Assembly: GCA_001314545.1 (NCBI GenBank)
Contig: LIHN01000001.1
Location: forward strand, 1-64,000
DNA: 64,000 nucleotides
Reading direction: 5' to 3'
DNA from: Bacteroidetes bacterium HLUCCA01
GTDB lineage: Bacteria; Bacteroidota; Rhodothermia; Balneolales; HLUCCA01
In this document: positions 1-64,000 of the stretch, one piece after another
Position numbering within the stretch: the first letter of the stretch is position 1
Layout of the letters: the number at the start of each line of letters is the position of its first letter
Notes under the pieces: model-generated
Told to the model about the DNA's origin: nothing
The model's input: only the letters and a program-made list of their open reading frames with translations
Databases searched by the model: none
Position numbers and translations under genes: made by a program

Positions 1-95
1 ATCATTATAGCAATCTGGGAAGGTTTATGTCCTTGACCAAGCAGAACCATAATACGTTCTCTGTCATGAGCTGTGAGTCTTTTGTGTGTTGCCAT
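1..95 (-). CDS. IS30-family transposase, N-terminal fragment cut by window edge
   Basis: The minus strand opens with an ATG whose first base is 95 and stays open to the window edge, encoding about 31 residues. They read as an HTH of the IS30-type start: LTAHDRERIMVLLGQGHKPS followed by QIAIM, which matches the family pattern of an ERExI helix, a GxxxxxIA turn and a second helix. The catalytic DDE domain would lie to the left and cannot be seen. The gene starts 26 bases inside a sequence that resembles an IS30-family terminal inverted repeat, which supports the call. Whether the element is intact is unknown. Confidence 0.72.
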   Translation of the reverse strand, partial: MATHKRLTAHDRERIMVLLGQGHKPSQIAIM

Positions 96-148
96 AGGTC
101 GAGTTTAGCATTAAACTCAACGTGTTGCATTAAAAACTTGAGACCGCC
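1..148 (-). mobile_element. right end of an IS30-family insertion sequence
   Basis: Bases 121-148, read inward on the minus strand, start GGCGGTCTCAAG and finish AATGCAACACG. IS30-family ends commonly carry a GGCGG...TGCAACAC pattern, and the transposase start follows directly. Between the terminus and the start codon is a perfect 6-bp hairpin (GAGTTT/AAACTC, 101-118). The outer boundary near 148 is inferred from the motif; no target duplication can be tested because the other end is outside the window. Confidence 0.6.
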
Positions 149-154
149 CTTTTA

Positions 155-312
155 TATCAGCACTTAAACCCGCATTACGTATAGCCATTGTTGGGCAATC
201 GTACTTTTTTTTCGTCCGTCTGTTAGCGTTGGCAAAGACATACTCTTTGGCAAGTTTTGGCTTGTGTGCCCGCTGGTGCGACTTGCCAATGTGTATGGCT
301 TTTAGCGTTGGC
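155..312 (-). repeat. palindromic repeats next to the IS: one complete, one half-site
   Basis: Bases 225-312 form an imperfect palindrome whose arms, GACATACTCTTTGGCAAGT (237-255) and ACTTGCCAATGTGTATGGC (281-299), pair almost fully; it is flanked by direct copies of TTAGCGTTGGC. Bases 169-198 match the terminal arm of the larger palindrome at 4642-4775 (CCCGC...TATA...GTTGGGC), but the partner arm is missing because the IS end lies immediately to the left. A 69-codon frame runs through the whole stretch but follows the repeats and is not called as a gene. Confidence 0.6.
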
Positions 313-313
313 T

Positions 314-1363
314 TTATATGTTCCATCCCATTCTTTTTGCTTTTGATTCTAAAAAGTCGTTTTCAGTCGCCCATTGTCTAAGCAATTCAATTCTTGTTTT
401 CATTTTTTCATCAAATTCACTTTGTCCAAAGGATTTGAGAAGTTTCTCTTGATTCTCTAACCATTTTGTAAATCCTTCACCATTTTCGATTGACATTTTT
501 TCTAAATTGATTATTTGCTCTTCAACTTGTTCATCTGTCATATCTGGAAAAGAACTAATTTCATGAATTGTCTCTTGAGTAGTCGGGTCTTCTTTGGCAA
601 TAATTTCAATGTCGTCTAAATAATTCTCAGGAAGTATTGAAGCAATTTTGTCAATGTTATATTCTTCCAAACCACCAAAACTTGGAATATCAATTCCGAA
701 TTTTTTACTGTAGTCAAACCGAATTACTGAAATAGGATACTTTAATAGGTGTAATGTGCTTACTAGAGAAATAATATCTGCGTAGGAATGCAACCATTTA
801 GAAATTAGCTTTTCTTCAAAAGTTTGAGAATTGCTTTTGAGTAAACCCATTCTGTTTGAATGTTTAGCTCCTTTTGTATGCACGTAATTATGTAGATAAC
901 CAAGGTCTTCGTGTACTTGCTTTAAGTTGTGCTTCTCGTCAAACTTTTTGATATTATCATTTTGCCTTAATATTTTCCAAATCTTGCCTGCTCTTGGCGT
1001 ATTGTCTTTTGAATTAAGCCACTCTTTTACAGCATTATGACCGTCATCATTGATGTTAAAATAAACTGATAACAACCCTAATTCTAAGCCACTTCTTAAT
1101 GAAACAAATGCTTGTTTGTAAAGACCAAAACAGATTTGTGTAAATGACACTTGTAGCTCTTCCCAAGAATCAATAAATGGAAAATAATGACCTGACCAAA
1201 AGTTTTCAAAATTTTGAGGGACAATCATCCCAACAGTATGATAAATCCAACCTAATTCTTCAATTCGTTTTTTTATATCAGGATTCGCTTCAAAGAATTT
1301 TTCAGTTTCCCTGTAAACTTCAATGCTTTTGTCTGGCTCGTATATGTATGGTGAAAACTTCAT
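314..1363 (-). CDS. hypothetical protein, partner of the Type ISP-like enzyme
   Basis: A 349-residue soluble protein without a signal peptide or membrane segment. It is rich in Lys, Glu and aromatic residues and is probably mostly helical. I do not recognise a family with confidence; the central part (about 65-165, with a LGYLHNYVHT segment) has the feel of DUF5677-like or abortive-infection helical proteins, but this is only a resemblance. Its ATG overlaps the stop of the upstream restriction-methylase gene by four bases (ATGA), so the two are almost certainly co-translated. Low G+C, as in the neighbouring genes, suggests shared acquisition. A role in restriction or its control is inferred from position alone. 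Confidence 0.8.
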   Translation of the reverse strand: MKFSPYIYEPDKSIEVYRETEKFFEANPDIKKRIEELGWIYHTVGMIVPQNFENFWSGHYFPFIDSWEELQVSFTQICFGLYKQAFVSLRSGLELGLLSVYFNINDDGHNAVKEWLNSKDNTPRAGKIWKILRQNDNIKKFDEKHNLKQVHEDLGYLHNYVHTKGAKHSNRMGLLKSNSQTFEEKLISKWLHSYADIISLVSTLHLLKYPISVIRFDYSKKFGIDIPSFGGLEEYNIDKIASILPENYLDDIEIIAKEDPTTQETIHEISSFPDMTDEQVEEQIINLEKMSIENGEGFTKWLENQEKLLKSFGQSEFDEKMKTRIELLRQWATENDFLESKAKRMGWNI

Positions 1364-4300
1364 AAAATCTCAATTTTATCAATCTCTTTCATCAGTCTGT
1401 CCGTTTCTGAAAGTGCTACAATGATTTTTTGATAATGCAAAATATCGTCAAACTCCAATTTGCGGTCTTTACGGTCTTTCAGCCATTTTTGAGCAGGTTG
1501 GTAGCCACCAATATAAAATTCCCAAGCTACTTGCGGAACATTGTCAAAATACTGCGTTTCGTTGATGTAAACTTTTCCGTTTTCGTATTTTGTTTTGCCT
1601 ACAAAGTTATTTCCGTCTATTGGGTATTGTGTGATGTAATTCTCTACTACTGAACTTTCCAATAAATGAATTTTACGTATTTCTCCACCCAATTTTACCA
1701 ATTGCCAAAAGGTGTCGGCTTTTTTTGGATAAGGAATTTTAGGAAAGTCTATTTTCAAAAATTCATTGTAGGTTTCACGGTAATTTCTAGAATGTAATAC
1801 CGCATAGATGTAATCTAAAATATCAATTGGTGCAAAAGTGTTGACTTTTATATCTTTCTCGATAGTAAAAATCAAACCTATTTTAACAGCTAAACACTTT
1901 ACTATTTCAGATTTTAAATTTGGAGTTCTTTCTGTTGTATCACCAATTGTTTGTTGTCCATTCGTTTCAGGGTAAATGTAAAGTGGGAAAACACTACCAC
2001 CACCACGATAATATATATTTTGGTCTGAAATTGTGTTGGTGATGAAGGATAAATTCCATTGCATACTTCCAACAGCTTGACCCTGTCTGCCTGATATAAT
2101 TGCAAAGTTGTTACCATCTCGCAAATTTTTCATAATGCGATTTTGACTGTATGCAAAAAAACCTTTTGGCTTGCCTGTGAAATAAGTCCATCTGTTATCA
2201 AATGGACGATATGTAATCATTTTGAAATTGTTGTCGTTAAAATTTTCAGTTAAATCTTCCTTTGCTTTTGATAAAACCCAATCTCTACTATCACTTTTTA
2301 AGTTGTAAAATTTACGCAATTCATTTTCTTCTAAATTTCTAAAGTTTTCAATAATTCGATTTAAAGATGATTTTTCAAATTCGATAGTCACACTATCATT
2401 TTTTGATAAAACACCTAATGAAGATTCTATAAACAAATCTGTTAATTGAAAGCCTTTGTCATACTCGTTTTTATCTTCAAAATCTTTAGGCATTAAAAAA
2501 TAATCTGGAGCAGTTAGTTCAACTTCATTATAAGGTGTTGATTTCAGACTATTTTCGGTTAGAAAATCATATTTTAATTCTCGTTTACCATAAAGGTCAA
2601 AATGATAAACTATGCCTAAATCGTTTGGTTTTTTCTTGCCTGTCTTTATGAAAAAATTGATTGAAACGCCTTGCTCAATGTCAAAAACATTCACATCTGC
2701 TGAACCATCAGAGGCAGTTTCTTTTTTCTTAGCGTTGCCGTGTAAGTCAATCGTATATATTTTGTCATAAGTTTTTAGCAAATGCCAACGCATACCCCTA
2801 AAAGTTGGGTTATCTAAAAAACCGTGAGGATTAATGTATGCTAGAACGCCACTTCCATTTTTCTCAATAAAATGCTGTCCGTAACGCAAAAACTTAACAT
2901 AATCGTCATTGATGAATTTTGAATTTTGCTCTTTTAGTTTTTCCTTTCCGCCTGGCTCTTTTTTGTAATCTTCCATCAATTTCATAATCCATTCGCCTTT
3001 ATTGGCACTTTCTCCGCTATACGGTGGATTTCCAATAACACACATAACGGGTGTGTCTCTTTTGATGTGATTAGCTTCGTTTGCTTCTGTGCTTAACCAA
3101 TTGGCAAATAAAGTTCCTGTGTCTTGGTGGTGTTCTTCTAAACTGTTGGTTAGATAAACTCTAAATCGTTGGTTGGTGGTTGGTTTGTAGCCTGTTTCAG
3201 TTAAAAGCAAATCTAATTTAAGGTGAGCCATTGCGTAACTTGCCATTAGCAACTCAAAACCGTTTAAACGTGGCAATAAATGAGTTTCTACATAATTGCT
3301 CCAAATGCCTTGTTGTCCTTGAAATTTTTTGTGAATGTGTTTTACCACTTCTGCAAGGAAAGTTCCTGTTCCTGTGGCTGGGTCAAGAATTTGCACTTTG
3401 TGAACTTCTTGCTCCACCTTTTTGCCTTGAACATCAACTTTAATTTTGGTTTTGCTTGTATCGGCTAATCCTTGAGGCAAATCAAATTCTGTTTTTAAAA
3501 TGTCGTCAACTGCCCGAACAATAAAATTTACAACTGGTGCAGGAGTGTACCAAACACCACGAGCTTTTCGCAATTTTGGGTCGTACTCACTTAAAAAAGT
3601 TTCGTAAAAATGGATAATTGGGTCTTCCATTTTGGTTGACTTTCCGTAGTTTTTCAAAATTTCTTCAACATTACAAGCCAAGAAAATATCTGTCAAACTA
3701 TCTACAATCCATTTTATACGGTCGTCAATATCGGGTCCTGCAATATAGCCAAACAGTTTTCTCAAAAATGGATTTGATTTTGGAATCAGTTCAGCCGCTT
3801 CCTGTCTGCTGAAAGTTCCCAAAGTTGGGTCGTGCAAACGAGCAGCAAACATTCCGTAAGCAATGGTTTGAGCGTAAACGTCTGCAAAACCTTGCGGTGT
3901 AATGTCGTGAATCAGAATTTGCTTGAATGCCAACATTTGTTCTTTCAGCGTACTGTTTTCTTGATTTTCTTCATCACTTGTCAATGACTTCTCAATAATA
4001 TCAGAAAGAAGGCGGGCTTTGCCCGCCATCATTTCTGCTAATTTTTTTGAGCTTTTTATCGTTTGTCCAACGTGAACGCAAAAATCTTTTATCAGATTTT
4101 CAAAGTTGCCGAAGTTCTCAGTTAAAGGTTTTATTCCCTTGTCAGTTATTTCTGCAATGGCAATTTTGGTAATGAATTCGCCTTCTCGGTACAGATGAAA
4201 GTTGATGTAGTCCGTAAAAATCAAGTTGTTTAAAGAGGCTTTGTATCGGTCAAACTGCTCTTTGTTTCCTGTTTTCTTTGCTCCGTCAAGGTCTTTGTCT

Positions 4301-4518
4301 CCAATGTCTTTAGCTTCTATAAATCCAACAGGAATATCTTTTTTAGTCAAGATGTAATCAGGTGCTCCGCAACTTTGTCTTTTCGGTTCGTTGGTCGCTC
4401 TGATAGTTGGCACCAAACTTTCCAAAAGTTGTTGTAAGTCGCCACGAAAAGTATGTTCGGTTGCGTTTCCGAGTCTGTACCTTTTATCTAAGTTGTCAAT
4501 ATATTGTTCTAATGTCAT
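1360..4518 (-). CDS. Type ISP/IIG-like restriction-modification enzyme (nuclease-methylase fusion)
   Basis: A 1052-residue single-chain restriction-modification protein. Residues 53-70 carry a PD-(D/E)xK nuclease signature (PD at 53-54, EAK at 68-70). A helical spacer follows (about 150-320), then an N6-adenine methyltransferase with motif I DPATGTGTF at 379-387 and catalytic NPPY at 497-500. The C-terminal 400 residues resemble the specificity region of Type ISP enzymes such as LlaBIII. Type ISP enzymes are about 1,500 residues long because they contain an SF2 helicase; no Walker A or DEAD-type motif is visible here, so this is a helicase-less version, closer in layout to Type IIG. It would cut DNA unmethylated at its own recognition site. 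It overlaps the downstream gene by four bases. Confidence 0.9.
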   Translation of the reverse strand: MTLEQYIDNLDKRYRLGNATEHTFRGDLQQLLESLVPTIRATNEPKRQSCGAPDYILTKKDIPVGFIEAKDIGDKDLDGAKKTGNKEQFDRYKASLNNLIFTDYINFHLYREGEFITKIAIAEITDKGIKPLTENFGNFENLIKDFCVHVGQTIKSSKKLAEMMAGKARLLSDIIEKSLTSDEENQENSTLKEQMLAFKQILIHDITPQGFADVYAQTIAYGMFAARLHDPTLGTFSRQEAAELIPKSNPFLRKLFGYIAGPDIDDRIKWIVDSLTDIFLACNVEEILKNYGKSTKMEDPIIHFYETFLSEYDPKLRKARGVWYTPAPVVNFIVRAVDDILKTEFDLPQGLADTSKTKIKVDVQGKKVEQEVHKVQILDPATGTGTFLAEVVKHIHKKFQGQQGIWSNYVETHLLPRLNGFELLMASYAMAHLKLDLLLTETGYKPTTNQRFRVYLTNSLEEHHQDTGTLFANWLSTEANEANHIKRDTPVMCVIGNPPYSGESANKGEWIMKLMEDYKKEPGGKEKLKEQNSKFINDDYVKFLRYGQHFIEKNGSGVLAYINPHGFLDNPTFRGMRWHLLKTYDKIYTIDLHGNAKKKETASDGSADVNVFDIEQGVSINFFIKTGKKKPNDLGIVYHFDLYGKRELKYDFLTENSLKSTPYNEVELTAPDYFLMPKDFEDKNEYDKGFQLTDLFIESSLGVLSKNDSVTIEFEKSSLNRIIENFRNLEENELRKFYNLKSDSRDWVLSKAKEDLTENFNDNNFKMITYRPFDNRWTYFTGKPKGFFAYSQNRIMKNLRDGNNFAIISGRQGQAVGSMQWNLSFITNTISDQNIYYRGGGSVFPLYIYPETNGQQTIGDTTERTPNLKSEIVKCLAVKIGLIFTIEKDIKVNTFAPIDILDYIYAVLHSRNYRETYNEFLKIDFPKIPYPKKADTFWQLVKLGGEIRKIHLLESSVVENYITQYPIDGNNFVGKTKYENGKVYINETQYFDNVPQVAWEFYIGGYQPAQKWLKDRKDRKLEFDDILHYQKIIVALSETDRLMKEIDKIEIL

Positions 4519-4540
4519 TTATTCATTCAATTTCTGTCAG

Positions 4541-4775
4541 AGCGTTGGCAAAAAACAGCTCTTTTGGTTTTTTCAGCGTTGGCTTTCGTGTCGGCAAAAA
4601 ACCAAATGTGCTGTTTGTGCGGTTGGCTTTCTTTGTATGTTGCCCAACGTTTTGCGTATATGACTTGTGGCGGTTTTCGAAGCACTTTCTTGTCGGCTTG
4701 CACCAAATTTACTTAAAAGCACAGACCTTAAATTTACCACTTTACCCGCCATAAGTTATATACGCTGTTGTGCGT
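4541..4775 (-). repeat. two adjacent attC-like imperfect palindromes
   Basis: Bases 4642-4775 form a large imperfect palindrome: GCCCAACG...GCGTATATGACTTGTGGCGG on the left mirrors CCGCCATAAGTTATATACGC...GTTGTGCG on the right, with about 75 bases between arms. Read on the minus strand it begins GCACAAC and ends GTTGGGC, close to the RYYYAAC/GTTRRRY core sites of integron attC. Bases 4541-4627 hold a second palindrome (AACAGC...TTGGTTTTTT against AAAAAACCAA...GCTGTTT) with GCGTTGGC repeats, like the one at 225-312. The stretch lies between the stop of the ATPase gene and the start of the restriction enzyme gene. Confidence 0.6.
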
Positions 4776-4783
4776 TCGTATTT

Positions 4784-6304
4784 TTAATTATTGTCCTGAA
4801 TAAATTGTCTCATTTCTCCAATTGACTGTTGAAGTTGGTCATTTGTAAACCTCGGATTTTCGGTATTCTCTGGATGATGAATTTGATGTCTTATAAACTC
4901 ACTTAGTACTTTTTGTTCCTCGATAATATTACCGTTTCTAATTCTCTTGTATGACATTGTCGCCTTTCCATTTCTGTAATCGGATAACAACCGCTCACTC
5001 TCTATGTAACCATAAAGTTCATTGTGATATTCATCATTTGACTCTCCGAATGCTAAGTAATTGACCTCATTTAGGGATGGATAAGGCAAATCGCCTCTTT
5101 CAACCTTGATTACCTCTTTTCCATTGTTGTTTCGTACAAGGTGAAGATGCTCAAAGTCAAGTAACTTTACTATCGAAGGGCTATGAGTAGTCATTAAAAC
5201 CTGTGTATTATCTGCTTTTGAAAGCTCGATAAAAGCTTCGATTAATTTTCTTTGATGATTAGGATGTTGAGATGTTTCCGGTTCTTCAATTGCATAAATT
5301 ATGCTGGGAATGTTCTCTTGACTTTTTCTTCTTTCTGCTTCCGCTCTAAAGAAGTTTAAAAGAACTAATCTTTTGACTCCACTTCCTCGCTTATTTATTG
5401 GTATATCTTCATCTGAGGAAATCGATACACTTTTAAAAACATCAATCCATTTTAAACTGTCTGGACTTGGAATCACAGGAGTCAGTGAATCCGCAATTTC
5501 AGGATTCATTTCATTAAGTTTTTCTAAAGTTTTTGTTGACACTTCGATAAGCTTCTTTTCGACTTCTTCTGCAACCTTGTCTAAGCTTGTCTTTAAAGTA
5601 TCATCTTTTAAGATTTCCTGAACTGCAATTTTCATTGGGTTTTGAACTTCACTATCTCCATCACTATTCTTTCTGTCCGACTGAAACAGTGAGTACAGTG
5701 GCATATAATTTTTAAGTTGCTCCCAAGTGTTTTTCGCGTCAAGTTTAGCAAGTTCGATTTCAATTTCTTCTAATTGTAAGTCGTCTGAATAGTGATTCCA
5801 AATCGCTTTTCGAATAACAGCATTTTTTGTTTTATCCTCGCACTCTATTTCATCAGTTAACAACTTTTTTAAGTCGGAATTTTTCTTTAACAAGAGTTCT
5901 GCACAGTCTGGGTTATTTGGATGATTGGCTTTAATAAATACTTTTTCCTTACCTGCATTTGGATAACGCTTAACTACCTCAAGAGTCCCATCAGGCTGAA
6001 GTAAGTACTCATCTTGAAGGGTTGTTGGATTTGTAGAATCAAGGGTTAAAGAGTCAGGTAGTTCCTCGAAAACTACACTTATCTTGATTTCATTATTTCC
6101 ATTGATTCTGCATTTTTTATTGATGTCATCTTTGTCAATTTTGATAGTACCCTTATTCTCATTAAAAAAGATGTCTAAAGCTTCAAGTATGGATGACTTA
6201 CCCACATCGTTCTGTCCAACAAAAACAGTGAGATTTCCAAACTCAATTGTAGTTTCAGTTTCGTATCCTCGGAAATTTTCGATTCGTACTTTCTTAATTT
6301 TCAT
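4784..6304 (-). CDS. OLD-like AAA ATPase with HEPN-like motif near the C-terminus, probable defence protein
   Basis: A 506-residue protein starting at the ATG at 6304 (MKIKKVRIENFRG, the usual start of SMC/OLD-like ATPases); a longer frame to 6397 would run into the palindrome upstream. Walker A is GQNDVGKS (30-37), a signature-like RGSGVKR lies at 306-312, Walker B is IIYAIEEPE (335-343) and the H-loop is TTHSP (372-376). No TOPRIM domain is visible, so it is not a GajA- or OLD-type nuclease. The last 75 residues contain RHQIHHPEN (472-480), which fits the Rx4-6H active-site pattern of HEPN RNases. The architecture suggests a nucleic-acid sensor with a toxic tail, as in several anti-phage systems; this is inferred. 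It stands alone between palindromic repeats. Confidence 0.85.
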   Translation of the reverse strand: MKIKKVRIENFRGYETETTIEFGNLTVFVGQNDVGKSSILEALDIFFNENKGTIKIDKDDINKKCRINGNNEIKISVVFEELPDSLTLDSTNPTTLQDEYLLQPDGTLEVVKRYPNAGKEKVFIKANHPNNPDCAELLLKKNSDLKKLLTDEIECEDKTKNAVIRKAIWNHYSDDLQLEEIEIELAKLDAKNTWEQLKNYMPLYSLFQSDRKNSDGDSEVQNPMKIAVQEILKDDTLKTSLDKVAEEVEKKLIEVSTKTLEKLNEMNPEIADSLTPVIPSPDSLKWIDVFKSVSISSDEDIPINKRGSGVKRLVLLNFFRAEAERRKSQENIPSIIYAIEEPETSQHPNHQRKLIEAFIELSKADNTQVLMTTHSPSIVKLLDFEHLHLVRNNNGKEVIKVERGDLPYPSLNEVNYLAFGESNDEYHNELYGYIESERLLSDYRNGKATMSYKRIRNGNIIEEQKVLSEFIRHQIHHPENTENPRFTNDQLQQSIGEMRQFIQDNN

Positions 6305-6331
6305 TGTATCTGATTTTGTCGATTTTATATG

Positions 6332-6470
6332 ACGCACAACGGGTATCATATATATACAGTGCAGGGGTGCGGGCTTCAAAACTATCCACGGTGACAAAAT
6401 ATTATGCGTAGTAGACTGGTTAAATTAAGCACATAACCCTGCATTGGATATATATGATGTTGTTGTGTGT
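6332..6470 (-). repeat. attC-like imperfect palindrome
   Basis: The outer arms, GCACAACGGGTATCATATAT on the left and ATATATATGATGTTGTTGTG on the right, are near-perfect complements. The pairing continues inward through CAGTGCAGGG against CCCTGCATTG, with about 65 bases of loop. The layout matches the palindrome at 4642-4775: GCACAAC at one end, GTTGTG at the other, and TATA-rich inner arms. It occupies nearly the whole gap between the GH43-like gene and the ATPase gene and leaves little room for a separate promoter. Confidence 0.6.
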
Positions 6471-6483
6471 AGTAATCCTTGCA

Positions 6484-7521
6484 TTACCAATCAATTGGAT
6501 ATTCTATTTCAGCGTATCCAATATAAAAGTTACTAAAGCTATTTATTTCAGCCATATACCAAACACGTATTTTGTTGTTTTCAATTAGTACTGCTGGAGC
6601 AATAAGTCCTGACTCTTCCCAATCATATGTTTTGGAAATAATCGGTTTGGAGTAAACTTCCCACGGTCCAAAAGGATTTTCTGAACGTGCCAACCCAATT
6701 GATGAATTATTATTGCCAATATCGCTGGTAAAGAATAAGTAAAATATTCCATCAGGAGCTTTAACAAGTTCTGCTTCTCGTGGGTTATCCAACGACCAAC
6801 CAACTTCTGAATTACTTATCAGCAGTTGTTCGCCTTTTTGCCAGTTTAACCCATCATTAGATGTCGCTCCAAATAAGCCATAACCTTGATTGGCAAGTGC
6901 CCATCCCGCATAAATCATGTAGTATGTGCTATCGTGTTTTATTACCGAAGGACTAAATAGCCCATCAATATCAACATCGCTATCTGGCAATAGTATTGGG
7001 TCGTCAAGAAACCTTTCAAAAACAAGCCCATCAGGTGATTTCGCTACCCCAATTTTTCCATTAGCTACTATGTTGTTTACCCCGTCAACCCCTTCGCTAT
7101 ACCCAGTATAATACATGAAGTACTCATTATCAATTTTTTTTACAAATGCTGTTTCCAGGATTTTATCCCATGAGCTAGTGTCATTTTCTAAAGTAACACT
7201 TTCACCATAGTATAATGATTTGGCAAAATCCCAGTCTATACCATCTGATGACTCTGCAACACTAATAACGATTTGAAGATTATCAGGATTATCACCGTCT
7301 CCATCGCCTGTAATTATTAAGGAAGTGTAATACATAAGCAGTTTATTATCAACCCTAATTACTGAGGGGTCCCCTGCCAGCCAGTTACCTTCCCAGACTG
7401 GGGTGGGGTGTTTCGTGGCAATTCCCGAATTTACATCGGCTAGGTCATCATCCTTCTTACAATTAGTTAAAATAATCAGCACTCCAATTATTCCAATAAT
7501 ATAATAACTCAGTTTATTCAT
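6484..7521 (-). CDS. GH43-like five-bladed propeller lipoprotein
   Basis: A 345-residue lipoprotein: the hydrophobic N-terminus ends in LILTNC with the lipidated Cys at about residue 21, followed by KKDDD. The rest shows repeated propeller-blade motifs of the arabinanase/levansucrase/invertase superfamily: GDPSVIRVDNKLLMYYT, then SVIKHDSTYYMIYAGW and EAELVKAPDGIFYLFFT. This would place a glycan-processing or glycan-binding protein on the outer membrane surface. The exact substrate cannot be read. The ATG at 7521 was chosen because it gives a proper signal peptide; an upstream GTG (7545) adds eight charged residues. It is the only clearly metabolic-type gene among the island's defence-like genes. 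Confidence 0.8.
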   Translation of the reverse strand: MNKLSYYIIGIIGVLIILTNCKKDDDLADVNSGIATKHPTPVWEGNWLAGDPSVIRVDNKLLMYYTSLIITGDGDGDNPDNLQIVISVAESSDGIDWDFAKSLYYGESVTLENDTSSWDKILETAFVKKIDNEYFMYYTGYSEGVDGVNNIVANGKIGVAKSPDGLVFERFLDDPILLPDSDVDIDGLFSPSVIKHDSTYYMIYAGWALANQGYGLFGATSNDGLNWQKGEQLLISNSEVGWSLDNPREAELVKAPDGIFYLFFTSDIGNNNSSIGLARSENPFGPWEVYSKPIISKTYDWEESGLIAPAVLIENNKIRVWYMAEINSFSNFYIGYAEIEYPIDW

Positions 7522-7540
7522 AGGCTCGTTTTTATTATTA

Positions 7541-7610
7541 CACACAACTCGTTTATATACGCAATAAACATGCGTATATCATACGGGAAAGGATTTATAT
7601 GCGCATGTTT
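7541..7610 (-). repeat. palindromic repeat, possibly a degenerate attC-like site
   Basis: AAACATGCGTATAT (7566-7579) and ATATGCGCATGTTT (7597-7610) are inverted copies matching at 13 of 14 positions. A smaller hairpin, ATACGCA/TGCGTAT, overlaps the left arm. CACACAAC at 7541-7548 resembles the end of the palindrome at 6332-6470, but no matching outer end is evident on the right, so the site is either degenerate or a different hairpin. Confidence 0.4.
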
Positions 7611-7863
7611 GTGGTCGTTTAATATTCATTGGAGTTGAACCGATTAGCTATATTTCAAAAACACTAAATCTGTACGACCCAATTGTGTGTATATACCGTG
7701 CAATACATCAGCTGAGTAGCAATTGCAATGTAGTGAAATACTTTTTAAATCCAAATTAATGACATCATTAGTGTAGCTATATTTATCAGTCGCTAGCAGT
7801 TTGTGGTATTCAGCTTGATTCACGATACAATCAGCTTCTTCTGAGGCTGTATGTTTTCTAAGC
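7611..7863. other. gap with no convincing gene
   Basis: A minus-strand frame covers 7644-8009 (121 codons), but its first 146 bases lie inside the NERD gene in another frame and the protein matches nothing I recognise. Its last 70 residues have ordinary composition, so a short unknown gene cannot be excluded. No RNA gene or clear terminator was seen. Confidence 0.35.
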
Positions 7864-8541
7864 TTAACCAGTACTCCTGCTGAAACGGCAATTAGGGAAG
7901 CTTTCGCAGCCCAGAAACGTTTCTCCAGCTCGTGGTCCGTTTTTGATGGACCGCTCAACCAATTTTGAACCACACTTCGGACACGTATCTGTAGAGGAGA
8001 GACGTTCACGTAACGAATGTCGATGATCTCGGCTGGTTAAGTCGGATTCAGACAGATGTTTCTCTATGGCCGAAATGATTCGCTCAACTTCCGGAGTAGA
8101 GAATACATGTTCGGTGTACCGTTTGATGTGACTAGCAAGTCTTTTACGTATGACGTTTCCGGGCATTGGAGTTTTGAACTTGCAGTCACCTACGAAATAG
8201 ACAATAGGGTGGACCTTCGATTCGTCCAGGTCCAGAAAGGCACTCAGAATCTTCTTTTGTCTGTAGGTCTGCCTAAATGGGTTCTGAAATGAAAATCTGT
8301 TGTCGTACAGCACTTGGGTCCACGTAGGTTTGTTTGCTGATCCAAATATCCATCCTTTTTTATTCTTGGTCTCAATGATGAACACACCAAATGGGGAGAT
8401 GATGAGGTGATCTATTTGCGTGGTGCCATTTTTTGATGGTATAATGACGTTATTGAATCTACGGTACGTCTTGCGACTCAGTGATAGCCATACTATCAGC
8501 GATGTTTTCTTTTCACCCAGCCAGCCTTTAATTCCATTCAT
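7864..8541 (-). CDS. NERD-domain nuclease-like protein with zinc ribbon
   Basis: A 225-residue protein. Residues 5-115 form a NERD domain: TTQIDHLIISPFGVFIIETK supplies the Asp (44), Glu (57) and Lys (59) expected of its PD-(D/E)xK-like core. Residues 187-219 form a topoisomerase-type C4 zinc finger (CPKC at 187-190, C212, C218, ending in CRFSR). The NERD plus C4 finger combination is a known bacterial architecture thought to act on DNA. It follows the gene at 8646-9395 in the same direction with a gap of about 100 bases, so the two may be a functional pair. The C-terminus ends normally for the zinc finger, so the gene appears complete. Confidence 0.87.
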   Translation of the reverse strand: MNGIKGWLGEKKTSLIVWLSLSRKTYRRFNNVIIPSKNGTTQIDHLIISPFGVFIIETKNKKGWIFGSANKPTWTQVLYDNRFSFQNPFRQTYRQKKILSAFLDLDESKVHPIVYFVGDCKFKTPMPGNVIRKRLASHIKRYTEHVFSTPEVERIISAIEKHLSESDLTSRDHRHSLRERLSSTDTCPKCGSKLVERSIKNGPRAGETFLGCESFPNCRFSRSTG

Positions 8542-8645
8542 TGCTTGTCCCTCATGTACGTTTATGCTTATGATGCAGAAGTCTTCCGTGTGTCGGTTTC
8601 ACATAGTCGTTCTTGCAAAGCATATCATTGAACTGGTAATCTCAC

Positions 8646-9395
8646 TTAGTCATTGATATTCAATATGTTAAGAAATTCATCTGCTTTCTTCTTGATATCG
8701 TTAATCTTGTGCGGATTTTTATCACATTCCTTTAAAATCCAATATTTATTTTCATTCCACTCGAACAGGCGAGCATTGCCGATACTTTTTTGTGTTATGA
8801 AGCCCCAGAACCAAAGGTCGTCCCAGATCACCATGTCTGAATTGTTGTAGGAAGAGCTCAACAGTTTATTGATGCTGCGAAAGCTCCACTGTTGAGAATC
8901 ATCAATCCGGCTAAAAATGGCCAGAATAACCGCATCCACGGGGAGATAGATTGTATCGTCCTCACCAATTGTTCTTGGCGCATCATCCCACAGTCTAAGT
9001 TCATCGTCGTAAGTATTGGAATGGATGTGGTATATGCTCTTTGTGAACAGAGCTGAGGTTTTGTCGCCCCAGCCTTTTTGTTTACTAAGTCCGTGGAAGA
9101 GGCATTTAAAGTTGCTCTCTGCATCCGAGTCTAGATACTGAATAAAATTGTCAAATGAGTTCAAGCAGTCCGGATAAACGTGGAGGTACTTGAAGAAAGC
9201 TGCCAGGTGATTGATGTTCGGTCTGCTCTGGGTGTTGGCTACAGCGTACAGCAGGGATAGAATGTTTTCTTGCACTGAAATTGTTGAGTTAATGAGGGAG
9301 CGATAGTAATTACGCTGTACCTGGTGATTGTAAATGCGGTTTTCATGTAAAAAGCTGAATAGAGCCTTAATTTTGTTGGATGCTGTAACCCTCAT
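8646..9395 (-). CDS. hypothetical protein, possibly HhH-GPD DNA glycosylase-like
   Basis: A 249-residue soluble protein. Two segments recall the HhH-GPD superfamily (EndoIII, OGG): GWGDKTSALF at 108-117, like the GxGxKTA hairpin that carries the lyase lysine, and YLPVDAVILAIFSRI at 150-164, like the VDxxVxRvxxR segment with the catalytic Asp. K112 and D154 would be the matching residues. Their spacing (42) is about twice that of EndoIII, so an insertion or a chance match must be considered. No FeS cysteine cluster is present. It lies upstream of the NERD gene on the same strand. The gene call is firm; the family call is tentative. Confidence 0.75.
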   Translation of the reverse strand: MRVTASNKIKALFSFLHENRIYNHQVQRNYYRSLINSTISVQENILSLLYAVANTQSRPNINHLAAFFKYLHVYPDCLNSFDNFIQYLDSDAESNFKCLFHGLSKQKGWGDKTSALFTKSIYHIHSNTYDDELRLWDDAPRTIGEDDTIYLPVDAVILAIFSRIDDSQQWSFRSINKLLSSSYNNSDMVIWDDLWFWGFITQKSIGNARLFEWNENKYWILKECDKNPHKINDIKKKADEFLNILNIND

Positions 9396-9561
9396 TGATA
9401 TTCACCTGCTGGATTCAATTTGTGAATGTATATCCTGAATATAGGAAATCAGAACAGGTCGTTTTGATTTGATTTCTTCAGAACTATCCAATTATGGGAT
9501 ATCTAGACAAAAAAACGTTAGGATAGCACTAGCTAGTTATGGGTGACTAACAAGGTTTTGT

Positions 9562-9825
9562 GCAACACTGTTTTTCATGTTGTAATGTTGCAAGGACATC
9601 TAAGCTATATATTAATAATAATTTATGATGCAACAATTTGGCAACATACCATGTTGCAAATGTTGCCGATTTGCAACATGCCTGTTGCCGAAATGTTGCC
9701 AAAATGTTGCACTCTATTTAGGCCAAAACTCCCTATGCGTAAACTAAATTATCTTTATAAAATAAATATATTATGTAGAAATAGGTATTTGGTTTAAAAA
9801 ATTAACACGTGCAACATTGCAACAC
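9562..9825. repeat. cluster of GCAACA/TGTTGC motifs in an AT-rich gap
   Basis: Twelve copies of the hexamer GCAACA or its complement TGTTGC fall within about 265 bases, in both orientations. Starts are near 9562, 9587, 9630, 9642, 9653, 9661, 9673, 9683, 9694, 9705, 9811 and 9819. Several are extended to ATGTTGCAA or TTGCAACAT. They sit in a 600-base stretch (9396-10001) with no believable gene and with AT-rich DNA around 9740-9800. This looks like an array of binding sites, for example for an element-encoded replication, excision or regulatory protein. Confidence 0.55.
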
Positions 9826-10001
9826 GTTTTCGATGTTTTTTTCTGAAACTGGAATTTATACCCAAAATGTGCCAGTAGATCGTAGGATGAGCTTGTTTTT
9901 TAAAAAACTAAACCTCAAACAAATAGTTTAGTAAGTGCGTGGTGGTTAGCCCGGTGATCAGCCTGCTAAAACACGCTATCAATAATGATATCGGTAGTGT
10001 C

Positions 10002-10277
10002 TCAGAAGCGCTTCATCTGTAAGTTTCTTTTGTTAAGCTCAGAGCGGTGGATGTGATAAATGCCTTTAATCATCTTGCACTGTTTAATTAGCCCCTTCGA
10101 GCAGTAATTACTCACGGTTTTACTCTTAATGCCAGCTAAATGTGCAAATTCCCGCACCGTTAGCCAGTCTGCCTCACTTTCAAGCTTGTCAAGCCTAGAT
10201 TTAACCTTAAGCATGTATTCGATGGTAACATTGACCTCAATCTGGAGTTCTGCCAGTTCAATATTGTTTCCTATCAT
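10002..10277 (-). CDS. excisionase-type helix-turn-helix protein
   Basis: A 91-residue protein. An N-terminal helical segment (about 5-37) is followed by an HTH_17/MerR-like DNA-binding domain: WLTVREFAHLAGIKSKTVSN, then a YCSKGLIKQCKMIKG wing and a closing helix, residues 38-82. Small proteins of this type are common in Bacteroidota mobile elements, where they act as excisionases or regulators next to integrases. The upstream region contains two matching palindromes (10316-10395) that are good candidates for its operators. Its position close to the tRNA-Leu fragment fits an element maintenance module. Confidence 0.8.
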   Translation of the reverse strand: MIGNNIELAELQIEVNVTIEYMLKVKSRLDKLESEADWLTVREFAHLAGIKSKTVSNYCSKGLIKQCKMIKGIYHIHRSELNKRNLQMKRF

Positions 10278-10315
10278 GATGGATTTACCTTAGTTGTTGG
10301 TTTTTTTGGGTATGC

Positions 10316-10395
10316 CCTCGATAGCTATCGAGGTGGTTGTTTGGCCAATGAAATCGTGGAACGATCTCATTTATCGGATGGCGATACTTATCGCC
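10316..10395. promoter_or_regulatory. pair of palindromic operator candidates (CGATAnnTATCG)
   Basis: CCTCGATAGCTATCGAGG (10316-10333) is a perfect 18-bp palindrome and GGCGATACTTATCGCC (10380-10395) is perfect except for its two central bases. Both share the 12-bp core CGATAnnTATCG, and their centres are 63 bp apart, six helical turns. They lie 40 to 120 bases upstream of the HTH gene at 10002-10277, which suggests cooperative autoregulation or an accessory recombination complex. Confidence 0.6.
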
Positions 10396-10452
10396 CATTG
10401 TGATACTAGATTTTGTGCCGTTAAGCCAGCACGGCTTTTATTTTTTTCGTTC

Positions 10453-10662
10453 TTAATCTGTACGTGCTAGTCCGTGTTCCTGAATCAGAGCAGTAAGCCC
10501 CTTGTTGTAATCAGGCCCCAGAATATTACAAAGTCGCTTTGAAAGGGTGTAGGCGGCTTCTGGGTCCAGTTCGTTGATTTGATCAATGAGATCAATTAAT
10601 TCCCATAGTTGGGATGTGTATCGCTCGTTTTGCGAAGCATCTGCTGATGGTGATGAGTTCAT
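10453..10662 (-). CDS. small hypothetical protein
   Basis: A 69-residue acidic protein with no signal or membrane segment. Residues 15-65 look helical (LWELIDLIDQINELDPEAAY and onward). I do not recognise it. It lies upstream of the HTH gene on the same strand, separated by 175 bases containing the twin palindromes. Upstream of it (10663-10863) the sequence has no gene; it contains two direct copies of AGGGTAGTA near 10763 and 10775. The gene is plausible but supported only by its frame and location. Confidence 0.5.
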   Translation of the reverse strand: MNSSPSADASQNERYTSQLWELIDLIDQINELDPEAAYTLSKRLCNILGPDYNKGLTALIQEHGLARTD

Positions 10663-10863
10663 CGGTCACTATGCTCGTTCTTCTTGATGTTGTAATCTGA
10701 TTATGTAAAGTAGCAAATAATTGGGCGACTCCAAGCAGGTCTGAAGAATTTAATTTTCTACAGGGTAGTAAATAGGGTAGTATTTGGACTAAATAATTTA
10801 GCTTACAATGTGTAACTAACGTTAATTTGAAAATAGAGCCATTTTTTTTTAAATGGGGTATAT

Positions 10864-10916
10864 AGACTCAAAATCGTGTTCCCTCGGGAGTATCGGTTCG
10901 ACTCCGATCACCGGTA
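10864..10916 (+). pseudogene. 3' fragment of tRNA-Leu, attachment site of the island
   Basis: The sequence runs from an anticodon-loop remnant (GACTCAAAATCG) through a long variable arm (TCCCTCGGGA) and a complete T arm (ATCGG-TTCGACT-CCGAT, 10892-10908) to the 3' acceptor strand CACCGGT and discriminator A at 10916. The CTCAAAA loop implies anticodon CAA (Leu), and the long variable arm agrees. No D arm or 5' acceptor strand (complement of CACCGGT) is present upstream. Integrases often recombine in the anticodon loop and leave exactly this piece at one end of the element. Confidence 0.78.
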
Positions 10917-10929
10917 CTGGCATCATCTA

Positions 10930-10963
10930 AGCCATTTTGGATTCGTCCAAAATGGCTTTTTTT
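10930..10963 (+). terminator. terminator behind the tRNA-Leu fragment
   Basis: AGCCATTTTGGA (10930-10941) and TCCAAAATGGCT (10946-10957) form a perfect 12-bp stem with a TTCG tetraloop, followed by six T. It is a strong intrinsic terminator and was presumably the original terminator of the tRNA-Leu transcript. Confidence 0.88.
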
Positions 10964-11040
10964 ATGCCATATACTTACATTCTGTAAGTATTCAATTAGG
11001 GAAAGTATTTCCCTAACTCGCTTCTATGTTATCCTGCGAA

Positions 11041-11244
11041 GGGTAACTATTTGGGTCATTTCCCGACAGCGAGGGTAACTATAGGGGTAACTTTCCCGGA
11101 TGCTGGGGTAACTTTTGCGGTCATTTTCCGATAGCGAGGGTAACTATAGGGGTAGCTTTCCCGGATACGAGGGTAACTATAAGGGTAACTCTCCCGACAG
11201 CGAGGGCAACTTTCCTGATAGCCGGGGTAACTATTGGGGTGACA
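11041..11244. repeat. tandem array of about 33-bp units
   Basis: Seven units begin with GGGTAACT or close variants at 11041, 11073, 11106, 11138, 11171, 11204 and 11225, a period of 32-33 bp with a shortened last step. Most units carry a second GGGTAACT- or GGTCATT-like half followed by TTTCCCGA. There are no unique spacers. The array lies directly against the 3' end of the M24 peptidase gene and between it and the island boundary. Confidence 0.8.
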
Positions 11245-12597
11245 CTATGGCCGCGGAATCAGGTAAAATTCGGTCATCCTGCCGTCGATGTAGTCCACAC
11301 GCTCCCCGTCAAAAAAAGCGTCTTCCTCCAGCATAATACGGACAGAGCGGTCCCACTCGGGAATGAAAACCTCGACGTTCAGCTCAATGGAATGCGCCGT
11401 ATTGGCGTTGAGGGGATAATCACCCGCACCGGGGACCCCATCCTGCGCATCCCAAAGCCCGATGGAGGTTCCGGCTGCGTGCCCGTGATACCCGATAGGA
11501 TGGGAGTAAATGGAGGCCTTAATATCTTCATCCCGGGCTTTTTGCAGGGCAGCCGACAGGATTTCGTTGCCGGTACGGCCTTCGCGAAACTCACCGGTGA
11601 GGATGTCCTGCAGGCGATTTCCTATGGTCATCGCGTGAACAAGCCCAGGTGGGGGAGCGGTCTCACCCGCTCGCAGCACATAGGCATTGCGCTGGGTGTC
11701 GGTACTCAGTCCCATCAGGGTAATACCCAGATCCATGTGAATGACATCACCGGGCTGGATGACGTAGCGGTCGTAACCGGTGGAGAAATCGCCGGAGTGC
11801 TCCTCCTGCTCGCTTCGGATGACCTGCACCGAGGGATGAAACCAGGCTTTAAGTCCGAGCTCCGCCATGCGCTGGCGGAACCACCACTGCAGATCTTCGG
11901 TGGTGGTAATACCGGGTATGACAACCTCCTCAGAGAGTCCTTCTTCGATGATGCTGTGAGCGATTCGGTTAACCTGTCGGTAGACCGTCATTTCCTGTGG
12001 AGTGCGTGTTTCCAGCCAGCCCAGTGCCAGGTTCTCTGCCGAGACGATGCGTTGCTGCAGCTCGGCCGGCAGGGAAGAACGCAGATTCATAAAATCGGTA
12101 TGGGCTATACCATCGGCCAGGGAATGGGTTGAGGAGGTGTTTACAGCAATACGGCGTGGATTTCGTTCCTGCACGATTTCCGCGAAACGTGCCCACTGGT
12201 CGGGTTGGGTGGCTGCATCCCACCGGGTCTGGAAAAAGCCGATGTTGTAACGGGCAACGGCAAGACGTTCCACGGGTTGATCCTCGCCCGGATCGAAGAA
12301 TACCAGAATGGTGGTGCGCCGGGACGACTGCCAGGTGGCGGGAAGCATGGTCAGCAATACAGGGTCTTCGTTGTACTCGCGGGCTACCAGAACCCACATA
12401 TCAATGTTGTGTCGGCGCATGAGCTCGGGTACGAGGGTGTCAAGGCGGTACTCCGTCCAGGCGTCGACCACCCGGGCCTGCGTGCGCAGGTCGGGCACGT
12501 TGGGGAAGCCCGCATCGGTCTGGCGAGGTTGTGCCTGGCTTATGCTGGTCCATGCAAGAACAGCGAGCAGGATGAGGGATAATTTCATGGATGGCAT
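11245..12597 (-). CDS. secreted M24-family metallopeptidase (Xaa-Pro aminopeptidase-like)
   Basis: A 450-residue protein with a signal peptide (residues 1-22, ending SISQAQ). A creatinase-like N-terminal domain is followed by the pita-bread M24 domain (about 205-445). Expected dinuclear-metal ligands are present: Asp289 in HMDLGI, Asp300 in STDTQR, a His in SHPIGYHGH (366-373), Glu405 in SIELN and Glu in IMLEED (424-425). This points to an active periplasmic or exported aminopeptidase that removes residues before proline. The start could also be the Met at codon 4. Its stop abuts the 33-bp repeat array. It is the first gene of the normal chromosome to the right of the island. Confidence 0.9.
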   Translation of the reverse strand: MPSMKLSLILLAVLAWTSISQAQPRQTDAGFPNVPDLRTQARVVDAWTEYRLDTLVPELMRRHNIDMWVLVAREYNEDPVLLTMLPATWQSSRRTTILVFFDPGEDQPVERLAVARYNIGFFQTRWDAATQPDQWARFAEIVQERNPRRIAVNTSSTHSLADGIAHTDFMNLRSSLPAELQQRIVSAENLALGWLETRTPQEMTVYRQVNRIAHSIIEEGLSEEVVIPGITTTEDLQWWFRQRMAELGLKAWFHPSVQVIRSEQEEHSGDFSTGYDRYVIQPGDVIHMDLGITLMGLSTDTQRNAYVLRAGETAPPPGLVHAMTIGNRLQDILTGEFREGRTGNEILSAALQKARDEDIKASIYSHPIGYHGHAAGTSIGLWDAQDGVPGAGDYPLNANTAHSIELNVEVFIPEWDRSVRIMLEEDAFFDGERVDYIDGRMTEFYLIPRP

Positions 12598-12935
12598 GGG
12601 CAGTGCATTTGGTGGTGGATTCTGGACTGTATCATTCGGTGCAGATTACTAAAAACCCCGATATGCATCAATTAAAAAGATAGGCGTGTTGATCCGGATA
12701 CTGATCCCGGTTCACGACCGTGTATCACGCAGTCTTTCTGCGTTTGACCCCGTTTTTTGCGACACGCCGGTTAACCAATCTGCCAACAACCTGAACCGTT
12801 GCGGAGAATTGGTCCGAGGGTGATTTTTAGATGCTTTTGCACCCGTTTGATAGGCAGTACCAATTCAAATCCCTATCTTGGCCGATGCGCTTTTTCCGCG
12901 CTCTGGGTATAATATGGACTTATCTACAATAGCTT
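12598..12935 (+). promoter_or_regulatory. divergent intergenic region with a -10 box
   Basis: This 338-base gap separates the divergent M24 and metalloprotease genes. A TATAAT hexamer at 12908-12913, 23 bases before the ATG at 12936, is the only good -10 candidate for the plus-strand gene; no convincing -35 or TTTG box at the usual distance was found. No RNA gene or repeat was seen in the remainder. Confidence 0.35.
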
Positions 12936-15515
12936 ATGCAATTAACACGCAAATCAATCGCCTCGGCGATGCTTCTGACCGTGGTTCTGGCCGCTTGCAG
13001 CACCACCCAACAGGCCGCCAATAACGGCGCACCTGGTACTGAATCCCGCACGCCGGCCGACCCGATCGCCGAAAAGGTTAAGGCATCGGTGGAAATTCCC
13101 GGTCTGTTTACCGTTTATCAGGACACAACCAACGGATCTACCAAAATGCTGATTACTACCGACCAGATCGGCCAGGAATTCATCTACTGGGGGCATAGTG
13201 TTGACGGACCTGTAGCTGCAGGTCATAACCGCGGCAGTTTCCGTGATAACAAAGTCTTCTCCATTCAGCGACATTTCGACCGCGTCGAGTTTGTGGTAGA
13301 AAACGTGCGATTTCAGTTTGACGAGAACAATCCGCTGAGTCGCGCCGCCAACGCCAACATCGCCCGCGCGGTGCTTTTCTCCGGGAAAATCGAGGCTGAA
13401 GACGCCGAAGGCGGTCGTATCCTGATCAACTCCGACCCGCTGTTCCTGTCCGAAACCATGCAACAGATCAAGCCCTCGCCGCGACCCGGTATGCCTCCAA
13501 CGATGTTCACCCTCGGGCAGCTCAACCGCGAGAAAACCAAATTCCTGGACATCCGAAGCTATCCGGAAAATACCGCGGTAGTGGTGGAGTATATTTACGA
13601 CAATCCATCACCGCTCAACGGCGGCGGCAGTTCCGTGACCGATGCACGCTCGGTGGCCATCCAGTTTCAGCACACCTTCATCGCCATGCCAGACGACGGC
13701 TATGTGCCCCGTCGCGATGACGCCCGACTCGGCTACTTCGGCCAGCAGTTTGACGACCAGACCTCTTTGGACCGTGTGCCCTGGAACGACGTGATCAATC
13801 GCTGGCACCTGGTCAAGAAGAATCCGGATGCGGCCATTTCCGATCCCGTTGAGCCCATCACCTGGTGGATTGAAAACACCACCCCCTATGAAATCCGTGA
13901 TATCATCAAAGAAGCGACCCTCCGCTGGAATGTTGCCTTTGAAGCGGCAGGTTTCAGTAACGCCATTGAAGTCAAGGTGCAGCCCGACACGGCCGACTGG
14001 GACGCCGGAGATATCCGGTACAACGTACTGCGATGGACGTCCTCCCCGCAGCCACCCTTCGGCGGTTACGGTCCGAGTTTCACCAATCCGCGTACCGGAC
14101 AGATTCTGGGCGCCGATATCATGCTGGAATACAGCTTCCTGCGCGGTGCCGTTGCCAACGAAAAGCTACTGGCCGACGATGCCAGCTTCTTTTTGAATAT
14201 GGGTATTACCCACGAGGAAGGCCATGAGCATGGTCTGACCTGCAGCGCCGGACATTTCCTGCAACTCAACAATATCTTTGGGTACGCTGCAGCCCGTGCC
14301 AATGGTATTGCTGATCTTGACGAAGAGCAGCTCATCCACGAGGCTCTGGTTTTCTTGATCATGCACGAGGTGGGTCATACCCTGGGTCTGAATCATAACA
14401 TGGGTTCGCATAACCTGTACGCCCCCGAGGCTCTCCACAACGCGGCTGTCACCCGGGCTACCGGGCTGGTCGGTTCAGTTATGGATTATCCGGCTATCAA
14501 CGTTGCCCTGGATCCGTCCAATCAGGGACAGTTCTACACCACATCGCCGGGTCCGTATGATATGTGGGCCATTGAGTACGGCTACTCACCGGCACTCCAA
14601 GATCCTGAAGCTGAGGAAGCCCGCCTGACCCGTATCCTAGAGCGCTCCACCGAGCCTGAGCTGTTTTTTGGCAACGATGCCGATGACATGCGCTCACCCG
14701 GCAAAGCCATTGACCCGCGTATCAACGTCTGGGCCATGTCGGCCGATCCCATCGCCTACGGACAGGAACGCGTGATGCTGGCCCGGCAGATTATGGATAA
14801 CCTGCTGGAGCGCTACTCCATGGAAGGGGATTCTTATCAGGAGCTTTACAGTGCTTTCATGAGTACCATGGGACAAATGAGCCAGGCGATGAATGTAACC
14901 TCCCGTTTCATTGGCGGGGTGTACATCGATCGTGCCAAACATGGGCAGTCCGGCGCCACCCGGCCCTACACAGCCGTACCGCTGATGGATCAGAAGCGGG
15001 CGATGAGTTCGCTGCGCGAGAATCTGTTTGCACCGGAAGCGTTCAGTGGTTCACACGAGGTATACAACTTCCTGCAGCGTCAGCGTCGTGGGTTTAACTT
15101 TTTCAGCACCACCGAAGACCCGAAAATCCATGATTTGGCTCTGGGAATGCAGCGAAATGTAATGGCCCATATTACCCATCCCGTGGTACTCAAGCGCATG
15201 ACGGATTCGCGTTTGTATGGCAACGAGTACAGTGTAGCGGAATTCATGGGCGATCTGACCGATGCCGTTTTTGCTGCCGATATCCGCACCAACGTGAATA
15301 CCTTCCGTCAGAATCTGCAGATTGAGTACGTTGCCCGACTGGCATCTATGCTGCAGGAAAACAATAATCCCTATGATCATGTGGCTAAGTCGGCCGCCCT
15401 GTACAATCTTCAGAACATCAAACGCATGATGGAAGGTCGTGCCCGCGGGAATGCCGAAACCCGTGCACATACCCAGCACGTTCTTCACCTGGTGAATGCT
15501 GCCCTGGAAGTTTAA
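12936..15515 (+). CDS. zinc-dependent metalloprotease lipoprotein (DUF5117/DUF5118 type)
   Basis: An 859-residue lipoprotein (LAAC lipobox, Cys21). It has the layout of the DUF5117/DUF5118 metalloproteases common in Bacteroidota: N-terminal beta-rich domains (about 45-310), a metzincin-like catalytic domain with HEVGHTLGLNH at 477-487 (three His ligands and the catalytic Glu), and a long helical C-terminal part. MDYPA about 25 residues further on could be the Met-turn. It probably degrades extracellular or periplasmic protein. A strong terminator follows at 15539. Confidence 0.92.
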   Translation: MQLTRKSIASAMLLTVVLAACSTTQQAANNGAPGTESRTPADPIAEKVKASVEIPGLFTVYQDTTNGSTKMLITTDQIGQEFIYWGHSVDGPVAAGHNRGSFRDNKVFSIQRHFDRVEFVVENVRFQFDENNPLSRAANANIARAVLFSGKIEAEDAEGGRILINSDPLFLSETMQQIKPSPRPGMPPTMFTLGQLNREKTKFLDIRSYPENTAVVVEYIYDNPSPLNGGGSSVTDARSVAIQFQHTFIAMPDDGYVPRRDDARLGYFGQQFDDQTSLDRVPWNDVINRWHLVKKNPDAAISDPVEPITWWIENTTPYEIRDIIKEATLRWNVAFEAAGFSNAIEVKVQPDTADWDAGDIRYNVLRWTSSPQPPFGGYGPSFTNPRTGQILGADIMLEYSFLRGAVANEKLLADDASFFLNMGITHEEGHEHGLTCSAGHFLQLNNIFGYAAARANGIADLDEEQLIHEALVFLIMHEVGHTLGLNHNMGSHNLYAPEALHNAAVTRATGLVGSVMDYPAINVALDPSNQGQFYTTSPGPYDMWAIEYGYSPALQDPEAEEARLTRILERSTEPELFFGNDADDMRSPGKAIDPRINVWAMSADPIAYGQERVMLARQIMDNLLERYSMEGDSYQELYSAFMSTMGQMSQAMNVTSRFIGGVYIDRAKHGQSGATRPYTAVPLMDQKRAMSSLRENLFAPEAFSGSHEVYNFLQRQRRGFNFFSTTEDPKIHDLALGMQRNVMAHITHPVVLKRMTDSRLYGNEYSVAEFMGDLTDAVFAADIRTNVNTFRQNLQIEYVARLASMLQENNNPYDHVAKSAALYNLQNIKRMMEGRARGNAETRAHTQHVLHLVNAALEV

Positions 15516-15538
15516 ACGAGCCTTTTTTTCCAGCCTCA

Positions 15539-15576
15539 AGCCCGGTTACCTGCACAATGGTGACCGGGCTTTTTTT
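15539..15576 (+). terminator. terminator after the metalloprotease gene
   Basis: AGCCCGGT-TACC and GGT-GACCGGGCT form a stem interrupted by one mismatch around a TGCACAAT loop, followed by TTTTTTT. It is 23 bases past the stop codon of the metalloprotease gene. Confidence 0.85.
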
Positions 15577-15728
15577 GGCATTGAATTGATATTGCGATTG
15601 CCTTGTGAGCGTATCAAGAAAAATGGCCGTCGTGCTGCCGGTCTGGTCCACATTAAGTTGGCAGGAGTATGTTCAGATAAACCGTCTTTTTTGTATGTTG
15701 CCATTTTGGTAACTCCAACAAGAATAAC

Positions 15729-17729
15729 ATGAAAACAATCGCAATTGTAACCCTCGCTATAATCGTTATGAGTTGTGCCCAGCGCCCGGAGCAGGCTGAA
15801 CCGAAGGACCTGTATGCGGTTCCAGAAACCATCGACCCTGAAATCCTGGAGCAGGTTCCCTCGTGGGCTGCCGAGGCCGTTTGGTATCAGATTTTTGTGG
15901 AACGTTTCCGGGACGGGGATCCGGACAATCAACCTGCACTATGGGGTCTGGAAGGCTCCTGGCCGCATAACAAGCCCGCCAGCTGGCTACCCACACCCTG
16001 GACGCAGGACTGGTACCGGATGTCGGACTGGGAGCGTGAGACAGGGCGTCCTTTTTATGAAACGGTACATATGCGCCGGTATGGTGGCGACCTGCAGGGC
16101 GTCATCGACCAGCTCGACTACCTGGCTGATTTAGGAATCAATGCCATTTATTTTAACCCGGTCAATGATTCGCCGTCCCTGCACAAGTACGATGTGCGCA
16201 ATTACCATCATGTGGATATTTTCTTCGGTCCGGACCCGCAGGGGGATGCAGCGCTCATCGCCACCGAAGATCCGGCCGACCCGTCGACCTGGGTGTGGAC
16301 CAGCGCCGATAAGCTGTTTCTGGAACTCATAGAACAGGCCCGTCAGCGCGGCATACGCGTTATTATGGACTACAGCTGGAACCATACCGGTATCGCCTTC
16401 TGGGCCTGGAAGGATGTACTGGAGCGCCAACAGGCATCGCCCTATGCTGACTGGTACCGCATCGACAGCTTTGATGATGCGCAGGCCGGCACCCAGTTCA
16501 GTTTCCGTGGCTGGGCCGGTGTGCCTGAACTTCCCGAATTCCGCAGGCATGGTGATGGAGCAGACCGCCCCGTTGTGCATAGCGAGCTTGCCCCGGCCGA
16601 TCTGCATCCGGAGCTTAAACGACATATTTTCGCGGTTACACGCCGGTGGATGGATCCGACCGGAACCGGGGATACCTCGCAAGGTGTGGACGGATTCAGA
16701 CTGGATGTAGCCGAGCTGATTCCCGCGGCCTTCTGGCGTGACTACCGGAAATTTGTTCGGGATATCAATCCCGAGGCCTATCTGGTGGGCGAGCTCTGGT
16801 GGGACTCCTGGCCTGATAAGCTCTTGAACCCAAATCCCTGGCTGCAGGGGGATATTTTCGACGCGAATATGAATTACCGGTGGTACATGCCCACGCGCAG
16901 TTTCTTCGGAGGCGCTCTTCCCGAAGTACCTGTTCCATCGGCCTACATCGCCCACATCGACTCGGTGTCGACCGGAGTGGAGCGGGACGTAGTTTATGCC
17001 CAGATGAATCTGACATCCAGCCATGATTCGCCCCGGTTTATGACTTCCATGCTGAACCCGGGTACGTACAAATTTCGGGCGAATCCTCGTGAAAATCGAA
17101 GCTACAACCTGCGCAGGGCCGATACGGTTACCCTGGAGCGCATGGATCTGGTTTTGGTCAAGCAGTTCACCGATGTGGGGGCACCGCATATCTGGATGGG
17201 GGATGAAATGGGCATGTGGGGAGCCGATGATCCGGATACCCGCAAGCCGCTTACCTGGCCCGATCTGGAGTTTGAGCCGGAGTCGGCCGATCCGTATGGT
17301 CGCCGCAGAGGTACGGACCCGGTGGGTTTTGACCGTGAGCGATTCAACCTGTATAAGGAGCTTATTGCCTTACGGAAATCCGATACAGTTTTCAGCCTGG
17401 GTGGCAAGACCTATACGGTTGCTGACGATGACCGCCTGGTTTTAGGCTATGAGCGATATACCGAAGACCGCATTGCCCTGGTGCTGATTAACAATGACGA
17501 TGAAGCCCACACTGTTCAGTATCATCCGCAGCGGGTTGAAGCGCAGGTACTGGGACTGCAGTCCAACCCTGCACATAATCCTGCTTTGCGCGATTCGGCC
17601 TACGAACGACTGGCCGATGCCCGTTTTGAGGTGCTCTACAGCCGTGGTGACGTGAACATGGAGCTGTCTAACCATGAGGTTCATGTTTCGATGCCGCCAC
17701 GCTCAGCCGTTGTTCTTATCCGTCGGTAG
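15729..17729 (+). CDS. GH13 alpha-amylase-family lipoprotein
   Basis: A 666-residue lipoprotein (VMSC, Cys16). GH13 catalytic elements are complete: nucleophile Asp326 in GVDGFRLD, acid/base Glu355 in LVGELWW, and the third carboxylate Asp433 in SSHDSPR. The first conserved region is present as VIMDYSWNH. The C-terminal 90 residues form the usual all-beta domain. It acts on alpha-glucans such as maltodextrin; hydrolase versus cyclomaltodextrinase or neopullulanase activity cannot be decided from motifs. As a lipoprotein it would work in the periplasm or on the cell surface. It stands alone, about 150 bases after a terminator. Confidence 0.92.
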   Translation: MKTIAIVTLAIIVMSCAQRPEQAEPKDLYAVPETIDPEILEQVPSWAAEAVWYQIFVERFRDGDPDNQPALWGLEGSWPHNKPASWLPTPWTQDWYRMSDWERETGRPFYETVHMRRYGGDLQGVIDQLDYLADLGINAIYFNPVNDSPSLHKYDVRNYHHVDIFFGPDPQGDAALIATEDPADPSTWVWTSADKLFLELIEQARQRGIRVIMDYSWNHTGIAFWAWKDVLERQQASPYADWYRIDSFDDAQAGTQFSFRGWAGVPELPEFRRHGDGADRPVVHSELAPADLHPELKRHIFAVTRRWMDPTGTGDTSQGVDGFRLDVAELIPAAFWRDYRKFVRDINPEAYLVGELWWDSWPDKLLNPNPWLQGDIFDANMNYRWYMPTRSFFGGALPEVPVPSAYIAHIDSVSTGVERDVVYAQMNLTSSHDSPRFMTSMLNPGTYKFRANPRENRSYNLRRADTVTLERMDLVLVKQFTDVGAPHIWMGDEMGMWGADDPDTRKPLTWPDLEFEPESADPYGRRRGTDPVGFDRERFNLYKELIALRKSDTVFSLGGKTYTVADDDRLVLGYERYTEDRIALVLINNDDEAHTVQYHPQRVEAQVLGLQSNPAHNPALRDSAYERLADARFEVLYSRGDVNMELSNHEVHVSMPPRSAVVLIRR

Positions 17730-17941
17730 CGATTTTTGGCCTGACAGCACCCGATTGCTATGGATGTGACGACTCATCCGATGTCGGAACCTCGTATGAT
17801 CAGGATCTGGCAACGCTGAGATATTCCCCGGACCGGGTTTAATCAGCGGGATGTGGTGATACCATCATCGCCTTCCGGTTTTTTCTTCCTGCCGGCTGGT
17901 TTAACGCCGGTAGTGGTTCAATTCGGTAATTCAGTACATAA

Positions 17942-17974
17942 AAAAGCCATCCGGCAGTTAACCGGATGGCTTTA
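17942..17974. terminator. bidirectional terminator between amylase and ppdK
   Basis: AAAGCCATCCGG and CCGGATGGCTTT form a perfect 12-bp stem around CAGTTAA, with A-runs on the left and T-rich sequence on the right, so it can serve both convergent genes. The rest of the 303-base gap (17730-18032) shows no gene. Confidence 0.8.
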
Positions 17975-18032
17975 TGTTTTAGGGCAGGCTTGAACCTGCC
18001 TTTTCTCCCATCACATACCCCTAACAAAGGTA

Positions 18033-20714
18033 CTATTCAGCAGGTGCTGAAACAGGTGCTTCGGTCACTTTTCTGGCTTTGGCGCGCAGTTCCGACTGCG
18101 CAGCTGCCAGGCGTGCAATAGGCACACGGAACGGCGAGCATGAAACGTAGTCGAGCCCGATATTGTAGCAGAACTCGATACTGAGCGGATCACCGCCGTG
18201 CTCACCGCAGATACCCATTTTGAGTTTCGGGTTAACCATGCTGCCTCGCTCTTTAGCCCACTGAACCAGTTGTCCCACCCCATCGCGGTCGATAGTCTGG
18301 AACGGGTCGTAAGGCAGAATTTTCTGATCCAGGTAGTGGATCATGAACTTGGCGGCATCGTCCCGACTGTACCCGTACGTCATCTGGGTCAGATCGTTGG
18401 TACCGAAGGAGAAGAATTCAGCCTCCCCGGCAATCTGGTCGGCCGTGAGTGCGGCGCGCGGTACTTCAATCATGGTTCCTACTTTGTAGGGAACCGCGCT
18501 GCAGTAGTTGGCGAATACTTCCCTGGCTACTTCATGGATGATGGTTGCCTGATGGTGGAACTCTTCACGGGTTCCGATCAGCGGGATCATGATTTCCGGA
18601 TAGACCTCCGTACCCTGGCAGTGCAGTTCGGCGGCAGCTTCCAGAATAGCGGTTGCCTGCATGCGCGTGATTTCAGGGTGGGTGATGCCCAGACGGCAGC
18701 CCCGGTGACCGAGCATCGGGTTGAACTCTTTGAGGTTCATGACCTTATTACGCATCACTTTAGCAGGAACCTGAAGTTCATGAGCTACGTGGATGATTTC
18801 CTCATCGGTATGAGGCAGGAACTCATGCAAGGGGGGATCCAGCAGGCGGATGGTCACCGGCAGACCGGCCATGGCTTTGAAGATGCCCTTGAAATCGTCG
18901 CGCTGATAGGGGAGCAGCTCGTTGAGCGACTCCTGGCGTTCCTCAGCCGATTCGGCCAGGATCATTCTTCGGATTGCCGAGATGCGGTTGTCGGCGAAGA
19001 ACATGTGCTCGGTACGGCATAGTCCGATACCCACAGCGCCGTGTCCGCGGGCGTTGAGTGCATCTTCGGGAGTGTCTGCATTGGCCCGTACGCCCATGTG
19101 CTGAAACTCTTCTACCCATTCCATAAAGGTGTGGTAGTCGTCATCAAAACTGGGTTCCACCAGGGGTTTTTCACCCAATAGAACGATACCCAGCGACCCG
19201 TCCAGCGAGATGTATTCGCCTTCCTTGACGGTGATATGTCCGTTGGTGAAGGTACGTTTCTTGTAGTTGATGATGATATCCGAGCAACCTGCCACGCAGG
19301 GCTTGCCCCAACCGCGGGCCACAACCGCAGCGTGTGATGTCATTCCGCCCCGGGAGGTCAGAATTCCCTGAGAAGCGGCCATGCCCCCCACGTCTTCCGG
19401 AGAAGTTTCGATGCGGACCAGGATTACTTTTTCGCCTTTGGCGCTGAGTTTTTCAGCTTCGTCAGAGTTGAGTACGACCTTACCAACGGCGGCACCGGGT
19501 GATGCCGGCAGGCCACGACCCAGTACTTCGGCGTCATCATAACCTTCGTCTTTGAGCTGCGGGTGCAGCAGCTGGTCCAGGTGAAGCGGGTCTACGAGTT
19601 TCATGACGGCATCTTCACGGCTGACAATGCCTTCATTGACCAGATCAACGGCAATTTTGATGGCCGCATGACCGGTTCGCTTACCATTCCGGGTCTGAAG
19701 GATGTAGAGCTTGCCCTGCTGAATGGTGAACTCAATGTCCTGCATATTTTTGTAATGCATCTCCAGCTTACGGGTCAGCGCATCCAGCTCCTGGTAGGAG
19801 TAGGGCATAATTTCCTTGAGGTCGTCAATGGGATGGGGGGTACGGATACCGGCCACCACATCTTCACCTTGCGCGTTGATCAGAAATTCACCGTAGAGCT
19901 TATGTTCACCGGTTGACGGATTTCGGGTGAAGCAAACACCGGTGGCTGAGTCATCGCCGGTGTTACCAAACACCATCGCCTGAATATTTACGGCAGTACC
20001 AATCAGACCGAATATTTTGTTAATAGAGCGATATTTATTGGCGCGCGGACTGTTCCAGGAGTTGAAAACCGCGTTAATGGCGAAGTGCAGCTGTTCACGG
20101 GGATCTTCCGGGAACATGAATCCGGTGGCTTTGCGGTAAACGGCTTTGTACCGGTCAACCAGCTCCCTGAGGTTTTCAGCGGTGAGGTCATTGTCATTTT
20201 TGACGTTCATTTCCTGCTTGAGCTCTTCCATGGTCTCCTCGAAATGCTCATGCGGAACGCCCATAACCACGTCACCGAACATATCGATGAAACGGCGGTA
20301 GCTGTCATAGGCGAAGCGGTCGTTGCCGGTAACCCGTGCCAGTCCTTCAACTACCTCGTCATTCATACCCAGGTTCAGTACGGTATCCATCATCCCGGGC
20401 ATGGAGTCGGCCGCACCGGAGCGTACGGACACCAGCAGGGGTTTTTCAGGATCCCCAAAGCCGGTTTTCATCTGATCTTCCAGGAAGGCGATGCCTTCAC
20501 GTACCTGAGCCTTTAATTCTTTTGGCCAGGATTTCTCATGGTCGTTGTAATATTTGCAACTTTCTGTTGTTATCGTGAACCCGGCAGGAACCGGCAGTCC
20601 GATGGTACACATTTCGGCGAGGTTGGCACCTTTTCCGCCCAGTAATTCTTTCATTGTTCGGTTTCCCTCGGCACTTCCTCCGCCGAAGGTGTACACCCAC
20701 TTATTTTCGCTCAT
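18033..20714 (-). CDS. ppdK: pyruvate, phosphate dikinase
   Basis: An 893-residue enzyme of usual length for the family, interconverting pyruvate + ATP + Pi and PEP + AMP + PPi. The ATP-grasp domain (1-350) shows KGANLAEM and SVRSGA; the swivelling domain has the phosphocarrier His461 in [13 protein letters not shown]; the PEP/pyruvate TIM barrel carries the catalytic Cys836 in [10 protein letters not shown]. It acts in the cytosol in gluconeogenesis or PPi-linked glycolysis. The start [13 protein letters not shown] is typical. It is a single gene, convergent with the amylase. Confidence 0.98.
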
Positions 20715-20837
20715 AACGGCTAATATTATTGGTGATTTGGAGAGGTTTAAAAACTACACTACAAATAACGCACTATTTTCTTAACAATATTTGTCCGATG
20801 CTTGTCAAATCGTGCCCTATGTGGCTTTACGGGCAGT

Positions 20838-22895
20838 TTACTTGATGAAATTTGTTTGCTCTGCAGGGAGTGTGAAGGTAAAGGTGCTGCCTTTGCCTGC
20901 CGTGGAACACACCGTAAGCCTTCCGCCCAGCTGGTTTATAAGCGCTTTGGATATGGCAAGTCCTAGTCCTGAGCCCTGTTCTCCGGCAACTACCCGCTCA
21001 TTTTGGTAGGCTGCGAACAGGGTTTTTTGTTGTTCAGCGGAAATTCCTGTACCGGTATCAATTACTCTGAATTCAATGACTGAGGGCTTATCAGGCTGAC
21101 TGCCATCGAAGGCTGCCTGAAGGGTGATTTGTCCGGAGTCGGTGTACTGAACCGCGTTAGATAGCAGGTTCGTGAGTATTTGTCGTATTCTGGATTCGTC
21201 AGACCGGATTACATCGGGCAGGTCCGGGGCAATTTCCAGTATGAAATCGACCTGCTTTTCCTGTGCGGCTACCCGGTACATGGCCGCCAGGTCTTCTACA
21301 AGGTCGCGAATGGCAAAATTGGTGGTCATCAGCGTGAGTGAACCGCTTTCAAGTTTTGCAAAATCCAGCACGTTGTTCACCAGCGACATAAGTTGACGCG
21401 AGCTTCGTCGTACCGCTTCAATTCGGGCGACGTCCTGCTGGCTTGCCGCACTTTTCAGCAACAACTGCGACATCCCCACGATGGTATTCAGGGGCGGGCG
21501 AATATCCCGGGTAAGGTTGGCCAGAAACTGACTTTTACCCCGGGATGCGGCCTCAGCACGAACCAGAGCCTGTCGCTCTTCTTCAGCCCGTTTCCGGTCT
21601 GTAATGTCAACGCTGATACTGCAGACTCCGGAATACCTGGCCGACGAGCTTTGAACCGGGAACAAGGTGGTCAGAAAGTGGCGTTTTCTGTCCCCTTCAG
21701 TAATCAAAACTTCTTCATAGTCGATTATTTCACCGGACCGCAGGTTTCTCTCCTGCCTTGATGACAGTGCTCTGCGCAGGTGAATTGGAAACAGATCCTC
21801 ATCCTTACGCCCGATTGCCTGCGAGGCGGTTACACCGAAGAGTTCTTCCCACTTGCGGTTTACCAGTTTATAGGTACCCTCATAGCCCTTGACCTGGATG
21901 ACCGACCCGTTATTGGTTATAAGATCGCTGAGAAATTGTTCGCGTTCCTTGAGGGTATCGTGTATCCGGGCCCGGTTACGGATGTTTACCAGCAGCTGAG
22001 CAAAAACACGCAGCAGCTCTTCTTCATAAGCAAGGTAGGCATGCGTGCGTTGCACGAAATCCATGCCGATGAAACCAATACATTGTTTCTGGTCCATCAC
22101 GGGGACAACCAGCAGACTCTGAACCTGCTGGGGTTCGAGCAATTTCCGAACGCTTGAATCTGCTGGAAGCGCGCAGACATCCTGAATATACAGCGGCCGA
22201 CCCTGCCGGTTGGCATCTACCCAGTCAGGGATACTTTTCAGACCAATCTGTTGCAGGTTGGCGATTTGAGGTTCAATTCCTTCACGCACCCATTCGTAGG
22301 TATTGCTGACCGTTTCCAGGGTAAAATCGTAGTCGAAAATGTACACGCGGTCGGCACCGGTAAACGAACCGATGTCTGACAGCGACTTATTGATGGCGCA
22401 ATCGACCTCGTCGAGAGGCATGTTGATGTGTGTGGCTGAAATCTGGATGAGAATTTCACGCAGCTGGGTTTGCAGTTCGGTTTCGTGTTCAGCCTGAATC
22501 TGGCGGGTAATGTCTTTTCCGGTTGACTGGATTTCGGCAACGTGGTTAGTTGCATCCAATATGATTGTATCGGTCCATTCCTGCCATCCAATAGATCCGT
22601 CTGCGAAGGTCACCTTGTGACGGTAAACCTGCTGCGGGTTTTCTGCGCTGAGTTTGTTCAGGCTGTCCAGCACATGATCACGGTCTTCAACAGGGATGAA
22701 ATCAATGAACTGCCGGCCGAGGAGCTCGGTTTTGCTCAGTCCGAATGCCTGACAGTAGGCTTTGTTTACGTAGGTGAGGGTGGTGTCTGGAAGAAAACGG
22801 CATACCAATTCCGATTGCCTGTCCAGTATAGATTCCAGATAGGCTTCTCTTTGGGTAACACCCGTTTGGGATGATATGACGGCAGCTGATTTCAT
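20838..22895 (-). CDS. PAS-GAF-PAS sensor kinase-like protein lacking the phosphoacceptor His
   Basis: A 685-residue soluble protein with a PAS domain (about 15-130), a GAF domain (145-310), a second PAS with PAC segment (320-435), a HisKA-type dimerisation domain (445-515) and an HATPase domain (560-680). The ATPase boxes are good: LLSNAVQY (N box), DTGTGIS (G1) and GSGLGLAISK (G2). In the HisKA H-box the usual SHE is TRD (LTRDIRPPLN), and codon CGG at 21507-21509 gives Arg463 where His is expected. It therefore probably cannot autophosphorylate in the standard way and may act as a regulator of another kinase. No transmembrane segment is seen. Confidence 0.9.
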   Translation of the reverse strand: MKSAAVISSQTGVTQREAYLESILDRQSELVCRFLPDTTLTYVNKAYCQAFGLSKTELLGRQFIDFIPVEDRDHVLDSLNKLSAENPQQVYRHKVTFADGSIGWQEWTDTIILDATNHVAEIQSTGKDITRQIQAEHETELQTQLREILIQISATHINMPLDEVDCAINKSLSDIGSFTGADRVYIFDYDFTLETVSNTYEWVREGIEPQIANLQQIGLKSIPDWVDANRQGRPLYIQDVCALPADSSVRKLLEPQQVQSLLVVPVMDQKQCIGFIGMDFVQRTHAYLAYEEELLRVFAQLLVNIRNRARIHDTLKEREQFLSDLITNNGSVIQVKGYEGTYKLVNRKWEELFGVTASQAIGRKDEDLFPIHLRRALSSRQERNLRSGEIIDYEEVLITEGDRKRHFLTTLFPVQSSSARYSGVCSISVDITDRKRAEEERQALVRAEAASRGKSQFLANLTRDIRPPLNTIVGMSQLLLKSAASQQDVARIEAVRRSSRQLMSLVNNVLDFAKLESGSLTLMTTNFAIRDLVEDLAAMYRVAAQEKQVDFILEIAPDLPDVIRSDESRIRQILTNLLSNAVQYTDSGQITLQAAFDGSQPDKPSVIEFRVIDTGTGISAEQQKTLFAAYQNERVVAGEQGSGLGLAISKALINQLGGRLTVCSTAGKGSTFTFTLPAEQTNFIK

Positions 22896-23024
22896 GGGTA
22901 GCAGACCCCGGCTGCCTGCTCAAACATAGTACACATGGCGGACGCTCGTTTTTCTTAACTCAAGGCAATATAGACGATGCGCCGTATTCAGACAAGTTAG
23001 TGTGCTCTAATTGTGTAAAAATGT

Positions 23025-23062
23025 AAAAAGCCCGGCAGTACGCTTGCACTACCGGGCTTTTT
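23025..23062. terminator. terminator after icd
   Basis: AAAAAGCCCGG-CAGT and ACTA-CCGGGCTTTTT form a strong stem around ACGCTTGC. It lies just downstream of the minus-strand icd stop and is symmetrical enough to work in both directions. Confidence 0.85.
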
Positions 23063-23083
23063 GCGTTGGTGGCGACTGTGGCG

Positions 23084-25396
<2,313 letters not shown>

Positions 25397-25507
25397 TTAT
25401 TTCCGCTTTTGTGGTAGTTGCGCGGGAAATACGTATCTACGCAGTTAACCCGTAATGCGGCTGTGGTACTGCGATATAACTAGTGAAAATCGGTGAAGAC
25501 GGGCTTT

Positions 25508-25897
25508 TCAGGCAATCAGATACTTTTCGAAATCGGATTTTGACAGGGGCTTGACCAGGTAATCCGATACATTGTCATAGGTCTTGGCTTTCTCAAAATC
25601 GGATTTGTCGATAGAGGAGCTGACGATGTAAATTCGTGCACTAAGCTGCGAATGAAAACCACGCTGGATCATGGCGTCCAGGAACTCCCATCCATTCATC
25701 ACGGGCATATTGATATCAAGAAAAACGACGGATGGCAACTCATCCTGGCTGCCGGACTGCATAGCGTCTGAAAGTGCATCAAAAGCCAGCTTTCCGTTGA
25801 GAAATGATACAACCTGAATGTCGGGGTGAGACTTCTCAACCATTCGTTTGGTGAGCATCTGGTAGATGCTGTCATCGTCAATTACCCAAAGTTTCAT
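25508..25897 (-). CDS. single-domain response regulator
   Basis: A 129-residue stand-alone receiver domain. Acidic cluster IDDD at 6-9, phosphoacceptor Asp61 in VVFLDINMP, a Ser switch residue in IVSSSID and conserved Lys116 in YLVKPLS are all present, so phosphorylation should work. There is no output domain, so it must act by protein contact (CheY- or SpoIIAA-like). The nearest kinase-like gene (20838-22895) lacks its His; they are separated by icd, so a functional link is possible but not shown. Confidence 0.93.
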   Translation of the reverse strand: MKLWVIDDDSIYQMLTKRMVEKSHPDIQVVSFLNGKLAFDALSDAMQSGSQDELPSVVFLDINMPVMNGWEFLDAMIQRGFHSQLSARIYIVSSSIDKSDFEKAKTYDNVSDYLVKPLSKSDFEKYLIA

Positions 25898-26025
25898 ACA
25901 ATAGAATCTGTTGTTAATACCTGTGGTTCAAACTACAAATAATTACGCAAACGAAAAGTACGGAGTAGCAAAATGTTACTTTTTTATCGGCTATTCAGAG
26001 CGGTAACTAAATGCCGCCGGGGATG

Positions 26026-26655
26026 TTAATTTTTCAGAAGATGTGAGAACTCCCGCATAAATTTGCGCACTTTGGGTGCTATTACCACCGAGCAATATCC
26101 TGCGTTGGGGTTGTTGTTGAAGTAGTCCTGATGGTAGTTTTCAGCGACGTAGTAATTGATCAGGGGGGAGATTTCCGTTACGATGGGGTCCGTCCACAAT
26201 CCGGAGGCATCGGTTCGCTCCCGGGAGGCCAGAGCGGTGTTTTTCTGCGACTCATCATGGTAAAATATGACAGATCGGTACTGGGTGCCTACATCGGCGC
26301 CCTGGCGATTGAGGGTAGTAGGGTCATGGGTGTGCCAGAACACTTCCAGGAGCTGTTCATAGGAAATTATATCCGGATCGAAATCAAAGCGAATGACCTC
26401 GGCGTGGCCTGTTCTACCGGAAGTTACCTGCTGGTAACCGGGATTGTCTGCATGACCGCCGGAATAACCGGATTCTACATTGTAGACCCCTTCGAGTCGT
26501 TCAAAGATGGCTTCTACGCACCAGAAACATCCGGCGCCGAAAGTAGCTTGTTGCATGTTGCTTGGGTTTTGGGGTTCGTCGGTGGCAACGTAACTACTTG
26601 CTGTAACTGCGATAGCTATAAGAATGATTCCGGAAAATTGAAAAAGAGTCCGCAT
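26026..26655 (-). CDS. msrA: peptide-methionine (S)-S-oxide reductase with signal peptide
   Basis: A 209-residue protein with an N-terminal export signal (1-22) followed by the MsrA fold. The catalytic Cys43 lies in GAGCFWCVEAIFE; GYSGGHADNPGYQQVTSGRT and NYHQDYF are standard family motifs. It repairs methionine-S-sulfoxide in proteins, here in the periplasm. No MsrB domain is fused. It is transcribed divergently from the CI-like repressor gene, and a palindrome lies between them. Confidence 0.96.
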   Translation of the reverse strand: MRTLFQFSGIILIAIAVTASSYVATDEPQNPSNMQQATFGAGCFWCVEAIFERLEGVYNVESGYSGGHADNPGYQQVTSGRTGHAEVIRFDFDPDIISYEQLLEVFWHTHDPTTLNRQGADVGTQYRSVIFYHDESQKNTALASRERTDASGLWTDPIVTEISPLINYYVAENYHQDYFNNNPNAGYCSVVIAPKVRKFMREFSHLLKN

Positions 26656-26763
26656 CGGCTAAAGATTTTTTTTGTGTCTGGATAGGGTAACAGGTTAACC
26701 ACAAATTGGTTAAAAAAAATCCTCAGGTGCTTTAATGTGCTAATATTTGCTAAATTAAACAGA

Positions 26764-26798
26764 TAAGGCCGAAGCTACGCTAATAACTTCGGCCTTAC
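26764..26798. repeat. perfect inverted repeat in the msrA/repressor divergent region
   Basis: TAAGGCCGAAG (26764-26774) and CTTCGGCCTTA (26788-26798) are perfect 11-bp inverted copies with a 13-base spacer. No T-run follows on either strand, so it is a weak terminator candidate. Its place in the 222-base divergent region suggests a regulatory site or a transcript-end hairpin left by rearrangement. Confidence 0.5.
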
Positions 26799-26868
26799 AG
26801 CAAAGAATAACCCAAAGTATATCATGTGGCAATGGACACTTTGGATTAAACCATCATCTCTAAAATAG

Positions 26869-26911
26869 TCACAAATTGTGAATACAGACAATAAAAAATC
26901 ACATTATGTGA
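26869..26911. promoter_or_regulatory. twin operators of the CI-like repressor
   Basis: TCACAAATTGTGA (26869-26881) and TCACATTATGTGA (26899-26911) are perfect 13-bp palindromes of the form TCACAnnnTGTGA, with centres exactly 30 bp apart (about three helical turns). They end two bases before the ATG at 26914 and follow a TAAAAT -10-like hexamer (26861-26866). Binding here would block the gene's own transcription. Confidence 0.65.
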
Positions 26912-26913
26912 AT

Positions 26914-27246
26914 ATGGTTCTGGACCGTCTGAAAACCTACTATAATCTGCAAACAGACTCGAAACTGGCCGAATTACTGGGCGTTCAACCCAACACACTT
27001 TCTATGCAACGGTCTCGCGGAACGCTGCCTATTGAGAAAATTGTGGAGCGTTGTTCGAATGTAAACATGAATTGGCTGCTGAATAAAAATACTGATGATC
27101 AGCTGCCCGTTCATACCCTGGATGAGTCAATCAGTTACGAAGCCTCAGAGTCGTTGCGGGTTCAGGCCCTGCAGAAACGGGTACACACCCTGGAGAATCA
27201 GCTGAAATCCCGAAGGTCTTCAAATGATCCGGGCAGCGCCTCCTGA
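26914..27246 (+). CDS. phage CI-like helix-turn-helix repressor
   Basis: A 110-residue protein with a CI-repressor-type HTH (about 1-55: VLDRLKTYYNLQTDSKLAEL, then LGVQPNTLS as turn and recognition helix, then LPIEKIVERCSNVNMNWLL). A short linker and a C-terminal helical or coiled-coil segment (residues 80-105) follow, suitable for dimer formation. No LexA-like peptidase domain exists, so it is not RecA-cleavable. The frame is open from a GTG at 26878, but that codon lies inside the first operator and next to the likely transcription start, so the ATG at 26914 is preferred. Self-repression through the twin palindromes is inferred. Confidence 0.8.
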   Translation: MVLDRLKTYYNLQTDSKLAELLGVQPNTLSMQRSRGTLPIEKIVERCSNVNMNWLLNKNTDDQLPVHTLDESISYEASESLRVQALQKRVHTLENQLKSRRSSNDPGSAS

Positions 27247-27288
27247 ACCATGTAATATTCAACTCAACAACTCCTGCTCAGACAACCT

Positions 27289-28800
27289 ATGCGAATTCCC
27301 TTATTAGCGCTTCTGTCCCTTTTTTGGTCGATTACAGCCTGCACCCAACCCATACCCCAACAGGAGCCGCAAACCTGGCAACTGGTTGTCTATAACGTTG
27401 AAAATATGTTCGATGCCGATGGTGTGGCCGTCTTTAACGACTACAAACCTGATGTTTACACACCGGAGCATCTGTTTACGAAAATCGACAACATGGCGCG
27501 TCTGATGGCACATTACAATGACGGTGCCGGACCGGACATCCTGGTTTTGTCTGAAGTTGAAAGTGACCATTCCAATCCATTACCCGGCACAACCCGGGAT
27601 GTAGAAGCTTTCCTGCAACGCTTCGAAAACACCACTCTCAAAGCGATGCTTACGGAGAGTTTTAGCAGTGATATAGCTGATATTTCTTCTGAAATGTTAC
27701 TCATTAAAGGAATGCACGACAGAGGACTAGTGGGTTACGACGTGTCTGTTGCCTACGGCCCGCTTGAAGATGGCCTTCCGGGTCATGTCCAGAAGAATGT
27801 GACGCTGTCCCGGCTCCCGATCCTACATGAACGTACCCGCGTTCACCCGGTGGAAGACGCCCGGCCCATTTTGGAAACATGGATCGATGTACAGGGGTAT
27901 CCGCTGGTTGTTTTCGGCAACCACTGGAAGTCAAGGGCCTCCGATGCTGAAATTGAACGCACTCGTGTGCAGAATGCCACCGTACTCCGCAATCGCATTG
28001 ACGAGCTTCGTGCGGAGAATCCACACCTTGATTTTGTACTGGGCGGCGATTTCAACAGCGATTATAATCAATCCTACCGATATGACTACATGGAGACAAC
28101 CGGAGTGAATGACGTACTCGGCTCAATCGGTGATGAAACCAGCGTGGCTTCCGGATCCACGGAGTATGTGTACAACCTGTGGCATGAGATTCCAGTGGAC
28201 GAGCGTGGATCGGATGTGTTCAGAGGATACTGGGGAACGCTGATGCAACTTATGGTCAGCTCCGGTATGTACGATTACAATGGAATTCAGTATGTAGATA
28301 ATTCGTTTGAGGTCACCCGTATCCCCGGTAAAAATGTTTACGAGACCTCCATGACACCCATCCGCTGGCACAGCTTCGGGCAAGGCGGGGGGTACTCAGA
28401 CCACCTGCCCATCGCCATGAAATTCACGATAACCAACCAGGAGGATACCGCCAGACGAATCAGCCTGGAAAACCCCGGTACTACCGACAATGAAATCTGG
28501 TCGCCCATTGCCGTCTCGGTACGCATCCCGGAAGAGCATGAATACCACTTGCCCGCCGACATCGACGGATCACTGCGGAAAGCGGAGTATTTCAACGAGT
28601 TGTTTCGTGTGGACGCGGTGGTTGACAACAGGGCCCGTGTACGGGTCAACGGCGAGGTCTACGATTTGTACGCCCCATCGTTCAACGTCCGTGATCGATT
28701 TGCCTCTGTTCAAGGGCAGCAAATCTCCTTCTATGGCCGGCTCGGACAGTTCCGGGGGCGTTGGCAGTTTGTTATAGAGTCAGAGGACTACGTGCTTTAG
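27289..28800 (+). CDS. endonuclease/exonuclease/phosphatase-family lipoprotein
   Basis: A 503-residue lipoprotein (ITAC, Cys18). The EEP (DNase I-like) domain covers about 30-385 with its catalytic set: VVYNVENMFD, the metal-binding Glu in VLSEVESD, GNHWKS, GGDFNSD and YSDHLPI. The last 110 residues form an all-beta extension of unknown role. It is likely an exported phosphoesterase acting on nucleic acid or phosphorylated compounds outside the cytoplasm. It starts 42 bases after the CI-like repressor gene and could be co-transcribed with it. Confidence 0.9.
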   Translation: MRIPLLALLSLFWSITACTQPIPQQEPQTWQLVVYNVENMFDADGVAVFNDYKPDVYTPEHLFTKIDNMARLMAHYNDGAGPDILVLSEVESDHSNPLPGTTRDVEAFLQRFENTTLKAMLTESFSSDIADISSEMLLIKGMHDRGLVGYDVSVAYGPLEDGLPGHVQKNVTLSRLPILHERTRVHPVEDARPILETWIDVQGYPLVVFGNHWKSRASDAEIERTRVQNATVLRNRIDELRAENPHLDFVLGGDFNSDYNQSYRYDYMETTGVNDVLGSIGDETSVASGSTEYVYNLWHEIPVDERGSDVFRGYWGTLMQLMVSSGMYDYNGIQYVDNSFEVTRIPGKNVYETSMTPIRWHSFGQGGGYSDHLPIAMKFTITNQEDTARRISLENPGTTDNEIWSPIAVSVRIPEEHEYHLPADIDGSLRKAEYFNELFRVDAVVDNRARVRVNGEVYDLYAPSFNVRDRFASVQGQQISFYGRLGQFRGRWQFVIESEDYVL

Positions 28801-28833
28801 CAGCTCCGTTACATCGGGTTCTGTATCAGTACG

Positions 28834-30066
28834 TCATACATCGCCCTGAATGAGCAGATCCCGGTCGCGCACGCCGATGAGGTACAGGATTCCGTCAAGC
28901 CCCAGGTTGGAAATGGAATGACGGGCCGACTTCTTCACAACCGGTTTGGCATTGAAGGCGATACCCAGACCGGCAATGCTCAGCATGGGCAGATCGTTGG
29001 CTCCGTCGCCTACAGCAATAACCTGATCCAGACTGATCTGTTCTTTCTTGGCCAGTTCACGCAGGATTTCAGCTTTGCGCTCGGCGTTCACCACTTGCCC
29101 GCAGACCTTCCCGGTTACTTTTCCGTCTTTAATTTCCAGCTGATTGGCAAATACATAATCGATGCCGAGCCTGCGCTGCAGGTATTTTCCGAAATATTCA
29201 AAACCACCGGATATAATCGCTGTTTTGTAGCCGATTTTACGCAGGGTTGATATCAGATTTTCAGCACCCTGTGTGATGGGAAGGTTGTCGGCCAGTGATG
29301 CCAGAACCTGTTCATCAAGTCCGGCCAGCAAGGCGAGTCGCTGCCGGAAACTCTCGGTAAAGTCGATGTTACCCTGCATGGCCTGCTCGGTAATTGCGGC
29401 AACCTGCTCGCCCACGCCTGCAGCTTTGGCCAGCTCGTCAATCACTTCGGCCTGAATCAGGGTGGAATCCATATCGAAGGCCACCATCCGGCGGTTACGC
29501 CGGTACATATTGTCAATCTGAAAGCTGATATCAATGCCCAGTTCCCTGGAAATATCCAGAAATTTACTGCGCATGGATGCAATATCATCGGGTTCACCCC
29601 GAACGGTCAGCTCAACACTGGCCCGCAGATTGTCATGGGCATTATGGAGTGATTTTCTTCCGGACAGCCGCTTGATACTGTCGATGTTAAGCTTATTCTG
29701 GGATATGATTTCACTGATTTCATGCATGTGCAGGGCGGTAATCTGCTTGCCCAGAATGGTGATGATATAGCGGGGTTTACCCTGGGCGCGGACCCAGTCT
29801 TCATACTCCTGCACATCAATGGGCTTGAATTTCACATTCAGCTCCAGTTCGTGCGCCTTGAACAGGATGTCACGCAGTACCGGTGAACTTTCGGATTCCG
29901 GTGGAATTTCGATGAGAATCCCCAGAGATAAGGTGGCGTGAATTACGGCCTGACCAACATCCAGGATGTTGATCTTGTACTCGGACAGTACCTTGGTAAG
30001 CTTGTTGGTCAGACCCGGTTTATCGGTGCCCGAAACAGAAATAAGTATAATTTCACGCATGTGCAT
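28834..30066 (-). CDS. serB: phosphoserine phosphatase with two ACT-like domains
   Basis: A 410-residue protein of the long SerB type. Two ACT domains (about 4-85 and 98-180) precede the HAD phosphatase, whose motif I is DMDST (198-202, nucleophile Asp198). Later come IISGGFEYFG (motif II region) and VGDGANDLPML (motif IV). It carries out the last step of serine synthesis; the ACT domains suggest amino-acid feedback. Translation may start at the Met of codon 3 (MREIILISVSG). It is convergent with the EEP gene, 33 bases apart. Confidence 0.96.
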   Translation of the reverse strand: MHMREIILISVSGTDKPGLTNKLTKVLSEYKINILDVGQAVIHATLSLGILIEIPPESESSPVLRDILFKAHELELNVKFKPIDVQEYEDWVRAQGKPRYIITILGKQITALHMHEISEIISQNKLNIDSIKRLSGRKSLHNAHDNLRASVELTVRGEPDDIASMRSKFLDISRELGIDISFQIDNMYRRNRRMVAFDMDSTLIQAEVIDELAKAAGVGEQVAAITEQAMQGNIDFTESFRQRLALLAGLDEQVLASLADNLPITQGAENLISTLRKIGYKTAIISGGFEYFGKYLQRRLGIDYVFANQLEIKDGKVTGKVCGQVVNAERKAEILRELAKKEQISLDQVIAVGDGANDLPMLSIAGLGIAFNAKPVVKKSARHSISNLGLDGILYLIGVRDRDLLIQGDV

Positions 30067-30211
30067 CAGTTGAAATGGAGTGAAGTCAAAAGGTATGGAT
30101 TTTTAAGGCTATTAAAGTCCTGAAACTGGCGCCGGTTCCGAAAATTCGGGCAATATATCGTATATTTAATCAAATTATTATTTCACAACCCCCACAGAAA
30201 AGTATTTAATC

Positions 30212-30862
30212 ATGTCAAACAACGCTACTATTCAGGATATCCGCCGCGATTATATGCTCGCGTCTCTCAATGAATCCGACCTGCTGGATGATGCCATGGA
30301 GATGTTCAGCAAATGGTTCGAGGAAGCCCGTAAGGCCGAGGTTGCTGATGTAAACGGCATGGCACTGGCAACCGTAAATGCGGACGGACAACCCACCTCA
30401 CGCGTAGTACTGCTCAAGGGCGTAGAGCAAAACGGTTTTGTATTTTATACGAATTACGAGAGTGCAAAAGGCCGTGATATTGCCGGCAATAACCGGGTCG
30501 GTCTTTGCTTTTACTGGCCGGAACTGGAACGGCAGATTCGTATTGATGGCCGGGCGTACCGCCTGGATTCCGCTACCAACGCAGCCTATTTCTCCAGCCG
30601 GCCCTATGAGAGCCGAATCGGTGCCTGGGCTTCGCACCAAAGCAGGAAGGTTCAGAGCAGGGCACAACTTGAAGCGCAGTTTGCTGATATGAAAGAGGAG
30701 TACCCTGTCGCTGAAAGCGTGCCACTTCCGCCGTACTGGGGCGGATACGTAGTCAAGCCCACCCGCATGGAGTTCTGGCAGGGCAGGGCCAGTCGGCTGC
30801 ACGACCGTTTCGAGTATGTGAAAAACGAGGACAACTGGGAAATTAACCGACTTTCACCCTGA
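30212..30862 (+). CDS. pdxH: pyridoxamine 5'-phosphate oxidase
   Basis: A 216-residue enzyme of normal length. Conserved FMN- and substrate-binding motifs are seen: TSRVVLLKG, FYTNYESAKGRDI, ERQIRIDGRAYR, SYRI-equivalent YESRIGAWAS, and the C-terminal MEFWQGRASRLHDR plus INRLSP. It oxidises pyridoxamine- or pyridoxine-phosphate to PLP. It is followed after 20 bases by trmB in the same direction, so the two form an operon. Confidence 0.97.
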   Translation: MSNNATIQDIRRDYMLASLNESDLLDDAMEMFSKWFEEARKAEVADVNGMALATVNADGQPTSRVVLLKGVEQNGFVFYTNYESAKGRDIAGNNRVGLCFYWPELERQIRIDGRAYRLDSATNAAYFSSRPYESRIGAWASHQSRKVQSRAQLEAQFADMKEEYPVAESVPLPPYWGGYVVKPTRMEFWQGRASRLHDRFEYVKNEDNWEINRLSP

Positions 30863-30882
30863 CTCTGAATTCAACGGAAGGA

Positions 30883-31545
30883 ATGGCTAAACGAAAACTG
30901 GAACGCTACCGCGCTCTCGCCGATCTGGATAACGTCATCGAACTGGATGATTACGATCCCAATACCCGTTCTTCACACCGTGGCCGATGGTGTGAACAGG
31001 TCTTTGGTAATGATAACCCGCTGGTGCTGGAGCTGGCCTGTGGAAAAGGGGATTACACGCTGGAACTGGCCAGGCGTTATCCGGATACGAATTTCATCGG
31101 CATCGACATCAAGGGCGATCGTATCTGGCGTGGTGCCGAAGCCGCTGCCGAACAACAACTTGACAATGTCCGTTTTCTTCGCATTTACATCGACTACATC
31201 CAGAATTATTTTGCCCCGCAGGAAGTGCATGAACTCTGGATAACCTTCCCGGACCCCTATCTGGGCACCAGGAAAATTCAGAAACGCCTGACCTCGCCGG
31301 TTTTTCTGGAGCGATACCGCAATATTCTCATCCCGGATGGGAAGGTTCACCTGAAAACCGATTCCCCTGAGCTTTTTGACTACACCCTCGAAGTAATCGA
31401 GGAACAAGAGCTTGCCATTGAAGCGATGGTTGATGATGTTCATCAGCGCCATCACGCTCAGCCCGATCTGGATATCCTGACCTACTACGAGCGTAAGCAT
31501 CTGGAAGACCATCGCGTCATACGCTACGTACGATTTCGCCCGTGA
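30883..31545 (+). CDS. trmB: tRNA (guanine-N7)-methyltransferase
   Basis: A 220-residue Rossmann-fold methyltransferase. The SAM-binding motif is LELACGKGDYTLELA, the acidic strand end is FIGIDIKGDR, and the family-specific catalytic motif is TFPDPY followed by KRLTSPVFLERY. It makes m7G46 in tRNA variable loops. It is the second gene of the pdxH-trmB operon and convergent with the TonB receptor gene. Confidence 0.96.
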   Translation: MAKRKLERYRALADLDNVIELDDYDPNTRSSHRGRWCEQVFGNDNPLVLELACGKGDYTLELARRYPDTNFIGIDIKGDRIWRGAEAAAEQQLDNVRFLRIYIDYIQNYFAPQEVHELWITFPDPYLGTRKIQKRLTSPVFLERYRNILIPDGKVHLKTDSPELFDYTLEVIEEQELAIEAMVDDVHQRHHAQPDLDILTYYERKHLEDHRVIRYVRFRP

Positions 31546-31651
31546 AGTCCGGTGCGCGCATCCGGTCGTCCGTTTGGGTATCCGCTTTCACCGGGAAAAC
31601 ACACGCTACAGGCTGGATGAGCGCACTGCCGGTGGCATTCCCCGACCGTTT

Positions 31652-33757
31652 TCAGGGAATTTGAAGAACCACGCCACAGGTAAAATTCCGGGGCAGAGCC
31701 GGCTCGAAAAATCGTCCGCCAAATGCGTTGATACTCACGGAGGCGTTGAATCGATGGTCAAGAATGTTGGAGACCCGAAGGAAGGGAATCAGCGTCAACG
31801 TGCCGAGTTTAAACTCCCGGCTCACTCCGGCGTCCAGGCTGGTCCATGCGGGGTTGTCGACTGTATTGGCATTGTTGGCGTACATTTTTCCATGGTGGGT
31901 GAGGCTAAGGTCTGCCATGAGGTAATCACCCTCATAGGCGGCATGAACCTGCATCATGCGTAATGGAATTCCGGGCAGATGATTGCCCTGTACGCCTGCT
32001 TCGTCACTGTTGAAGATGAAATCCTGCTCGGCGAAGGTACCGGTGAACACCGTAATAGGCAGGGGTCGCCACTGCAGGGCCAGCTCAACCCCGCGGTGTC
32101 TGCTCGATCCCGTATTTTCGAAGAAGTTACGGTCGCCGCCGGCTTCGGTCTGATAGGCCGACAGGCGGTCTCGTACATCAATCTGATAGATGCTCACCTC
32201 GTAACGTAAGCGGGCCGGGCTGATGTGGCCTCGGATACCGGTTTCATAGCTGCGGGAGCGTTCCGGCTGTAAGTCGGGGTTGAAACCACGCTGCAGATCG
32301 GGTCGATTTACCAGTTCGGTGGTGGTAGGGGTTTCAAAACCGCTGCTGATGCCACCAAACAGAGTCAACGTGTTCAGCTCGTAGGTGAGTCCGACCTGAG
32401 GGGTCAATGCGTACAGGGTACGGCTCCCGGAAGCATCAAGGCCCGGGTCACCGCTGAGATGGTCATCCGCCCGGAAGTCAACAGCGTCATACCGCAGTCC
32501 ACCGGAAAGGGTCAGCGCTCCCCGCTGATATTGTGCGATGGCGGCAGTACCGAGCGCAGTGGTAGTTTCGGTCTGGTCGACCGTAGCAGCGCCCTTTTGA
32601 CCCTGGTCGTTGATCCAGTTTCGGCGATCATCGGACTGTCGGGCGATATCGCCGGAGAGCAGCAGGCTGACTGCACCGCGTGTTACCTGATAATTGATGC
32701 GGCCTCCGGCACTGAGGCGGTCAATTTCAATGATGGAGGGGAGGATGGGATTGCGCAGATCACGCAAGGTGCCGAAAATGACGGTCTCAAAACGCTGGCC
32801 TTCGGTTTCGCGGGTGTAGCGCACACCCTGCATGATATGGGTATAGTCTTTTCCGGCATCGCGTTGAACGAACAAGGGGTTGGCCCATTGCCGGTCGTCT
32901 TGTGTGGTTTGCAGGTCCATGGAACCGGGGTTTTCGGCGTAGGGCGCATGGGCCGCGAAGCCGGTGTAAGAAAGCGTGCTGCGGGCATCGAGTGTGCGGG
33001 TGAGCTGCAGGGAGGTGCGGTTCAGCCGGGCGCGGGAATGATTGCGGTAGCCATCGGTCTGAAAGGTGGACACGTCAGCCTGAATCCGTGTTTTGCCAAG
33101 GTTGTAGGCCGCGGTGAGATCCTGCCCGTTGCTGCCATAACTGCCCGTGTAGTACCGCAGGGACGTTCCCTCGTCGGCAGTGTCGGTGCGAAGGTAGACC
33201 GTGCCTCCGCTGCCGTTGCCCCAGAACACGGCGTTCGGACCGCGAATGATTTCAGCGGAGCGAATCATATTCGGATCGATGACTTCCAGTATGGTTTGCC
33301 CGTCGGGCGAGGTGAGCGGGATTCCGTTGAGCATTACCTGAATGCCGCGGACTCCAAACGAGGCACGCCATCCCATTCCACGGATGCTCAAGCGTTCGCC
33401 CAGACTGAAATTTTCCCGGTTGCCCAGATAAACCCCGGGAACACCCGTCAGCGTAGCAGAAAGGTTGGAGGCGGGGGAAATGAGTCGTGCGGGTTCACTG
33501 CGTTGCCAGCTGCTCACAGAAAAGGGAACCCGGTTCAGTGCGGTATTGCTTCGCGTCGAAACAATGCTGATTGCCTCGAGGTCGGCCCGAAGGGTATCTG
33601 ATTGCGCGCCCGCTTCGGATGGCTGCGTAGTGTTCAGAGTGCTGCCCGAAGGCAGGGTATAAGTTTGAATGGGGTTATTTATTTCGGAACGGCTCGCTTC
33701 GACCGGAAAACTCAGGGCAGCAAGGACCAGAAATGTGGATGCAAGGTGTGTAATCAT
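31652..33757 (-). CDS. TonB-dependent outer-membrane receptor
   Basis: A 701-residue receptor with signal peptide (1-22). The plug domain (about 65-190) includes SIRGMGWRASFGVRGIQVML and IRSAEIIRGPNAVFWGNGSG; the 22-strand barrel fills the rest. No CarboxypepD_reg domain is present. The plug resembles siderophore or metal receptors, and its closing segment is not strongly diagnostic. There is no visible riboswitch, partner lipoprotein or iron box nearby, so the substrate is unknown. Confidence 0.92.
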   Translation of the reverse strand: MITHLASTFLVLAALSFPVEASRSEINNPIQTYTLPSGSTLNTTQPSEAGAQSDTLRADLEAISIVSTRSNTALNRVPFSVSSWQRSEPARLISPASNLSATLTGVPGVYLGNRENFSLGERLSIRGMGWRASFGVRGIQVMLNGIPLTSPDGQTILEVIDPNMIRSAEIIRGPNAVFWGNGSGGTVYLRTDTADEGTSLRYYTGSYGSNGQDLTAAYNLGKTRIQADVSTFQTDGYRNHSRARLNRTSLQLTRTLDARSTLSYTGFAAHAPYAENPGSMDLQTTQDDRQWANPLFVQRDAGKDYTHIMQGVRYTRETEGQRFETVIFGTLRDLRNPILPSIIEIDRLSAGGRINYQVTRGAVSLLLSGDIARQSDDRRNWINDQGQKGAATVDQTETTTALGTAAIAQYQRGALTLSGGLRYDAVDFRADDHLSGDPGLDASGSRTLYALTPQVGLTYELNTLTLFGGISSGFETPTTTELVNRPDLQRGFNPDLQPERSRSYETGIRGHISPARLRYEVSIYQIDVRDRLSAYQTEAGGDRNFFENTGSSRHRGVELALQWRPLPITVFTGTFAEQDFIFNSDEAGVQGNHLPGIPLRMMQVHAAYEGDYLMADLSLTHHGKMYANNANTVDNPAWTSLDAGVSREFKLGTLTLIPFLRVSNILDHRFNASVSINAFGGRFFEPALPRNFTCGVVLQIP

Positions 33758-33832
33758 GCCATCGCTAACCTGCTGTGATGCAATGGCGTTCCGGAACAGG
33801 CGGCGTTTTACAAGGTATTACCGGCGCGTAGT

Positions 33833-34630
33833 TTACCACCCTCCTGAAGCGCCTCCGCCACCCGAGCCGAATCCGCCTCCGCCGCTGAAGCCACCAAAAC
33901 CTCCGCCTCCGAAGCCGCCACGTGAGCCTCCGCCAAGACCTCCGCCAGAACCCCAATGACGACTTCTATACCCGCCACCCATGACCACAATGCCGCCCGA
34001 CCCGATGCGGTGTCCGCCGGTGTGCATGCCGCCTCCGAGGCGGTTGATCAGAACGAAAATGGAAATGAACAGGAAGAGCAGCACCAGCAGGGCTGCCGGA
34101 TTGATCTGCTGCGATGCCACGGCCTGATCCACGGCATCAAATTCCCCGGCCGCCAGGTCCATCAGCACGGTACTGGACCGGTCGAAGGCTTCATAAAAAT
34201 TGCCCGACTGAAATCCCGGGGTCAGAATCTCTCGCACGATTCTCCCTGCCAGGATGTCGGGTACAGCGCCTTCCAGCCCATAACCGACTTCAATGCGAAG
34301 TGCCCGTTCCTGCCTGCTGGCCAGAATCAGCACGCCATTTTGGCGGTCGCCTTCCCACATCCGCCAGGTATTAAACATGGCACTGGCGGTTTCCTCTATG
34401 CCGGCGCCATCCAGATCAGGCAGGGTAGCAATAACGATGACATTGCTGGTCGTGTCACGGTAGGTCCGCAGTTTGGTTTCCAGAGAACGCACCTGCTCCG
34501 GGGTCAGGAATCCCCCATGATCGTTAACGTGGCCGGACGGGCGGTCAGGGAAAGTTTGTCCATAAAGCGGTAAAAAGCCGGATAAGAGCAACCCCAGCAC
34601 CAGCATAATAAAACTACGATGGCTTGCCAT
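33833..34630 (-). CDS. TPM-domain membrane protein with Gly-rich tail
   Basis: A 265-residue protein. An export signal (to LYGQ) precedes a TPM domain (about 25-150: GGFLTPEQVRSLETKL, VLILASRQERALRIEVGYG, LEGAVPDILAGRI). A membrane helix (AALLVLLFLFISIFVLI) follows, then a Gly/Ser-rich C-terminus that ends in GGGGASGGW. This is the YgcG-like layout usually found with LemA. The ATG at 34630 was preferred to the one at 34654 since it gives a compact signal peptide; it still overlaps the upstream gene by 17 bases. Last gene of the LemA-TPM-TPM operon. Confidence 0.9.
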   Translation of the reverse strand: MASHRSFIMLVLGLLLSGFLPLYGQTFPDRPSGHVNDHGGFLTPEQVRSLETKLRTYRDTTSNVIVIATLPDLDGAGIEETASAMFNTWRMWEGDRQNGVLILASRQERALRIEVGYGLEGAVPDILAGRIVREILTPGFQSGNFYEAFDRSSTVLMDLAAGEFDAVDQAVASQQINPAALLVLLFLFISIFVLINRLGGGMHTGGHRIGSGGIVVMGGGYRSRHWGSGGGLGGGSRGGFGGGGFGGFSGGGGFGSGGGGASGGW

Positions 34631-35060
34631 AAGTGATTTCGTTGGGTAGTTCATTGGTGTCCTTTTCTGCCTCGTACGGGAAGTTGTCGCGGAGTTTTTC
34701 TCCTATTTGCTCAATTACAGCAAGGAGACCCTGCTCAAATTCACCCCTTTTGAAATACGGTGTGATCAGGTCGATTTCCTGCTGCCAGAATTCCCCGCCA
34801 ACACAGGTATGGATGCCCTCATCGCCGAATATGGCCATTTTCCGGTCTTCAATGGCGATGTAAATCAGAACCCCGTTTCGTTGACGGGTCTGGTGCATTT
34901 TCATGGACTTAAACAGTTTTTTTGCCGTATCCAGCGCATTGGCCGGACATTTCAGGTCCAGATGCACCTTGATTTCGCCACTGGTCCGTTTTTCGGCAGC
35001 GGCTATGGCCTGTGCAATCCGTTGCTCCTGCTCAGGTTGTAGGAAATCTTCAATTTTCAT
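34614..35060 (-). CDS. cytoplasmic TPM-domain protein
   Basis: A 148-residue protein consisting of one TPM domain (MKIEDFLQPEQEQRIAQAIA, EKRTSGEIKVHL, RNGVLIYIAIEDRKMAIFGD). It has no signal peptide and no membrane segment. The start at 35060 gives the canonical beginning; a longer frame to 35135 would run into lemA. It is translated from 10 bases after the lemA stop and overlaps the next TPM gene, so all three are one operon. The biochemical role of such TPM proteins is not settled. Confidence 0.9.
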   Translation of the reverse strand: MKIEDFLQPEQEQRIAQAIAAAEKRTSGEIKVHLDLKCPANALDTAKKLFKSMKMHQTRQRNGVLIYIAIEDRKMAIFGDEGIHTCVGGEFWQQEIDLITPYFKRGEFEQGLLAVIEQIGEKLRDNFPYEAEKDTNELPNEITYGKPS

Positions 35061-35070
35061 ATAAATCGGC

Positions 35071-35655
35071 CTAGAATTCAACGGAAGGTGCACGCTCAGC
35101 GCCTGCCGTAGCTTCAAAGTAAGGTACAGCATCAAAACCCATCATTCCTGCCAGCAGGCTGCCCGGGAAAAGCCGGATGGAGGTATTGTATTCACGAACG
35201 GCCGTATTGTAACGGTTTCGTTCGGTGGCAATGCGATTTTCAGTACCCTCCAGCTGCACCTGAAGGTCGCGGAAATTCTGGTTGGCCTGCAGTTCAGGAT
35301 ACCTTTCAACCGTCACCAGAAGCCTGGAAAGGGCTCCGGTGAGTTGGCCCTGGGCAGCCTGGAAGTTTTCCATGGCCTGTGGATCGTTGAGCGCGTCGGC
35401 ACTGAGCTGCATGGAGGTTGCACGGGCACGGGCGTCTACCACGGCCTGCAGCGTTTCCTGCTCGAAATCGGCCGCACCACGCACGGTCGCAACCAGGTTG
35501 GGAATGAGGTCGGCGCGACGCTCATATTGCGACTGTACAAAACCCCAGGCTTCCTGTACGCGCTCCTGTCTTTCAACCAGTCCGCGTTGCAGTGATATTG
35601 CCCAGCCGCCCAGCAGAACGGCCACAGCCAGTAAAATCCAGTGTTTGATTGTCAT
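35071..35655 (-). CDS. lemA: LemA-family membrane protein
   Basis: A 194-residue protein. A single N-terminal membrane helix (WILLAVAVLLGGWAISL) precedes a long helical-bundle domain with the family pattern VQEAWGFVQSQYERRADLIP-NLV, ending in the conserved NRYNTAVREYNTSIRLFPGS segment. It is anchored in the inner membrane with the bundle outside. The start MTIKHW (35655) was chosen since the longer frame lacks a sensible leader. First gene of the LemA-TPM-TPM operon. Confidence 0.95.
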   Translation of the reverse strand: MTIKHWILLAVAVLLGGWAISLQRGLVERQERVQEAWGFVQSQYERRADLIPNLVATVRGAADFEQETLQAVVDARARATSMQLSADALNDPQAMENFQAAQGQLTGALSRLLVTVERYPELQANQNFRDLQVQLEGTENRIATERNRYNTAVREYNTSIRLFPGSLLAGMMGFDAVPYFEATAGAERAPSVEF

Positions 35656-35815
35656 AATAGTTGAAGTGGTGAATGGTTGAGAAGCTAACGTTTCTACACG
35701 GTGCAAATTACGCAAAATGCAGCTCGCACCTGAAATCAATCTGCAGGATTCGGCTCACCGTCTTGAAACCCGCACTATTTTGAGTATCTTCGCACCTCAG
35801 TTCAGAAAAGAGCCC

Positions 35816-36526
35816 ATGAAAAACACTCCCCGATACGCATTTATTTATTTCGACATCGACGATACGTTGCTCGACCATAAAGCCGCCGAACAGGCCGCAC
35901 TGGAGCAAACCCGCCGGCAACGAACCTACCTGCACCATATTGCCACGGAAACGCTGCAGCAGACCTACCATCGTATCAATGCGGGATTGTGGAAACAGTA
36001 CGGGGAGGGGCACATCGACCGCGCATTTCTGGAATCGTCCCGGTTTGCATGGACCCTTCGCGACCTGGGCACAGACCTGGAACACGCCGATGATTTCAGG
36101 GAAACCTATATGGGGCTATATGAACGTAACTGGGACTGGATTCCCGGTGCGAAGCAGGCTCTGACGCTGATCAGCAGGCATTATCCGGTTGGATTCCTGA
36201 CCAACGGGTTCTCCGAGGTGCAGCAAAAAAAAGCCAATCGGTTCGCCCTTATGGACCTGACCTCACAGTATATCATATCCGAGGATGTCGGCTGTATGAA
36301 ACCCATGGCCGGAATCTTTGAGTATGCCACCCGCAGAGCCGGTGTCCGACCGGATGAAATCCTCTATGTGGGCGACAGCCTGACTTCCGATATTCAAGGC
36401 GGAGCCTCTTTTGGATGGCATACAGCCTGGTTCAACCGTGTGCAACCCGCCCAGCACCATCACGGCGCCGTGCTTAGTTTTAACGACTTCGCCCAACTCC
36501 TGGCGCATCTGAATATTCAAGGATAA
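35816..36526 (+). CDS. HAD-family phosphatase, YjjG-like 5'-nucleotidase
   Basis: A 236-residue HAD hydrolase. Motif I is FDIDDTLLDH (nucleophile Asp), motif II is FLTNGF, the Lys of motif III is in GCMKPM, and motif IV is YVGDSLTSDI. The cap is the helical type of the YjjG/YfnB group, which dephosphorylates nucleotides. The ATG at 35816 gives the usual MKNTPRYAFIYFD start; the frame is open further upstream but that part has no family features. It is divergent from lemA and lies 42 bases before purL. Confidence 0.92.
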   Translation: MKNTPRYAFIYFDIDDTLLDHKAAEQAALEQTRRQRTYLHHIATETLQQTYHRINAGLWKQYGEGHIDRAFLESSRFAWTLRDLGTDLEHADDFRETYMGLYERNWDWIPGAKQALTLISRHYPVGFLTNGFSEVQQKKANRFALMDLTSQYIISEDVGCMKPMAGIFEYATRRAGVRPDEILYVGDSLTSDIQGGASFGWHTAWFNRVQPAQHHHGAVLSFNDFAQLLAHLNIQG

Positions 36527-36568
36527 TAACTGGGGAAGTTCGTAACTTCGGCGCGGAAGAAACACTGA

Positions 36569-38842
36569 ATGCGAACCAACACCCGCCCAATGAACGCTTC
36601 AACGCCTCAAGAGCCTCAGGTAACCTTAGACCTGGCCAAAGAGCACGGTCTGACCGAACAGGAATATCAGCAAATATGCGACTATCTGGGTCGCGTACCT
36701 ACCTTCACCGAGCTGGGAGTGTACTCGGTCATGTGGAGTGAACATTGCTCCTACAAAAACTCCATCGCCGTTCTGAAAACCCTCCCGCGTTCTGGTCCGC
36801 AGTTGCTGGTTGATGCCGGGGAAGAAAATGCAGGACTCGTTGACATTGGCGATGGACTGGCCTGCGCTTTCAAAATTGAGAGTCATAACCATCCTTCAGC
36901 TGTTGAACCTTACCAGGGAGCGGCCACCGGGGTGGGAGGGATTCATCGCGATATCTTTACCATGGGCGCCCGGCCCGTGGCGTCCCTGAACTCACTGCGC
37001 TTTGGTTCACTTGAGAATCCACGGGTACGTTACCTGCTTGACGGAGTAGTGCGGGGTATTGCCGATTATGGCAACGCTTTTGGGGTGCCCACAGTGGCGG
37101 GCGAGGTCTGTTTTGACGAAAGCTACGAGGGGAATCCGCTGGTCAACGCCATGAGCGTGGGTATTGTGAAGGTAGGCGAGACGGCTTCCGCTATTGCAAC
37201 GGGCGAGGGAAACCCGGTCATTATTGTGGGTTCCAGCACGGGAAGAGACGGTATTCATGGAGCCACCTTCGCCAGCGAAGAAATCTCGGAGGCCAGTGAA
37301 TCGAAACGTCCGAGCGTTCAGGTGGGTGACCCGTTTATGGAAAAGCTGCTTTTGGAAGCCTCACTGGAGGCGCTTAAGACCGGTGCGGTGGTTGGCATGC
37401 AGGACATGGGTGCAGCCGGTATTGCCTGCTCTACCTCTGAGATGAGCGCCAAAGGCGAAGCCGGAATGGAAATAGATCTGGATAAAGTGCCCGCCCGTGA
37501 AGAGGGTATGACCGCGTATGAACTGCTGCTATCCGAGAGTCAGGAGCGTATGCTGGTTGTTGCCCACAAGGGACGGGAACAGGAGATTATCGATGTGTAC
37601 AAGAAGTGGGACCTGCATGCTGTTGTAATCGGCCATGTTACCAATACCGGCAGGGTGCAGTATCACAAAGAGGGCCAGTTGAAGGCCGACATCCCCGCTG
37701 ATTCTCTGGTTCTGGGAGGGGGAGCACCGGTTTACATCCGGGAAACACGCCGCCCTGATTACCTCGACGAAACCATGTCGTTCAATCCGGCAACGGTCAG
37801 GGAAGAACGCTCGCTCACGGAGTTGATTTACACCCTGCTGAAATCGCCCAATATTGCATCCAAACGATGGGTTTATGAGCAGTACGACACCATGGTGCGA
37901 ACCAATACCGTGGTAGGCCCGGGACCGTCGGATGCTGCGGTTATACGGCTTAAAGATTCCCGCAAGGGTCTGGCGGTCAAAACCGATTGTAATGGTCGTT
38001 ATGTGTATCTGAATCCGCGCAAGGGCGGTCAGATTGCCGTGGTGGAAGCGGCCCGAAATGTTGTTTGTGCCGGTGGCCGGCCGGTGGCAATTACCAACTG
38101 CCTTAATTTTGGCAATCCCTACAAGCCTGAAATGTACTGGGTTTTCAAGGAAGCTGTTGGCGGAATGGGCGATGCCTGCCGTATGCTGCAGACCCCTGTC
38201 ACCGGCGGGAATGTGAGTTTTTACAATGAAAATCCGAAGGGTGCTGTATTCCCAACCCCGACCATTGGTATGCTCGGCCTGGTGGAGGATGTGGAGAAGC
38301 ACGCCATGACAGCCTCTTTCAAGCAGGAGGGTGATACTATATTGTATGTGGGTGCTCCCCGCAGGGGATTGGGTGGCAGTGAGTATCTGAGCTGGTGCCA
38401 TAAAATTACGGCCGGTGACGCGCCGGAACTGGATCTGATTTTTGAAAAGAGCTTGCAGCAGGCAACCATCGAAGTTATTCACAAGCAACTGATTACCGCG
38501 GCGCACGACCTGTCGGACGGCGGACTGGCCATTGCAATTACCGAGATGGCGGTCTTCGCTGGCAAAGGTGCTCACCTGGACCTTTCCGGGCTGGGAGGCT
38601 CAACAACGGATACGTATTTCAGTGAGGCGCAGAGTGGTATTCTGGTTACCTGCCGACCTGTAGACGTGCCTTCTATCAAAGAGATTTACCATCGGTCCGG
38701 CATTCCTGTACATGAAATTGGCCGGGTACACGACAGTGATGAACTCCAATTCGATCAGGATGTCATCGTGTCAGTTTCGAAGGCGGCAAGTCTGTATGAG
38801 TCAACCATTCCGGATGCCGTTAATCAGCAGACGCTGAGCTGA
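36569..38842 (+). CDS. purL: phosphoribosylformylglycinamidine synthase subunit PurL
   Basis: A 757-residue protein, the small PurL form that works with separate PurS and PurQ. The family markers are [14 protein letters not shown] (His59), [20 protein letters not shown], and [10 protein letters not shown] in the second half, with two duplicated AIRS-like ATP-binding halves. It catalyses the fourth step of purine synthesis. Start may be codon 1 or Met8. No purS or purQ is nearby. Its stop codon lies in a hairpin shared with the converging PH-domain gene. Confidence 0.97.
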
Positions 38843-38862
38843 AATTCCGGCTCAGCTCAGCG
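38832..38862. repeat. hairpin containing both convergent stop codons
   Basis: CGCTGAGCTGA (38832-38842) and TCAGCTCAGCG (38852-38862) are perfect 11-bp inverted copies. The purL stop TGA is 38840-38842 and the PH-domain gene's stop (TGA on the minus strand) is 38852-38854, so each arm ends in a stop codon. No T-run follows on either side, so termination here would not be of the classical intrinsic kind. Confidence 0.7.
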
Positions 38863-40372
38863 CCGGCAGCGTTAGCATAAGCTCATCGCTGAGCAGGGGG
38901 CGTGGATGATCAAATGCGGTCCATTGCAGGAGTTCATCGGCATCCTCAACGTCCAGATTCGGTATAATGAACTGGGCGCCGGTATTGGATGAGGCGATGC
39001 TGATGTGCACATTGCCGAGTTTGTTGATGCGATGAAACGGATTCTGTATGGCTTGTGCTGACTGAATCCGGTACGAAGGCACCATTACGGTTGTCCGCGC
39101 CAGATTGCGATACCGGCCTACAAATAGCTGGTCATCGGTCACCCCGGCGGCGGTGTCCCTGAATCTCAGGTAGCCCAGCAGGACGCCAACGGGCATCAAA
39201 ACCGGAATCAGATACCATAGTTTGGTTACAGCAGCGAGTACGATTCCCGCAATCAACGGCAGTATGGTCGCCTGAATGATAAAACGGGTGATGGAACGTT
39301 CCGGCGGACGTGTTGCTTCACATCGGGCATTGAAACCGGGAACAAACTCCGCCAGAAAACCGGGAATTTCATCGCGACGAACCATTGGAATCAATTCGGT
39401 GACCGTTCCGCTTTTCTCACCGAATCCGGCGCTGTCAACCATAATGGTGGCGTAACCGAATGGTTGTCTCAGTACGCCCTCCACAATACGGACCGCCTGA
39501 ATTCGTCGGTAGGGAATGGTTACCTGCCGCCTCTCAAGCAACCCTTTGCTGATGACCAGCTCTCTGTCCAGCCTGCGGATGCGAAAGTTGGCGTATTTCA
39601 GGATGAAACTCCCCACAGACATGGTCCATGCCACCAGAATCAAAACTACAATCATGGTGAGGATGAGATTCTGGTCAGCCAGTGGTATGCTGGAAACCCA
39701 GCCAAGCACTTGTTCTTCGTCTACCGATCCGCTGACCTGCGAGTAAATGGTGGCCAGAACCGACAGGAATACTCCGAATCCACCACTGGTTGCAGCCCCG
39801 ATGAGCAGGCGGTCGCCGGAGAGGTGGTGTTCTTGTCTGATGTTTGTAGTGATCGATTCCAAAGGACTGTCAGGCGGGGACTGTGCAGGTGTCCGGGGAT
39901 CGGTTTGAGGCTGCGTGCTGTCCCGTCGGAGCATCGATCGAATAGCCAGGGCTTCCTGCATGCGCAGCGCGGAGATAATCACACCCGGTGTGTCGCCCCC
40001 GGCCGTCTGTACATTCAGACTCACCAGTCCGAACATGCGTTGTATAATACCTGATGAAATGTCGATCACCTGAATGCGATGCCGGGGAATAAACTGCATC
40101 TTTCGGACGATTAATCCCTGTTTTACCCGAAGTTCATCATCATCAAGCCAGTAGTAGAACCAATACCATCGGGCTATACCGCCAAAAAAAGTAATCAATA
40201 CGGCAGCGACGATGGGTGCGAGGCGGAGCAAATATGCCCATTCACTGTCCGTTTCGATGTTTCCGGTACCCAGAAAAACAGCGAGTATAGCCGGAACGAT
40301 GAGATTTCGCAGAACCCCGAGGGTGTTGGTAATTATGGCTACGGGGTGTTGTCTTCTCGGCTCGTTAAACAT
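38852..40372 (-). CDS. large bacterial-PH-domain membrane protein (YdbT-like)
   Basis: A 506-residue integral membrane protein with about six hydrophobic segments in pairs, between which lie three bPH2 domains. Each has the pattern of a basic loop ending in IP-x-RIQ or similar (MQFIPRHRIQVIDI, QVTIPYRRIQAVRI, TVMVPSYRIQSAQAI). The ATG at 40372 (MFNEPRRQH) was preferred over 40453 because it gives an eight-base overlap with the upstream PH gene, typical of this pair. In B. subtilis the YdbS/YdbT pair affects resistance to membrane-active agents; function here is inferred. Confidence 0.9.
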   Translation of the reverse strand: MFNEPRRQHPVAIITNTLGVLRNLIVPAILAVFLGTGNIETDSEWAYLLRLAPIVAAVLITFFGGIARWYWFYYWLDDDELRVKQGLIVRKMQFIPRHRIQVIDISSGIIQRMFGLVSLNVQTAGGDTPGVIISALRMQEALAIRSMLRRDSTQPQTDPRTPAQSPPDSPLESITTNIRQEHHLSGDRLLIGAATSGGFGVFLSVLATIYSQVSGSVDEEQVLGWVSSIPLADQNLILTMIVVLILVAWTMSVGSFILKYANFRIRRLDRELVISKGLLERRQVTIPYRRIQAVRIVEGVLRQPFGYATIMVDSAGFGEKSGTVTELIPMVRRDEIPGFLAEFVPGFNARCEATRPPERSITRFIIQATILPLIAGIVLAAVTKLWYLIPVLMPVGVLLGYLRFRDTAAGVTDDQLFVGRYRNLARTTVMVPSYRIQSAQAIQNPFHRINKLGNVHISIASSNTGAQFIIPNLDVEDADELLQWTAFDHPRPLLSDELMLTLPALS

Positions 40373-40844
40373 CCTGATCGGCCTCCCTGGCAAGGACCGA
40401 TATGGTGTTTCGAACGCGGTCGGCCGTTTCGTCGTCAAGGGCGGGTATTTCATGGGTTGTGGCTGCGGTGGTGATCGTCACACTCGACAGCCCGAAATGC
40501 CGGTAGACGGGCCCCTGGGCAGTGTCTACATTCTGAATGCGACCGGCCGGAATAAGTACCCTTCGAACAATCAAAATGCCGTATTTCAGGTAGATTTCGT
40601 GTTCATTGATTTCGTAACGCCACCGCCTCCATCGCACTTCCGGTACGATCACAATCATTACGATGGTGTTGATCAGGCACAGCGCTGTGGTTAGCAGCAC
40701 AGGCCATAACGGGAGGGCATCATTGTACCATGCCAGGCCCGTAACCGCCGGGACGGCAAACCAGGTAAGCGATGAAAGTCCGTCCCGAAGGCGCCACGCA
40801 GGCACAGCGTTGGGGTCGATCTGATGTTCTGGGTCGGGTCGCAT
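40365..40844 (-). CDS. small bacterial-PH-domain membrane protein (YdbS-like)
   Basis: A 159-residue protein with two adjacent membrane segments (about 28-68) and one bPH2 domain (70-150) carrying the VLIPAGRIQNVDTAQGPV pattern. It is the small partner of the PH-domain gene downstream, which it overlaps by eight bases. The start MRPDPEHQIDPNAV fits the family. Confidence 0.9.
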   Translation of the reverse strand: MRPDPEHQIDPNAVPAWRLRDGLSSLTWFAVPAVTGLAWYNDALPLWPVLLTTALCLINTIVMIVIVPEVRWRRWRYEINEHEIYLKYGILIVRRVLIPAGRIQNVDTAQGPVYRHFGLSSVTITTAATTHEIPALDDETADRVRNTISVLAREADQDV

Positions 40845-40859
40845 AAACAGGGTTACAGA

Positions 40860-42680
40860 TTACTTGAGGAGCATCATTTTGCCGGTGAGTCGAACTCCCC
40901 CGGCCGACTGCAGCACATACAGGTACATACCACTGGAAAGACCGGTGCCGTCAAAAGATACTGAATGTGTTCCGGCAGATGTTACCGATTCATCCAGCAG
41001 GGTGCCTACAATGCGGCCCGTCAGGTCGTAGACCCGCAGGCTTACCGTCGAAGTTTCAGCCAGGGAGAACCGGATGGTTGTTTGCGGGTTAAACGGGTTT
41101 GGGAAATTATTTTCAAGTGTGATTTTGGAGGGAAAAGCGTCTGAATCGGTGGCAATACTGGTTTCAGTGGCAAACTCGAACCGTGTGGTAACCGGGTAGT
41201 GATCGGAGGTGGTATTTAGGTAGTTGGATACCACGGGGTCCGGGTCGTACACCTGCTGAAGCCGGTCCAGATGAAATTCAAAGAGCTTTTCATTGATCAT
41301 AATGTGGTCAATCATGCTTCGATCCCGGAATGAAGTGGCACCGGCCAGACTCAGAGCCCGTGTGACAATGTTGAACCGTTCGTCGTCGTTGAAAACCTGG
41401 TAGGGTGAGGGATTGCTGTTGTAGGTTGAAAAGACTACATCGTCGTTGTAATCGCCCAGAATGATCAGGTAGTTATTGCGGTTGGTAGCCACGGCATACT
41501 GGTACAGAAATCCGGCATCACTGACCCGGGTATTGTAGTCCTGCAGTGTCGAAAAGGCTTTTGCATGCAGGTTGGTGGCTTTAATCCGCCAGGTCTCCGT
41601 GGTGCCTTCAGGAGTGTAGTCAAAGGTAAACTCAAGCGGATTTCGTTGTCCCCAGTTGCCGGATGTGGCCACATTGGTATGCGAAACGGCCGTGATGGTT
41701 CTGGTGTCATACAAGATGGCCAGCCGCTGTGTGAGTCCGGTAGGAGACAGGAATCCGTCATAATGCTCCAGCTCGTCGATTAGCTGCTGAAATTGCTGGG
41801 GGCTGGCAATTTCCTGCAGGGCGATGAGGTCCATAGCGGCTGCCTGAACAATCTGGCGGACGTTCTGTCGCTGCAGTTCCACGTTGGATGGACCATTGGA
41901 TGTATCGCCGAACCATTCAATATTCCAGGTCATTACATCCAGGGTCTGTTCAGACGGAGGCGCTGAAAACGGATTCGCTGTCAGGTCGTCTGTGCTGCGC
42001 GGGTGGATACGGAAGTTGCCCCGGTTCTGATCGATGATACCGGTAAGGTCCACTTCCGATTGCGGAGCCGGGGTGCCGGGAATGTTCGTTCCGGCGCCAA
42101 TAAAAACGCGGGAGGCGTCTTCCAGAATGCGGGTTGTGTACTCGATGTTGCCCTGAAAGTTGCCGGTGGGATATTGGGTTGTTCCTACGTCGTAAACAGG
42201 TGCCTGGCGGATTTTAACGAGCTGGCCTTCATATGCACCGGAGTTCACCTGGGCTAAAGTGATCACCCTGGGCTGCATAACCCGCTGTGCATCCGGGTAA
42301 TGGGTGTAGGTGAGCGTTCCGCTGAGCCGGAGCATGCCGTCGGTTCTGCCGGCCGGGAAGGGCGACTGTCCGAAGTAGGAGAGGGTTCCTGTTACGACAA
42401 CGGAGTCGCCGATTTCGGTGATATCGGCCAGTTCAGATGAGGCAACACCGATTCCGGCGGTTTCATCCTGGATGAATACGTGACCGTTAACCAGGTCCTG
42501 CGTGGTTACCCATCCGGCGACGGTGACCTGCGTGCCGGATCCGAGTGTGCGGGCGCTGTCTATACGCACCGGACTTTGTCCGTCAGCATCGACCACCAAT
42601 AAAAGCAAGGTTGTGAAGGCAATAAAATAAACTCGGAAATAATGCGGGAGAAGTGAGGCTGCCGAAATAGTGGAATTCAT
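40860..42680 (-). CDS. secreted EEP nuclease with C-terminal sorting domain
   Basis: A 606-residue exported protein. A signal peptide ends near residue 35 (VVDADGQ). An OB-fold region of the nuclease-associated kind lies at about 40-230 (VTVAGWVTTQDLVNGHVFIQ). The EEP domain at about 245-510 has TWNIEWFG, the Glu in IALQEIAS, ILGDYNDD and SDHYPVTTRFE. The last 80 residues are a T9SS-type sorting domain with NNFPNPFNPQTTIRFSL and GRIVGTLLDE. It should be an extracellular DNase or phosphodiesterase. It lies 15 bases upstream of the PH-domain pair on the same strand, but its role is unrelated. Confidence 0.92.
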   Translation of the reverse strand: MNSTISAASLLPHYFRVYFIAFTTLLLLVVDADGQSPVRIDSARTLGSGTQVTVAGWVTTQDLVNGHVFIQDETAGIGVASSELADITEIGDSVVVTGTLSYFGQSPFPAGRTDGMLRLSGTLTYTHYPDAQRVMQPRVITLAQVNSGAYEGQLVKIRQAPVYDVGTTQYPTGNFQGNIEYTTRILEDASRVFIGAGTNIPGTPAPQSEVDLTGIIDQNRGNFRIHPRSTDDLTANPFSAPPSEQTLDVMTWNIEWFGDTSNGPSNVELQRQNVRQIVQAAAMDLIALQEIASPQQFQQLIDELEHYDGFLSPTGLTQRLAILYDTRTITAVSHTNVATSGNWGQRNPLEFTFDYTPEGTTETWRIKATNLHAKAFSTLQDYNTRVSDAGFLYQYAVATNRNNYLIILGDYNDDVVFSTYNSNPSPYQVFNDDERFNIVTRALSLAGATSFRDRSMIDHIMINEKLFEFHLDRLQQVYDPDPVVSNYLNTTSDHYPVTTRFEFATETSIATDSDAFPSKITLENNFPNPFNPQTTIRFSLAETSTVSLRVYDLTGRIVGTLLDESVTSAGTHSVSFDGTGLSSGMYLYVLQSAGGVRLTGKMMLLK

Positions 42681-42941
42681 AGACGGGATAGTAAAAAATT
42701 ATCATTGCGCTTGTCTGCGATGGACAATATACGATTCGCAAAAGATACTGATTGTCCTTCTAAGTTCCCTGCCGGCGGGTAACAACCGTGTACCCGGTGC
42801 CTTTGTTACCTGAGTGTTAACGATGGTCAAATCTGACGGTAAAGTTTTCTTTTCGGGGAAATTTGGATTAACTTGTGCTTCGTTTGTGAGAGCCTGAATA
42901 GCAATCTAAGGCAAAAAATACCCTGTATTTAAGTAATATTA

Positions 42942-45032
42942 ATGAGTTACAAACCGACGATTACGTTCTTCTGCATCGCCGTGACCTTGTCTTTTTTGAG
43001 TGCTGACCTGCAGGCACAGCAGGTTTTTGAGCGCAAAGCTGTGGACGTCAGCAACCTCGGCATTTCTTTTACCAACGTTGGCACTGTAGGCCGACCTAAC
43101 GTGCGTACGGTACCACTAGGACCACCAAGTATGGAATATCCGCGAGGATCCGGAACGGAGCACCTTTTTGAGGCTGGAATATGGCTGGGTGCGCAGGTTG
43201 GAGGGGAAACCCGGGTTACCACCTCGTCCATTACTACCAGCGGAGGGTATTCGCAGGGGGCTCCCGGTTTTGAAATTACCAACGACGGCGACCTGTTTTT
43301 TGAGCGTTCTTCCCTGGAAAACGACCCCAATTTCTCCCCTGAGGCTGTCTCTCACCAGGATTTGGTAACACGTTACACCGATCGTAATGTTACCATAGGG
43401 AATCAGGTTATTTCAGGGCATGTGCCGCTGAACGCAGATATCAGTTTTGAATCGTACAACTGGAATTTCGGTTTTACCGAAGGGTTGACCATCGTTCGGT
43501 ATGACATCACCAACCAGGGCAGTGATATCTGGAATAACTTCTACTTCGGACTTTTTTCCGACTTGGTGACCCGCAATATCAATGCGCCCAATGTTGAAAC
43601 CGGCGGAGCGTTTTTCAATAAAGGCGGCGTCGGCTGGCTTGACAGTTTGTATGCTCTGTACGTATTCGATCGTGGATCCTTCGATTTTCCCCGCCTCAAT
43701 ACCCACGCGGCATCGGTAATTATCGGTACGGAATACAGAGGCGTTGATTTTCACCCCCGAAACGCCGAGGAAGTCCAGCAGGCTGGTTTGCAGCCGCCTA
43801 TGGTTCAACCGTCTTTCTGGCTGTTCGGCGCCGGTGCCGGTGATTTTATTCGACCCAGTGACGACCTCGATCGATATTCGCGTATGGCCGTTCCCTGGCC
43901 GCTTGAAACCCACCGTGAGGCACTTCGCAATGATGGATATACCGGAGGCGGTAATTTTATCCAGCTCAACTCCATCGGACCGTTCCCTCAGGTTGATCCC
44001 GGCGAGACCATTACCATTTATGTAACCTTTGTAGCCGCGCTGATGCCCAATGAGTTTCAGAGCCTGGTCCCCGGTAATGTGCCGGATGTGAACGATCTGG
44101 ATAATCCAGAATCACGTGCGAATCTCACGGAAAGTATTGGATGGGCCTACCGACTGTATGACGGATCGGAGAATGAGGACGGCACCCAAACGCGGTTTTT
44201 GGTTCCCGAGCCACCCACTACGCCCAACATGCGCATAGAGCTTGACAGCGGTATTGCCAGTGTTTACTGGGATGACTCGGCCGAGTCCAGTGTAGACCCG
44301 GTAACCGGTGAAGCCGATTTTGCCGGGTACCGGCTGTACCGAACGCAGCTGGGGGATGATTTGCGCGGCACAATTACCACCAACGCCCAGATGCTGCGGG
44401 AGTGGGATGTTGAGGGTAAGAACGTGGGATTCAATACAGGATTCAACGAAGTCAGACTGGATAACCCGGTCACATTCCCGGGAGATCCCATCGAATATAC
44501 CTATCGGTTTGATGTTCCCAACCTGCTCAGCGGATGGCAGTACCTGTTTTCGGTGACCGCTTTTGATGAAGGCGATGAACGCACGCCGCCGCTGGAAACC
44601 AGTATTAATGCCAATGCGATTCGTGTGTTCCCCGGAACTCCCGTTAACCCGGATTTTGCCAGTGATGAAGAAGAATTTAAGGTAGGCGTTTACCCTAATC
44701 CATACCGGATTAATGCCGCCTGGGACGGCAGCAGTCCGTTTACCCGCAAAATTATGTTTTATAATCTGCCGACCAAAGCGCAGATTCGTGTGTATACCTT
44801 ATCGGGCGAAATTGTGGCTACCCTCGACCATGACGCTGCAACCTATACCGGCGGTGATGCACGATGGTTTCGTGATTTTGCCGGGTCTGCCCGTTTGATG
44901 CCCGGTGGTGAGCATGCCTGGGATCTGCTCACGGCCGCCAACCAGAATCTTACCACAGGGTTATACCTGTACACCGTAAGAGACCTCGATTCAGGAAACA
45001 TACAACGTGGCAGATTTGCCATAATCAAGTAA
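42942..45032 (+). CDS. large secreted protein with C-terminal sorting domain
   Basis: A 696-residue exported protein (signal peptide to LQAQQ, residue 26). The body is beta-rich and contains no enzymatic motif that I recognise; a fibronectin-like stretch lies near 420-560. The C-terminal 95 residues (VGVYPNPYRINAAWDG ... GLYLYTVRDL) form a Por/FlgD-like sorting domain. Proteins of this form recur in Balneolota and Ignavibacteria beside PorV-like and TonB receptor genes. It starts a cluster of six codirectional genes and is 17 bases from the next. Confidence 0.87.
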   Translation: MSYKPTITFFCIAVTLSFLSADLQAQQVFERKAVDVSNLGISFTNVGTVGRPNVRTVPLGPPSMEYPRGSGTEHLFEAGIWLGAQVGGETRVTTSSITTSGGYSQGAPGFEITNDGDLFFERSSLENDPNFSPEAVSHQDLVTRYTDRNVTIGNQVISGHVPLNADISFESYNWNFGFTEGLTIVRYDITNQGSDIWNNFYFGLFSDLVTRNINAPNVETGGAFFNKGGVGWLDSLYALYVFDRGSFDFPRLNTHAASVIIGTEYRGVDFHPRNAEEVQQAGLQPPMVQPSFWLFGAGAGDFIRPSDDLDRYSRMAVPWPLETHREALRNDGYTGGGNFIQLNSIGPFPQVDPGETITIYVTFVAALMPNEFQSLVPGNVPDVNDLDNPESRANLTESIGWAYRLYDGSENEDGTQTRFLVPEPPTTPNMRIELDSGIASVYWDDSAESSVDPVTGEADFAGYRLYRTQLGDDLRGTITTNAQMLREWDVEGKNVGFNTGFNEVRLDNPVTFPGDPIEYTYRFDVPNLLSGWQYLFSVTAFDEGDERTPPLETSINANAIRVFPGTPVNPDFASDEEEFKVGVYPNPYRINAAWDGSSPFTRKIMFYNLPTKAQIRVYTLSGEIVATLDHDAATYTGGDARWFRDFAGSARLMPGGEHAWDLLTAANQNLTTGLYLYTVRDLDSGNIQRGRFAIIK

Positions 45033-45049
45033 AAAACAAAGCATACGCT

Positions 45050-47512
45050 ATGAAACAATTCTACAAAATTTGTGCTGCATTGCTGCTGACACTGACCTTC
45101 GGTGCTCAGAGCGTGCTGGCGCAAACTACAACACCAACCCAGGTACTGGTCAGGGACTTAAATGCCTATGACTCCGTACCATCCAGCCAGGCCGACCTGC
45201 CTGACAACCCGCTGGTAGGTGAATTGGTAACTTTTGATGCTGTGGTGGTATCGTATCCGAAAAACTCGGGTCTGGCCAGTATCACAGACGCCGGTCTTCC
45301 CGGTCGGATTCACGTATTTGTTGCTGATATCAACGCTATTGAAGAAGGCCGCGACGGAATGTACATTCAGTTTGTACATGGCGGAGCCCTGCGTGAAACC
45401 ATGCAGGAACTTTTCCCCGGTGATGTAATTCGGGTGGAAGGGGAGCTGACCTTCTTTAATAACATTTCCCAGTTTGACCCCTCATCGATTGAGTTGCTCG
45501 GTTCCATCAGCACGGACACCGAATATGCAGACCTCGGACCGTTGCTTGAGCCGCAAACCGTTCAACTCGGTGATATCAATATTCCTTCACCCGAGGTGGA
45601 AGGTGCTCAGCGTTGGAATGCAGAAAACTATTCCAAGTACAATCACATGTACGTGAAAATTGAAGGCCTTGAGGTTATTGCGCGTAATGAGTCACCTACC
45701 GGCCGCCCATGGGTTGCCCTGAGCGATGGTACTTCTATTCTCTATACAACCGATACTTCACTTCGTTTCCGTAACGATCGTGGTTCCAGCTACGGTGACA
45801 ACCTGAACTACAACTACCGCCGACTCCCTGCCGAGCTGGACGGTCCCTACACGCCTCCACCAGCCGGCGCCATTGTGGACATTTCCGGTTATATCGTGGT
45901 CAACACCTTCAATCCGGCCGGTTTTGACGAATCAGGTGCACAGTCCACCCTTAAAATTGCTCCCTGGGATGATGGTATCGTATGGGTTGCCGATGGTGAA
46001 GACACTGCCAATCGTGTAACTGAAGGCGTTAACAACGACATGGTCGTGCGCGGATTTGCTGCCCTCGTTGACCGCGTTGCGGAAGAAAGTACCGATACCG
46101 TCGCTGTTGGTAGTCAGCCGCAGATTACCGTAACAGTTGATCTTCCTGAAGATACCTACACGCTGGAAGGTGTTTCCATCACCTATACTGCCGTTGCTTT
46201 CGATGAAGACAGCGCAGAGCCGGTAACTGCCAACCTGACGGAAGAAGCCGGACAGTACAGCTTTACCTTCCCGGAATTCCCGGCCTTTACATCTATAAGC
46301 TATGTCGTTGAAGCAGAAGCCCTAACTCCGGAAAGTGTCCGTACCGTGGGTCGTCTGAGCGGTAACGCGTTTGTAGAAGATGAGACTACAGTAGCGCCTG
46401 TTGCGTTCAGTCAGCCGGCTGGTTCTTACGAGAACAGCGTAACTGTCGAGTTGAGCACACCAACTCCAGGTGCGATTATCTATTACACGCTGGACGGCAG
46501 CGAGCCTACAACCAGCTCGGAAGTGTACGCCGGTTCACCGTTGACCTTCACTGAGAACACCACAGTACGTGCGTTCGCTACGGCATCGGGCCTGACTGAC
46601 AGCCCGGAAAACAGCCGTACCTATACGGTATTCCTGGCTGCTCCTGAGTTCGCTACCCTTGCTGAGCTTCGCCAGCAACCTCAGGATGGTACGTTGTATC
46701 TGTATACCGGTGAAGCCACACTGACCATGTTCCACGGCAACCGCAACCAGAAATGGTTCCAGGATGAAACCGCTGCCATTCTTATTGATGACAGCCCCGG
46801 TGTAATCACTACCGAATACCAGATTGGTGATGTCGTGACCGGACTTTTGGTTTCACTCACCTCATTCAACGACCAGCTTCAGGCCAATCCGGAACTGGAT
46901 CCGGGGGATGCACTTCGCAACGAAACCCCGCAACCGATTGTGGTGGACAACCTGGCAGCTATTGACGTAGCAATTCACGAGGCTGCATTGGTAACGGTTC
47001 CAAATGTAACCTTCTCCAGCACCGGTGATTTTGATACCGGTTCAAACTACACCATCGGTGACGCTTCCGTGGAAGAGTTTACCTTCCGTACCAACTTTTT
47101 CCAGGCTGACTACATCGGTAATGAAATTCCGTCTGCTGCGCTGGATCTGACCGGTATTGTTGGAAACTTCCGCGGTACGCCTCAAATTACCGCCCGATCT
47201 TCAGCTGATTTCAACTTTGATGTATCAGCAGATCTCGGTGAAATGGCCTACCAGTTCCGACTGGATCAAAACTTCCCGAATCCATTCAACCCAACTACCT
47301 CCATCAATTACACCATCGGCGAAACAGCCAATGTTAACCTGGTGATTTATGATGTTCTTGGCCGACGGGTTGCTACACTGGTGAACGAAGTTCAGTCGCC
47401 AGGATTCTACAACGTCAACTTTGATGCCACCCGACTGGCCAGCGGTACCTATATCTACCGTCTGGAAACAGCCGATCAGGTTGCTATCAGGAAAATGATG
47501 CTTATTAAATAA
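45050..47512 (+). CDS. secreted multidomain protein with OB-fold repeats and sorting domain
   Basis: An 820-residue exported protein with a signal peptide (to VLAQ, residue 25). Two OB-fold-like regions (about 40-150 and 535-720, the second like DUF5689) flank a chitobiase/hexosaminidase C-terminal-type beta domain at about 445-520 (IIYYTLDGSEPTTSSEVYAG). The C-terminus is a clear T9SS-type domain (NFPNPFNPTTSINYTI, DVLGRRVATLVNE, SGTYIYRLETA). No nuclease catalytic motif was found, so it is more likely a binding or scaffold protein. A terminator follows. Confidence 0.88.
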   Translation: MKQFYKICAALLLTLTFGAQSVLAQTTTPTQVLVRDLNAYDSVPSSQADLPDNPLVGELVTFDAVVVSYPKNSGLASITDAGLPGRIHVFVADINAIEEGRDGMYIQFVHGGALRETMQELFPGDVIRVEGELTFFNNISQFDPSSIELLGSISTDTEYADLGPLLEPQTVQLGDINIPSPEVEGAQRWNAENYSKYNHMYVKIEGLEVIARNESPTGRPWVALSDGTSILYTTDTSLRFRNDRGSSYGDNLNYNYRRLPAELDGPYTPPPAGAIVDISGYIVVNTFNPAGFDESGAQSTLKIAPWDDGIVWVADGEDTANRVTEGVNNDMVVRGFAALVDRVAEESTDTVAVGSQPQITVTVDLPEDTYTLEGVSITYTAVAFDEDSAEPVTANLTEEAGQYSFTFPEFPAFTSISYVVEAEALTPESVRTVGRLSGNAFVEDETTVAPVAFSQPAGSYENSVTVELSTPTPGAIIYYTLDGSEPTTSSEVYAGSPLTFTENTTVRAFATASGLTDSPENSRTYTVFLAAPEFATLAELRQQPQDGTLYLYTGEATLTMFHGNRNQKWFQDETAAILIDDSPGVITTEYQIGDVVTGLLVSLTSFNDQLQANPELDPGDALRNETPQPIVVDNLAAIDVAIHEAALVTVPNVTFSSTGDFDTGSNYTIGDASVEEFTFRTNFFQADYIGNEIPSAALDLTGIVGNFRGTPQITARSSADFNFDVSADLGEMAYQFRLDQNFPNPFNPTTSINYTIGETANVNLVIYDVLGRRVATLVNEVQSPGFYNVNFDATRLASGTYIYRLETADQVAIRKMMLIK

Positions 47513-47531
47513 CATCCGCTTTTCAACACAC

Positions 47532-47570
47532 AGGTGGGCACCAGCTAACGGTGCTCACCTTTTTATTTTT
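47532..47570 (+). terminator. terminator inside the surface-protein cluster
   Basis: AGGTGGGCACC and GGTGCTCACCT form an 11-bp stem with one mismatch around AGCTAAC, followed by TTTTATTTTT. It divides the cluster into a two-gene and a four-gene unit, although read-through is possible. Confidence 0.82.
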
Positions 47571-47579
47571 CTTGACCTT

Positions 47580-49154
47580 ATGCACATACCCAAACGAATA
47601 GCGTTACTTTTTCTTCCGACCTTGATTTTTGCCGGATGTGAAGCCGGTCTGGACGGAACACCCAAAGAAAATCAGCCTCCATCCACCAGTTTTACGGTCA
47701 ACTCCATCAATCTGCCGGAAGGTGAACGACTGACCAGCCAGATATCCATATCATGGTGGGGAGATGATGCCGATGGATTTGTAGAAGGGTATGAATTTTA
47801 TATTGGTGAGAATCCGGATCAGCAGCAGGACGGCTGGGTATTCACCACTTCAACAGACAGTACTTTCATCCTGCCAATCGAAGAAGGGGAGCTGGATGCC
47901 GATGTTCGTTTCACGGTACGTGCCGTTGATAATGAAGGACTTCGCGATCCACAGCCGCCTTCCCTTGTATTTCCTATTCGAAACTCAGCCCCAACGGCCG
48001 AGTTTGTAGCCAATGAAATCCCGCCGGATACCACCTATCGGGTATTTTCCTTTGGTTTCAGGGTTAATGATCCGGACGGTGCAGCGAACCTGAACCGGAT
48101 AGAATTTGCCATCAATGACACCAGCGAAGCTGCATCCTGGATAGCGCTGGATCCTGCAATTCAACTGCTCACCTTCCGGATTGACGACACCCAACCCGGG
48201 AATCCGACGCAGGTTTTTACTGGTCGTAATGCCATCAGCACCGAATTCCAGATTAATACCATAGAAACAGACGCTGAAAATACGTTTTACCTGCGTTCTA
48301 TTGATAACGCAGGCTCCGTCAGTGCGGTCCGCGATTATACGTGGTATGTTAAACGACAACAGTCGAACATCTTATTTTTGAATGATTTTTCAGGTCCGGA
48401 CTCACAGGCCCGAGCCAACCTGCACATCGGTCTGCTTGCCTCGGTTGGAATAACCAACTTTGATTATATCGATATTACTGACGGTCTCGCAACAGGAGGG
48501 CGAAGGGTAGTGCTCTCACAGGCATTTCCCAACAGGGCACTGGTTGTTCCTACCACCAATATGATGCTCGCCGAGTGGGACCATATCTACTGGATTTCCC
48601 AGGATCTGGACCGCAACATCGGCTATGCCCTGGAAATGACCCTGGATTTCTTCACGGGTGGAGGTACCATGTTCGTGAATATTCCGACAAAGACGGTACC
48701 GGATGATAATCCGGCACTGGAGTTTCTGCCCTTTGAACGGATTCAGGCCTCACCACCCGGAGCACCGTTCTTTATTGCGGCCAATACTACAATGAATCCA
48801 ACGGCTGCTATGCAGGACCTGGTTAATTCACCGGAAACATCCACTACAGAAATTCCTTATCTGCGATTTGTCCGCAATCAGGCCGGAAATCTTTTCCCCG
48901 TGGTACCTTTCGGCCAGACCGTGGAGCTATATGAAGCCGAATTTCAGACGCGCAGATTGTTCCCACCGTCTACCACCCCGTATGACGGCCCCCTTGGCGT
49001 GACGGCCTCCAGCCCTGAGAACAACCTGCTGTATTTTGGGGTTGACTACCACCAGTTTGTTGATCCGGATCCGGATTCAGAACTTCCCCAAAGTGACCTG
49101 ACTGGATTGACCCGGTTACTCATTATTGATATTCTAAATTTTGAGCAGCGATGA
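47580..49154 (+). CDS. lipoprotein with Ig/fibronectin-like domains
   Basis: A 524-residue lipoprotein (IFAGC, Cys20). Two beta-sandwich domains are likely at about 30-130 and 130-260 (WGDDADGFVEGYEFYIG and VNDPDGAANLNRIEFAIND are typical of such folds). The C-terminal half (about 265-520) is unassigned. Its last four bases overlap the start of the TonB receptor gene (ATGA), so the two are coupled. By position it may be a surface partner of that receptor, though it is not a SusD homologue by eye. Confidence 0.87.
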   Translation: MHIPKRIALLFLPTLIFAGCEAGLDGTPKENQPPSTSFTVNSINLPEGERLTSQISISWWGDDADGFVEGYEFYIGENPDQQQDGWVFTTSTDSTFILPIEEGELDADVRFTVRAVDNEGLRDPQPPSLVFPIRNSAPTAEFVANEIPPDTTYRVFSFGFRVNDPDGAANLNRIEFAINDTSEAASWIALDPAIQLLTFRIDDTQPGNPTQVFTGRNAISTEFQINTIETDAENTFYLRSIDNAGSVSAVRDYTWYVKRQQSNILFLNDFSGPDSQARANLHIGLLASVGITNFDYIDITDGLATGGRRVVLSQAFPNRALVVPTTNMMLAEWDHIYWISQDLDRNIGYALEMTLDFFTGGGTMFVNIPTKTVPDDNPALEFLPFERIQASPPGAPFFIAANTTMNPTAAMQDLVNSPETSTTEIPYLRFVRNQAGNLFPVVPFGQTVELYEAEFQTRRLFPPSTTPYDGPLGVTASSPENNLLYFGVDYHQFVDPDPDSELPQSDLTGLTRLLIIDILNFEQR

Positions 49155-52096
49155 TGCATATCAAAAGCTATTTACTACTACTGTTAATTTTTATCCTGTC
49201 CATTCCTGCGGCCTACGCACAGACGGGTACTATCAAAGGTACGGTCATCGACAGAGAAGATCGTGAACCGCTCATAGGAGTCAATATTATTATCCGGGGT
49301 ACATCTTTCGGGACCGTGACCAATTTCGACGGGGAGTACGAAATCCGCAACATCCGCGCTGGTGAATACTCTGTAGAGTTCAGATATATCGGATATGAAT
49401 CCATGCTCTTTACCGGCATTCGTGTGGACCCCGATGAGGATGCTGTCATTAACGTGGAGATGAACTCGCAGGCAATTTCCGCCGGTGAAGACATCGTTAT
49501 TGTAGGTGAACGACCCATTTTTGATGTGGAAGAGTCCAGTACTACTACCTCATTTTCTTCCGATCAGATTGCCGTCGCCCCGGTTCGAAGGGTAGACGAA
49601 GTTGTAGGAATGACGGCAGGTGTAGTTCGTGACCCCACCGGTTTGTACATACGCGGTGGCCGGGCTAATGAAACCGGTTTTATTGTGGACGGCGTATCTG
49701 CACAGGATCCATTATCCGGAACGGGTTTTGGTCTTGACCTCGGCACCAGCGCTTTTGCCAACGTAGAAGTCACCACGGGTGGAGTTGATGTTGAACATGG
49801 TAACCTCACATCCGGGGTAGTCAGTGTACGAACCCAGGATGGAGGCGATGAATATGCCGGATTTCTGGCGCATAAGCGTGATAATCCGGGCAGAATGACT
49901 TCGAGCTCTGCCAACTTCTTCACCGATATCTACGAGTTCAACTTCGGCGGACCCGAACCGATCACTACCAGTCTGTTGCCGGTACTCGGAATCAACATTC
50001 CGGGTAACTTGTATTTCTTTTCTGCCGGACAAATCAACTTCACCAATGAGTTCATGCGGAATGCCGCCGACCAGGTGCAGTCGTCAATGATTGACAACAG
50101 CGTCTGGTCGCCCCGTCAGGATAACCGATGGAGCGGCATGCTGAAACTGACCTATCGCGTGAAGCCGGGGCAACGCCTTGAAGCAGCGTACCAGCGCTCC
50201 CTGACTGTCAACCAGAACACGCGGATGCTCCAGATAGTGGGGGATGACGTGCAAATTCGTCCGGGTTATCAGTTTTTCTTCTCCGAAGATCTCGATAATG
50301 CCAACACCTACGCCCATGACAGCAAGCTGGCCTACGTTAAGTGGACCCACGCCGTCAACGCCAAGACATTCTATGACGTGCAGTTCAGCCGCCTGTTCAC
50401 CCGGCTTCGTGCCGATGCCAACGGACGATTCTGGCGACCGACCTCAGTTGACGGGGAATTCGATGCCGGTTCAATAGTGGTGTATCCGGTTACCCCTTTT
50501 CCCGCCGGGGATGATTTCACCTACGTATTGCCCGGTCCTGGATTTTCCAACAACGGCGGTCTGGCCCCGCTCTGGCATGATCATTATGCCGAGGAATATA
50601 CCCTGCGTGCTAACCTGACCCGTAACCTGCTGAACAATTCCAACCGGCTTCGGTTCGGCCTGGAAATGAAATTCATGGAATATCAGTGGATTGATATCTC
50701 ACGTCCCTGGGTCGGGGCGCCTATTCAGATTGACGAGAACACCTTCTCGGAGACGAATCGTCTCGGGTCTACATCAGACATTTGGAATGTGAGTCCGTCC
50801 AGAGGTGCTTTTTATGTTTCAGATCAAATCCGTTATCAGGGGCTTATCGCCAATATCGGACTGCGTCTGGAGTATTGGTTCCCGGGTAAATATGTGGATG
50901 ATTTTATAGACGATCCCTTGTCGCCCATTCCGGCGGCCATTCGCCAGGCCTATATGAATGACACGTACAATTTGTTTGGCAACCGTTTCAAAATGCGATT
51001 GCTGCCAAGGGTAAACGTCTCCTTCCCGGTCCGCGAGAATATGGTGATGTATTTCAACTATGCACACAAGAGCAAGTTGCCGCACCCGACGTTCATTTAT
51101 GCAGGATTGGACCCATTCTATCAGGATCGTTCGTTTCTGTCGAATCTGGGGAATCCGAACCTTGATCCCGAGGTGGACATCTCCTACGAAATCGGCTTCC
51201 GTTATCAGTTGACATCCAATGACGCCTTCAACTTTACCGCCTTCTGGAGTGATAAATATGATTTTATTACCTCAGAACGTATCCTCGTGCAGGATGCAAC
51301 CGGTCGGGATACCGAGCGATCAATCCGTGTAAACGGCGATTTTGCACGGGTCAGAGGATTGGAAGCGTCTTACATCAAACGCTACAGTCATTTTCTTTCC
51401 GGCTCCATCAACGCCACCTATTCGCGGGCTGAGGGATTAAGTTCAACATCCAACGATGCACTTCGTGATATCATATCCGGCGGACAAGACGTAGGTAACA
51501 ACATTGAAACACCACTTGCCTGGGATCGCCCGTTCGATGTCAAAGCAAGTCTGACCTTCCGCTGGGACCGTCGCAATGATCCGCTGTTCGGACTCCGTCC
51601 GCTCAACCAGTTTGCCATTTACCTGTCGGGTACATACCGCAGCGGCATCCGCTTTACGCCGATGGTCTTCCGCGGAAATGAGCGAAATCCCGTGACTGGT
51701 CGGGAAGACTGGCGCCCCATCTACGAGCAAAACCAGGATCCTACACTGCGCTTCTCAGATGTTGGCCAGCCCTGGGTTATGTTTGATATGAACCTGCAAC
51801 GTTGGTTTTCCATCGGCGGTACCCGCCTGATGGCCACGCTGGAGATTACCAACCTGTTCAATCAAAAAAATGCCGCGATAATCAATCCGGTTACCGGAAA
51901 GGCATACCGGACCGATTATCCGAGTTCCCAGGCCGAGTTGATTGCATTACGTGAAGACCGTTCGTACGATGTTCCTTCCAACGTGCGTGATCCCCGTTAT
52001 CAGGATCCAAGAGATAACAACGTCCCATCGTATCTGAATCCGGCCAACTTCCTGGAGCAGCGTCATATCATGCTCGGTATAGGTATTAATTTCTGA
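49151..52096 (+). CDS. TonB-dependent receptor with CarboxypepD_reg domain
   Basis: A 981-residue outer-membrane receptor. Signal peptide (to AYAQ, residue 24), then a CarboxypepD_reg-like beta domain (25-110: GTIKGTVIDREDREPLIGVN), a plug domain (130-240 with GLYIRGGRANETGFIVDGV) and a large barrel with a C-terminal GIGINF strand. It is of the SusC-like length class but lacks a SusD partner. Overlap with the gene before and a 10-base gap to the PorV-like gene after show a single transcript. The transported or exported substrate is unknown. Confidence 0.93.
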   Translation: MMHIKSYLLLLLIFILSIPAAYAQTGTIKGTVIDREDREPLIGVNIIIRGTSFGTVTNFDGEYEIRNIRAGEYSVEFRYIGYESMLFTGIRVDPDEDAVINVEMNSQAISAGEDIVIVGERPIFDVEESSTTTSFSSDQIAVAPVRRVDEVVGMTAGVVRDPTGLYIRGGRANETGFIVDGVSAQDPLSGTGFGLDLGTSAFANVEVTTGGVDVEHGNLTSGVVSVRTQDGGDEYAGFLAHKRDNPGRMTSSSANFFTDIYEFNFGGPEPITTSLLPVLGINIPGNLYFFSAGQINFTNEFMRNAADQVQSSMIDNSVWSPRQDNRWSGMLKLTYRVKPGQRLEAAYQRSLTVNQNTRMLQIVGDDVQIRPGYQFFFSEDLDNANTYAHDSKLAYVKWTHAVNAKTFYDVQFSRLFTRLRADANGRFWRPTSVDGEFDAGSIVVYPVTPFPAGDDFTYVLPGPGFSNNGGLAPLWHDHYAEEYTLRANLTRNLLNNSNRLRFGLEMKFMEYQWIDISRPWVGAPIQIDENTFSETNRLGSTSDIWNVSPSRGAFYVSDQIRYQGLIANIGLRLEYWFPGKYVDDFIDDPLSPIPAAIRQAYMNDTYNLFGNRFKMRLLPRVNVSFPVRENMVMYFNYAHKSKLPHPTFIYAGLDPFYQDRSFLSNLGNPNLDPEVDISYEIGFRYQLTSNDAFNFTAFWSDKYDFITSERILVQDATGRDTERSIRVNGDFARVRGLEASYIKRYSHFLSGSINATYSRAEGLSSTSNDALRDIISGGQDVGNNIETPLAWDRPFDVKASLTFRWDRRNDPLFGLRPLNQFAIYLSGTYRSGIRFTPMVFRGNERNPVTGREDWRPIYEQNQDPTLRFSDVGQPWVMFDMNLQRWFSIGGTRLMATLEITNLFNQKNAAIINPVTGKAYRTDYPSSQAELIALREDRSYDVPSNVRDPRYQDPRDNNVPSYLNPANFLEQRHIMLGIGINF

Positions 52097-52106
52097 CAGA
52101 CCACCA

Positions 52107-53132
52107 ATGCTAAATCACAGTTATAACGTCTTATTTTCCCGTTTTATCCTGCTTGTTGCACTGGTTTGCCTTGCCGGGGTTGAACCCGTGCTGGCCCAGC
52201 GGTCGATTATCCCAAGTCTGGGTAATTCACGATCCGGAACTTCAGGATTTCAATACCTGAAAATCAATGTTGATGCACGCTCATCGGCAATGGCCGGCTC
52301 CAATATTGCCGACGCGAATGATGTATCAGCGCTGTATCTGAATCCGGCCCTGGCGGTTCAGCGCAGCGGCAACCAGTTTTATCTGGCTCATACGGCCTAC
52401 TTCGCGGATATTACCATGAATTATGCCGGATATATCCATCGCTACAAAAACTTCGCATTCGGCGGAGCATTAACCTATCTGGATTCCGGTTCCATGGAAG
52501 AAACCACCGAGTTCAATCCGCTGGGAACCGGTCGCACATTCCGAACTATTCACATGGCTGCAGCTTTGACCATGGCTCAGGAGCTCACCAACCTGTTCAG
52601 TTATGGTATTACCATGAAATACCTGGATGAACGCGTTGAAGAAGTGCAGGTGCAAACTGTTGTGGCCGACATCGGCTTTTTCTATCAGGTAGGCGAGACC
52701 GGACTTCGCTTCGCGATTGGACTGAACAATTTCGGCGTGGATGCAACTCCAAGTGGAGAGACTACCCGTCTTACCCTGGATGGTGAAGTAACGGAAACGG
52801 AATTTCTGGATGTATCCGCTCCAACAACCTTCTCATTGGGAACCGCCTTTGATGCCTACGAGTCTGATAATCTCAGCCTTTTGCTTACCGGTGCCGTTAT
52901 CAATCCAAGCGATAATGCTGAACGTTTCAGTTTGGGTACCGAACTCGGTTACATGAATATGTTCTATACCCGCCTTGGTTATGAGTTTGGTGTGGATGAG
53001 GCCAGCCTCCCCAGTTTCGGTGTCGGATTTAAGCTGCCGGTAGCTTCCTACGCCCTGGGAGTTGACTACGGGTTTTCAACCCGTGACCGCCTTGGCTCCC
53101 TGCACCGAATCGCTCTGAAATTTAACTTCTGA
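52107..53132 (+). CDS. PorV/PorQ-family outer-membrane protein
   Basis: A 341-residue protein with signal peptide (to VLAQ) and a FadL-like barrel. The N-terminal family hallmark is clear: FQYLKINVDARSSAMAGSNI followed by DVSALYLNPA. PorV delivers or anchors T9SS cargo at the outer membrane, and PorV-like proteins are often encoded next to sorted proteins, as here. Its stop overlaps the start of the next gene by one base (TGATG). Confidence 0.92.
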   Translation: MLNHSYNVLFSRFILLVALVCLAGVEPVLAQRSIIPSLGNSRSGTSGFQYLKINVDARSSAMAGSNIADANDVSALYLNPALAVQRSGNQFYLAHTAYFADITMNYAGYIHRYKNFAFGGALTYLDSGSMEETTEFNPLGTGRTFRTIHMAAALTMAQELTNLFSYGITMKYLDERVEEVQVQTVVADIGFFYQVGETGLRFAIGLNNFGVDATPSGETTRLTLDGEVTETEFLDVSAPTTFSLGTAFDAYESDNLSLLLTGAVINPSDNAERFSLGTELGYMNMFYTRLGYEFGVDEASLPSFGVGFKLPVASYALGVDYGFSTRDRLGSLHRIALKFNF

Positions 53133-54436
53133 TGAACATGCTCAAGACAAACACGCAATTACTTCTCGTTCTCATCGCCCTGAGTTTCACAGTTTCCGGA
53201 TGTGCTGAAATGTTCGGAACCAAAAGCGATGATATTACAGACGATATCTTCGATCAGGGCCGACAGGACCCGAATCTTATTCTCGAAGAAGTAGGGTATG
53301 CCGCTTTGCTTCCTTTCTGGACCGATTTCGACCAACCCACCGATGTTTTCGTGGGATATGACGAAATGGTCTATGTGACCGATGCCAACGGGCTGCACGT
53401 GCTTGACCGTGCCGGCCGGCGTGCCAGTGATGTAATCCCTATACCCGGCGCTGTATCCGTGGTACAGGATCGACTGCTTAATGTCTATGTTGCCGCCCGG
53501 ATAGATACCGTTATTCAGGCAGTGAGCGATGATATCACATGGAATCTGCCCGCTGTTTATAAAATCAGAAATGCGAATGGTGCTGGTCCTCTGGAGTTCG
53601 TTCAAACACTGGTACATCCGTTTATGGATGGATCACGGGCCGTTTCTACAACGAACCGTCTTTTCAGGCTGGACCGGGATCGTTCTGACAACGACGAACT
53701 TGTTGAAATAACGGGAGTCAGCATATTGGCCAATAACCAGGTACTCGTATCCCGTCGTGGTCCCAGAAATATTACCGGTGTGGGCATGGCGCCTGATAAT
53801 ACCGTGCTGATTTATGACGATATTCGTGATAGCGATGGCCAACGAACCGGTCAGATGCGAAACCTAACTCAAATCCGTAATCTGAATCCGAATAATGCAA
53901 CGCTGCTCAGCGCAGTCGGGCTCAATGACGTAGTATCGTTTGTTGCCCCGCCTCAGCGGGAAAATATGACAACAAGTCAGAGTTTCCTGGTCGCTCAGGG
54001 TGCTCAGAATGTCAGCGTGCCATTCCGAGTCCTCTGGGTTGAAGCCGTTGAAACACCGGATGGACTTGAATTTCGTTCAAATGGTCAGTTGCTCAACCGG
54101 GATACCACGCGCGCTGATTCTTTTCTGTACAGCGAGTTTCGCTTTGAAAATCCTGTAGATCTGGCCTATTCAGCAGATGCACGCGGACATATATTTGTGG
54201 TTGACGCCGCTAAAGACAGCCTGTTTTTGTTTCAGTCGAATGGATTTGAAGGCGTACCACCACCGCCGGGTTCCTCGCTCACCAAAGCGGTTAATGTCTC
54301 CTTTGGCGGTACCGGATCAGGACCCCGACAATTCAATAATCCTAACGGGGTAGCTTATTTTGGCAGAGTGGTCTACGTTGCTGATACCGGCAATAACCGC
54401 ATCTCCCGATTCAAGCTTAATACGGACTTTGAGTAG
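53132..54436 (+). CDS. NHL-repeat propeller lipoprotein
   Basis: A 434-residue lipoprotein (VSGC, Cys24) built of beta-propeller blades. NHL-type repeats are clearest near the start (DQPTDVFVGYDEMVYVTDAN) and at the end (FNNPNGVAYFGRVVYVADTG, NNRISRF). It is the last gene of the surface cluster and overlaps the porV-like gene by one base. It is probably a surface-exposed binding partner of the receptor or of the sorted proteins; no enzyme motif is seen. Confidence 0.9.
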   Translation: MNMLKTNTQLLLVLIALSFTVSGCAEMFGTKSDDITDDIFDQGRQDPNLILEEVGYAALLPFWTDFDQPTDVFVGYDEMVYVTDANGLHVLDRAGRRASDVIPIPGAVSVVQDRLLNVYVAARIDTVIQAVSDDITWNLPAVYKIRNANGAGPLEFVQTLVHPFMDGSRAVSTTNRLFRLDRDRSDNDELVEITGVSILANNQVLVSRRGPRNITGVGMAPDNTVLIYDDIRDSDGQRTGQMRNLTQIRNLNPNNATLLSAVGLNDVVSFVAPPQRENMTTSQSFLVAQGAQNVSVPFRVLWVEAVETPDGLEFRSNGQLLNRDTTRADSFLYSEFRFENPVDLAYSADARGHIFVVDAAKDSLFLFQSNGFEGVPPPPGSSLTKAVNVSFGGTGSGPRQFNNPNGVAYFGRVVYVADTGNNRISRFKLNTDFE

Positions 54437-54636
54437 CCGTAAAAAAGCTTAATCCCTGCATTTGAGTTTTTACATTCAATAGCTGTCCACGGTTTAGGCA
54501 TCCGCAACGTATTGTGGATTCGGAGCTCAAATGCGGCCGTGATGGGGTTTAATTGAGGTACGGGGCAGCCGTATCACATTAGACCCCGGATTCAGGCAGC
54601 CGTATTGCAACCTGATTGAGAACTTCTTGTCTGTAA

Positions 54637-56115
54637 TCAACTGGGGAGTTTCAGCAGTGTACCTGTTGAAACTGTTTCATCCAGCTCCACCTGATTCATT
54701 ATGGCAATATCCTGGGCATCAAGGCCGGGGGGCAGATCAGACGGCAGGAAACTTGAAAAACGGTCGGTTCGGTCCGCCCGGACAATTCGGATTCTGGCTG
54801 GTTGCATATCCAGTATACCCTGGTCGGTCACATCCCGAAAACTCTGGCTTGACTGTTGCATGGAAGCAGCATAGGTCTGCACAGCGTTTTGCGGCGTGTA
54901 CGACAAAAACCGGTACACATTTCCCCTGTGCGCGATACCGGTCACTTCAATATAGTAAGCCGTTTCCTCGTTCATCATGGTTCCGTTCATAACAACAGCC
55001 GGGAGCCCTCCAATCTGAACCGATTCCCTGGCGTTTACCGTTATCTGTTCCAGATTGCCGATTTCATCGACAGCTTCGGCAGGGCTTGCAGCACCGGGAA
55101 CGGAGAAAATGGTCACAGCCTGCTGATTATCACTGACTAACACCACCTGGCTTCGCTCGTTAATTAGGGTCCACCCGGATGGTACTGAAAAACTAAAGGC
55201 CAGATCGGGATGATAGAAAACACCTTCACGGGTAAACCCTTCCCGTGGATTATCGCCCATAATCATGCCGTCAATAGCCTGATAAAATTCATCTTGATTT
55301 ACAGTTTCCTGCGGAAAACCTTGTTCCTTCCAGGTGGCAGCCCTTCGGGCGATGTCTACTTCACGTTCTCCCGGATCCGGGTGTGACGACAGATGCGAGG
55401 GGATGCTATGTCCGGCCTTATCCGATATTCGCTTGAGCGCAGTAAAAAAAGCTGCTCCCTCAACTGCTGCATAACCGGCCATGGCTGCATACTCAACGCC
55501 CAGCCGATCAGACTCCCGCTCAGCGTCTCTGCCGTAGCTCAGAAACAACAACTGGGCTGCTGATTCGCCCAACCCGATAACCTCCTGCCCGGGAATACCC
55601 AGTAATTCTTCACCTAGTACGGCCGTACCAATCAGCAGGATCTGACCAGCCTGCTGACGCAGGGCCTGCTGGGAGGCATGTCGGGCCGCAACATGGGCAA
55701 TTTCATGCCCGATTACCATGGCAAGCTGCGCTTCGCTGGTCATGTGGGCCAGCAGACCGCGTGTAACATAATTATACCCGCCCGGCAGGGCAAATGCATT
55801 GACTACCGGACTGTCCAGAACACGGAAAGTAAATGCAATATTGGCGTATTCTGCACGTGTGTTGTCTCTGCGAAAATGACTGTGCTCCAGAACCCGTTCA
55901 CCAATCGCTGAAACATAGTTGGTCAGGGCGTCATTATTGTACATCCCGTAATAATCAATAATCTGCTCATCGGCCTCCCGACCCAGCTCCAGCTCTTGCT
56001 GCCAGGTGTAGGCATACGCCCGACGTGAATCGGTAACAGGACTGTGTTCCAGGGAAACGCAACCCACCGAAAACGTTACCATGGCAAGCAGAATGGTGTA
56101 CTTAAATAGGTTCAT
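54637..56115 (-). CDS. M48-family metalloprotease lipoprotein
   Basis: A 492-residue lipoprotein (SVGC, Cys19). The M48 peptidase domain (about 45-260) has the zinc motif HEIAH (137-141) and the downstream ESDRLGVEYAA segment with the third ligand. A middle domain (290-425) and a C-terminal LysM-like stretch (about 445-490) follow. It belongs to the BepA/LoiP-like group of periplasmic proteases that help outer-membrane protein quality control. It is convergent with the surface cluster; the 200-base gap between them contains no obvious intrinsic terminator, only two direct copies of GGCAGCCGTAT. Confidence 0.93.
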   Translation of the reverse strand: MNLFKYTILLAMVTFSVGCVSLEHSPVTDSRRAYAYTWQQELELGREADEQIIDYYGMYNNDALTNYVSAIGERVLEHSHFRRDNTRAEYANIAFTFRVLDSPVVNAFALPGGYNYVTRGLLAHMTSEAQLAMVIGHEIAHVAARHASQQALRQQAGQILLIGTAVLGEELLGIPGQEVIGLGESAAQLLFLSYGRDAERESDRLGVEYAAMAGYAAVEGAAFFTALKRISDKAGHSIPSHLSSHPDPGEREVDIARRAATWKEQGFPQETVNQDEFYQAIDGMIMGDNPREGFTREGVFYHPDLAFSFSVPSGWTLINERSQVVLVSDNQQAVTIFSVPGAASPAEAVDEIGNLEQITVNARESVQIGGLPAVVMNGTMMNEETAYYIEVTGIAHRGNVYRFLSYTPQNAVQTYAASMQQSSQSFRDVTDQGILDMQPARIRIVRADRTDRFSSFLPSDLPPGLDAQDIAIMNQVELDETVSTGTLLKLPS

Positions 56116-56261
56116 TATAGTCGTTAATTAGTTGTTTGTAACAGCGTTAAAATACCAACATCCCACTTGTCAGCCAACACAAGCTCACCGCGTGGAAAAG
56201 AAGTGGATAAGTAAATTTTTTTCCCCTTAAATATTCCTCTACCTTTTCAACACAGCTAAAC

Positions 56262-56430
56262 ACGAGCTGCGGTTCCTTTAACCAGGATTAATAGGGAACC
56301 CTGTGAAAATCAGGGACTGTACCCGCAACTGTAAATCCTACACAAGCTGAAATCCCATCCTTTGCCACTGTCAGGACCACTGACGGGAAGGCCGGTTTCA
56401 GCCAGGATTAGTCAGGAGACCTGCCGCATG
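56262..56430 (+). promoter_or_regulatory. cobalamin (B12) riboswitch
   Basis: Hallmarks appear in order: GGTTCC near the 5' side, AGGGAACCCTGTGAAAATC, ACTGTACCCGCAACTGT, GCCACTG ... GACGGGAAGGC, and the B12 box AGTCAGGAGACCTGCC at 56409-56424. The P1 stem pairs the GCTGCGG side with CTGCCGC. It lies 40 bases ahead of the btuB start and would shut that gene off when adenosylcobalamin is plentiful. The expression platform (56431-56470) has no strong terminator, so control of translation start is likely. Confidence 0.96.
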
Positions 56431-56470
56431 ACTCTTACCTGCGAACTTTCGGGATTAAAAGTTCAACTGG

Positions 56471-58390
56471 ATGATTACCATGTATGCATTGATTGCAAGC
56501 CTTGTGATGTGGCTTACACTGACGTTGTCTGCACAGACCCCGGTCAGCGAAAATGCCGATACCCTGAAATTACCCGCAGTGCTGGTGGAAGCCAGTCGAT
56601 TCGATGTAACACCATCACAAACACCGGTACGTCTGTCAGGCCTTGACGCCCGGCAACTGAACCTGCATGCTGCCCAGACCGTGGGTTCCGCCCTGCAAAA
56701 CCTCCCGGCAATGAATGTCCGCTCGTACGGACCGGCGCTGGCCCAGACTGTTTCCATGTACGGGTTCAGCGGTTCCCAGCTCAGTGTTCTGTGGGGAGAC
56801 GTACCGTTAAATCATGCCATGCTGGGATTGGCAGACCTCTCGCTTTACCCTTCCCTGATGATCGACAAGGTGGACGTAAACGCACAACAGGGAAGTGCTG
56901 AGTATGGAGCCCATGCCATAGGCGGAATCATCACCCTCGAACATGAACGCGCACCGCAGGCCCGGCAATCCCTGCAATATCAGCGAAGTAATCTGGACGC
57001 AAGCACCTATCAGGCCCGGATTCAGCAACCCATCGGTCGGTGGTATATCGATGCCGGCGCAGTGTACCAGGACGCACCCAACGCATTCTCATATCTCGAT
57101 ATCACCCAAAATCCGGCAGAACACAAACGCAGAACCAACGCCGATAAGAGCCTGGCCTCCGCTGTTGGAATTATCGCATATACCAGTCGCTCATACACCT
57201 CAGAAAACCGGATCTGGCTGACTGATGTCCGCTCCGGAATTCCGGGCTCAATCGTCTCACTCACACCGGAGGCGCGCCAGAACGACCGCATGGTTCGATT
57301 CACAACCCGGCATACCTGGCTATTGGCCAAGCATGTCACCATGACGACTTCAGCTTTCTACGCTCGCCATCAGCTCGACTTTCTGGATCCCCGTGCGGGA
57401 ATCGAGAGCCTAAGTCTGAGCGAGTCTACAGGCTTGCGGAGTGACGTACGTATGGCCCTTACACCTGACCTGCAGATACGTACAGCGATGGGGGGGAGCC
57501 ACTCTGCCGTGGATGCCAGCACCTATTCCGCCGCCGCCCGACAACACTACTATGCTCAACTGAATGCAGTTTTATTTACCCGGCTAGGATCATACCCGTT
57601 AATCATTCATCCATCCATACGATCTGATTATTACACCGATTTCGATGCCGCCCTGACCGCGTCTCTGGGACTTGTTATGGTACTCGAACCGGATAAACAC
57701 CGTCTATTTGTCAATATAAACCGGAATTACGCACCACCCACCTTCAACGATTTGTACTGGCCGGAGCTGGGTAATCCCGATTTAATTCCGGAGACTTCAC
57801 ATCGATTAAATCTGGGATCTGACATCGTGCTGAATGATCATCGTTTAAGTATTGAGCTTTTTGCCAATCGTACGGAAAATGGCATACAATGGCTGCCCTC
57901 CCGGTCCGATGGCCAGTTTCGACCCGACAATATCCGCGAGGTCACCTCAATCGGCAGCACGGTGGATTATGCTGTTCAACACAACATTACCCGGTTGATA
58001 TCCTTCCAAATCAACGCTTCTTACACCTATTTGAATGCCCGTTATACACGTGCCCGCTTTCCGGGCGATGCAGCCGTGGAACAGCAGCTGGTCTACCAAC
58101 CTGAAAACCGAATCCAGCTTGGAACGGAATGGGTCCGCAAACACTCCCGCATCGATTTAAGCTGGCGATACACCGGAGCCCGGAGTGCGGTAGAGGACGG
58201 GTCCATAGTGCTGGAACCCTTCGCTATCACGGATATAACCCTATCACACGCCTTTCAGCAGCAGAGCGGTGATATTTCCGTCGCACTGAGTGTGCAGAAC
58301 CTGTTTGGCCGCAACTATCAGGAGATTCGATTTTATCCTATGCCGGGTCGTATCGCCGTCGTCACCCTGCAATTTAACCGTAAACCCTAA
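56471..58390 (+). CDS. btuB: TonB-dependent cobalamin receptor BtuB
   Basis: A 639-residue outer-membrane receptor with a short signal peptide (to LSAQ). Its plug domain (about 30-160: LPAVLVEASRFDV, GSALQNLPAMNVRSYGP, GSAEYGAHAIGGIITLE) is followed by a 22-strand barrel. The riboswitch directly upstream identifies the substrate as cobalamin or a related corrinoid. It is followed after 11 bases by the BtuG-like gene and then by the B12-dependent ribonucleotide reductase. The ATG at 56471 or that at 56480 may be used. Confidence 0.93.
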   Translation: MITMYALIASLVMWLTLTLSAQTPVSENADTLKLPAVLVEASRFDVTPSQTPVRLSGLDARQLNLHAAQTVGSALQNLPAMNVRSYGPALAQTVSMYGFSGSQLSVLWGDVPLNHAMLGLADLSLYPSLMIDKVDVNAQQGSAEYGAHAIGGIITLEHERAPQARQSLQYQRSNLDASTYQARIQQPIGRWYIDAGAVYQDAPNAFSYLDITQNPAEHKRRTNADKSLASAVGIIAYTSRSYTSENRIWLTDVRSGIPGSIVSLTPEARQNDRMVRFTTRHTWLLAKHVTMTTSAFYARHQLDFLDPRAGIESLSLSESTGLRSDVRMALTPDLQIRTAMGGSHSAVDASTYSAAARQHYYAQLNAVLFTRLGSYPLIIHPSIRSDYYTDFDAALTASLGLVMVLEPDKHRLFVNINRNYAPPTFNDLYWPELGNPDLIPETSHRLNLGSDIVLNDHRLSIELFANRTENGIQWLPSRSDGQFRPDNIREVTSIGSTVDYAVQHNITRLISFQINASYTYLNARYTRARFPGDAAVEQQLVYQPENRIQLGTEWVRKHSRIDLSWRYTGARSAVEDGSIVLEPFAITDITLSHAFQQQSGDISVALSVQNLFGRNYQEIRFYPMPGRIAVVTLQFNRKP

Positions 58391-58401
58391 AGTCCATACT
58401 C

Positions 58402-59439
58402 ATGACACCTACCAAATTCATACTCATTGTCACCCTTCTTGCCATGGCAGCAGGATGTACTGATAATCCCGGAAGTATTTCCGGGGAAACAGATGCCACC
58501 TACCTGATTCTTAACGAAGGTGCCTTCGGACAGAGTAATGCCAGTATCAGCACGTTCAATCCAGCTACAAGAGAGCTTCAAAACAACGTATTCGCATCCA
58601 GAAATGCTCCACGTGTACTTGGAGATGTGCTGCAAAGCGCAATCCAGCATGAAAACCGACTTTATCTGGTTGTCAATAACAGTAAAAAAATTGAGGTTGT
58701 AGATTCGGAGACCTTTATTTCACAAGGGTCCGTCAACTTTTCCGGCGCTGCCAGTCCGCGCTATATGGCTGTTGCCGAAAACAACCAGGCTTTTGTTACC
58801 AGCCTGTTTACCGATTTTGTATATCAGGTCGACTTGTCTACCAGGCAGGTTGTTGACAGTGTGAACGTTGGAGCCGGCTCAGAAGGCATTGTCTATACCG
58901 CAGGAAAACTGTTTGTGGCGCGTAATCTGAACGCCGACTTCTCTACGGCATCCGGTGTTGCTGTTGTTGATCCGGCTACGCTGCAGGTTGAAATGGAAAT
59001 CCCAACCGGTCCGGGTCCGCAGCAGATGACAATGGCGGCAGGATCTCTATGGTTAAATGAAACCGGAACATGGGGTGATGATAACGGAGCTTTGGTGCAA
59101 ATCAATCCTTCCACCAGAGTGGTTGCAGGTCGGCTGGAGCTGGGTGCGGGCACATCAGGGATTGCAGGAAATGAAACAAGGCAGGAATTATACCTTATTT
59201 CAAATGGTATTTTAAAAATTAATCTAAATGATAGTAATGACACTACACGTGTAACTAATAGAAATATTTATGGAATATCTGTGTTAGACAATGACGATGA
59301 TTACTTATATGCTTTTGATGCAAAAAACTTTGCCCAAAGCGGAACGATGCTTATGTATGATGGCGATGGTACACTCAAAGACAGCCTTCAGGCCGGGATC
59401 GCTCCAAAGCATATCATGGTTTTGAATCAGGATAACTAG
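58402..59439 (+). CDS. btuG: BtuG-like surface propeller lipoprotein, probable cobalamin-capture protein
   Basis: A 345-residue lipoprotein (AAGC, Cys19). The rest is a YncE/DUF5074-type beta propeller with repeating blades (IEVVDSETFISQGSVNFSGA, VAVVDPATLQVEMEI, LVQINPSTRVVAGRLELG). In Bacteroides, BtuG is a surface propeller lipoprotein that binds B12 very tightly and hands it to BtuB. Co-transcription with btuB behind a B12 riboswitch supports the same role here; the identification rests on fold type and context, not on residue-level comparison. The stretch near 59190-59320 is noticeably more AT-rich. Confidence 0.85.
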   Translation: MTPTKFILIVTLLAMAAGCTDNPGSISGETDATYLILNEGAFGQSNASISTFNPATRELQNNVFASRNAPRVLGDVLQSAIQHENRLYLVVNNSKKIEVVDSETFISQGSVNFSGAASPRYMAVAENNQAFVTSLFTDFVYQVDLSTRQVVDSVNVGAGSEGIVYTAGKLFVARNLNADFSTASGVAVVDPATLQVEMEIPTGPGPQQMTMAAGSLWLNETGTWGDDNGALVQINPSTRVVAGRLELGAGTSGIAGNETRQELYLISNGILKINLNDSNDTTRVTNRNIYGISVLDNDDDYLYAFDAKNFAQSGTMLMYDGDGTLKDSLQAGIAPKHIMVLNQDN

Positions 59440-59491
59440 AGATGTCCGTAAATCAATAAAAAACAAATAAATATTCTCTCATATCAACTTA

Positions 59492-59570
59492 TCAACAACC
59501 TTTCCACAGGTGTATGTAGCAGCCTGCGTCTGCGGGATGTGGAATTTCATCTTTGTGGAAAAGTTGTTGA
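59492..59570. repeat. long inverted repeat with DnaA-box-like arms upstream of nrdJ
   Basis: TCAACAACCTTTCCACA (59492-59508) and TGTGGAAAAGTTGTTGA (59554-59570) are inverted copies with one mismatch, separated by 45 bases. The left arm is preceded by TTA, giving TTATCAACA, and the right arm contains TGTGGAAAA; both are one mismatch from the DnaA box TTATCCACA. The pair lies 155-233 bases before the nrdJ start, in a 285-base gap with no gene. A replication-linked control site for ribonucleotide reductase is possible. Confidence 0.55.
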
Positions 59571-59724
59571 AAAGAAAACCCCTGTATTGGTTGCGGTTTA
59601 GCCATATTATGACATCTTTGTATACTGATAAAAAACCCGATCAGAGCAGGTCAATTACCGGCACAATTACATATTGCCGGCATCTACCGTAATTAACGAT
59701 ACAATCAGCGAAATTTAGCAAGTC

Positions 59725-62700
59725 ATGAAATTCACACGCCATTTTACCAGAGACGATTGGAAAACGCCCTACGATGCATTTACGTTTGAATCGCGTAAAT
59801 CCGAGATAAAGAATCCGGACGGGTCCCGGGTTTTCCTGATGGAAAACGTAAAAGTTCCGTCTGGCTGGTCGCAGGTTGCCACAGATATCATCGCGCAGAA
59901 ATATTTCCGTAAGGCCGGTGTTCCTGCCGCCTTAAAAAAAGTAACCGAAAAGGGTGTGCCCAAGTGGCTGCAGGCCTCCGTAGCTGACCAGAAGGAACTG
60001 CGTACGCTCCCTGAGGAAGAACAGTACACCCATGAAATCGATTCGCGTCAGGTTTTCAATCGCCTGGCGGGTTGCTGGACCTACTGGGGCTACAAGCACA
60101 AGTATTTTGATTCAGAGCATGATGCGCGTGTATTCTATGACGAACTTTGCTATATGCTGGCCGCTCAGATGGTTGCCCCCAATTCCCCTCAATGGTTTAA
60201 CACCGGGCTGAACTGGGCCTATGGTATCAATGGTCCGGCCCAGGGACATTACTATGTAGACGCGGTGACCGGCAAGCTGACGCGAAGCGAAGATTCCTAC
60301 ACCCATCCTCAGCCGCATGCCTGTTTCATTCAGTCTATCAGCGACGACCTGGTGAATGACGGCGGAATTATGGATTTGTGGGTTCGGGAGGCCCGTCTGT
60401 TTAAATACGGTTCCGGAACCGGTACGAATTTTTCGGCCCTGCGCGGGGAAGGAGAATCCCTCAGCGGAGGCGGAAAATCGTCTGGACTGATGTCGTTTCT
60501 GCGTATTGGTGACCGTGCCGCAGGCGCCATAAAATCCGGAGGAACGACCCGACGGGCTGCAAAAATGGTGACGCTCGATCTGGATCACCCTGATATTGAG
60601 TCGTATATCAACTGGAAAGTGCGTGAGGAAGAGAAAGTCGCAGCCATTGTGGCCGGCTCGCAGATATGCAACATTCACCTTCGCAAAATCATGCAGCTCT
60701 GTCATAAGCCTGTTGAAATTGAAGGCCGGCTCTACAACGGAAGCGTTTCCCGTGACCCCAAGAAAAACCGAAACCTGGCTCAGGCTATACGCGAAGCCCG
60801 GCGCGACCAGGTACCCCTGAATTACGTAGAGCGTGTGATCCAGCTTGCTGCACAGGGATACACCGATATCGAATTTGAAACCTATGATACAGACTGGAAC
60901 TCCGAGGCCTATGCAACGGTAAGCGGCCAGAACTCCAACAACTCCGTGCGTGTACCCAATGCCTTCATGGATGCGGTGAAGAATGACGGCGAATGGCATT
61001 TGTACGGTCGTATCGAAAAACGCAAGGCTGAGCAGGAGGGTCGTGACCCCAAACCCATGAAAACCCTCAAAGCCAGCGAACTGTGGGATCAGATAGCCTA
61101 TGCGGCATGGTCTTGTGCAGATCCCGGCACCCAGTATCATGACACGATCAACGAGTGGCATACCTGTCCGACCGATGGACCCATTAAAGCCAGCAACCCG
61201 TGTTCGGAGTACATGTTCCTTGATAACACCGCCTGTAACCTGGCCTCATTGAACCTGATTAAGTTCTATAACAAAGACAATGGTTCCTTTGATGTGGACG
61301 GATTCCGTTACGGTACCCGATTATGGACGGTAGTGCTGGAGATTTCCGTACTCATGGCCCAGTTTCCTTCCAAAGAAATTGCCGAGCTATCCTATGAATT
61401 CCGCACCCTCGGGCTGGGTTACGCCAACATTGGGACCCTGCTGATGGTACAGGGTATCCCTTATGACAGTAAAGAGGCCATGGCAGTGACCGGGGCCATC
61501 ACGTCTATCATGCACATGTCTTCCTATGCAGCCTCCGCCGAAATGGCCGCAGAACTCGGGGCTTTCCCCGGTTATGAGCGGAATCGCGAGCACATGCTTC
61601 GTGTTATCCGCAACCATCGCAGAGCAGCCTATAACGTAGAACCACAGGAGTATGAAGGACTCACCGTCAAGCCCGTAGGTATTGATGCCACCAACTGTCC
61701 TGATTACCTGATCAAAGCAGCCCGTGAGGACAGTGACCGTGCCTTGAAACTTGGCGAAAAGCATGGTTACCGAAATGCACAGGTTACCGTTATTGCTCCA
61801 ACAGGTACCATAGGCCTGGTTATGGACTGCGATACTACCGGAATTGAACCTGATTTTGCCCTGGTCAAATTCAAAAAACTTGCCGGTGGGGGTTATTTCA
61901 AAATTATCAACCAAAGTGTACCGCTTGCCCTGAAAAACCTTGGGTACTCCGACTCCCAGATCGATGATATTGTGAAATATGCCAAGGGTCACGGAACGCT
62001 CAAAGGATGTGCATTTATCAATCATGAACGCCTGGAAACCCTTGGCTTCACGCAAGATAAAATTGATGCCATTGAGGCGGGGCTACCATCGGCCTTCGAG
62101 ATCAAATTTGCATTCAATCAGTGGACTCTGGGCGAAGATTTCTGCAAAGACGTACTGGGTATGACGGACGCGCAGCTGGCCGACTGGAATTTCGATTTCC
62201 TCAGGCATCTGGGCTTTACCCGCGCCGAGATTGAAGCCACCAACGATTATGTGTGCGGGACGATGACCGTTGAGGGTGCTCCGCACCTTAAGCAGGAGCA
62301 TCTGCCTGTCTTCGATTGTGCCAACAAGTGTGGAAAGAAAGGAACCCGCTATATTTCCGCAGCCGGACACATCCGAATGATGGCGGCGGCCCAGCCCTTT
62401 ATTTCCGGGGCCATCTCCAAGACCATCAACCTTCCCAATGAAGCTACAGTTGAGGATTTCAAAGAGGCATATCAGCTGAGCTGGGAACTCATGACCAAGG
62501 CTAACGCCCTGTACCGGGATGGATCCAAACTAAGTCAGCCCCTTAACAGTACCTCCAGTATCATGGAAGTTGTTGAGGAGGAAACCGAGCACGAGGCTGA
62601 TCCTCAGATGGCCGCCGCACAGGATGCCGTTGTCAAAACAGCTGAGCGTATCATTCATAAATACGTTGCAGAACGACAAAAACTTCCGACGCGCAGAGGA

Positions 62701-63387
62701 GGGTACACGCAGAAAGCCAAAATTGGCGGACAAAGCGTCTACCTGCGTACCGGCGAATACAACAACGGACAGCTGGGCGAGATTTTCATCGATATGCACC
62801 GTGAGGGAGCTGCTTTCCGAAGTCTGATGAACTGCTTTGCCATATCTATTTCACTGGGTCTGCAGCACGGAGTGCCGCTGGATGAATTTGTGGATGCCTT
62901 TGTCTTTACCAAATTCGAACCAAGCGGAATGGTCAGCGGTAACCCCCACATCAAAATGACGACCTCCGTGATTGATTACATCTTCCGGGAGCTCGCCGTT
63001 ACGTATATGGGCAGACACGACCTGGCGCATGTTGGTCCGGAAGAAATTCTGCAGCGTACTCTCAGGCCAACGGATAACACCGAGAAACGTACCGATACAG
63101 CGGAAAAAGTGGCAGACACGCCCATTGCCAGCTTTGCCGTGAGCACCCCGAAGTCAACTCACGTTGAATCTGCTCCGGCTGCAAATCCAATCGTGGCGAA
63201 AGCTGATACGGCTGCAACGGCCGATGCTAAAACAGCTGAAATAGGTTCTTTTGAGCAGAAGTATACCCAGGCCCGACAAATGGGCTATACCGGGGACATC
63301 TGCAGTGATTGTGGCAGCATGACGCTGGTTCGCAATGGTACCTGCCTGAAATGCAATACCTGCGGTGCAACGAGCGGTTGCTCCTGA
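59725..63387 (+). CDS. nrdJ: vitamin B12-dependent (class II) ribonucleotide reductase
   Basis: A 1220-residue enzyme that reduces ribonucleotides to deoxyribonucleotides using adenosylcobalamin as radical source. Active-site residues align with the known class II pattern: redox Cys200 in HACFIQ, Asn491/Cys493/Glu495 in NPCSE (the radical cysteine), and redox Cys504 in [10 protein letters not shown], with the same 11-residue spacing as in other NrdJ. A C-terminal extension ends in a four-Cys zinc-ribbon-like segment (CSDCGSMTL ... [14 protein letters not shown]) that also supplies the reducing thiols. The protein has no intein. It directly follows btuB-btuG. Confidence 0.97.
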
Positions 63388-63400
63388 CAGGAATAAAATA

Positions 63401-63437
63401 AAAAAGCCTGTGATTTCAGAAGTCACAGGCTTTTTTT
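63401..63437. terminator. bidirectional terminator after nrdJ
   Basis: AAAAAAGCCTGTGA and TCACAGGCTTTTTTT form a near-perfect stem around TTTCAGAAG. The A-run on the left and T-run on the right let it stop both nrdJ and the converging M23 peptidase gene. Confidence 0.9.
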
Positions 63438-63466
63438 ATGCCCGGCAGTTGGCTTATAAATCGGAT

Positions 63467-64000
63467 TTAATCCATAGACCGTTCGTTGGTATCAGCTATA
63501 CGTCGGAAAGCGATATACTCATCCGGGCTCAGGTCGGCAAACATATAGTACAACGGATCAACCGCCCGGCCATCGCGAATTATTTCATAGTGAAGGTGCG
63601 GTCCCTCAACAACGCCGGTATCACCCGTAAATCCAATTAGATCCCCGCGTTTAACCCTACGCCCGGTCCGTATCCCCGTCTCAAGACCTGAAAGGTGGGC
63701 GTACAGCGATTCATAACCGAATCCGTGATCAATCTTGATGGTAATACCGTAGGTCCCGTTCGTGCCCGCCATCGATATTACGCCATCACCCGTTGCATAA
63801 ATTGGCGTACCAATTCGAGCACGGAAGTCAATACCCTCGTGGGGTCTGCGGAACCGGTAGACCGGATGCATGCGCGGCCCGAACCCCGATGTAATGATGC
63901 TGTTTATAGGTCGTATAGCTGGGATATGCTGTAATTTCTGCTGATTTTCGTTATAGTAAGCCTTGATTTCCTCAAAGCTCAACTGCTGAATATTCACCCT
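63467..64000 (-). CDS. M23-family metallopeptidase, 5' end beyond the window
   Basis: At least 177 residues of an M23 (lysostaphin-like) endopeptidase; the frame stays open at the window edge and the first in-window start-like codon is a GTG at 63997, so the N-terminus (usually a membrane helix and coiled coil) is probably missing. The zinc site is complete: His and Asp in HEGIDFRA and the HLHYEI motif, with GFGPRMHPV as the usual start of the catalytic domain. It would cut peptidoglycan cross-links in the periplasm. It is convergent with nrdJ. Confidence 0.9.
   Translation of the reverse strand, partial: RVNIQQLSFEEIKAYYNENQQKLQHIPAIRPINSIITSGFGPRMHPVYRFRRPHEGIDFRARIGTPIYATGDGVISMAGTNGTYGITIKIDHGFGYESLYAHLSGLETGIRTGRRVKRGDLIGFTGDTGVVEGPHLHYEIIRDGRAVDPLYYMFADLSPDEYIAFRRIADTNERSMD

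Follow-up and report, generated by a model that had tools for sequence, protein, structure and literature searches.

Large palindromes separate co-oriented genes at the start of contig C7 in the genome of Bacteroidetes bacterium HLUCCA01 (3.37 Mb, 22 contigs), raising the question of whether these genes are mobile cassettes and, if so, what moved them. A first-pass annotation of the window, that is, of the whole 64,000-nt stretch of DNA analysed here, had proposed an integrase-less array of attC-bounded cassettes resembling a CALIN, which IntegronFinder 2 defines as at least two attC sites and no IntI (PMC9024848). Comparison with related loci argues that the locus is very probably the head of an integron-like cassette array, of a type that occurs across Bacteroidota, whose own recombinase has been lost.

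Read along the minus strand, on which all of its features lie, the array begins with an attI-like site (7531–7612) and continues through a GH43-like cassette and its attC (6334–6468), an AAA-ATPase cassette and its attC (4642–4773), and a Type IIG restriction–modification (RM) cassette whose attC (151–196) is cut by an insertion sequence. The shared orientation of the cassette genes that had been remarked on holds for every one of them. Defence functions, attributed by the annotation to the cassettes in general, are found in two of the three. The RM cassette encodes a 1052-aa Type IIG restriction-methyltransferase with a Type ISP C-terminal domain (1360–4518; PADLOC REase_MTase_IIG, 1209 bits; PF18135, 278 bits), and its second gene is an open reading frame for a 349-aa protein (314–1363) that had no match in Pfam or PADLOC searches; the AAA-ATPase cassette encodes a 506-aa AAA_15/AriA-OLD-like ATPase (4784–6304; PF13175, 305.6 bits; PADLOC AriA, 267.7 bits). 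The third cassette instead carries the gene of a GH43/GH130-like lipoprotein (6484–7521; PF04616, 47.8 bits; PF04041, 41.9 bits).

The two ends of the array had been read as a weaker palindrome copy and a half-site. The former, placed at 7541–7610, is a real feature but not a weak attC: the site (TTTATTGCGTATATAAACGAG|TTGTGTG, 7531–7612, predicted crossover 7548|7547) matches, at 85% over 82 nt, the sequence just 3′ of a recombinase remnant elsewhere in the same genome (G000:C17:72409–72756), and is attI-like by virtue of this match. The recombinase gene that would accompany such a site is missing, and the open reading frames of the window's first 14 kb include no recombinase. An attI-like site in this position makes the locus an array head minus its recombinase rather than a floating CALIN, so that of the comparison with CALINs the absence of a recombinase stands and the floating state does not, even though two full sites and one broken site within 7.6 kb, with attC judged by the model built here, and no IntI would place the locus in that category. 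At the opposite end, the half-site reported near 169–198 proved to be the genuine left half of the RM cassette attC, since the sequence running from 196 to 151 (GCCCAACAATGGCTATACGTAATGCGGG..., with R'' = GCCCAAC at 196–190) is homologous to intact sites at L086:4359–4489, L075:6469–6599 and also in L062. It is interrupted at about 150 by the end of an insertion sequence (1–150), which, on our own reading of its translation (MATHKRLTAHDRERIMVLLGQGHKPSQIA), we take to be IS30-like. The N-terminus of the transposase runs off the contig, and 99% copies of the element close contigs C17, C3 and C1.

A covariance model trained on 39 sites from other genomes, with the window excluded, found exactly two matches in the 64 kb, at 4642–4773 (113 bits, E = 8e-27; predicted crossover 4648|4647) and 6334–6468 (64.4 bits, E = 2.5e-14; predicted crossover 6340|6339). 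The covariance search that had been recommended as a check thus returned scores far above background, with a model built here, at both of the large palindromes proposed between the cassette genes, whose outer cores are complementary and whose inner arms span about 20 bp. A strict-core palindrome scan missed most sites of this type, which were found with a 125–137-nt length filter and the covariance model; Rfam contained no family matching them. Across 42 sites of about 131 nt, common R cores enclose a 20-bp inner helix that carries 299 double changes (105 in shuffled alignments), with 89.5% of cells paired, a percentage inflated because the sites were partly picked for palindromy, and slid controls came nowhere near these values. 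Unconstrained RNAalifold returned the same helix without bulges, with double changes in 20 of 24 pairs. The training sites, too, were partly picked for palindromy, a choice that bears less on covariation and on the asymmetry of wobbles and does not inflate the closure test described below.

The two strands of these sites are not equivalent. In 38 of the 42 sites, one helix pair reads as a G·T wobble on the bottom strand and as mismatched A·C on the top; among top-strand mismatches, A·C occurs 21 times and C·A once; and the bottom strand folds more stably in 32 of 42 sites (p = 2e-5). Both asymmetries agree with a single-stranded bottom-strand substrate without proving it. Window-type sites have the imperfect palindrome, R''/R' cores and G|TT crossover of integron attC. 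Extrahelical bases, present as single-base bulges in canonical attC of the same order, are absent from their bulge-free consensus helix. A model built from these canonical sites (R2) recovers a minority of window-type sites, all of which score below 35 bits and lie outside the window, and the window-type model gives canonical attC less than 30 bits. The window's sites belong to a Bacteroidota attC type distinct from the canonical family found beside IntI in the same order, the two families being distantly alike at up to 35 bits across models.

Other genomes mark where the cassettes begin and end. Homology to the RM cassette starts exactly at GTTGGGC (window 4648) in L105, L095/L056, L086, L075 and L062, with unrelated flanks. 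The genomes whose RM homologues share this 5′ region, with DNA that stays near-identical as far as GTTGGGC, are those of Empedobacter, Psychroflexus, a Balneolaceae MAG and two further MAGs, and the nearest RM homologue lies in a Balneolales MAG. The RM cassette attC is near-identical in L086, L075 and L062 and is followed there by different R' boxes (GTTGTGT, GTTAGCC and GTTAACC, respectively) and different genes. Comparing gene–palindrome junctions among genomes, as had been suggested, thus revealed cassette boundaries that are exact at the GTT core, and these boundaries, with the covariance scores, bear out the proposed integrase-less cassette array. Two sister genomes, whose recombinase is a divergent one, share 97 identical nt ending at AAG|TTG, beyond which their cassettes differ; pairs with identity before or after G|TT were too noisy under gapped alignment, and only the L139/L140 pair was used.

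The R'' core of a cassette is expected to match the cassette's own 5′ core, because both are one site in the circle. Among 101 cassettes, the four variable bases matched the own 5′ core at all four positions in 78 and the adjacent R' in 8 (random mean 1.48 of 4; p = 8e-12). As a positive control, cassettes beside canonical IntI in the same order matched the own 5′ core in 33 of 38 cases and the adjacent R' in 2 of 38. All three window cassettes match at four of four bases (GTTGTGT/ACACAAC, GTTGTGC/GCACAAC and GTTGGGC/GCCCAAC). Complementarity of R'' to the own 5′ core indicates that circular forms of the cassettes, closed at G|TT, have existed, and their movement as circles through G|TT exchange is strongly supported by these core sequences.

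Intact relatives of the locus consist of a tyrosine recombinase that resembles IntI but lacks the I2 domain, an adjoining attI-like site and a one-orientation array of cassettes, units bounded by the 131-nt strand-asymmetric attC. A search that used the intact L104 protein (288 aa) as query found homologues in 84 of 394 Bacteroidota genomes (E ≤ 1e-60). The family contains PF00589; the I2 region is absent in alignments with VchIntIA and local IntIs, and TIGR02249 matches the recombinase in two pieces at 204–211 bits, below its cut-off of 265. The attI-like motif lies 67–124 nt past the stop codon in 28 of the 30 best homologues, compared with 2.3% of control positions, so that these recombinases have an attI-like site beside them as integron integrases do. 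At 20 loci, all 106 of 106 sites are downstream of the I2-less recombinase and co-oriented with it. A divergent subtype has its attI-like motif about 100 bp upstream of the gene start, with exchange at AAG|TTG and the array on the same side (10 of 10 sites upstream). This linkage and geometry suggest that the I2-less recombinase excises cassettes and inserts them at attI or attC through G|TT exchange. Strand asymmetry suggests that its substrate is the bottom strand of attC in folded form; the direction of attC would then be marked by the fixed G·T wobble (A·C in the top strand), in place of extrahelical bases. NCBI labels such proteins 'site-specific tyrosine recombinase/integron integrase' (NF040815), so their likeness to integron integrases had already been noted at the level of the protein name.

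With integrons and CALINs the system shares an IntI-related tyrosine recombinase, an attI-like site, cassettes of about 1 kb that follow one another in one orientation, RYYYAAC-like/GTTRRRY-like cores, G|TT exchange and the circle-closure signature. It differs in a recombinase without the IntI-specific domain, in an attC L-helix of uniform length (about 131 nt) that has a fixed G·T/A·C position and no extrahelical bases, and in an array that often follows the recombinase gene on its 3′ side, with the same orientation. Surveys of integrons recognise an integrase by PF00589 plus the additional IntI domain (PMC9668308), a requirement by which an I2-less system is missed by construction; a 2001 paper cited there calls this domain, in its title, necessary for activity. 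The domain is absent from the family described here, the recombinase itself is absent from the array in the window and the attC helix is without extrahelical bases, and for the lack of the domain and of these bases we do not file the system as a standard integron. Archaeal integrons differ from it as well, as their IntIs retain the IntI-specific domain (PMC9668308).

Tyrosine recombinases associated with the IS91 family, such as those beside ISVsa3, are likewise I2-less, about 48% identical and members of a common clade, but they adjoin an IS91-like transposase; in one ISVsa3-bearing plasmid region (L285, 4.8 kb), no site of the window type was found. In trees, an IntI clade (100/99) stands apart from the I2-less clade, and both stand apart from Xer (98–99% bootstrap). 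XerC, XerD and XerA share the fold, the catalytic motifs and the lack of I2 with the recombinases described here but form a separate clade, and we know of no cassette arrays attributed to Xer enzymes. The I2-less clade also contains one ISVsa3-linked and one phage recombinase, so that membership of the clade is not specific to cassette systems. An initial placement of it as the simple sister of IntI was softened, as added IS91-linked and phage recombinases fell inside or near these clades.

Window-type sites were found in 140 of 296 sampled Bacteroidota genomes (about 47%; E ≤ 1e-8). They occur in 61 of 70 genomes with the recombinase and in 79 of 226 without a detected one (p = 4e-15, taking all 296 genomes to be among the 394 searched), and all 20 genomes with I2-less recombinase loci have them. 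The 79 recombinase-negative carriers indicate that cassettes can sit without a recombinase or use other enzymes. A rival reading takes the locus for an ordinary CALIN in which a canonical, I2-bearing IntI of this or a donor cell moves the cassettes and the I2-less recombinase is a bystander. Canonical IntI is indeed common in the order, passing the cut-off in 22 of 41 genomes, yet 16 of the 20 genomes with an I2-less recombinase and arrays, including complete genomes with 21–36 sites, have no canonical IntI over the cut-off. The site families are distantly alike (at most 35 bits across models) and the window's genome holds a truncated IntI (C14:7558), but canonical arrays use a separable, bulged attC family that stays below 30 bits on the window-type model, and it is the I2-less gene that sets the position and orientation of all 106 sites. 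We consider such an ordinary CALIN improbable.

Still less probable is that host XerC/XerD or another recombinase handles the cassettes while the I2-less gene hitchhikes as a first, cassette-like passenger. XerC/D are present in the window's genome, and many genomes have sites and no detected recombinase; however, in 28 of 30 homologues the attI-like motif keeps its place at the 3′ end of the gene and, in the divergent subtype, it accompanies the array to the upstream side of the gene, a fixed lineage-specific geometry that argues against a passenger. We give next to no credence to the palindromes being no more than repeats (REP/BIME-like, or terminators) that lie between genes gained by horizontal transfer: their intergenic position and conserved length would suit such repeats, but the exact cassette boundaries would be left unexplained, and the cassette-specific core complementarity in 78 of 101 cassettes refutes this reading. 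An integron-like array head, derived from a system with an I2-less recombinase, thus remains our preferred reading of the window.

On balance, we lean towards a broader view in which Bacteroidota hold a phylum-wide second kind of integron, with an I2-less tyrosine recombinase, a folded single-strand attC and a G·T wobble that marks direction. If an I2-less recombinase does recombine folded attC, the I2 domain would be dispensable for cassette capture, and integron-like systems may predate I2 or have arisen twice. In the literature, IntI is discussed as having arisen when a Xer-like ancestor acquired I2, a step for which intermediates are said to be missing (PMC7790495). A present-day I2-less recombinase accompanied by attI, attC and cassettes opens this question to direct testing. 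For Bacteroidetes, IntegronFinder 2.0 noted that earlier work had found only In0 and reported one complete integron, in Salinibacter ruber (PMC9024848), and our search of open-access papers in PMC found no description of an I2-less integron-like system. The sites open a large unread pool of cassettes, defence genes included, and their Bacteroidota carriers include Chryseobacterium plasmids. The I2-less recombinase is present on two of these plasmids, with several cassette sites downstream in one. The plasmid of Chryseobacterium sp. SNU WT5 (NZ_CP041688.1, L284) carries the I2-less recombinase and cassettes and, between cassettes and close to an attC, also a group II intron reverse transcriptase.

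No intact recombinase, I2-less or canonical, was found in the window's genome, where all related copies are broken, so the array is probably immobile at present and could move only with a recombinase acting in trans. Two remnants of the recombinase on contig C17 (72409–72756 and 169031–169411; L018 and L019), one without its middle and one without its N-terminal part, both still have an attI-like site behind them, together with one or two attC. A truncated canonical IntI at G000:C14:7558–8301 (L017) covers profile positions 1–244 with 218 bits. In another genome (G014), an I2-less recombinase (L184, 6324–9937) is split by two transposase genes, IS982-like and IS1380-like in appearance, and attI-like sequence lies 3′ of it. 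L021–L024, from the same order, are arrays of canonical IntI whose attC form a family of their own, and some genomes hold both systems side by side. Matches to TATAAACRAGTT in G020, G011 and G003:C310, which have no adjoining recombinase, were set aside as chance.

Palindromes of a second type, with GCGTTGGC repeats, had been reported to accompany two of the large ones. They are real but are part of the RM cassette and not attC, lying near both of its ends with the form GCCAACGC ... GCACATTTGG ... CCAAAAGAGC ... GCCAACGCT. The GCCAACGC-type element at the 3′ end (225–320, arms 234–255/281–302) is conserved along with the cassette in other genomes, and the one at the 5′ end (4541–4628) has 87–98% identity in numerous further genomes that carry this cassette. 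Similar palindromic elements in other arrays could be placed in 18 cases, in 10 of which they follow the attC before them at a distance of 20–33 nt. Farther into the window, at 9628–9712, an intergenic nested palindrome consists of TGTTGCAA/TTGCAACA repeats and is unrelated to attC.
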